Under the pieces are notes generated by a model that worked only from the letters and a program-made list of their open reading frames with translations, was not told the origin of the DNA and made no database searches. Shown in pieces: positions 1 to 38,544 of a stretch of DNA of 38,544 nt. The position numbers were made by a program, and so were the translations under genes. The stretch is taken from NCBI GenBank assembly GCA_022496185.1, contig WTXG01000313.1:1-38544 (forward strand). The letters are read 5' to 3'. Numbering within the stretch: the first letter of the stretch is position 1; each line of letters begins with the position of its first letter. The stretch is from Multifurca ochricompacta (taxonomy: Eukaryota > Basidiomycota > Agaricomycetes > Russulales > Russulaceae).

Positions 1-62
1 AAGCACCTCGCATTCGCCTTTATGTTCACACCTATGATCTGGATATCAACTCAGATTATTGG

Positions 63-360
63 ATGCTTGATAGTGGAGCAACGTCTCATTTCAGTCCCAA
101 CCTTGAAGACTTTGATACATATAAAGTTGACAGTACCCATGAAGTATCACTAGGCGACAACTCCATAGTCAAAACAAGTGGAGTTGGCACTGTGATCATC
201 AGGACTGATCAAGGTTATGACTTGGAACTGAGCAATGTGCTCCACATGCCTGGAGGACATAAAATACTCTCCGCCAGTGCCCTATAGAAAAAGGGGCAAC
301 TGTGTTCTTAGATAATAAGAAGGCAACAATAAATATGGCGACAATATTATAGTGGAAGCA
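63..360 (+). pseudogene. copia-1 aspartic protease remnant
   Basis: The retroviral-type protease that cuts the copia polyprotein. The translation starts with LDSGATSHFSP, which contains the catalytic D-S-G motif followed by the copia-typical TSHF. A second conserved stretch, VLHMPGGHKILSASAL, ends at a TAG at 285-287. The reading then continues in another frame (TVFLDNKKATI) to a further TAG near 350. It is truncated at the left by the window edge and broken by a stop and a shift, so it is judged non-functional. Confidence 0.8.
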
Positions 361-419
361 TGGAAGTTTGGCAAATTGTATTGGGTACTAGGCAAACATG
401 TCCTAAATAGTATCCATAC

Positions 420-1178
420 AACTGCATCTGCCTCACTTGAAATCTGGCATCAAAGGATGGGCCACATGTCTAAAGAGCCCTTAAAAGATATGCTCCTGAG
501 GCGGTAAAGGCCTCAAATCAATAATAGCCAAGTGGAAGACAAGCCATGTTATGGCTGTGAAATGGGCAAGTCCCATCGTCTTCCATTTCCCCCATCTTCA
601 AACGCGCATCAGCCCCCCTTGAGATCCTTCATAGTGATCTCGTAGGTCCCTTGCAGTGCAGTTCAATACAAGGGAATCTATACTTTGCCACCTTCTTGGA
701 TGACTTTAGCAAATATGCTTTAATCGTTCCAATGAAGTCTAAAGATCTGTTCACACCAGTTTTTAATAAACTGAAGACACTACTTGAAAATAAATTCAAT
801 CATAAAATCAAGTGTCTTCATACAGATCGTGGTGGCGAGTATGTGAACAAAGCACTGAAGGCTACGCTTGAAGAATTTGGCATAGAGCATAAACTTATGA
901 TGCCGTATAGTCCACAACAGAATGGAAGGGCTGAGAGATTCAATAGAACGATTATGGAAAAAGGCACTAGCATGCTGCATGATGCTGGCCTGTCTCTTGG
1001 CTTCTGGGAGTGTGCTGTTGAAACAGCATGTCATATTTATAACAGAACTCCCATCCGTTCTAATAAGTGGAAAACTCCGCTTGAGCTTCTGGTTGGGAAC
1101 AAACCAGATGTCTCATATTTTAAGGTCTTTGGTTGCAAAGCCTATTACATGTTCCAGAGGGCAAGCGGTGTAAATTAG
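420..1178 (+). pseudogene. copia-1 integrase (zinc-binding region and DDE core)
   Basis: Integrase inserts the element cDNA into host DNA. The GAG-pre-integrase zinc-binding region reads WHQRMGH followed by CYGCEMGKSHR, giving the H-H-C-C pattern, and it is interrupted by stops. The catalytic core is open from 651 to 1178. Its acidic residues are visible as D in FLDDFSK, D in LHTDRGGEY and E in QQNGRAERFNR, with the usual copia spacing. After FKVFGCKAYY the frame is lost. The region 1180-1866 is a proline- and glutamate-rich linker, spread over two frames, that normally joins integrase and RT. Confidence 0.85.
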
Positions 1179-1866
1179 ATCCCAAAGCCAGGGAAGCCAT
1201 CTTTGTCGGTATGAGCCCACTTCCAAGGGCTATACACTTTGGGATAGTCGTACCTGGTCTCTCATCTCTTCATGAGATGTTACATTTGATGAGAATCCTT
1301 CCCATCCCGCTCTGTGAAGGACAGCAGAGCAGATAAATCCATAGAGCAACCCAGTGAAGGTGGCTCATTTACTTTACCTGGTGGCCATGTCCAGCCACCA
1401 CCAGCAACAGCTACGCATGTTCCTGAGGCTCCTCAGCATGAGGAAGACCTGGAAGAGGAACAGGAGGACATCGTACCTCCTCAATTACCACCACAGCCTA
1501 CCACACCCACACGTAATGTAGACACCACACACCCTCAGACTATATATCAGACCCTCCATCCCAAATCATGGAACCATCCTCCCCTCCCAAAAGAACCAAA
1601 GCAATCAGAAAATCACAAAGGATTGCAGACAGAATTCCTCAACCTAATTTTCAGAGGACAAGTCCACGCTCTGAACAACGAGATAGGGCAATCCAAGAAG
1701 ATTTAGACTTGGATACTGCACGTCCCAATCACAATCGTCATCTGAATCCTCGATTCTACAACGAGGATAATGCAGAGTTCGTGCAAGGTTCTTCCAGACT
1801 TGGTCAGATGGATCTACTCAATGCTGCAGGATCACCTTATAGGGATCCTCTTACTTTAAAGAAGCA

Positions 1867-3383
1867 ATGGAGTCTGATAATGCCAGTGATTGGCTTGAGG
1901 CATGTCAATATGAAATTGATGCCTTAGAAAAACTTAAAGTGTGGCGCCTTGAAGACCTTCCTGAAGGTAGAAAGGCTGTAAAGTCCAAGTGGGTCTTTAA
2001 ATTGAAAGCAGATGGACGCTTTCGTGCTAGGCTTGTAGCAAAAGGGTTCACCCAAATAGAGGGGTGGACTTCGATGAAACTTCTCCCCAGTCGCCAGATT
2101 TGAGTCTCTTAGACTGTTATTAGCGTTGGCCGCGCTTGAGGATTGGGAAATCCACCAGATGGATGTCAAATCGGCATTCCTACATGGCGATCTGGATGAG
2201 GAGATATATATGGAGCAACCTGTTGGTTTTGTCATTGCTGGACAAGAGTCCAAGGTTTGTAGGCTACAGAAGGCTCTGTATGGCCTCAAACAAGCTTCCC
2301 AGCATGGAACTTGCAATTCCATGCAGTTCTCAATGAACTGAGCTTTACTCGGATGTACTCTGATGCAGGAGTATATGTGTATCATCACCAAGAGGGGGAT
2401 GGTTCACTTTTCGTCATTTTATATGTTGATGACATCACTATACTTGGGTCCTCCACTAAGAAGATTCAATGGCTGAAGGACTCTCTATCTAACCGATATG
2501 AGATGACCGATCTTGGCGAAATTCAGTCCTACCTTGGAGTTAACATCACCAGGGATCGTCCTAACAAGACACTGGATATAGACCAGACAGCCTATGTATC
2601 CTCTATAGTAGAGAGGTTTGGAATGGGGGATTCCAACCCAGTATATACTCCTCTACCCTCTGGCGTGGATGTTCATCTGGTCAAGTTTGAAGATCAGGCA
2701 TCTACCTCTGATATTAAGAGGTACCAGCAGTTAATGGGGTCTCTGCTTTGGGTGCAGATTGGAAGCAGACCTGACATTAGTTTTGCTGTTGCACGCCTTA
2801 GCCAATTCGCTTCCAACCCTTCCCAGCAGCACATGCGACTAGCAAATATGTCTTAGCCTATCTAAATGCTACAAAAGACTATAAGTTGCACTATTCTGGA
2901 GGGAATGGTGAAGTAGGCCTTCATGGCTTTGCGGATTCCTCATGGGGAGATCAAGAGGACCGCCACTCCACCTCAGGCTATGTCTTTTTCCTTGCTAATG
3001 GAGCCATTAGTTGGTGCTCCAGGAAACAAAAGACAGTAGCACAGTCCACCACAGAAGCCGAGTATATGAGCCTTGCTGAGGCTTCAAATCAGGCAGCGTG
3101 GTATAGGACATTCATGCAGGAGTTGGGATATGAAGTTAGTTCACCCATACAACTGCATTGTGACAATAAGGGTGCAGTAGATCTTGCATTAAACCCAGTC
3201 ACAGGGAGGCGATCAAAGCACATACCAATAAAGTACCATGCCATTAGGGAGTATGTAGAATCACACCAGATTGACTTGGTGCGAACTCCCACTGGAGAGA
3301 TGCTGGCAGATGGCCTTACAAAGTCTCTGCCTAGATCATCTTTTGATCACATGGTAACTGGATTTGGACTAGTGCTGGAATGA
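1867..3383 (+). pseudogene. copia-1 reverse transcriptase and RNase H
   Basis: RT copies the element RNA and RNase H removes the template. RT landmarks are WVFKLKADGRFRARLVAKGF, then DVKSAFLHGDLDEE (first catalytic aspartate) and ILYVDDITI (YVDD active site). RNase H landmarks are FADSSWGDQEDRHSTSGYVF, STTEAEYMSL and HCDNKGAVDLA, which supply the acidic residues. Frameshifts lie near 2075, 2310 and 2850, so three separate open stretches (1867-2103, 2126-2856 in two frames, 2886-3383) must be read together. The RNase H part is open to its natural end, about 250 bases before the LTR. Confidence 0.88.
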
Positions 3384-3634
3384 AGAAGCTGGAATCTGGA
3401 GACTTTGTTCACCAGTTTCACTTTCCCACCATGCCACATGAGCACGTTCTCAACCTCGAGAGTGACGCAAGAGGTGTGTAGACTTGCATAAGCGAATCTA
3501 CAACTCGTATGCAAAACTCACAAAGAGTTAGAGAAATTGGATCTCTGGCTGGTGATATGTTCGTTCAATTGTGAACAGCAGTGTGCTCATTTAACTCATT
3601 CCATTTAATGATTGATGCCTTCACCATGGAGGGA

Positions 3635-4147
3635 TGTTGACACGGGATGTGTCTGGAGATGCTTCAGGCATCTAAGGTTCGCTTCAGCTGTAGATTAGAT
3701 TAGATTAGATTTCGGAGTATCGGACTTTTTATGTTATCTTTATTACATTTCTTTCTCTCCTTACTCAGCTGATTAGTGATGGACTTAGTAATGCGCAGTA
3801 AGCATGTGATATCTCCTTGGCCAATGGCCTTTATCCCTCTCTGTTTATTGTCCAGCACTTGTGGACTTATTCCCAGTGCGCACAGACCATTTCCCCTGGC
3901 CCCATGGGTATATAAGGGTGTCTGTTTCGTCTCTTCCACTTCAGAGTTCTTCTAACCTCTGAAGTGTAAGTTTCCCTTTACTCTACTCTCTCACTACCTA
4001 TAGACTAACCTATTATATTAGACTTGTCTTTCTTTAGGTGTGTAGATAGTAATATAGAGTTCTTCTAACCTCTGAAGTACTTGTCTTTCTTTAGCCTAAA
4101 CCGCTACTAACCACAGTCAGTATAACCAGCAGCATGATTGTTTGACA
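3635..4147 (+). repeat. 3' LTR of copia-1 (513 bp)
   Basis: It starts TGTTGACAC and ends GTTTGACA, so it has the TG...CA ends of an LTR. Two further copies in the window define the boundaries (7317-7827 inverted, 18326-18838). A TATA box (TATATAAG) lies at about 3909-3916. The 5' LTR is outside the window, so the TSD cannot be checked. It contains internal repeats of GATTA and of the phrase TTCTTCTAACCTCTGAAG. Confidence 0.9.
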
Positions 4148-4232
4148 CTTTTCAAGCTCAACAAGCTTTAAAAAGTTCTATCCCAACAAACTTTTCTTGT
4201 GAGCTTTATTCTTCGCCTTTTTTGCCCTTAAC

Positions 4233-4968
4233 TGTCCACAAGGTGGTGCACTTTATGTGCCCACCTTGATCTGTTTGGCTAGCCCTTTCTTAAGGGTTCT
4301 TGCAAAAGGTGATGAGGGACCCTTCGTGGGTGAAACACCTTAAGCTCCTCATGTGTGCCCTAAGTAAATAGTGTTCATAGTTGTAGCTGGGTTTTCGTCC
4401 CATAGATAGTTTTAGTAGGCCGCTTGCCCAGAAGGCTTGAGGCTTTAGGTCTGGTTAATGCTTGGCTCGATCCATAAGCTGGGTTTAGCCACCCACTGGT
4501 AGAGTTTAGGGTCTAGAACAAGGCATGGGTAGTCACTCCCATGACGCTTGGGCTCGATACAAGTAGGCCACACTACTATAGTATTTACACAGTAGCTAAA
4601 GGGTTTTGTCTCTGGGCAGAAGTATTTGCTGCCATGTTGTGGGGGTTGCCCCACTAGAGGAAACCCAATAGTCTACTACAGTCATGGCCCCAATCATCTA
4701 GGGCTTAATCATGGACTCCACCACCAGCACTAGAGGAAGGGCTCTATACCCTTTGTCTCTATGTGGAACTTGCGGTTGGCTCCTCCATGACATGACTCCC
4801 CTTCTATTTACACAGTATCCGCCTGATGTGGCTTTGGGATCTGTTGTAGAATGGGGTTAGACAGCTTCACTATACTACTTAGAAGTCACACATCAGAGGC
4901 AGGACTTTCTTAAGTTCTGAAGCATAGCGCCACAGATTGGATGGGCCCTCTTAAATGAGACCTGGACA
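4233..4968 (+). repeat. putative LTR (LTR-V) of a second copia element
   Basis: The stretch between copia-1 and the gag remnant has no coding potential. It begins TGTCCA and ends TGGACA, a perfect 6-base inverted pair. Two bases later comes TGGTTCTAAC, which starts with the TGG expected of a tRNA primer-binding site. A gag ORF follows at 5022. These points fit a 5' LTR of about 736 bp, but no second copy is present in the window to confirm it. Confidence 0.4.
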
Positions 4969-5021
4969 ACTGGTTCTAACTGCTCCTTGGAACCAGGATC
5001 AAACTTTTTTCAATCATCTCA

Positions 5022-5813
5022 ATGGCTAACATCATCTTCCCTTCTACTTTCAAATTTGACAAGCTCGACGGCTCCAACTGGCCACAGTGGTCGGTATCAT
5101 TTACCACCCTGCTTAGGATTAATGGCATGAGAAGGCACATCACTCATGATGGGCCAGAATATGCCAATCCCCGGTCCAGAAGGATGATGAGAAGGAGACT
5201 GAATACCAGGCAAGATTTGCTGCCTGGACGGAACCCATAATCCAAGAATGGAGTAGGGTTGAAGAAGTATTGATGGGTTTACTGGTGCTGGTCATCACCA
5301 GCAAGTTTATTCTCAGGTTGCCTCTGATAGGAAGTATCCGTCAGTCTGCTCAAAGTATGAGCAGCTGGAGTCCTGTATGGCACTGTGGGTAGCATGGCCA
5401 CCTACAATTTGTGGTGCTCAGTTTTGTCCTTCCGTTTAGAGGAAGGCAAACAATTTAGGCCCCAATTGCAGCATGTGCTAGATGCTAGGAATACCCTGAA
5501 GGAGAATGGGATGGAGGTCTCTGACCTCCAGATGAGCTTTATATTGCTCCAATCCCTTCCCCAATCATACAGTGCCATAGCTGGCTCAATCCTGGCTTCA
5601 GGCCCTCCTGAACGCCTTTCCCCTCAGGACCTTATTCAGAGGTTCCTAAATGAGGAAAGCTGACTTGCCAGCCCCGCAGGAAGTGGTGTTGGGGCTGCCC
5701 TTAACAAGGCAGCCCACGTCAACAAAAACAAAAACAAAAAAGTACAATTTATCACGCCACAACCTGCAGGTGCATCATTGTCCAATGATGTCACCTGCTT
5801 CTACTGTTCATCA
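5022..5813 (+). pseudogene. copia-type gag remnant (copia-2)
   Basis: Copia gag forms the particle that packages element RNA. The N-terminus reads MANIIFPSTFKFDKLDGSNW, and the pattern LDGSNW.QW followed by LLRINGMRRHI is typical of the copia gag family (UBN2/DUF4219-like). After a frame break, the middle part (5385-5663) reads KENGMEVSDLQMSFILLQSLP, the conserved gag helix region. The start of a zinc knuckle (TCFYC) is visible near 5789-5806. There the coding sequence stops abruptly at the junction with a gypsy LTR at 5813/5814. At least two frameshifts make it non-functional, and no protease or pol of this element follows. Confidence 0.75.
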
Positions 5814-6249
5814 ACTCCTGCCAAATTGGAGACCTGTGGGAAGAGTACTAACAGAACCCCACAATGCCTAAACAGCAGTCCACAAACTGCGGACTGCGGA
5901 CTGCGGATTTCTAAGCCCAAAAGTGGGGCTATTCTCATTGGTGGATCGGTAGGGAGTTAAAGCGAAGTTAACCTCCCCTAAAGTGGTGCACAGACCAAAG
6001 TCCCGGTTGTAATTATGTATATAAACCCTTTGGGAATAGAATGGACAGCTCCAGACTGTCCACTTGTGATCTGGTTCCTGATTACCTAGGAGATTAGCCC
6101 CACCTTGTGGAAGGCTTCTCATCCCTTGCCCTTGAGCTGTTTGCTTCATCTTCCTGCACTTTCCCCTCACTCTCATCCTTTGCCCACTTCCAAATCCCTT
6201 CCCCTCGCATACAACCCACCGTCCAGGCAGTTGACAGTGAGTTGTAACA
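5814..6249 (+). repeat. truncated gypsy LTR-Z, plus orientation
   Basis: It matches the inverse of 16643-17083 over its whole length, from ACTCCTGCCAAATTGGAG to the end GAGTTGTAACA. It includes a TATA box (TGTATATAAACC) near 6015-6026. The first about 130 bases of the full LTR are missing. The left neighbour is copia gag and the right neighbour is gypsy protease, with no leader, primer-binding site or gag between. This points to a deletion or recombination junction, and no TSD can be recognised. Confidence 0.8.
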
Positions 6250-6259
6250 CATTGGGACT

Positions 6260-7316
6260 GTGTCTGCACTCGTTGACAGCGGTGCAACCAAAAATTTCAT
6301 CCATCAAAAGTTTATCTCACAACACCACCTCCATACTAACCTGCTCCCTACTCCAAAAATGATCTCAAATGTTGACAGTTCTCTGAATGCTGCTGGTTCC
6401 ATCTCTTGTTTCCTTCCCTGTACAGTCCACACTGGCTCCAAAACCTGTTCATTCAACTTCTTTGTTACAGACCTTGGCAGCAAAGACATCATCTTAGGCT
6501 ACCCTTGGCTTGCTCACACCTCACCAACTATCACCTGGCCAACCACATCCATCCAGGAGCACGTCTGTATCCTTCTGCAGGGGCAAAATCCAGCTCCTTC
6601 ACCCCCAATACCCTATCACATTAACTCTACCTCTTTAGGACTACTACCTGGTGAAGAACTTATCATGCATCTGTCACCTGCCACTGAACTAGCCATACAA
6701 CAGCAACCTCCTTCAGATGTCACGATCCCAGAACAGTATCAACACTTCACCAAGGTCTTCTCTGAGGATGCTGCACTACACTTCCCAGATGCGCGACAAT
6801 GGGATCACGCCATTGATCTAAAACCTGATGCTCCTGCAACACTTGACTGTAAGATTTATCCACTTAATCCAGCTGAACAAACTGCATTAGAAGAATTCCT
6901 ACATGAACATTTATCAAAAGGCTACATTCGTGAATCCAAATCCCAATATGCATCTCCTTTCTTCTTCATAAAGAAGAAAGATGGCAGCAAATTACGACCA
7001 GTACAAGACTATTGAAAGCTAAATGAACATACCCTCCGAAATATGTACCCTCTCCCTCTCATTGATGAACTAATTGCCAAGGTACGACATGCAATGCTAT
7101 TTACCAAGTTTGATGTTCGATGGGGCTATAACAATGTATGTATCAAAGATGGTGACCAGTGGAAGGCTGCTTTCAAAACAAACAAAGGACTTTTCGAACC
7201 TCTAGTCATGTATTTTGGACTAACTAATTCCCTGGCGACATTCCAAACCATGATGAATGCACTCTTTTGAAAGGAACTGGATGAAGGCTGGCTGGTAATT
7301 TACATGGACGACATCC
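6260..7316 (+). pseudogene. gypsy-A protease and N-terminal RT
   Basis: The translation opens with ALVDSGATKNFIHQKFI, the D-S-G active site of a retropepsin, and IILGYPWL, the conserved C-terminal protease strand. RT follows with [30 protein letters not shown] (first catalytic aspartate), [10 protein letters not shown] and IYMDDIL. The YMDD active site lies at the very end, directly before the inserted LTR. Two in-frame stops, both TGA (7013-7015 and 7268-7270), stand where the family normally has arginine (DYRKLN, LFR.L). There is no frameshift in this part. Gag, which should precede the protease, is absent. Confidence 0.87.
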
Positions 7317-7827
7317 TGTCAAACAATCATGCTGCTGGTTATACTGACTGTGGTTAGTAGTGGTGAGGCTAGAAAAGACAAGTTACTTCAGAGGTAGAAG
7401 GAACTCTATATTACTATACTACTGACCTAGAAAAGACAAGTTCTACATAGAGTGTTAGTCTAAAGGAAGTAGAGAGTAAAGAGAATAGGACTTACACTTC
7501 AGAGGTAGAAGGAACTCTGAAGTGTAAGAGATGAAACAGACACCCTTATATAGCCATAGGGCCAAAGGGAAATGGTCTGTGTGCACTGGGAATAAGTCCA
7601 CAAGTGCCAGACAATAAACAGAGAGGGATAAAGGCCATTGGCCAAAGAGATATCACATGCTTACTGCGCATTACTAAGTCCATCACTAATCAGCTGAGTA
7701 AGGTGAGAAAGAAATGTAATAAAGATAACATAAAAAGTCCGATACTCCGAAATCTAATCTAATCTAATCTACAGCTGAAGCGAACCTTAGATGCCTGAAG
7801 CATCTCCAGACACGTCCTGTGTCAACA
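7317..7827 (-). mobile_element. solo LTR of the copia-1 family, inverted, with TSD CATCC
   Basis: This 511-bp inverted copy of the LTR at 3635-4147 runs from TGTCAAACA to GTGTCAACA. It is flanked by the exact 5-base duplication CATCC (7312-7316 and 7828-7832). It lies inside the codons just after YMDD of gypsy-A. Removing it with one TSD copy restores an open frame, so the insertion site is exact. A single LTR without internal sequence is the usual product of LTR-LTR recombination. Confidence 0.97.
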
Positions 7828-8081
7828 CATCCTAATAGCAACCACCAACAACCCCACCTTCCACCAACAATGTGTCACATGCGTCCTCCAAATTTTACTT
7901 GACAACAATCTATTCCTAAAACCATCAAAATGCACTTTTCACACAAATAAAATAGACTACCTTGGTGTCATTCTCAAACATGGTACTGTATCCATGGACC
8001 CTACAAAAGTTAATGGTCTTCTAGAATGGCCAACCCCCACATCCATAAAACAAGTCTGCAGCTACCTCGGCTTTGGCAATT
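7828..8081 (+). pseudogene. gypsy-A RT, middle part
   Basis: This continues the RT frame after the solo LTR. It reads ILLDNNLFLKPSKCTFHTNK, then IDYLGVIL and MDPTKVNGLLEWPTPTSIKQ, the conserved RT-connection stretch of gypsy elements. It stops after LGFGN, where LTR-X is inserted (the family normally continues NFYRRFI). The matching continuation begins at 12899. Confidence 0.88.
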
Positions 8082-8499
8082 TGTTACAACCCCACTCTTT
8101 TCCCTTCCTCACACTGAGCCAGCTCCCTTACACCACCCTTGACCTTTCCCCTTCACTAAACCACTGTCTCCTGCCCTCTTTGGCCCCTGATCCCTGATCC
8201 CCTTGGTATGCTGCCTTGGGACCTTCTTGATGCCTGTGGCCTGTGTGCCCAGGACCTTACCCTGATGCCAGTGACCTGTTGCTCACAGGACCAACCTCCC
8301 TTGCCACCATTTACACCTAACCTGATGGTAGTTCTGCTGCTATACTGTTGGATGTACATCACCCTTCCTTATTGCCTTGGCTTATGCCTTGGCCAGTACC
8401 CCTGTCCCTGTGCTTGACACCCATAGGATCTCTGACACTGTCCCTGCCAAACCTGACTCTGCACACAAGACAACTTTGGCTTGCATTTGCCCCTCCAGA

Positions 8500-8660
8500 C
8501 CACATGACCTGTAGGCACATGACATGGACTCAAAGCCATGACCTGTCATGTGACCTTTGACCACATGACCTCAGACCATGTGACCCCCTTTGACCATGTG
8601 ACCTTGGGCTTTGATCATGACCCCTTAGATCATCTGACCCATCAGTCACTTGACCCTCTT
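8500..8660. repeat. cluster of degenerate CATGTGACC / CACATGACC words in LTR-X
   Basis: Within about 160 bases there are at least seven occurrences of ACATGACC, CATGTGACC or one-base variants, unevenly spaced and on both strands. This is not a regular tandem array. Such clusters in the U3 part of an LTR can be protein-binding sites, but that is inference. Confidence 0.6.
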
Positions 8661-9506
8661 CTCTGACTCCTGTGGGACCTGTCATTTCCCCATTCACCCC
8701 TGACCCTGGTGGGAATCCTCCCACACTGATATGACTCCTGTGGGGCTGCCCCACATGATTATGCTTCTGATAAGGCTTATCCTTATCATGGACTATATTT
8801 GACATCTTATCTGCTATTGGATGATAAGGACTCTGACCCTGTTCCTGATTAGCTACAAACCAGACCCTCATACAGTATATAAGACCCTGTAGACAGTTTG
8901 TACACCCCTAGATTTGACCTCTTGGGCCTTCAGCCTAGAGATCTTAGACCCCCAATACATCAGAAGCCTTTTCCCCCTTTTTTGCATCCTTGAGATCCCT
9001 GCAGGGACCCCCATTGCCTCTGGCAATGGGTGTGTACCCTTCCTTTTGAACCCCTTTGCCACTCCCTAAGGGCTCCAGTGCACTTGTGTAATGCCTGGTG
9101 CGGGTGTTCAGCACGACGTGTGACAAGTCACGTAGCAAAACTATGAAGTCAAGTGTGCACTGTCTTTCAAGTACATGGAGATTGGATGAGAAGTCAATAC
9201 CAAGGAGCTAATCCCTTAGTACTGGTAAGTGGAAGAGTGCCAGAAGCACTGAGACAGTTCAAGAGTCAGGTCTTAGTAGGGCATAGCACAAGTCCGGGTA
9301 ACTCGTGAGTTTTTTGAGTAGAGCCGTGGGAAAACTTGCGGGTATTGATACTTGCGGATCCAGGTGATCCATGGGAAAATACTCATGCGGATCTGGGTAT
9401 TGATTTTGGCACCCTGGGTACCCGCACGGGTACTCGCGGAATACTCGTGGGAATATTATTATATAAAATTATTTTTTTACTAGGCTCGTCAACCTAGAAC
9501 AGAAAT

Positions 9507-9582
9507 GGCTGAAACATGGATTGAACCTAAGACCTCCGGGAACAAGCTCGGTCCGGTGCTCTAACCACTAAGCCACCCAGCC
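9507..9582 (-). tRNA. tRNA-like sequence (tRNA pseudogene or SINE-type head) inside hAT-D
   Basis: On the minus strand 76 nucleotides fold partly like a tRNA. The ends GGCTGGG and TTCAGCC pair over 7 positions with two G.U pairs. A D-arm GCTT...GAGC carries the A-box-like TGGCTTAGTGGTTAGAGC, and a B-box-like GGTTCAATCC follows. The anticodon arm is abnormal: the CCGG/CCGG stem encloses about 13 bases. The T-stem is poor. No normal anticodon can be assigned, so this is a degenerate or tRNA-derived sequence rather than a working gene. An internal pol III promoter could still be present. Confidence 0.55.
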
Positions 9583-9619
9583 TCACTGGCAAAGACACAC
9601 AATATATTATATATAGGGT

Positions 9620-10002
9620 TATGCAGAATTGATTTTATCACTTGTATCTATTTAATTGTGAACGCGTTTTGATCTTATCACTTGTATTATCTTAGATGTA
9701 CATCCCAAGTATCTAATTAATTGTGAACGCATTTTTGATCTTATCACTTGTATTAGATGTATATCCTAAGTATCTAATTAACTGTGAACGCGTTTTTGAT
9801 CTTATCACTTAGATGTATATCCCAAGTATCTAATTAATTGTGAACGCATTTTTGATCTTATCACTTAGATGTACATCCTAAGTATCTAATTAATTGTGAA
9901 CGCATTTTTGATCTTATCACTTAGATGTACATCCTAAGTATCTAATTAATTGTGAACGCATTTTTGATCTTATCACTTAGATGTACATCCTAAGTATCTA
10001 AT
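9620..10002 (+). repeat. 56-bp minisatellite, left block (inside hAT-D)
   Basis: About six to seven head-to-tail copies of a unit near 56 bp contain TTGTGAACGC, TTTTTGATCTTATCACTT and AAGTATCTAATTA. Units differ by point changes, notably ACGCG versus ACGCA, and some carry extra GTATTA. The array continues at 11599 on the other side of the Tc1 insertion. Confidence 0.92.
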
Positions 10003-10004
10003 TA

Positions 10005-10745
10005 CAGTGGGTCAAAAAACTGTCCCAATGTTTGCACCATTTCTAGTATTCACTCTATAGCACCTCAGCATTTAGGAATCTGGTTATGGTGTGGCTGTAT
10101 GTCTGAAAGCCCTGCTTCCTGGCTACCATGCCCAATTTGGATCAAAGAGATTGGCCATGATATAAGCATTTTATGATCAAATCAAATCAATCAATCATTG
10201 GGACAGTTTTTTGACCCACATTTTAAATCCACTATCTGCCCAATTACTCCTTTTTTTCACCCCTTTTTGCCTTGGTAACTCCTTGAATCCTTTTAGTCAT
10301 CCTTTCTATAACCTTTTGCCATCATTCTGGTGCATTTTTATTCCACTCCTCCACCACCCTCTCCCACAACTCAGGTATCCCCTTGACTGGTTAAGAACCT
10401 TCTTCAGATCCACCCAGAGGTGTCCAATGGGGCTAATATTTCAAGGGATTGGGCTATCCATACCAGGCTTCAATATTCCTGTCTTAAACCTGCTGGCTTG
10501 CCTTCTTGGAATTGTGTTTTGGGTCATTGTCCTGCTGAAACATGCTTTCACCCTCCACCATTTCTTACTTTTCAAACCTTTCCACCACTCTGCCATCCAA
10601 AATATCACAGTACTGGCATGGATTCATGATCCCCTAAACCCCTGTAAGCATTCCTAGTCCATTCCACCCCATACAAGACTAATACCATAAGTTCTTCCTC
10701 CTCCATGCTTGACTGTCAGGGTGGTGGTTCTGTCAGAGGGTGGTT
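10005..10745 (+). repeat. left 741-bp arm of the Tc1 palindrome
   Basis: Position p pairs with 21603 minus p in the right arm. The first 215 bases are themselves bounded by the outer terminal repeat and an inverted copy of it at about 10196-10219 (CATTGGGACAGTTTTTTGAC). The open frame 10211-10657 is only the antisense of transposase. Confidence 0.93.
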
Positions 10746-11395
10746 ACCATGAAAATTGGACAGTGGATGACTGGAAAAGGATCTTGTGGTCAGGTGAGAC
10801 TATAATGAACAGAATTGGTTCAGACAGAAGGAGCTACACTTGGGAAAAATAAGGGAGAACCACCCTCTGACAGAACCACCACCCTGACAGTCAAGCATGG
10901 AGGAGGAAGAACTTATGGTATTAGTCTTGTATGGGGTGGAATGGACTAGGAATGCTTACAGGGGTTTAGGGGATCATGAATCCATGCCAGTACTGTGATA
11001 TTTTGGATGGCAGAGTGGTGGAAAGGTTTGAAAAGTAAGAAATGGTGGAGGGTGAAAGCATGTTTCAGCAGGACAATGACCCAAAACACAATTCCAAGAA
11101 GGCAAGCCAGCAGGTTTAAGACAGGAATATTGAAGCCTGGTATGGATAGCCCAATCCCTTGAAATATTAGCCCCATTGGACACCTCTGGGTGGATCTGAA
11201 GAAGGTTCTTAACCAGTCAAGGGGATACCTGAGTTGTGGGAGAGGGTGGTGGAGGAGTGGAATAAAAATGCACCAGAATGATGGCAAAAGGTTATAGAAA
11301 GGATGACTAAAAGGATTCAAGGAGTTACCAAGGCAAAAAGGGGTGAAAAAAAGGAGTAATTGGGCAGATAGTGGATTTAAAATGTGGGTCAAAAA
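10746..11395 (+). pseudogene. Tc1-type transposase C-terminal half, broken
   Basis: Tc1 transposases cut and rejoin the element through a DDE catalytic core. The spacer reads HENWTVDDWKRILWSGET, where family members usually have WSDE.., so the first catalytic aspartate appears replaced by glycine. In the right arm KHGGGRTYG, then FQQDNDPKHNSKKAS (second aspartate) and SPIGHLWVDLKK follow. The last replaces the usual NP.E/D.LW, so the third acidic residue is lost too. Several stops (TAA, TGA, TAG) and frameshifts are present. This copy cannot make active transposase. Confidence 0.85.
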
Positions 11396-11598
11396 ACTGT
11401 CCCAATGATTGATTGATTTGATTTGATCATAAAATGCTTATATCATGGCCAATCTCTTTGATCCAAATTGGGCATGGTAGCCAGGAAGCAGGGCTTTCAG
11501 ACATACAGCCACACCATAACCAGATTCCTAAATGCTGAGGTGCTATAGAGTGAATACTAGAAATGGTGCAAACATTGGGACAGTTTTTTGACCCACTG
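10858..11598 (-). repeat. right 741-bp arm of the Tc1 palindrome
   Basis: Inverted copy of 10005-10745. The inner 24-base repeat lies at about 11384-11407 (GTGGGTCAAAAAACTGTCCC), facing the outer one at 11575-11598. The minus-strand open frame 10946-11392 has the same translation as the plus-strand frame of the left arm, which confirms the pairing. Confidence 0.93.
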
Positions 11599-11803
11599 TA
11601 ATTGTGAACGCGTTTTTGATCTTATCACTTAGATGTACATCCTAAGTATCTAATTAATTGTGAACGCATTTTTGATCTTATCACTTGTATCAGATGTATA
11701 TCCCAAGTATCTAATTAACTGTGAACACATTTTTGATCTTATCACTTAGATGTATATCCTAAGTATCTAATTAATTGTGAACGCGTTTTTGATCTTATCA
11801 ATT
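11599..11803 (+). repeat. 56-bp minisatellite, right block
   Basis: About four further copies of the unit TTGTGAACGC...AAGTATCTAATTA continue the array cut by the Tc1 insertion. Just downstream at 11913-11945 a short run TTCGCGTTTTTTCGCG is followed by TTCGTG and TTTGCA variants. Confidence 0.9.
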
Positions 11804-12897
11804 AGGTGTGATCCCAGCATCTCTGTACCGACGTGTGCCGACACGTGCATTCTTAAGCCTACCTTCCTAGATAGGAAGGCAATGCACGGTCCGATCAGTG
11901 TGCCCCACACTTCGCGTTTTTTCGCGTTTTTTCGTGTTTTTTTGCATTTCTATAGATATTGTAACTGATTCTTGTTTTATTTTGGATCGGATGCATGATC
12001 TGACTTGAAAATTCGTGGGATTGTAGTAATATATATATTCTTTCTGTGTATGCAAGATGAAGATCTCTGGCTGCCTCAAACCTTACAAGTAAACCTACGA
12101 GTATACCCACGAGTACTCGGATCCATGTGAGTATAGGACTCGCGGCTCCGGGTGATCCGTGGGAACATACTCATGCAGATCTGAGTATGGGATTATCTAA
12201 TCTAAATACCCATGAGTTCGGATCCGGGTAACTCACGAGTGCACTTGTGCTAGGCCCTAGGTCTTAGAGATCACCCAGAAGGTAATGCACCAAGTCGATT
12301 AAGAAGTCGAGTCTAAGGCATACAGGCTATCTAGGCAGGCCTTATATACGTAATAGAGATCGGAGTCTAAATCAGAGTACACACTCGATGTATCAACGAA
12401 GTCATAATGTGACCGAATAGGGAATGGAATCAATGTGGGCCAGGTGAGAATATATGTAGACGGATCCGGTATAGTTGCGATTCTGGTGGGAAAATACGTA
12501 AGAGTTCTTGTGTAAAGTATGAGTCAGAGATAAGCAAAGATAAGGGACAAATATGTACAAAGGAAGTCATCACATGGTCAACAAAGGGCAAACAGGGCCA
12601 AACAACATGTCACATGATGGAAAAAGGAAACAAGACGATGCAGTGGGGTTTGTAACAACTTGGTGTGCTTCCAGCACAGCAACTGGGCCCTGTCCCCACT
12701 TAACAGCCTTAGGGGATTAGCTCCCTTTGGCTGGCTCATCCCATCTCCCTCTGTGCTTGATTATAGCACCAAACCTTAACCGATTCTGAAGCTAGACAGT
12801 GCCCAGGGTCTAGCCTTATTGTGCTAGGCTCGAGGCTGAGGTAATGGACCCGTGCCAACCTGTGCATGCCACACAGAATGCTCCACTGAGCATAACA

Positions 12898-13441
12898 CAA
12901 TTACTACTGTTGTTTTATTAAGGGATATTCTCAACTCACGCGGCCACTGATTGATCTCACTAAACTAGCCACACCATGGACCTGGTCAGAAAAAGAAGAG
13001 AAAGCATTCAATACACTTAAGAAAATGTTCAGTTCCGCCCCTGTATTACAACAACCACGTATACAAGAACCATTCTTTGTTACAACCAATGCCTCTGGCT
13101 ACGCAATTGGTGCAGAGTTGGCACAGCAAGATGCTTTGGGATGACTTCATCTGGTAGCGTTCCTCTCAAAATCACTAGACCAAACGCAATGCAACTGGGA
13201 TATATATGACTGAGAGCTCTATGCTATCTGGTTCCCCCTTCAAGAGTGGAGACAATACCTCATGGGATCACCTCATCCTGTTACAGTCTTTTCAGATCAT
13301 CATAATCTACAGTATTTTCACAAACCCCAAAAACTCAACAGGCAACAAGCACATTGGCATTTAGACCTAATGGAGTATGACTTTGTCATTAAACCTATAC
13401 AGGGAAAACATAATATTATCGCTGATCTCCTCTCTCGATGA
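12898..13441 (+). pseudogene. gypsy-A RNase H
   Basis: The frame of 6260-8081 resumes in phase after LTR-X. It reads YYCCFIKGYSQLTRPLIDL (end of RT), then FFVTTNASGYAIGAELAQQ (the RNase H strand, here with N where D is usual), YAIWFPLQEWRQYL and TVFSDHHNLQYF. Three in-frame stops are all TGA: 13142-13144, 13211-13213 (family YDRELLAI) and 13439-13441. The TTNAS in place of the usual T.DAS would also remove a catalytic acid. It is non-functional. Confidence 0.85.
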
Positions 13442-14894
13442 CCTGATTATGACAATGGCCTCACAGATAATGAACACACAGTACTCCTCCCAAATGAAAA
13501 TTGGTCTCTCAAAGTCATTCAACTTGCTGAAGATCACGATACTTATCAAGAAATTGCCAAACAGTTCCATGACCACCCACTGGCTGGACACCCTGGTCGC
13601 TGCAATACCTGGGACCTTGTCTCCAAGATTTATAATGGTCCAAATTTATGTGAGTTCATCACTAACTATGTCAAAGGATGCCATGCATGCCAAGCAACCA
13701 AACCACACATGAAAACACTGGTTCCACTCTCCCCTTTCGATACCCCCGCAACTGAAGGCCCTTTTCAATTTATCTCCCTCAATCTCATCATGGACCTCCC
13801 TTTGTCACAAGGTTACAATGCTATTCTCACTATTGTTGACCAGGGATGCTCAAAAATGGCCAAGTTTATTCCCTGTTCTACTTCTATTACTGGTATTGAT
13901 GTTGCATCTCTCTATTTCACACACCTCTTTCCCCTATTTGGTGTTCCAAAATGTGTGATTTCTGATTGTGACCCCCACTTCACATCAAGTTTCATCAGAA
14001 AATTGTGCAAGACTCTCTCTATCTCTCAAAACATTAGTACCGCATTCCACCCCCAAACAGATGGCCAAACAGAATGCATGAACTGGTGGGTTGAACAATA
14101 CCTTTGTCACTGGACCTTTGGAAACCCCCACACTTGGGCTCCTCTTCTCCCTATGGCCGAATTTGTCCATAACTGATGGCGTCATGATAAAACTAAGCTT
14201 AGCCCCCATGAATTACTCCTTGGCTTCTGTCCTAGTCCCCCAAACTCCAAAATTACCACCCCAATCCCCACCTTATCAGATTGCCTTGCTTCTATTCTCT
14301 CTGCCCGTCATCTCACATCCAAAGTTCTGGAACAACTGACACCTCTAACACCATCTTTCTCCCTCCATGATCAGGTCTGGCTCAAAGGTAAGCATATCTC
14401 CTCCCTTTTCCCATCCCAAAAGCTCGCCCCCCACCACCATGGACCCTTCACGATCACCTGCATTATCTCTCCCATTGTGTTTGAACTTGCCCTCCCTCCT
14501 TCCCTAAAGATTCACAATGTTTTCCATGCCTCCCTTCTCTCCCCATACATCACCACCTCTGCATATGGCCCATCCCCGCCTTGACCCCTCCTGTCCTGGT
14601 TCATGGCACCGAGGAAGTGAAATCGACCATGTCATTGGCCACCACCGCTCAGGCTGCCTAGGCTGCCTCCAGTTTCTCCTTTGCTGGAAAGGGTTCCCAT
14701 CCTCTGACAATGAATGGGTCAATTATCGTCATATTCATGCCGATGACCTCATTCATGACTACCTTTCCACCCTTCCCCCTTCCCTTGCTGCTGCCCTTCC
14801 TGTTTGTAGTCTCACAAACCTTACAATGGGAGGTAATTCACCTTCAAAACCCTCACCCCGCCTTTTATTCGCATACCCCCGAGAAAGCCTATAA
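13442..14894 (+). pseudogene. gypsy-A integrase and chromodomain
   Basis: Integrase inserts the cDNA, and the chromodomain is thought to steer it to heterochromatin. The zinc-binding region shows H.....GHPG and CHACQATKPH. The core shows SLNLIMDLPLSQGYNAILT, CVISDCDPHFTSSF and STAFHPQTDGQTE, giving the three acidic residues, although the usual MDFI start is altered. A TGA at 14174-14176 and another at 14582-14584 interrupt the frame. Two one-base shifts near 14590-14630 follow. The chromodomain then reads IDHVIGHHRSG and LCWKGFPSSDNEWVNY. The rest to 15129 is a 3' region with no conserved domain seen. Confidence 0.85.
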
Positions 14895-15129
14895 AGTCCA
14901 CACCCCCACCAATATCCGCATCTGATGAAAAATGCATTCGCTGTATCACCCCACTCCCAACCCAGACCTTTGCTACATACAACTTCATTGAAATGGCTCA
15001 AAAAACCCTCCTTACACAACACTGCCTAAACAAAGCAGCCGCTGCCTATCATCTCACCCCTGTCTTAATTGCACAGTAACTAAGAACACCTAGAGTTGTC
15101 AAGGGACTTTGAACCTTAGCGAGAGGTAA

Positions 15130-15827
15130 TGTTACAATACCTAATATGATACCTTTCCCCATGCTATACAGACAGAAATGTACGATACTGCAATGTATGA
15201 CTTTTCTCCTCCTTACTCTTACTAGCCTCAAACCTTAGCAGCACCCTTAACATAATAACATCATCCTCTTCCACTCCTATTTAAGTTGCCATATGCTCAA
15301 GCTATATTCCTTAGTCTTGAGCTTTGTGATCTACATAGCTCTGTGACCCAGAATATCACCCTCTCTCCTCTTTACTTGAGCTGTGCACTGAGTAACTGCC
15401 TTGCTTCCCGAACTATTGGACTTTGGACCAGTGAACTGAGCTTTGAACATAACAACAGCCTTCTTGTTAGCTTATATTCACTGATTGTACCTCACTCAAG
15501 ATGTATTTAAGCTGCTAGGTTACTGAGACAGACCTTAAGTCTGTTCTCTTGTATCTAATACAGGTATATTCAACTTCACAGAAACTTGCTTGAACTCCCC
15601 AAGTTGCAGCTTGAGGAGCCTTCTCCCCAGTAGCTCTAGTAGGGCTGATTGCCACTACCCTCGACCTTGTTTCCTGCATGCACCCACTCTACAACATCAT
15701 GGGCACTTGAAACTTGAACCTGGAATAGGTCTTCTGTATTAGACCTTGAATCTTGGATGCGCCCCACATCTTGAGGGCTTTGAGTCTTGAAAACGTGACC
15801 TGACACAGCAAGTACCTGGCTGTGACA
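15130..15827 (+). repeat. LTR-W, 3' LTR of gypsy-A (698 bp)
   Basis: It begins TGTTACAATACC directly after a purine-rich tract GCGAGAGGTAA (15119-15129) and ends GGCTGTGACA. A TATTTAAG TATA-like box lies near 15279. No second copy occurs in the window, so the right boundary rests on the TG...CA rule only. Confidence 0.6.
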
Positions 15828-15837
15828 CTGTCATCAC

Positions 15838-16642
15838 TAGTGTTGTGCATGGCTTGGCTTGAAGCCATAAGCCGGCCATTTCTGAGCCAGAAAAAGCCAG
15901 GCTGACATAGGCTGTGAAAATGGCTTCCAGTGGCCCACAGCTCAGGCTTCAGGTTTGGAAAGCCTGAAGCTGCAGCTTAGGCCATGGCTTTTGGTGGCTG
16001 AGTCATGCTTTCTATCCAGATTTTTGCAAACTGTTGAACCAGAATACCAGTACAGAAGTAGTCTGACTTAATTGTGATCGCATTTAGATAAAACAATTGA
16101 TGAGATAAAAACATGTCTCACATTAATTAAGATACTGAGTATATACATCTCAGATTGATCATGTGATGAAATCACTTTCATTAACAAGCAAGATAATGCG
16201 CACATTCATTTACTTTAATTTGGTAGCTGATATAGTACATCTAAATTGTATATAAAGCCACCAAATCTGCTATAGATAAAGCAGTTGCTATTGTGTTATT
16301 GCAAGCATCTAAGTTAACAAGGTGAGATAGATTGTAGTATTGTAGTATCTAAAATATATTCCTGTGCCATCATGATGCCTGTTTCCTTCTGATGGCTCAG
16401 GCATTGGACACAAATCCTCTGGTCATTGCCACTTTTGGTGGGACCCATTTGCTCTCACTCTTCCATTACTATACTGTCAATTAAATTTCTAACATTTGCC
16501 TGACTTTAGTTTCAGACAGACTCTGACACCAGTACAAGCATGATTAATCCATGGTACAAGCAATTTTACTTAGCATATTAACAGTTGGTATTCAGATTGT
16601 GTGTGTTCTGGGCCACTTACCTATTCATTTCCTTATACCCAG
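15838..16642 (+). mobile_element. left part of a hAT element (TIR TAGTGTTGTG), copy C1
   Basis: It begins TAGTGTTGTG, the complement of the right end of the element at 34590-34599. The first about 180 bases are packed with AAGCC/GGCTT words, as are the last about 140 bases of the other copy, which looks like subterminal transposase-binding arrays. From 15945 to about 16330 it resembles 33242-33520 and the inverse of 33600-33842. No gene is seen in 16340-16642. It is cut at 16643 by gypsy LTR-Z. It may be the left end of the hAT whose transposase remains at 18839 and 21955 (inference). Confidence 0.65.
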
Positions 16643-17211
16643 TGTTACAACTCACTGTCGACTGCCTGGACAGTGGGTTGTATGCAAGAGGGATGATTTT
16701 TAGAAGTGGGGAAAAGGGTGAGAGTGAGGGGGAAAGTGCAGGGAGACGAAGCAAACAGCTCAAGGGCAAGGGATGAGAAGCCTTCCACAATGTGGGGCTA
16801 ATCTCCTAGGTAACCAGGTACTGGATCACAAGTGGACAGTCTAGAGCTGTCCATTCTATTCCCAAAGGGTTTATATACATAACTACAACTGGGACTTTGG
16901 TCTGTGCACTACTTTAGGGGAGGTTAACTTCGCTTTAACTCCCTACCGATCCACCAATGAGAATAGCCCCACTCTTTGGGGTTAGGAATCCGCAGTCCAC
17001 AGTTTGTAGGCTACTGTTTGGGCAGTGTGGGGTTTTGTTAGTACTCTTCCCACAGGTCTCCAATTTGGCAGGAGTCTGGCCCTGGTCCGGACCAGCCCCT
17101 TTCTGGTCTTAATCTAGGGTTATCTTCACTTCTGATGGTTCTGCAGGGTCTCTGGGAGCACCCAGAGATTTCTAGGGGGTCAGGAGGTCTCTAGGGTGTC
17201 AGTTCATGACA
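16643..17211 (-). repeat. 3' LTR-Z of gypsy-Z (569 bp)
   Basis: On the minus strand it runs from TGTCATGAACTGACACC to GAGTTGTAACA. The last about 440 bases match the truncated plus-strand copy at 5814-6249. A TATA box is visible as the complement of TTTATATACATA near 16869-16880. Confidence 0.88.
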
Positions 17212-17251
17212 CTATCCCCTCTTTAGGGTCTTGCTGTGCCACAGCAGGTTG

Positions 17252-18325
17252 TCAGAGGGTTGGGGGTCTAGGCAAGGTGGGATGGCGATGATGGAAGTTT
17301 TGAAGCAGGGTCATGGCATTCTTCATGTCAGTGAAGGGGACCCAAGAGTTTTCGGAGGCAGGGTAACCCTTCCATTTAACAAGGTAACAGATGCCTTTTC
17401 TGTTAGGGGTGTGGGCAGACTGCAAGATGGTCTCTATCTCATAATGGTCTTCTTCCCCATTCACAAGTTCAGGTGGTGGTCAGGTGAAGTTGGGTCCATG
17501 GGCTGGGGTTTCTTTGTACTGGGACAGAAGAGAATTGTGAAAGACCGGGTGGATGTGCCATGACTTAGGGAGTTCAAGTTTGCAGTTAACAGGGCCAGAG
17601 TGTACGACCTTGAAAGGGCCATGACATCGGGGGCTGAGTTTGGCCTTGGGGTGAGTGGTGCGTATGTTTGTTCCTTCCAGCCAAACCAGTTCTCCTGTCT
17701 TGAAAGCATGAAGGGGTCCATCTGGTCTTGACTGCTTCATGAGTTCTGCAGCAACCTGAAGGGCAGCAGCCACTTCACTGAGGATAGTTTCTAGGGTGTG
17801 GAGTCTTTCTTCAACTGATAGAATAGGGGTCGCAAAATGGAGTGGGGGAATAAACTCTGGTTGGAAGCCATACCAGATTTTGAAGGGGGATCTTTTGGTG
17901 GCACTATGGGTTCTAGCATTGTGGGCAAACTCCATAAAGGGGATCAGCTCTGCCCAGTCATCTTGTTGGAAGTTGCAGAAGACATGGAGATATTGTTCCA
18001 GTTCTTGGTTGACTCATTCAGTCTCTCCATCAGTCTGGGGGTGATAGGCAGTGCTCAAGGATGATTGTACTCCTAATTTGCTCCACATTTCTTTCATGAC
18101 TTTGGATGCAAATTGGGGACCTCGATCAGAGATGACTTGGTCTGGGAGGCCAGTGTGCCTCCATACATGTTCAAGGAATAGCTTGGAGGTTTCTGGAGCA
18201 GTGATGTCTTTGGTACAGGGAACAATGATGGTGGCTTTGCTGAATCAGTCCACCACCACAAATAGAGAGTCATAGGAGTGGGATAGGGGTAGGTCTGTGA
18301 TAAAGTCCATGGTGATTGTTCCCCA
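17252..18325 (-). pseudogene. gypsy-Z integrase core, C-terminal domain and chromodomain
   Basis: From the left-cut end the protein reads TITMDFITDLPLSHSYDSLF (first catalytic D), VISDRGPQFASK (second D) and STAYHPQTDGETE (catalytic E). The integrase C-terminal domain follows with LVWLEGTNIRTTHPKAKLSP and HPVFHNSLLS. The chromodomain has YEIETILQSA and YLVKWKGYPASENSWVPF. Two in-frame stops, both TGA on the minus strand (18247-18245 and 18016-18014), stand where the family has arginine (VDRFSK, TERVNQ). A shift near 17465 separates chromodomain from integrase. The catalytic residues are retained. Confidence 0.87.
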
Positions 18326-18838
18326 TGTTGACACAGGACGTGTCTGGAGATGCTTCAGGCATCTAAGGATCACTTTAGCTGTAGATAAGATTAGATTAGG
18401 TTCCGGAGTTTCAGACTTTTTACAATATCTTTATTACATTTCTTTCTCACCTTACTCAGCTGATTAGTGATGTCCTTAGTAATGCACAGTAAGCATGTGA
18501 TATCTCTTTGGCCAATGGCCTTTATCCCTCTCTGTTTATTGTCCGGCACTTGTGGACTTATTCCCAGTGCACACAGACCATTTCCCCTGGCCCCTATGGG
18601 TATATAAGGGTGTCTGTTTCATCTCTTTCACTTCAGAGTTCTTCTAACCTCTGAAGTGTAAGTTCCCTTTAGTTTACTCTCTACTTCCTTTAGACTAATG
18701 CTTCTTATAGTACTTGTCTTTTCTAGGTCAGTAGTGTAGTAATATTAGAGTTCTTCTAACCTCTGAAGTTACTTGTCTTTTCTAGCCTAACACGCTACTA
18801 ACCACAGTCAGTATAACCAGCAGCATGATTGTTTGACA
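18326..18838 (+). mobile_element. copia-1 family solo LTR without TSD
   Basis: This 513-bp LTR runs from TGTTGACACAGGACG to GATTGTTTGACA, equal in length to the one at 3635-4147. The 5 bases to the left (CCCCA) and right (GAATC) do not match. The left neighbour is gypsy-Z integrase and the right neighbour is a hAT transposase. This fits recombination between LTRs at different sites, or a deletion beside the LTR. Confidence 0.93.
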
Positions 18839-19077
18839 GAATCTGCCACATCAACACTTTTAAAATTGTTGCTCAGTTCCTTGTTGATCTTGCTGAGAAG
18901 GAAATCAAGTATGGGGGAAAAGATGCATTCATCCAATGGAGGAACTGTGCTGGGGCTTTCAAGGCACAGTTTCTTGGTGAATTTAAAGCTTATGCATGGC
19001 ACCAGTACCCATTTAATCTTCCAGTTGATGAGAAGAAAGGTGTTCTCAGGTGGTGGCAAGCACTTCTTGGGTCTGAT
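18839..19077 (+). pseudogene. hAT transposase, part 1 of the C-terminal region
   Basis: The frame reads RICHINTFKIVAQFLVDLAE and then GVLRWWQALLGSD. The WW pair before a short linker is the hallmark just upstream of the hAT C-terminal dimerisation region. The N-terminal and central catalytic parts are absent; the left boundary is the copia LTR. The frame is cut after LGSD by hAT element A1 and resumes at 21955. The first residues of this open frame (about 18829-18838) come from the LTR and are not part of the transposase. Confidence 0.75.
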
Positions 19078-21954
19078 TAGTGATTGGCAGGGGTAATCCT
19101 GGGGTATCCTTGGTACCCGTACCTGTACACATACCCATAGTGACAGGTACGGGTAACCCGCAGGTTACCTGTGGGTCACCCGTGAAAATGCATGCAAGTT
19201 TTTTACTTGCATTGCGCATTTCGGATGACCAGCCTGGGCCTTCCCAGACCAAGAAGATACACAACACATTCATTTGTGGCTGCTTAAGATCCCTCAATGA
19301 CTCTTGTTTTATGTTTAGAAGATTAAGATAATTTATTATTCCATTTTTATCTTATTATTCTGCTTTCAATTTTATACAAGCACAACTAAAATCCAGTATA
19401 CAGAGATGATTAGATAGGATGTTATAGAACATTGATGAATAGCCTGTCAGATAACCACACAGAATGCAAAATAATTTGATTAACACATAGAAATTGACAG
19501 GGGTAACACCTGGATAATTGTTTTGATACCTGGGTTACCCATAAAATGAAATGCATGCAAGTTCTTTACTTGCATCATGCATTTTGGACATCCAGCCCAG
19601 AACATCCTGGTCTAGGAGATATGCACTTGGACACAACGTGTTCATTTATGGCTTCTTAAGATCCCTCAAAAATTCCTGTTTTATGTTCATAAGATTAAGA
19701 TAATTTATTATTCTATTTTTATTTTATAATTCTGGTTTCAATTTTATACAAGTGCAACTGTTCTTTGCATTTCTGCACATTTCAGATAAATGGCCCAGGC
19801 CATCCCAGTCAGGGAGATAAGCACTTGGACACAATGCATTCATTTATGGCTACTCAAGATCCCTCAAAAATTGTTGTTTTATGTTCAGAAGATTAAATGG
19901 ATCCTTTATTTACATTACTATTTTATTATTCTGCTTTCATTTCATACAAGTGCAACTGTCCTGGTGCGTTTAAGTCAACCTTCCTTAATAGGAAGGAGGT
20001 CAGACCACCATGTGATGCAATGTAGTTGCTGCCCCATGCAGCTTGTAGATACATGCAGGCCTTGTTTCAGTAAACTAATTTGATAATTTGATTATATTAT
20101 AGTCTAAAGTAGTCTAGAGAGTATTTTAGATAGTGCCAGACTGGCAGAATTGATCGCACATTAATAAAACAGATGCATCATGATTTTCAAGAAGTGGATC
20201 ACTGATAACACTTTTATTTTACATCGCACCATTGATCTGCTTTGATACTTCATATGATAATACTAGAACATATTTAAAGATACCCTGTAGCATACATCAG
20301 ACGAGATCTTTTATTTTTGTGGCTGCAGATGTGTTTTATCTTAGAATTTCTACTGATCTTGTCAATGCATAATTGGCACCTATACCCACCAAACCCACCG
20401 CGCAGGTACGGGTTTCCACTAGTGATTGTCAAGGGGTTTCATACCTGCACAGGTAAGCGCCACGGGTTTTGCTGGGTATGGGTACAGGTATACGGCTCCC
20501 AACCTGTGGAAACCCATACCCATGCAGTGGGTTTGGCAGGTATAAGTGCTGATTATGCATTGACAAGATCAGTAGAAATTCTAAGATAAAACACATCTGC
20601 AGCCACAAAAATACAAGATCTCGTCTGATGTATGCTACAGGGTGGCTTTAAATATGTTCTAGTGTTATCCTACAAAATATCAAAGCAGATCAATGGTGTG
20701 ATGTAAAATAAAACTGTTATCAGTGATCTACATTCTTGAAAATCATGATGCATCTGTTTTATTAATGTGCGATCATTTCTGCCAGTCTGGCACTATCTAA
20801 AATACACTCTAGACTAATATAGACTATTCTATAATCTAATTATTAAATTACTTCATTGAAACAAGGCCTGCATGTATCTACAAGCTGCATGGGGCAGCGA
20901 CTACATTGCATCACATGGTGGTCTGACCTCCTTCCTATTAAGGAAGGTTGACTTAAACGTGCAGAATTGTGCATCCAGGGACAAGGACAGTCATGCTTGT
21001 ATGAAATGAAACCAGAATAATAAAATAATAATGTAAATAAAGGATCCTTTTAACCTTCTGAACATAAACCAACAATTTTTGAGGAATCTTGAGTAGCTAT
21101 AAATGAACACATTGTGTCCAAGTACTTATCTCCTTGACTGGGATGGCCTGGGCCATTTATCCGAAATGTGCAGAAATGCAAAGAACAGTTGTGCTCATAT
21201 AAAATTGAAACCAGAATAATAAAATAAAAATGGAATAATAAATTATCTTAATCTTATGAACATAAAATAGGAATCTTTGAGGAATCTTGAGTAGCCATAA
21301 ATGAATGCATTGTGTCTGAGTGCATATCTCCTTGACCAGGATGGCCTGGGCTGGATGTCTGAAATGCGTGATGCAAGTAAAGAACTTGCACACATTTCAT
21401 TTTATGGGTAACCCAGGTATCAAAACAATTATCCAGGGGTTACCCCTGCCAATTGCTATGTGTTCATCAAATTTTTTTGCATTCTGTGTGGTTATCTGAC
21501 AGGCTATTCATCAATGTTCTATAACATCCTATCTAATCATCTCTGTATATTGGATTTTAGTTGTGCTTGTATAAAATTGAAAGCAGAATAATAAAATAAA
21601 AATGGAATAATGAATTATCTTAATCTTCTGAACATAGAATAAGAGTCATTGAGGGATCTTAAGCAGCCACAAATGAACGTGTTGTGTATCTTCTTGGTCT
21701 GGGAAGGCCCAGGCCAGTTATCTGAAATGCGCAATGCAAGTAAAGAACTTGCACATGTTTTCATGGGTGACCCGCAGGTTACCCATACCTGTCACTACAG
21801 GTACAGGTATGGGTACGGGTACCAATGAGGATACCCCAGGGTTACCCCTGCCAATCACTAGTTTCCACAGGTTGGGAGCCATATACCTGTACCCATACCT
21901 GGCAAAACCCATGGTGCTTACCCATGCAGGTATGAAAACCCTTGACAATCACTA
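19078..21954 (-). mobile_element. non-autonomous hAT element A1, minus orientation, interrupted by A2
   Basis: The ends are TAGTGATTGG at the left and GACAATCACTA at the right. Without A2 it is about 1.43 kb and is an inverted relative of element B. It lies in the hAT transposase between LGSD and FAKLMS. The flanks GGTCTGAT and TCTGTTTG are only partly alike, so the 8-base TSD seems eroded. It has no coding sequence. It contains three blocks like the start of a copia LTR (about 19195-19385, 19560-19755 and 19780-19965) and subterminal GGGTA/TACCC words. Confidence 0.85.
20420..21860 (+). mobile_element. non-autonomous hAT element A2, with TSD GTTTCCAC, inside A1
   Basis: It is 1441 bp, from TAGTGATTGTCAAGG to CCCCTGCCAATCACTA, flanked by exact 8-base copies GTTTCCAC (20412-20419 and 21861-21868). 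It is inserted in the subterminal region of A1, in the opposite orientation. It has no coding sequence. It carries three copia-LTR-like blocks (about 20990-21180, 21188-21370 and 21560-21745). Confidence 0.94.
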
Positions 21955-22530
21955 TCTGTTTGCCAAACTCATGAGCATAACACTGCCTGCAGCACCTAGC
22001 AATAAAGATATATTCAGTTCGTGTGAACTCTATGCCAGAAGAGCACACTGTTTCAACTTTCACATGGTTGACACCTGCACTATGTTCTCAACTGTCTGTT
22101 CCTGCAATGACTGCAATGACTCAGATACAGCAGTACTACAAAACAGAAGAAAAGGTGCATAACTGTCTATTTGCACATTTTTGACAGCTTATCTCACTCT
22201 GTTATCAAAGGCTCACTTGCATGCTAATTCAAAACCATTTGTGAGGTTTTTTGATATCAAGAACAGGTTCTTTTCAAAGTCAGATGGCAAACTGGATGAG
22301 AATCTGGATGATGATGAGGATGATAGTTGGTTGGATGAGCCAAATCTTGAGATGTTCCATCCTGAACTTTCTCTTGAGGTCTCACAAACCATTGATCTGT
22401 CATCTCAGTGTCTTGCAGCAGCTCTTTCTGATGAACCATCAGGTGACATTTCTGTGGCTGCTCCTAGCCCTCCAGAAGCTCTCCGAGAGCCCCTAGACAA
22501 CAACTTCTCAATGGAAATGGAATTATATTG
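21955..22530 (+). pseudogene. hAT transposase, part 2 of the C-terminal region
   Basis: This continues the transposase after A1. One frame gives LFAKLMSITLP. After a shift near 21985 another reads LAIKIYSVRVNSMPEEHTVS, then TFTWLTPALCSQ and AMTAMTQIQQYYK. This matches the hAT dimerisation region known from mushroom fungi (NSMPDERTVSTFTWL, QIRQYY). After a TGA near 22185 an acidic tail follows (22190-22530; LDENLDDDEDDSWLDEPN), ending in TGA. At least two frame breaks make it non-functional. The parent is probably the TAGTGTTGTG element whose left end is at 15838, which is inference. Confidence 0.72.
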
Positions 22531-22730
22531 AAAACATCACATGAAAGTATCATGTGGAATTTTTTACGGTAAATTACAGTAAATTACCACCTTCCTATCA
22601 GACCCTCTGTAAATTACCAGTAAAATATCAGCCTCAAATATTTTCTGCAACCCTAGTGCTGGATGAATTGCATCCAGTGTGCAACACTGCCCCTTCTCTT
22701 GTCAACATGTCCTGCTGCCTGCTAGCTATC

Positions 22731-24720
22731 CTGCTGTAAGGATGGCTTGGGCATTGAGCATGAAACCTGATGGATCTGGATCTCAAGACGTGCAAATTGG
22801 ACAAGCTTAATTCTTTGGACACCACTCAAGATTCTATGGTCTAAGGTTTCATGTTTGGAAGAGTAAATGCATTCTACCTTTCCATTTTATTACTCTGGTT
22901 AGTGATTGTCAAGGGTTTTCATACCCGCACAGGTAAGTACCACAGGTTTTGCCGGGTATGGGTACGGGTATATGGCTCCCAACCCATGGAAACCCATACC
23001 CACACGGCAGGTTTGGTGGGTATAGGCACTGATTATGCATTGACAAGATCAGTAGAATTTCTAAGATAAAACACATCTGCAGCCACAAAAATATAAGATC
23101 TCGTCTGATGTATGATACAGGGTGAATGTTAATATGTTCTAGTGTTATCCTACAAAATATCAAAGCAGATCAACAGTGCAATGTAAAATAAAACTGTTAT
23201 CAGTGATCTACATTCTTGAAAATCATGATGCATCTGTTTTATTAACGCATGACCAATTCTGCTGGTCTGGCACTATCTAAAATACTCTCTAGACTACTTT
23301 AGACTATTCTATAATTTAATTATCAAATTACTTTATTGAAACAAGGCCCACATGTATCTACAAGCTGCATGGGGCAGTGACTACATTGCATTGCATGGTG
23401 GTCTGACCTCCTTCCTATTAAGGAAGGTTGACTTAAACGTGCAGAGTTGTGCATCCAGGGACAAGGACAGTCATGCTTGTATGAAATAAAACTAGAATAA
23501 TAAAATAATAATGTAAATAAAAGATCCTTTTAATCTTCTGAACATAAAACAACAATTTTTGAGGAATCTTGAGTAGCCATAAATGAATGTGTTGTGTCCA
23601 AGTGCTTATCTCCTTGACCGGGATGGCCTGGGCCATTTATCCGAAATGCACAGAAATGCAAAGATCGGTCGTGCTTGTATAAAATTGAAACCAGAATAAT
23701 AAAATAAAAATGGAATAATAAATTATCTTAATCTTATGAACATAAAATAGGAATCTTTGAGGGATCTTGAGTAGCCATAAATGAACGCATTGTGTCTGAG
23801 TGCGTATCTCCTTGACCAGGATGGCCCAGGCCAATTGTCCAAAATGTGTGATGCAAGTAAAGAACTTGCACACATTTCATTTTATGGGTAACCCAGGTAT
23901 CAAAACAATTATCCAGGGGTTACCCCTGCCAATGTCTATGTGTTCATCAAATTTTTTTGCATTCTGTGTGGTTATCTGACAGGCTATTCATCAATGTTCT
24001 ATAACATCCTATCTAATCATCTCTGTATACTGGATTTTAGTTGTGCTTGTATAAAATTGAAAGCAGAATAATAAAATAAAAATGGAATAATGAATTATCT
24101 TAATCTTCTGAACATAGAATAAGAGTCATTGAGGGATCTTAAGCAGCCACAAATAAATGCGTTGTGTATCTTCTTGGTCTGGGAAGTCCTGGGCCAGGTA
24201 TCTGAAATGTGCAATGCAAGTAAAGAACTTGCATGCGTTTTCATGGGTGACCTGTGGGTAACCCATGGGTTACCCATACCCACAGTGATGGGTATGGGTA
24301 TGGGTACAGGTACCAACAAGTATACCCCAGGGTTACCCCTGCCAATCACTAACTCTGGTTTTATTTTATTCAAGCACGACTTAAATCTGTTTCATTAATC
24401 ATTCTATTGCACACCCCCTTTTACTCAGCATTGCACACACTTCATTCTAAAGGACTTGTAGTTTACATTGTATGAACCCCTAGCCATTGCTTTTGGCTTT
24501 CTGCTTTGACTCCTTTGTATTATGTCTCCTATTTGACCCCTATAGTATAAACAGTATAAAAAACCTATTAGTTTTGCTTGTATCAAATCAGAGAGTCTCT
24601 TGCTTCACTTCCACCTCTAAACCCACTTGCATGTCTCCACTTGTCTTCTTTTGCATCCATAATCATACCAAAACCTTTGCCTCCTCTCTTTCATTACAAG
24701 CCCTGAATTAGAAGATTTGG
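22731..24720 (+). repeat. copia-3-like LTR remnant, split by hAT element B
   Basis: It begins TGCTGTAAGG, like the LTR at 35349 (minus strand, TGCTGTATTG). It shares with that LTR the phrases TTTGGAAGAGTAAA.GCATT, GGACTTGTAGTTTACATTGTATG and TATGTCTCCTATTT followed by a TATA-like TATAAAAAACC. It is split by element B at 22900. The right end is uncertain, as similarity fades between 24600 and 24720. The 200 bases before it (22531-22730) hold no gene I can see. Confidence 0.6.
22900..24351 (+). mobile_element. non-autonomous hAT element B, with TSD ACTCTGGT
   Basis: It is 1452 bp, from TAGTGATTGTCAAGGG to CCCCTGCCAATCACTA, flanked by exact copies of ACTCTGGT (22892-22899 and 24352-24359). It is the cleanest copy of the A1/A2/B family and defines its ends. 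It has no coding sequence. Both subterminal regions are dense in GGGTA/TACCC words. It contains three blocks resembling the inverse of a copia LTR start (about 23470-23650, 23668-23865 and 24040-24230). Confidence 0.95.
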
Positions 24721-25428
24721 ATTGTGAGCTTTCTGGGGCCGCCTGCCCATCCTGTAATGGGTGATGCTCTGTGTACACTTAGAAACAAAAAGGGCAAAGA
24801 AAGGTTGACCTAAGTCGTTGGGCGTACCGCGGAGGCAAACATCACGCGTTAAGTAATGATGGGGACCTGTGTCACCCACTGTGGTTTTGCAACCACGATG
24901 ACGGCATCTGAAACCCGAAGAAACTGCAGCCCCAAGAGGACAAGATCCAAAGGATCAAGTCACACAGGGAGGCAGGATATCATTAGCACTATGTATCAAA
25001 CTCATGTAGACAGTTGCTCACCTGCAGCCCCAAGAGGACAAGATGGGGGGCTACAGGCTGTTACAGAGGGTCTTATATACATTTCTCAGTGTAACAAGGT
25101 AAGCAAGTGAGTGTAAGCAAGAATCAGCAAGTATCAGTCAGCTGTATTGCTGACTGAGCCTTATCTTTGTGATTCATAAGCTGCTTTACTCTGCTGACTG
25201 ATCATGCTCCACAGTGTGATGTCATAATGATGTCACTGTGGAGTAGATAACTGATATGTAGTCTAGCCCTTTGGTCTGGAACACGTCTATCTACTGATAC
25301 ATGTGGTTCTGTGCTAAAATTGGCCATGGCCCAACCTGGGCCCTTATCTAGAGCTCCACTTACCTAGATCCTTCTAGGCTGGACTCTTCTTATCTTGATA
25401 GCAGCTCCACTTGGTCTAGAACCGTCTA
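24721..25428. other. non-coding stretch of unknown nature
   Basis: I see no coding region. CAGCCCCAAGAGGACAAGAT occurs twice (about 24928 and 25025), and a variant lies inverted near 34155. A small inverted repeat CTCCACAGTG...CACTGTGGAG lies at 25207-25243. A TATA-like TTATATACATT lies near 25072. It is probably an old LTR or hAT remnant. The same host sequence resumes after gypsy-B at 32891. Confidence 0.4.
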
Positions 25429-26009
25429 TGTTACGAACAGGGCCCAGTAGCCCTATTTTCTTCACTCTCCCCAACCAGGACCCCACTTGTCCACCAACCC
25501 TTCATTTCCTCATTACATCTCCCTCCTGGGACCCCTCACATGCATTGCTTCCATCCCCATGACTGTTGTTTGGACTTGTGTAGTTACTATTTGTTTATGC
25601 TTGTCTTTTCTTATCGTCTTATCTTTACGACCGGACATTTACTTAATCCCCTATCAGAAGCCAGGCTTTACGCCATCCGCTTTCATATCTTTGGGCCCAC
25701 ATGACTCCGATATCCTTATCTATAGACACCCATCCATTTACGTATATAAGTCCGTCTTAGCTACACTGTAGACCTTAGACTCAACTTATTGAATACATCG
25801 GTGTTTGTCTTCTGGACTCTCCCTTGCAATCTCTGACTTGTCTGTCTCAGTGCTTTTGGCACTTTCTGCTCAACATCGTCTTAGGGAACAGCCCCTTCGA
25901 CTTTGACTCATCCCCTTGAACTCCAAGAGGTCCTATTGACCTCTTATCCAAAACTCTTGACCAACGCTGTCGCACAAGTCGTGCGGAACATCCCACACCG
26001 GATGTAACA
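25429..26009 (+). repeat. 5' LTR of gypsy-B
   Basis: It runs from TGTTACGAACAGGG to CCGGATGTAACA. The TATA box TATATAAG is at 25743-25750. The likely transcript start AGACTCAACTT begins at 25777, 34 bases after the first T of the TATA box. Confidence 0.97.
25743..25787 (+). promoter_or_regulatory. TATA box and probable transcript 5' end of gypsy-B
   Basis: TATATAAG at 25743 is followed at +34 by AGACTCAACTT. The same word (AGACTCGACTT in the others) stands at +34 in LTR-Y and in the LTR at 37032-37621, although the bases between have changed. The word is complementary to the sequence just after the 5' LTR. That the transcript starts here is inference from spacing and complementarity. Confidence 0.6.
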
Positions 26010-26028
26010 TCAAGTCGAGTCTCCCACA
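26010..26028 (+). other. probable self-priming primer-binding site of gypsy-B
   Basis: Only 19 bases separate the LTR from gag. AAGTCGAGTCT (26012-26022) lacks the TGG start of a tRNA-primed site. It is the exact complement of AGACTCGACTT, the presumed first 11 bases of the family transcript. This is the arrangement known from Tf1 and related elements, where the RNA 5' end folds back as primer. In this copy the LTR words have each lost the central CG, leaving 10 of 11 matches. Confidence 0.6.
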
Positions 26029-27425
26029 GTGGCTTCCAGCTGCAGTCAGACCCTCTTCCAAGAAGAACTCATCGAGCACAGAGACGAGAATAATCTTTCA
26101 CAGCAAGTACTTGGCTCTGCTGCCTGGAAAGACTTTGAAACCGAGTTTGGATACTACGTCTATCACGACGGACGATACCAACCGGTAGAATACGATGACA
26201 AGAAAAGAGTTTGGTATTGTATCTGATACTCAGACAGTCGAAACTCTTGGGTCACGACCAGACCTGCCCCACCCAAATTTGGACTAGGCCCGTGGAGAGA
26301 AAACCCTCCGGCCATTGTCACAGACTCCGAACCTGAGGAGTATGTAGAAGACCCTAGTGAAGAAGAAGCACCGGCATTAGCAGCGCCTATGTTTCCGGTT
26401 GCACCCGCAGTTGTCACATTCAGAGCCCCTGCTTTGACAACTCCCCAGATATCAGTACAGTCTACAGAAACCGTCACCTTACCTCACCCACCCATGTCTA
26501 CCATTGCCGCCCAACTCCCAGACCCCGCCCCACCAGCCCCTGTGGCACCCCCACCAAACATTCCTCCCCCATCGGGACGGCTGTCAGGAGTATTACCCCA
26601 GACCTTCACAGGAGACCGCTCGCAGAGCAAGAAGTTTATGTTGGAGTTCACGACTTTCAAGAACTTCAACCACGATGTCCCACAGATCGTCAACCCATTC
26701 CAGCGTGCCAATCTGTTCCTCTCTTTGATCCGAGGGGATGCGGTGGATGACTGGACCATGGAGCAATTGGAGTGGTTAAACGAACAAGTTGAAAGTGGGC
26801 GTCGTACCACAAGCGAAGGCCTTTGGGAGACCATCGCCGAAAGGTTCAAAGACGCCTTCACAGACGGACAAGCCAAGCAGAAGGCAGCCCGGGAGTTGAA
26901 ATCCCTCAGGATGGAAAAGGGCAAATTAGATGCATACGTTGCCAAGTTCAGAAGTCTGGCCAATAGGGCTGGCTACAACACGGATGAGGAGGCCACACTA
27001 GACCTCTTCTCGCAAGGGCTACCCAACCCCTTGGTTAAAAATATCATACAGTTCCACCATCCCCACAATTGGGACACTTGGGTTGATGCTGCCCGACGGC
27101 AGCAACAAGATTATTTGGACTTCCAGACACGATTTGGAGTCGACACCAAGAAGGGAAAAACCTGAGACCAGTGGAAGGCCGCTTCGGAGTAAAACCTGCC
27201 CATCATACTCAGCGAGATCCAAATGCTATGGACACCTCTGCGGATCGAGCCCGAGCTCGGGCAGCACTCACAGAAGACAAGCGGCAGGCATTAATGAAGG
27301 AAGGACAATGCTTCCGCTGCAGAGCATTGGGACATATGTCTCGAGATTGTCCCAAGAGAGGAGTACGTGCCACTACGGCAACCGTCACACCAGAAAGCCC
27401 TGCTCAGAATAACCGCCCACCGTAG
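26029..27425 (+). pseudogene. gypsy-B gag with CCHC zinc knuckle
   Basis: Gag builds the particle and binds the RNA. The N-terminus follows the LTR after 19 bases. The present first codon is GTG (GTGGCTTCC), probably an altered ATG. The central capsid-like domain reads FTGDRSQSKKFMLEFTTFKN, WTMEQLEWLNEQ and GLWETIAERFKDAFTD, as in retrotransposon gag. A CCHC knuckle CFRCRALGHMSRDC lies near 27309-27350. Two TGA stops (26224-26226 and 27163-27165) sit where CGA would keep the frame. A shift near 27170 moves the knuckle to another frame. A proline-rich stretch around 26500-26580 separates the two halves. Confidence 0.88.
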
Positions 27426-28130
27426 ACAAAAGATCAAAGGAAGAAAAGGCCCAGGATATATGGGCTAATATGATGAAGGAGAGCGAGGAAGTACGCGCTA
27501 TTTTGGTAGAAAAAGCTTTTGCAAAAAAGGATTTTTGTTAGGCTCAAACCCATCAGCCTGGGCACGAGCACTCCATGTTACCTCTGTGTATGCTAGTTGA
27601 TTCAAGTGTTGAAAATACCAGTACATTTTGAAACTACACAGAGGACGGCCGACCGAGATATCTTAGTGGACTCTGGAGCCACAGATAATTTCATTCATCC
27701 ACGACTAATACGAACAATGGGTCTGGGAAGGCTGGCACTTCCCCAGGAAAAGAATATTTGGAATATTGATGGAACAGCTAATTGCGCCGGAAAGATCACC
27801 CACTATACAGACCTAAAGGTCCAGGTCGGAGAAATGACGAAGATCATTCGCTTCTTAATTACGGACCTAGGAGATGAGGACCTCATCTTGGGATATCCAT
27901 GGCTCATGGCTTTTGAACCAAAGATTAATTGGGCTGATGCAACCATGGATAAGGACTCATACCCAACCATTATCACATCGCTGGGTTATGATTATGCGAT
28001 CAGGCATCCAGTAATCAGAACTACACAAACAGAGAGAGGGAAGACCCTGGTCAATGTTATGCCACCAAAGCGTCAGAACTGGCCCAGAGGGCTGTGCAGG
28101 GACAAGCTGAGAAGACTTACCATAATGTAG
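27426..28130 (+). pseudogene. gypsy-B protease
   Basis: Retropepsin landmarks are ILVDSGATDNFIHPRLIR (D-S-G active site) and DEDLILGYPWLMAFEPKINW, the conserved C-terminal strands. The part from 27597 to 28130 is open. The linker 27426-27596 between the gag knuckle and the protease lies in another frame (DIWANMMKESEEV) and is ended by a TAG near 27538. No separate start is needed, since gypsy proteases are cut from a polyprotein. Confidence 0.85.
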
Positions 28131-29496
28131 TGCCGAGTGTCTATCAGCGGCATGGAAGTATTCTCCGAGGAAGAGTCACACCGCTTCCCCCCAAAGCGAC
28201 CATGGGACCATGCCATTGACCTCCTCCCGGACACGCCAGCTGCTATAGACTGTAAAGTCTATCCACTGTCCCAAACGAACAGGTGGCACTTACTGAATTC
28301 CTTGAGGAACACTTAGCCAAAGGATACATTCACCTGTCCAAGTCGCCATACGCCTCACCCTTCTTCTTTATCAAAAAGAAGGATGGCAAGCTGCGACCAG
28401 TCCAGGACTACTGGAAGATTAACATGCATACTGTAAAAAACGCCTATCCCCTGCCTCTCATTTCTGAACTCATCAACACCATGTGGGATAAATCCCTCTT
28501 TTCAAAGATGGATGTACAATGGGGTTACAACAACGTTAGAATCAAGGAAGGCGACCAGTGCAAAGCGGCATTCAAAATGAACCAAGGATTGTTCGAACCG
28601 AATGTCATGTTCTTCGGACTCACAAACTCACTGGCAACGTTCCAATCCATGATGAATCACATCTTCCGAGACCTCATCCTCACTGGCGAAGTGGTAGTAT
28701 ATATGGACGACATCTTGGTTGCCACTGCCAATGATTTGAATCACCACCGAGAACAAGTACATCAGGTGCTAGACATATTGCATGAACATGATTTGTACCT
28801 CAAACCCACAAAATGCTCCTTTGAACAACAAGCGTTGAGTACTTGGGAGTGATCCTGGAGGGAGGACAAGTGTGTATGGACCCTGTCAAGGTACAAGGAA
28901 TTCGGGAATGGCCAATGCCAACTTGTGTCAAGGATGTCTGATCCTTTATTGGGTTCTGTAACTTCTACCGGCGTTTCATTAAAGGATTCTCAGGCATAGC
29001 ACGACCCCTAAATGACCTCCTGAAGAAGGATGTGCCATGGCATTGGAGTACCAACAACAACAAGCATTCGAATGGATTAGAGACCTGGTTGGCTCAGAAC
29101 CAGTACTCATTCAACCTGATCTGAGTCGCCCCTTTGAGCTAGAAGTAGATGCCTCCCATTTCACGAATGGAGCAGTATTGTATCAAAGGGACAATTCGCA
29201 AGTGCCGCACCCGTGGCATACTACTCAGAAACCTTTCATCCGCGGAATGGAATTACGACATTTGGGATAGGGAACTCCTAGCCATAGTCAAGGCACTACG
29301 ACATTGGCGACCATACCTCGCAGGGAATCCTCACAAAACAGTCATCTACACTGATTATTCTAATTTGTTGTACTGGAAAGAACCCCACAAGATCAGCCGA
29401 CGCATAGCACGAGAGGTCCTAGAGCTTGAAGAATATGACTTTACCCTGAAACACATTGCAGGAAGTCAGAATGCGCGAGCGGATGCACTGTCATGA
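28131..29496 (+). pseudogene. gypsy-B reverse transcriptase and RNase H
   Basis: RT landmarks are [30 protein letters not shown] (catalytic D), [16 protein letters not shown] and [10 protein letters not shown] (YMDD). RNase H landmarks are ELEVDASHFTNGAVL, WDRELLAIVKALRHW, VIYTDYSNL and HIAGSQNARADALS. The frame is broken near 28275 (one base missing in a C run), 28845, 29050 and 29230. Two TGA stops, 28939-28941 (family KDVRSF) and 29494-29496 (family ALSRRPD), sit at arginine positions. The catalytic residues are kept, so the damage is recent. Confidence 0.88.
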
Positions 29497-29505
29497 AGGC
29501 CAGAC

Positions 29506-31008
29506 ATGCATACAGGGGAAGACGACAATGACCACATAACTGTCCTCCCAGAAGAGGTGTTCGCGAAGACAGCCATAGTCAGCCTCCATGATATGGACCT
29601 GTGGGCACAAGTCTCACAAAATATGAACCCAGAACTGTGCCGCTCGTGGGCTGACGCCCACAACCTGAAAGAAATTAATGGTCTTTGGTGGAAGGACAGA
29701 GATCGACTTGTTGTCACCGGTGGCAACAACATTAAGAGGGGGGTGATCCATTTTCACCACGATCTCCCTTCTGCTGGTCACCCAGGCATCGCCAATACTT
29801 ATGCCCTCGCCAAACGTGACTACTGGTGGCCCAACATGAAGAAAGACATCGAAGACTATGTGAAGGGATGTGCGGACTGCCAGGCTAATAAAGTGAACAC
29901 ACACCCGCACCCTCCGGCCATGCTTCCCATTACTCCCACCACGTCTTTGCCATTCCAAACGATTGCCATGGATTTCATAGTCAAACTACCCAACTCTAGA
30001 GGCTTTGACTCCATTTTGACCATCACAGACCACGACTACTCCAAAGCAGCGCTCTTCATACCATGCAAGGAGTCCATCACAGCGGAGGGAGTGGCCAAGC
30101 TCTATCTTGACCACGTCTATCGACACTATGGCCTCCCAGAAAAGATCATCTCTGACCGAGACCCACGCTTCACTTCGACGTTTGCCAGAGCATTATGCAA
30201 GGTTCTGGACATACAGCAGAACATCTCAACAGCCTACCACCCCCAAACAGATGGACAGTCGGAACGCACCAATCAATGGCTAGAACAGTACCTCCAATTC
30301 TGGTGCAATGGACGACAGGATGACTGGGCAGACTGGCTGGCAACAGCAGAGTTTGCACACAACTCCTGGCCTAATGGCACGATGAGAACCCCCCCATTTT
30401 CCCTTATCATGGGCTGGGTACCACACACTACATGGACTGATAAGCCAACAAATGTCCCCATGACCGCACAGCGACTCAGCCAATGGGATGAGATCCGGAA
30501 ATCGGCCAATGAGAACCTGTTGAAGGCACAGCAGACCTTATCAGATAAACCCTCGAAATTCACACCTTATCGAGTCGATGAACAGGTTTGGCTGGAAGGG
30601 AAGCACATCCATACATCACACCCCACAGCTAAGTTGGCACCCCGACGTCACGGACCCTTCCAAATCACAAGGAAATTATTGGATGTATCATATGAACTCG
30701 AACTCCCCCCCACATGGAAGATCCACCCGGTCTTCCATGCGAAGCTTCTAACACCATACAAGGAAACATCCATTCATGGGGAAAACTTCCCAAGGCCTCC
30801 ACCGGAATTAGTCAATGGAGAAGCAGAGTGGGAAGTGGAGCGGATTATGAACTCCGCTTATCGAGGCCGAGGGCGCAAACTACATTACCTGATCAAGTGG
30901 AAGGGATTCCCAGACTCTGACAATTCATGGGAACCAGCCAGGAATATCTTTGCCCCGGATTTGATCACAGAGTTCCACTTACGACATCCTCAGGCACCTA
31001 GGAAGTAG
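29506..31008 (+). CDS. gypsy-B integrase with chromodomain, open 500-residue frame
   Basis: This is the intact 3' part of the polyprotein, in phase with RNase H and separated from it by one TGA. The HHCC zinc-binding region lies at residues about 84-125 (HHDLPSAGHPG, then CADC). The catalytic residues are D156 (AMDFI), D217 (SDRDPRF) and E253 (DGQSER), with 35 residues between the last two. The C-terminal DNA-binding part has VWLEGKHIHTSHPTAKLAPR and HPVFHAKLL. The chromodomain at residues about 441-495 reads EWEVERIMNSA and YLIKWKGFPDSDNSWEP. The frame starts after the TGA; natural translation would begin in gag. All key residues are present. Confidence 0.9.
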   Translation: MHTGEDDNDHITVLPEEVFAKTAIVSLHDMDLWAQVSQNMNPELCRSWADAHNLKEINGLWWKDRDRLVVTGGNNIKRGVIHFHHDLPSAGHPGIANTYALAKRDYWWPNMKKDIEDYVKGCADCQANKVNTHPHPPAMLPITPTTSLPFQTIAMDFIVKLPNSRGFDSILTITDHDYSKAALFIPCKESITAEGVAKLYLDHVYRHYGLPEKIISDRDPRFTSTFARALCKVLDIQQNISTAYHPQTDGQSERTNQWLEQYLQFWCNGRQDDWADWLATAEFAHNSWPNGTMRTPPFSLIMGWVPHTTWTDKPTNVPMTAQRLSQWDEIRKSANENLLKAQQTLSDKPSKFTPYRVDEQVWLEGKHIHTSHPTAKLAPRRHGPFQITRKLLDVSYELELPPTWKIHPVFHAKLLTPYKETSIHGENFPRPPPELVNGEAEWEVERIMNSAYRGRGRKLHYLIKWKGFPDSDNSWEPARNIFAPDLITEFHLRHPQAPRK

Positions 31009-31084
31009 TTAAAAGGAGAGCAAACCCCTGACTTTTCTTCCCCAGAACAAAGCTTCACCAGCAATGTCCTAACCACAAATCAAT

Positions 31085-32278
31085 ATGTCCTCTTCCTTCA
31101 TTGCTGCCTCTGCTGCCATTGACGCCTTCGCTGCCACTACTGTGGTCATGGAAGCTTTCCCCTCCGCTCACCCCTCCACTCGCCCTTCCTCTCCTATCGA
31201 CTACGAAGCCGCTGAGGAACGCATTAAGAACCAGTTGCCCAATCCAAATGACGACTTCACCCACTCTGAAGAACCCCACCCAAACGACCTCATCGGCATG
31301 GAGCAAGATGATGAAGTACCTGAATTTCCATTCTTCGCCAACAACCCAAACTCCTCCATGTACTTCCCACTCGAAATCACAATGGCTGATGGGACAAAAG
31401 AAATAGCTAAGTACATATTCTACACCAATGGAGGAATGGATGTTGCAGGCTGCATGAAGAAGGATGGGCCTGTTTACGGGGCCCTGGTTTACTTGGAAGA
31501 GTGATACACAGGTCGTCTTCACCATATGATGAGTGACGAACAGCTGGGGCACCTTGCGGCCGACGACCCCCGAGCCTTTGCAATCGATGAGGTATTGAAC
31601 GACATGCGACTCCCATGTCTCAAAGCCGAAGTAATGAGACTGTGGAAAACCCTCGCCCTTCACACCACACTCAATACTCAGTACAAGGAATATGCGAAGC
31701 AAATGACAAGGCTTACGAGAGGCATGTTCCAAGTCGAGCAGGAGTTGACGGAGATTCGGAAAAGGTTGGAGATAGGGGACGCATATCAGACCATTGCAGA
31801 GAGGTATGCCGACACATATGCCCGACCCCTTCCCCCACGATCGCTAGGAGCGGCACCACAACTACTACCAAACTGATTCGAGATGCCACGAATGCACGAG
31901 AACCCCTGAGGGGAGACTTGCTGGCGATGCGATAGCAAGTATCATATCAGCTGGAATTGCCCCCTCAATCGCAAATGGTGCCGTCACTGTCGAAGCAACC
32001 TCCATTGGAGCAGATTCTGCATCTTCCAATGTCTGGGAGTCGTGCCCACCATTGTCAATCCATCGGGATGGTGTGGAAAGTGTCTGCAACATAACGCGGG
32101 GCATCACGAGCTCAATTGTCCAGTGTACAATCTGTGTCGCCAGTGTGGATGGCGCGGACCATACGGGTTCCTGCGCACACACCAATGTGCAGCAGATGAA
32201 ACCTACACCATGGAGGATTGAAATCTGGTGGATGATTATGTGGACTTGGTACAAGATGATGATGGTGCGCGTTTCTAG
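31085..32278 (+). pseudogene. extra ORF after integrase: helical protein with four zinc-knuckle-like motifs (copy 1)
   Basis: It starts at ATG 31085 (MSSSFIAASAAIDAF), 76 bases after the integrase stop, and ends at TAG 32276-32278, 31 bases before the LTR; 397 codons. An alanine/proline-rich N-terminus is followed by an acidic stretch and a conserved block (FYTNGGMDVAGCMKKDGPVY). A long charged region that looks helical (LKAEVMRLWK...IRKRLEIGDAYQ) comes next, then tandem knuckles from residue 279: CWRC....H....C, CRHC....H....C, CGKC......H....C and CRQC...HQC. Four in-frame stops, all TGA (31502, 31874, 31907, 32219), interrupt it. Copy 2 has arginine at three of these positions. I do not recognise the family. 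RNA or DNA binding is a reasonable guess, nothing more. Confidence 0.82.
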
Positions 32279-32295
32279 CTGGGTCAGCTCGAGCC

Positions 32296-32309
32296 AGAAG
32301 GGAGGGTGA
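32296..32309 (+). other. polypurine tract of gypsy-B
   Basis: AGAAGGGAGGGTGA lies directly before the 3' LTR and would prime plus-strand DNA synthesis. The minus-strand relative at 37622 has the matching AGAGGGGGTGA. Confidence 0.85.
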
Positions 32310-32890
32310 TGTTACAAACAGGGCCCAGTAGCCCTATTTTCTTCACTCTCCCCAACTGGGACCCCACTCGTCCACCAACCCTTCATTTCCTCATTACGTC
32401 TCCCTCCTGGGACCCCTCACATGCATTGCTTCCATCCCCGTGACTGTTGTTTGGACTTGTGTAGTTACTATTTGTTTATGCTTGTCTTTTCTTATCGTCT
32501 TATCTTTACGACCGGACATTTACTTAATCCCCTATCAGAAGCCAGGCTTTATGCCATCCGCTTTCATATCTTTGGGCCCACATGACTCCGATATCCTTAT
32601 CTATAGACGCCCATCCATTTACGTATATAAGTCTGTCTTAGCTACGCTGTAGACCTTAGACTTGACTTATTGAATACATCGGTGTTCGTCTTCTGGACTC
32701 TCCCTTGCAATCTCTGACTCGTCTGTCTCAGTGCTTTCGGCACTTTCCACTCAACATCGTCTTAGGGAACAGCCCCTTCGACTTTGACTCATCCCCTTGA
32801 ACTCCAAGAGGTCCTATTGACCTCTTATCCAAAACTCTTGACCAACGCTGTCGCACAAGTCGTGCAGAACGTCCCACACCGGACGTAACA
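32310..32890 (+). repeat. 3' LTR of gypsy-B
   Basis: It has the same 581-bp length as the 5' LTR, from TGTTACAAACAGGG to CCGGACGTAACA. It differs from the 5' LTR at 20 bases, all C/T or G/A changes in CpG-derived dinucleotides. The TATA box is near 32624. Confidence 0.97.
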
Positions 32891-32895
32891 GTCTA

Positions 32896-33123
32896 GACTG
32901 TGGGGCCTCTGCCTATTGTGGTAAACACAATAGAGAATTGACTTGTTATTGTTGAGTGGCTCCTGTGCTGACTAAGCAGCATGTGACTATTACATGTGAC
33001 TCAGTCACATGATCCATGTCATGACTACATTCCCATGATCATGTGTTGAGACTGCTGGGTAATCTTCCCACAGTCATGTGATCCAAAAGGGAGAAAAGAA
33101 AGGAAAAATAAAATAGAGCCGTG
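32896..33123. other. host sequence of gypsy-B, non-coding
   Basis: This continues the sequence before 25424. It holds several CATGTGAC/GTCACATG words at 32980-33075, like those in LTR-X and LTR-Y. No gene is seen. It may be an old LTR. Confidence 0.4.
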
Positions 33124-33241
33124 ACAAAACCCGCCGCATGGGTATGGGTTTCCACGGGTTGGGAGCCGTATACCTGTACCCATACCCGGCAAAACCCATG
33201 GCACTTACCTGCGCAGGTATGAAAACCCTTGACAATCACTA
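33124..33241 (-). mobile_element. end fragment of an A1/A2/B-type hAT element
   Basis: These 118 bases match the inverse of the left end of element B, from CAAAACCCGCCGCATGGG to the terminus GACAATCACTA. The rest of the element is missing. It abuts the composite element C2 at GCTCAGGC. Confidence 0.85.
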
Positions 33242-34599
33242 GCTCAGGCTTAAGGTTTGGAAAGCCTGAAGCCACAGCTTAGGCCGTGGCTTTTGGTGGC
33301 TGAGTCACGCTTTCTATGAACCAGAATGCCAGTACAGAGATAGTCCAACAAAATTGTGATTGCATTTAGATTTTAGATAAAACAATTGATGAGATAAAAA
33401 TGTGTCTTACATTAATCAAGATACTGAGTATATACATCTCAGATCAATCATGTGATTAAATCACATTGCGAGATAATGCATTTGTTTACTTTAATTTAGT
33501 AGCTGATATAGTACATCTAAATAGGAATTCTGAAGGAAATGGGCATGGTGCAGACTTATATTTTAGATACTTTGTTAACTTAGAGACTTAGGTGCTTGTG
33601 ATAATGCGATAGCAATTGCTTTATCTATAGCAGATTTAGTGGCTTTATACAGCTACTAAATCAAAGTAAACAAACGCAGCATTATCTTGCTTGTTAATGA
33701 AAGTGATTTAATCACATGATCAATCTGAGATGTATATACTCAGTATCTTGATTAATGTAAGACGCATTTTTATCTCATCAATTGTTTTATCTAAATGCAA
33801 TCACAATTATCTCAGACTATCTCTGTACCAGTATTCTGGTTCAACAAATTCAATGCTGTCCTGGATGTGCATTTTTTATGCAGCAAAGGACATTATAGAT
33901 ACACATGGCCATTTTTTGAGTAATATTAATTGATAATCTGATTGTAGAGTAGTCTAAAGTAGTCTAGTATGTATTTTAGATAATGCCAGACCAGCAGAAG
34001 CAATTGTGCATTAGTAAATAAGATGTGTCAGGGTACTTATGAAAGTAAGCCACTGATAACTAATTGGATTTACATCACATGCTCGATTGGCTTTGGTATT
34101 TCATAGAATAGTACTAGAACCTATTTAAAGATGCCCTGTAGCACACTACAGACCCCATTTTGTCCTCTTGGGGCTGTAGGCTCTTAGCAATTGTTCAATA
34201 TAGGTCTATTCTTGCTGGATTTTCACTCTTAGTTTCACCATGATCTCAACATCTTATCTTATCTACATAGCAAGCACAGGATAGAAGCACCTGTTACAAA
34301 CACTGTTATTGATACAAGCTAAACTAAGACAATTTATGTTACAGGAGTTAAATAGGAGACATAATATGGCAGAAGGCCAAAGCAGTGGCCAGGGGTTGAT
34401 ATAATGTAAACTACAAGTCCTTCAAAAAATGCAGCTAAAACTGGATTTGACGCTGTAAAGCCGTGGCTTGGGCCTAAGCCAGGCCTAAGCCAGCTGGAAG
34501 CCATCGCTATGGCCCAGGCTTGAGTTTTGAAAAGCCTGAGCCGCCAAAAGCCAAGCCTAAGCCGCGGCTTCAGGCCGAGCTGGGGCCGTCACAACACTA
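33242..34599 (+). mobile_element. composite non-autonomous hAT element C2 (right TIR CACAACACTA)
   Basis: The right end CACAACACTA complements the left end of C1 at 15838. The left end is lost at the fragment 33124-33241. The first about 70 bases and the last about 140 carry AAGCC/GGCTT words. The interior has an inverted pair (33318-33520 with 33635-33842). It also has a block shared with the A1/A2/B elements (33930-34150) and a copia-3-LTR-like block inverted at about 34170-34430. No coding sequence is seen. Confidence 0.7.
33318..33842. repeat. imperfect palindrome of about 200-bp arms in C2
   Basis: GAACCAGAATGCCAGTACAG at 33318 pairs with the inverse CTGTACCAGTATTCTGGTTC ending at 33842. 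The arms share TAAAACAATTGATGAGATAA, GATACTGAGTATATACATCT and ATCATGTGATTAAATCAC. Element C1 has a single copy of this sequence, so the palindrome arose in C2 or a relative. Confidence 0.8.
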
Positions 34600-35349
34600 A
34601 GTACAAGCACAGCACACCCTGGTTCTCTCCTTTTGGGGACACACTTTGCCTTGCACTCACCACGAATTGGATCCATTCTGCAAGTACACCGACGATTGCA
34701 AGATCCACCAAAGTGGAGGGAATAGACTATAGACTATTGATAGGGGGTACCGGTGTTAGTCTGGTACGGCGAGCTGAATTTGCTGGTACGGTTGGCGATA
34801 GCACGGAAATCGACCTAAGAGCAGAGCGAGCATGAATAAGAGTAAAAGCAATTGTTAAGTTCGCTTTTGTGAGAACTAAGTTGAGGCAGACAAGTGGATA
34901 AAAAGGATCAAAACTGGATGATGATTCTGAACAAACTACTAAGGTTTTTATACATTTTAGCTATAGGAGTAAATATAGGAGAGATAACACAATAAAGTCG
35001 AAACTGGAGGCCAAAGATCTGGCCAGAGAGGCATACAATGTAAACTACAAGTCAATCAGAATGAAATGCAAGGCAAAGAATGCAAGACAAAGGGGCGCGC
35101 GAAAGGAGCGGAACTGTAATGTACAACTGTAATGGTTTTAGTCACGCTTGCATAAAATTGAAACGAAATAAGATGATAATGGAGATATAAAATGCGTTTA
35201 CTCTTCCGAACGTGAAACCAAAATATCCAAAGCATCTTGAGTTGCTGCGAATGAACGCGGCAATAATCTTGTGTCCAAGTGCAATCTTGACACTCCTAAG
35301 ATCCTTCTCCTCTGGCCGGGCCAGTCTGTCCGGAATGCGCAATACAGCA
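34600..35349 (-). repeat. 3' LTR region of copia-3, minus strand
   Basis: On the minus strand it begins TGCTGTATTGCGC immediately after the purine tract AAGGGGAG, 7 bases after the pol stop. A TATA-like ATGTATAAAAACC lies at about 34946-34958. The end of the LTR is not certain, because element C2 sits at 34599. Resembling pieces occur at 22731-24720 and within elements A1, A2, B and C2. Confidence 0.65.
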
Positions 35350-35356
35350 CTCCCCT

Positions 35357-37031
35357 TCAAGCGCGACAAATCCCAAGGTTTTGAATATGAGTGGCGACCT
35401 TGTACTTGGGAAGTGCCTTCATAAGGATGTCCGCGGTCATGTCTTCTGTGGGACAGTACTCGAGTTGAATTTGTTTATCAGTAATTGTTTGGTGAATAAA
35501 ATGAAATCGAATGTCGATGTGTTTGGTGTGTGCATGGTAGTTATTGTCTTCTGCAAGTCGGATTGCGGCTTGATTGTCGCATAGTAGAGGTGTCGGAGTA
35601 AGGGTAATATTGAATAGGGACTTGAGAAGGCGTCGCATCCAAATGCACTCCTTGGCTGCATGAGTTGCGGCCACATATTCTGCTTCTGCGGTAGAAAGGG
35701 TAATTAGCTCTTGCTTTCGCGAAGCCCAAGAGACTGCTCCGCCATCAATGAGGAAGGTGAAGCCGGATATTGTGTGGTGGTGTTCTTGTGACGCTCCATC
35801 TGCATCCGTGTATCCAATAAGATCGTGTGCTTGATTACCGTAAGTGAGTTTGTATGACTTGGTACCATTGAGGTAATGAAAGATTCGCTTCACTACTTGC
35901 CAGTGAATTTCACCCAGGTTTTCGAGGAATTGTGATAGTGTTGATACAGCAAAGGTGATGTCGGGTCGTGTGGCAACAGAGGTGTACATGAGGCTGCCAA
36001 TAGCCTCGCGGTAGGGAGTCTTCTTCATATGCGCCGCTTCAGTATCATCACTTGGCGCGTCAGACTTGTTGTAGTATGCCCCTGAGATGATGGGGGTTGC
36101 ATATGGTTTTGAATCGCTGAGTGTGAACCTGGCGAGAATGGTTTCGATGTAGGCTGTCTGGGAAAGTGAGATAGTTTGCATGTTACGGTTGTGCGAGATC
36201 TTGATGCCCAAGAGCCAGTGGACCGGACCAAGGTCCATGAGGGAGTAGCGGTTATTGAGCTTGTGCTTGTATTCGGTGATAAATGTTTTGCAGCTGCCTG
36301 TGATAATGCAATCGTCAACATGGATTGCTAGGATGGTCAGGTGTCCTTTGCTGTGAGCGGAGAACACTCCGGGGTTGGCTTCATTGACGTGGAAGCCTAG
36401 GTCATTGAGAGCGCGGTACAGTGTGTCGTACCACTTGCGTCCAGCCTGCTTCAGGCTGTAAAGGGACTTGTGTAAATGTTTGACAGACTCCCCTTGAGTG
36501 TCGTAACCAGGGGGTGATTGCATGTAGATGTCTTTGTTGTCGTCGAGCTCACCATTTAGATAAGCCCTGTTGAAGTCGAAGCTGTCGATTTCCCAATCAT
36601 GCCGGGCAGCCAAGGCGAGTATGGTGCAGAAGCTTGCGAGCCTGGCGACAGGGGAAAAGGTGTCGAAATAATCCACCCCAAACCTCTGGGTGAATCCGCG
36701 CACTACGAGTCGCGCCTTGTACTTCTCGATGGTGCCGTCTGATTTTCGCTTGATGCGGAAAACCCATTTGCTGCCGACAATATTCTTGCCAGTGGGGCGC
36801 GGGACTGTAGACCAAGTTCCGGCCTTCTCGAGTGTGTTGATCTCGTGATCCATGGCTTTCTGCCATTTCGGCCAATCTTGCCAGGATTGCGCGTCTGAGA
36901 GTGTCTTCGGGTCACCTTCTATATCGTTGATGGTGGCCTCCATAGCATCTTCGCAATCTGCGGAGTAAGCGAACTTGGGGGTTACAGCACTAGAGGCACT
37001 GTATCTGGGCCAGTCAGGATGGTAGTACTGG
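35357..37031 (-). CDS. copia-3 pol: open reverse transcriptase and RNase H, 5' cut by a gypsy insertion
   Basis: The frame is open from the junction at 37031 to TGA at 35357-35359, about 557 codons; the first in-frame ATG is at 36943. Counting from that ATG, RT shows WVFRIKRKSDGTIEKYKARL at residues 60-79, FDFNRAYLNGELDD with D123, and AIHVDDCI with D210-D211 (HVDD instead of the usual YVDD). RNase H shows IGYTDADGAS, STAEAEYVAATHA and LCDNQAAIRLAEDNN, and ends near HIDIRFHFI and DILMKALP. The stop overlaps the polypurine tract. It is uninterrupted, unlike all other pol copies here. Integrase and gag lie beyond the gypsy LTR inserted at 37032. Confidence 0.92.
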
Positions 37032-37621
37032 TGTTACGTCCGGTGCAGGACGTTCCACACGACTTGTGTGACAGCGTGATATGCGGGTTCGGATAAGAGG
37101 CCAATGAGGTCCCTTGGAGTTCAGAGGTTATGAGTCAACGTCCAAGAGGCTGTACTCTAAGACAATGTTGAGCAGAAAAGTGCCAAAAGCACTGAGACAG
37201 GCAGACGTCAAGAGACAAGGGGAAAGTCCAGAAGACAAGCACCAATGTATTCAATAAGTCGAGTCTGAGGTCTACAAGGTAGCTACAGTGGACTTATATA
37301 CGTAATCGAATGAGCGTCTAAAGATAAGATACTACGGAGTCATGTGGGCCCGAATATACGAAAGCGAAGGGCGTAAAGCCATGCTTCTGATAGGGAATTA
37401 AGTAAGTGTCCGGTCATAGAGATAAGGGATAAGAGATAAGTGATAACAAGACAATCATAAGTACATCGACATAAACAGAGACAAAGACTATCACGGGGAC
37501 AGGAGTAGGGCATGTGAGGGATCCCACGATGGAGACGTGATCTGGTAGTGAAGGGTAGGCAGCAAAGAGGGGTCGTCGTTGGGTAAGAAGAAAAAGACAG
37601 GAAGAGACGGGGTTCGTAACA
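37032..37621 (-). repeat. 3' LTR of gypsy-B2 (590 bp), minus strand
   Basis: On the minus strand it runs from TGTTACGAACCCCGTC to CACCGGACGTAACA, after the tract AGAGGGGGTGA. It resembles the gypsy-B LTRs in its ends, in its TATA box, and in AGACTCGACTT at +34 from the TATA box. It interrupts copia-3 pol at 37031. The TSD partner is outside the window. Confidence 0.93.
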
Positions 37622-37652
37622 TCACCCCCTCTTCTGGTTCTAGCAGTCCCGG

Positions 37653-38544
37653 CTAGAAACGACTCATACCGTCATCATCCTGTACCAGCTCCAGGTAATT
37701 GTCAGCTACATTACGGTCATCCATGCTGTACGATTCCAACTCTTGCGGGCATGCGTGGGTACAAAGAAACCCATACGGACCACGCTGGCCACATGCACAG
37801 CATAAGTCGTAGACAGGGCAATCGATTTCCTTATGCCCAGCGTTATGGCGAAGGCACTTGCTGCACCAGCCCGATGGGTTGGTGATAGTCGGGGCCACTC
37901 CTACACGTTGGAAGATGCAGTGCCTGCTCCAGTGGAGATTGCTTCGACAGTGTCGACACCATTTGCGGTTGAGGGGGCAGTTCCAGCTTATGTGATACTT
38001 GCTATCACATCGCCAGCAGGTTTCCCCGTGCGGGTTCTCGTGCAAGCGTGGCATCTCCAGCCGGGTCGGCAGCAGCGTCGGGGCCGCACCCAAGGTTCGA
38101 GGGGGGAGGGGTCGTGCATAAGTGTCTGCGTACCTTTCAGCAATTGTCTGGTACGCATCCCCCGCTTCCAACCTCTTTCTGATGTCCACAATCTCCGACT
38201 CCAACTGGAACATCCCATTCGTCAGCCTTGCCATCATTTTCGCGTGCTCCTTATACTGTTGGTTCAGCGTCCTCCTCAAGGTGATACTCTTCCTCAGCCT
38301 CATGACTTCTGCCTTTAAGCGCGGCAGTCTCATATCGTTCATCACCTCATCGATCGCGAAGGCGCGACAGTCTTCCGCGGCAAGGTGACCCAACTGTTCA
38401 TCAGTCAACGTGTGGTGGAGTCGACCTGTATACCTTTCCTCCAGATAGACAGGAGCTCCGTAAACCGGCCCATCCTTCTTCATACACCCCGCCACATCCA
38501 TCCCGCCATTGGTGTAGTAGATATACTTGGCGATGGCCGTAGAT
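37653..38544 (-). CDS. extra ORF after integrase: helical protein with four zinc-knuckle-like motifs (copy 2, partial)
   Basis: Open on the minus strand from the window edge to TAG at 37653-37655, about 296 residues, with 31 bases to the LTR. It is the counterpart of the ORF at 31085. Counting from the ATG at 38501, a charged helical region spans about 61-128. The knuckles are C162-C175 (CWRCDSKYHISWNC), C182-C195, C213-C228 and about C234-C251. The acidic tail is ELVQDDDGMSRF. In the block DAYQTIAERYADTYARPLPP the two copies are identical in protein but differ at 12 codons by silent changes. No stop is present, so this copy could be expressed if the rest of the element is intact. Confidence 0.9.
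   Translation of the reverse strand, partial: STAIAKYIYYTNGGMDVAGCMKKDGPVYGAPVYLEERYTGRLHHTLTDEQLGHLAAEDCRAFAIDEVMNDMRLPRLKAEVMRLRKSITLRRTLNQQYKEHAKMMARLTNGMFQLESEIVDIRKRLEAGDAYQTIAERYADTYARPLPPRTLGAAPTLLPTRLEMPRLHENPHGETCWRCDSKYHISWNCPLNRKWCRHCRSNLHWSRHCIFQRVGVAPTITNPSGWCSKCLRHNAGHKEIDCPVYDLCCACGQRGPYGFLCTHACPQELESYSMDDRNVADNYLELVQDDDGMSRF

Follow-up and report, generated by a model that had tools for sequence, protein, structure and literature searches.

A third open reading frame with four zinc-knuckle-like motifs, conserved downstream of pol in a lineage of Ty3/gypsy elements from Multifurca ochricompacta

The window analysed here is one whole contig, WTXG01000313.1 (positions 1-38,544, forward strand), from the Multifurca ochricompacta assembly GCA_022496185.1, and the genome searched comprises 53.8 Mb on 605 contigs. 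The DNA had been read as fungal in a first-pass annotation, and this agrees with a hydrophobin search in which a single match in the genome exceeds the family cut-off, compared with none in 14 control genomes; a second hydrophobin family, which matched neither this genome nor the controls, is uninformative. Positions 25429-32890 are occupied by element A, a chromodomain Ty3/gypsy element with all of its features on the forward strand. Its 5' LTR (25429-26009, TGTTAC...GTAACA) shares 96.6% identity over 582 nt with the 3' LTR (32310-32890), and the five letters GTCTA lie immediately outside each LTR. This copy of the element is decayed, with both gag and pol fragmented. The gag pieces (26227-27422), in a frame that is broken here, contain a Retrotrans_gag domain (PF03732, E 1.6e-9) and one CCHC knuckle (PF00098, E 8.1e-7), so that Gag does possess a knuckle of its own, as had been noted. 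They are followed by pieces of pol encoding protease, reverse transcriptase and RNase H (27597-29493; PF13975, PF00078 and PF17917), also broken, and then by an integrase with a Tf2-type SH3 domain and a C-terminal chromodomain (29497-31008; PF17921, PF24626 and PF00385 above cut-off), for which the integrase family PF00665 scores 29.3 bits, under its cut-off of 32.6. The chromodomain itself is located at 30829-30978 (PF00385, E 1e-15) and the pol stop falls at 31008. A purine-rich stretch read from the sequence directly 5' of the 3' LTR (32296-32309) is presumably the polypurine tract.

Within the 5' LTR a TATATAAG box (25743-25750) is present in the 11 leaders read, and the self-primer pairing places the putative RNA start 34 nt downstream of this box. 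The self-primer-type binding site (26012-26022) is complementary to the predicted RNA 5' end (25777-25787), with 11 of 11 letters pairing in nine of the 11 copies and 10 of 11 letters in the other two, one of which is the window copy. We take the group to which element A belongs to be the Tf1/sushi-type chromoviruses, self-primed Ty3/gypsy elements that carry a chromodomain. Element A shares with them the order protease-reverse transcriptase-RNase H-integrase-chromodomain (Pfam, 27597-31005), the Tf2-type SH3 domain and, given the inferred start, a primer site complementary to the 5' end of the RNA; it differs from them by the addition of a conserved third open reading frame after pol.

The leader has a further property that concerns gag. 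Over its first 330 nt the gag frame has a dN/dS of 0.14 (10 copies, three with one stop; window positions 26010-26490 and stretches L079-L089), and this conserved frame reaches the edge of the 5' LTR without a common ATG. From the putative RNA start to +480 each copy contains 0-4 ATGs compared with shuffle means of 4.9-7.6, the count being under the mean in 11 of 11 copies, and translation of gag may begin at a codon other than AUG.

The third open reading frame, ORF3, is represented in element A by copy A (31085-32278, 397 codons). Its ATG at 31085 lies 76 nt past the pol stop in a frame different from that of pol, and its TAG stop (32276-32278) is separated by 31 nt from the 3' LTR. Copy B belongs to a second element on the reverse strand (37653-38543, 296 open codons), where it is truncated by the end of the contig, and is 96% identical over 296 residues to the genome copy P0001. 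The LTR of this second element (37032-37594, reverse strand) has a 76.8% match to that of element A, the span given being only the extent of the match; it is abutted by a 558-codon ORF for a reverse transcriptase of copia type (35357-37033, reverse strand). The first-pass annotation had described two related gypsy elements with the same ORF and placed copy A between integrase and 3' LTR, and both the description and the coordinates are right. Copy A is nevertheless not the open frame it was taken for, as it contains four in-frame TGA codons and has decayed; only copy B is open.

In the genome ORF3 is found at at least 214 loci, copy A included, when the searches with a protein query (at least 104 places), with a query of the other subtype (at least 104) and with the DNA of copy A (at least 40, including itself) are merged. 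Nearly all of the matches from the protein search, at at least 104 places, are full length. Among 150 listed matches to the end of the integrase, 67 have a listed ORF3 match downstream, at a distance of 79-91 nt in 65 cases and of 141 and 151 nt in the other two. Eight of the 83 integrase ends with no listed ORF3 were sampled and all eight carry it, three as an open and five as a broken frame. ORF3 thus follows the integrase at every place checked, which makes it a gene of the element and not one captured host locus; a single host gene was rejected on the same grounds and on the 214 merged loci. Beside two other gypsy integrases in the window, at 17267-17704 (reverse strand, 52% identity to the integrase of element A) and 14213-14762 (forward strand, 38-40%), no ORF3 match was found, and ORF3 therefore appears to be a property of one element lineage. 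When an integrase from outside, P0003, was used as query, it matched at least 87 places in the genome with identities of 60-63%. Many of these places are in the ORF3 lineage, and the search yielded no nearer lineage for comparison.

Selection on ORF3 was measured on the 59 of 73 distinct copies that give a continuous alignment, 14 broken or partial copies being excluded; 27 of these are from group A, which was sampled by DNA similarity and not by protein score, and 32 from group B, which includes two copies of a third subtype. The median dN/dS is 0.057 within group A, 0.041 within group B and 0.044 for pairs across the two groups. These values lean towards intact copies, the set having been taken from the matches with the best scores, with 14 of the 73 copies left out. 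As dS is saturated between the groups in this first pass, unsaturated pairs and codon maximum likelihood provide the better numbers: omega is 0.066 by codon maximum likelihood (fast search, kappa 1, terminal and internal branches pooled), and across 174 unsaturated pairs from 53 of the 59 copies dN/dS is 0.071 for ORF3 against 0.136 for the last 202 codons of pol. The ORF3 protein is under strong purifying selection, stricter than that on the 3' end of pol. Pairwise distances in ORF3 and in the pol end show a moderate correlation (r 0.55), at which some exchange between copies is possible. Four of the five other frames have dN/dS values of 1.6-4.9, against 0.041-0.057 for the sense frame; the fifth, an antisense frame whose codons are wobble-aligned with those of ORF3, has values of 0.11-0.155, yet it carries 8-16 stops per copy, and the antisense ORF at 31055-31843 was discarded as a consequence of this alignment.

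Selection on the protein had already been proposed from a stretch of 21 codons in which 12 differ between copies A and B with no residue changed. The recount is exact, and the values far below 1 across many copies, well away from the neutral value of about 1, extend the proposal to the family. Conservation of the cysteines and histidines also agrees with it: of the 16 predicted ligands, 15 show no change in any of the 59 copies, and the remaining one, C277, is retained in 58.

These predicted ligands form four C-x2-C...H...C motifs (31919-32188), all of which were found where the first-pass annotation had seen them, in ORF3. In P0001 numbering they are at residues 277/280/285/290, 297/300/305/310, 328/331/338/343 and 349/352/364/366, which gives two CX2CX4HX4C motifs followed by one CX2CX6HX4C and one CX2CX11HXC. 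The surrounding region (residues 273-368) is basic, with 15 lysines and arginines against 5 aspartates and glutamates, and contains 13 cysteines in P0001; residues 1-90 and the tail are acidic. The long charged helical part described earlier is supported by a heptad pattern at residues 178-227 (31622-31771), with a score reached by 29 of 5000 shuffles for P0001 and by 0 of 5000 for L055. This segment is predicted to be a coiled coil through which ORF3 may self-associate, and it is helical in a low-confidence model; the structure models as a whole are too weak to interpret, with a mean pLDDT of 36 for the whole protein and 55 for the zinc region. Based on this make-up we infer that the protein probably binds zinc and RNA, and it may, as had been suggested, be a second nucleic-acid-binding protein of the element.

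No relative of ORF3 was detected among 5.8 billion proteins, either with one sequence at E <=1e-3 (2,272 candidates) or with 26 aligned sequences at E <=1 (7,507 candidates). The integrase of the same element, used as a control for this search, has at least 5,648 relatives among the best 7,988 candidates scored, the best at about 60% identity. Viral contigs yielded no match to ORF3, but none to the integrase either, and are uninformative on this point. Between the subtypes within this genome the integrase end and ORF3 are equally divergent (about 80%), and since they diverge alike, a homologue of ORF3 would be expected to be visible in the elements whose integrases are related at about 60%. 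The result suggests either a lineage-specific gain or contigs of the relatives that do not cover this stretch. Comparison with Pfam and NCBIfam gave sub-threshold matches only, one sequence had no match in PHROGs, and nothing significant was found among PDB sequences, in keeping with the earlier statement that no family with this layout was known. The spacing of zf-CCHC, CX2CX4HX4C, is present in two of the four motifs, and no ORF3 motif reaches the Pfam cut-off for this family (8.7 against 20.8 bits for the first member); zf-CCHC matches at E <=10 occur in 19 of 39 members, with a best E of 1.1. Other zinc folds match weakly: the IBR half-RING finger in 18 of the 39 members, with E 0.68 at best, and ZZ in one (E 0.015). 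In the open-access PMC literature no description of the ORF3 protein was found.

How ORF3 might be expressed from a position beyond the pol stop is suggested by two sequence signals. A possible 5' splice site, GGA|GTATGT (26337-26345), lies within the gag frame. Its GTAYGT is conserved in all 11 leaders read, 330 nt from the leader's start (the stretch L088 misses the leader); in 10 of the 11 no other GTRNGY occurs from the TATA box to +650. The possible 3' splice site, TTTTCTTCCCCAG (31033-31045), is 39 nt 5' of the ORF3 ATG. Its CCCCAG is present in 78 of 78 parsed spacers, compared with a frequency of 0.107 in shuffled spacers, and is 38-42 nt from the ATG in 67 of the 78. These were parsed from 81 copies, three being set aside: L001 and L095, in which the beginning of ORF3 was not located, and L015, although its spacer also has CCCCAG. 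A branch point of strict consensus occurs in 5 of the 78 spacers and a relaxed one in 54, with none in 19. Part of the conservation of GTAYGT is explained by its location in conserved gag code, and the counts for both signals are not independent since the copies are related. The implied intron (26340-31045) would be 4.7 kb in length, and usual fungal introns are far shorter. Expression of ORF3 from a spliced subgenomic RNA, joining GTAYGT to CCCCAG, is thus possible and is the least certain part of the scheme set out below; reinitiation past the pol stop is the alternative.

We hold with moderate confidence that ORF3 is a selected gene whose product is likely to be an oligomerising, RNA-binding accessory protein with four probable zinc-binding motifs. 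In such a scheme the protein would oligomerise through the predicted coiled coil, the four motifs would hold the genomic RNA of the element, and the complex would serve to handle the unspliced form of that RNA, in nuclear export or in packaging, with the step served being the least certain point of the function. Handling of unspliced genomic RNA is carried out in lentiviruses by Rev. A precedent among gypsy elements is CERV, a further protein of Cer1 that is the product of a spliced RNA and is required for export of the genomic RNA; a leucine zipper is predicted in CERV, and consensus splice acceptors precede its predicted ATG (PMC10309623). CERV shares the polyprotein frame in exons 1-3 and 5 (PMC10309623), whereas ORF3 is read in a frame of its own and has four zinc-type motifs and splice sites that are candidates only. 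Should the RNA of the ORF3 element be spliced, the unspliced form would have to get out of the nucleus, a step for which Cer1 needs CERV. Export or packaging was chosen as the role from this precedent together with the make-up of the ORF3 protein. The fuller version, a programme of two RNAs in which an unspliced gag-pol RNA is exported or packaged by the product of a spliced RNA encoding ORF3, in the manner of Rev or CERV and in fungi, through a protein with no known relatives, is put forward tentatively.

A different assignment would make ORF3 an additional nucleocapsid, or a chaperone of RNA, with its role inside the particle, in packaging and reverse transcription, and not in RNA export. 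The first two motifs have the spacing of the retroviral nucleocapsid, with the pair of CX2CX4HX4C motifs 6 residues apart in ORF3, and a coiled coil is combined with a basic zinc region. LINE ORF1 proteins also combine a coiled coil with CCHC knuckles. A profile of the zinc region matched 9 PDB chains at E <=10, none of them significantly, of which 8 are nucleocapsid or Gag (E 0.022-0.43) and the ninth is an adenylate kinase (E 0.8); the whole-protein profile gave 11 sub-threshold matches, 3 of which are by name not related to nucleocapsid (carbonic anhydrase, Lin-28 and a GCN4 fusion). The nucleocapsid and Gag matches also speak for the accessory-protein reading, and the three unrelated whole-protein matches against it. 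Against the nucleocapsid assignment, the matches are under significance and the gag of the same element already has a knuckle. ORF3 further differs from retroviral nucleocapsid in lying outside gag and in having two further motifs of longer spacing. We regard this assignment as rather unlikely, and as less likely than the accessory-protein reading.

Counter-defence, for example suppression of host silencing, whether RNA silencing or a methylation-based form, has to be considered in relation to the decay of the copies. Stops are present in 25 of the 59 aligned copies (drawn from among L009-L078 and copy A of the window), all 50 of them are TGA, and 50 of 50 fall where other copies have codons containing CpG; longer match lists add one copy with a TAG and one with a TAA, beside TGAs. 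This pattern fits decay mostly of methylated CpG after insertion, and the host probably methylates the copies of the element, conditions that would favour the retention of a silencing suppressor. Silencing suppressors usually evolve fast, however, whereas ORF3 has changed less than the end of pol, and we consider counter-defence improbable. Very little weight can be given to a duplicated and diverged gag. The two proteins share knuckle-type motifs, and BLASTP aligns 34 residues (38% identical, E 0.004) where Retrotrans_gag begins, but hhalign gives a probability of 11% over 28 columns, no longer match exists, and Retrotrans_gag matches 0 of 26 ORF3 members; this candidate was set aside on its one short match, and the clear gag relationship that could have overturned the first-pass annotation was not found. 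An envelope-like protein, suggested by the post-pol position and the possible splice acceptor, is scarcely credible and largely ruled out by the hydropathy profile, in which the maximum 19-residue mean of 1.35 confirms that ORF3 has no visible membrane segment, and Pfam gives no env match.

Extra ORFs in the slot between pol and the 3' LTR are already known in other retrotransposons, and the accessory-protein reading of ORF3 can be set beside them. A 2010 study (PMC2864245) names several basidiomycete chromovirus clades and reports an additional ORF in a gypsy element of fungi, which may or may not belong to the same family, and a network study records further genes in one fungal chromovirus clade (PMC2774666). 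The additional ORFs of plant LTR retrotransposons are, like ORF3, in sense orientation between pol and the 3' LTR; they are often termed env-like and some have membrane segments, in contrast to ORF3 (PMC7264820). The ORF3s of bdelloid rotifers are likewise non-envelope proteins in the env slot and are reportedly produced from spliced messages, yet the types listed are GDSL, DEDDy, coiled-coil and TM, with zinc unmentioned in the text of that paper (PMC5408684).

For most of the additional ORFs that LTR retrotransposons carry in the envelope slot no role has been assigned, and the fungal ORF3 is abundant, strictly conserved and clearly non-membrane. If the candidate splice signals are used, retrovirus-like handling of RNA becomes testable in a fungus; if they are not, the translation of an ORF of 397 codons past the pol stop needs to be explained. 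In either case ORF3 provides a further sequence family for the annotation of fungal transposons.

Elsewhere in the window a perfect inverted repeat of 746 nt (10000-10745 and 10858-11603), with arms 112 nt apart, is flanked by 56-nt minisatellites. The 163-codon ORF of this repeat has no Pfam match at E <=0.01, and the repeat is a palindrome of very recent origin or else an artefact of the assembly.
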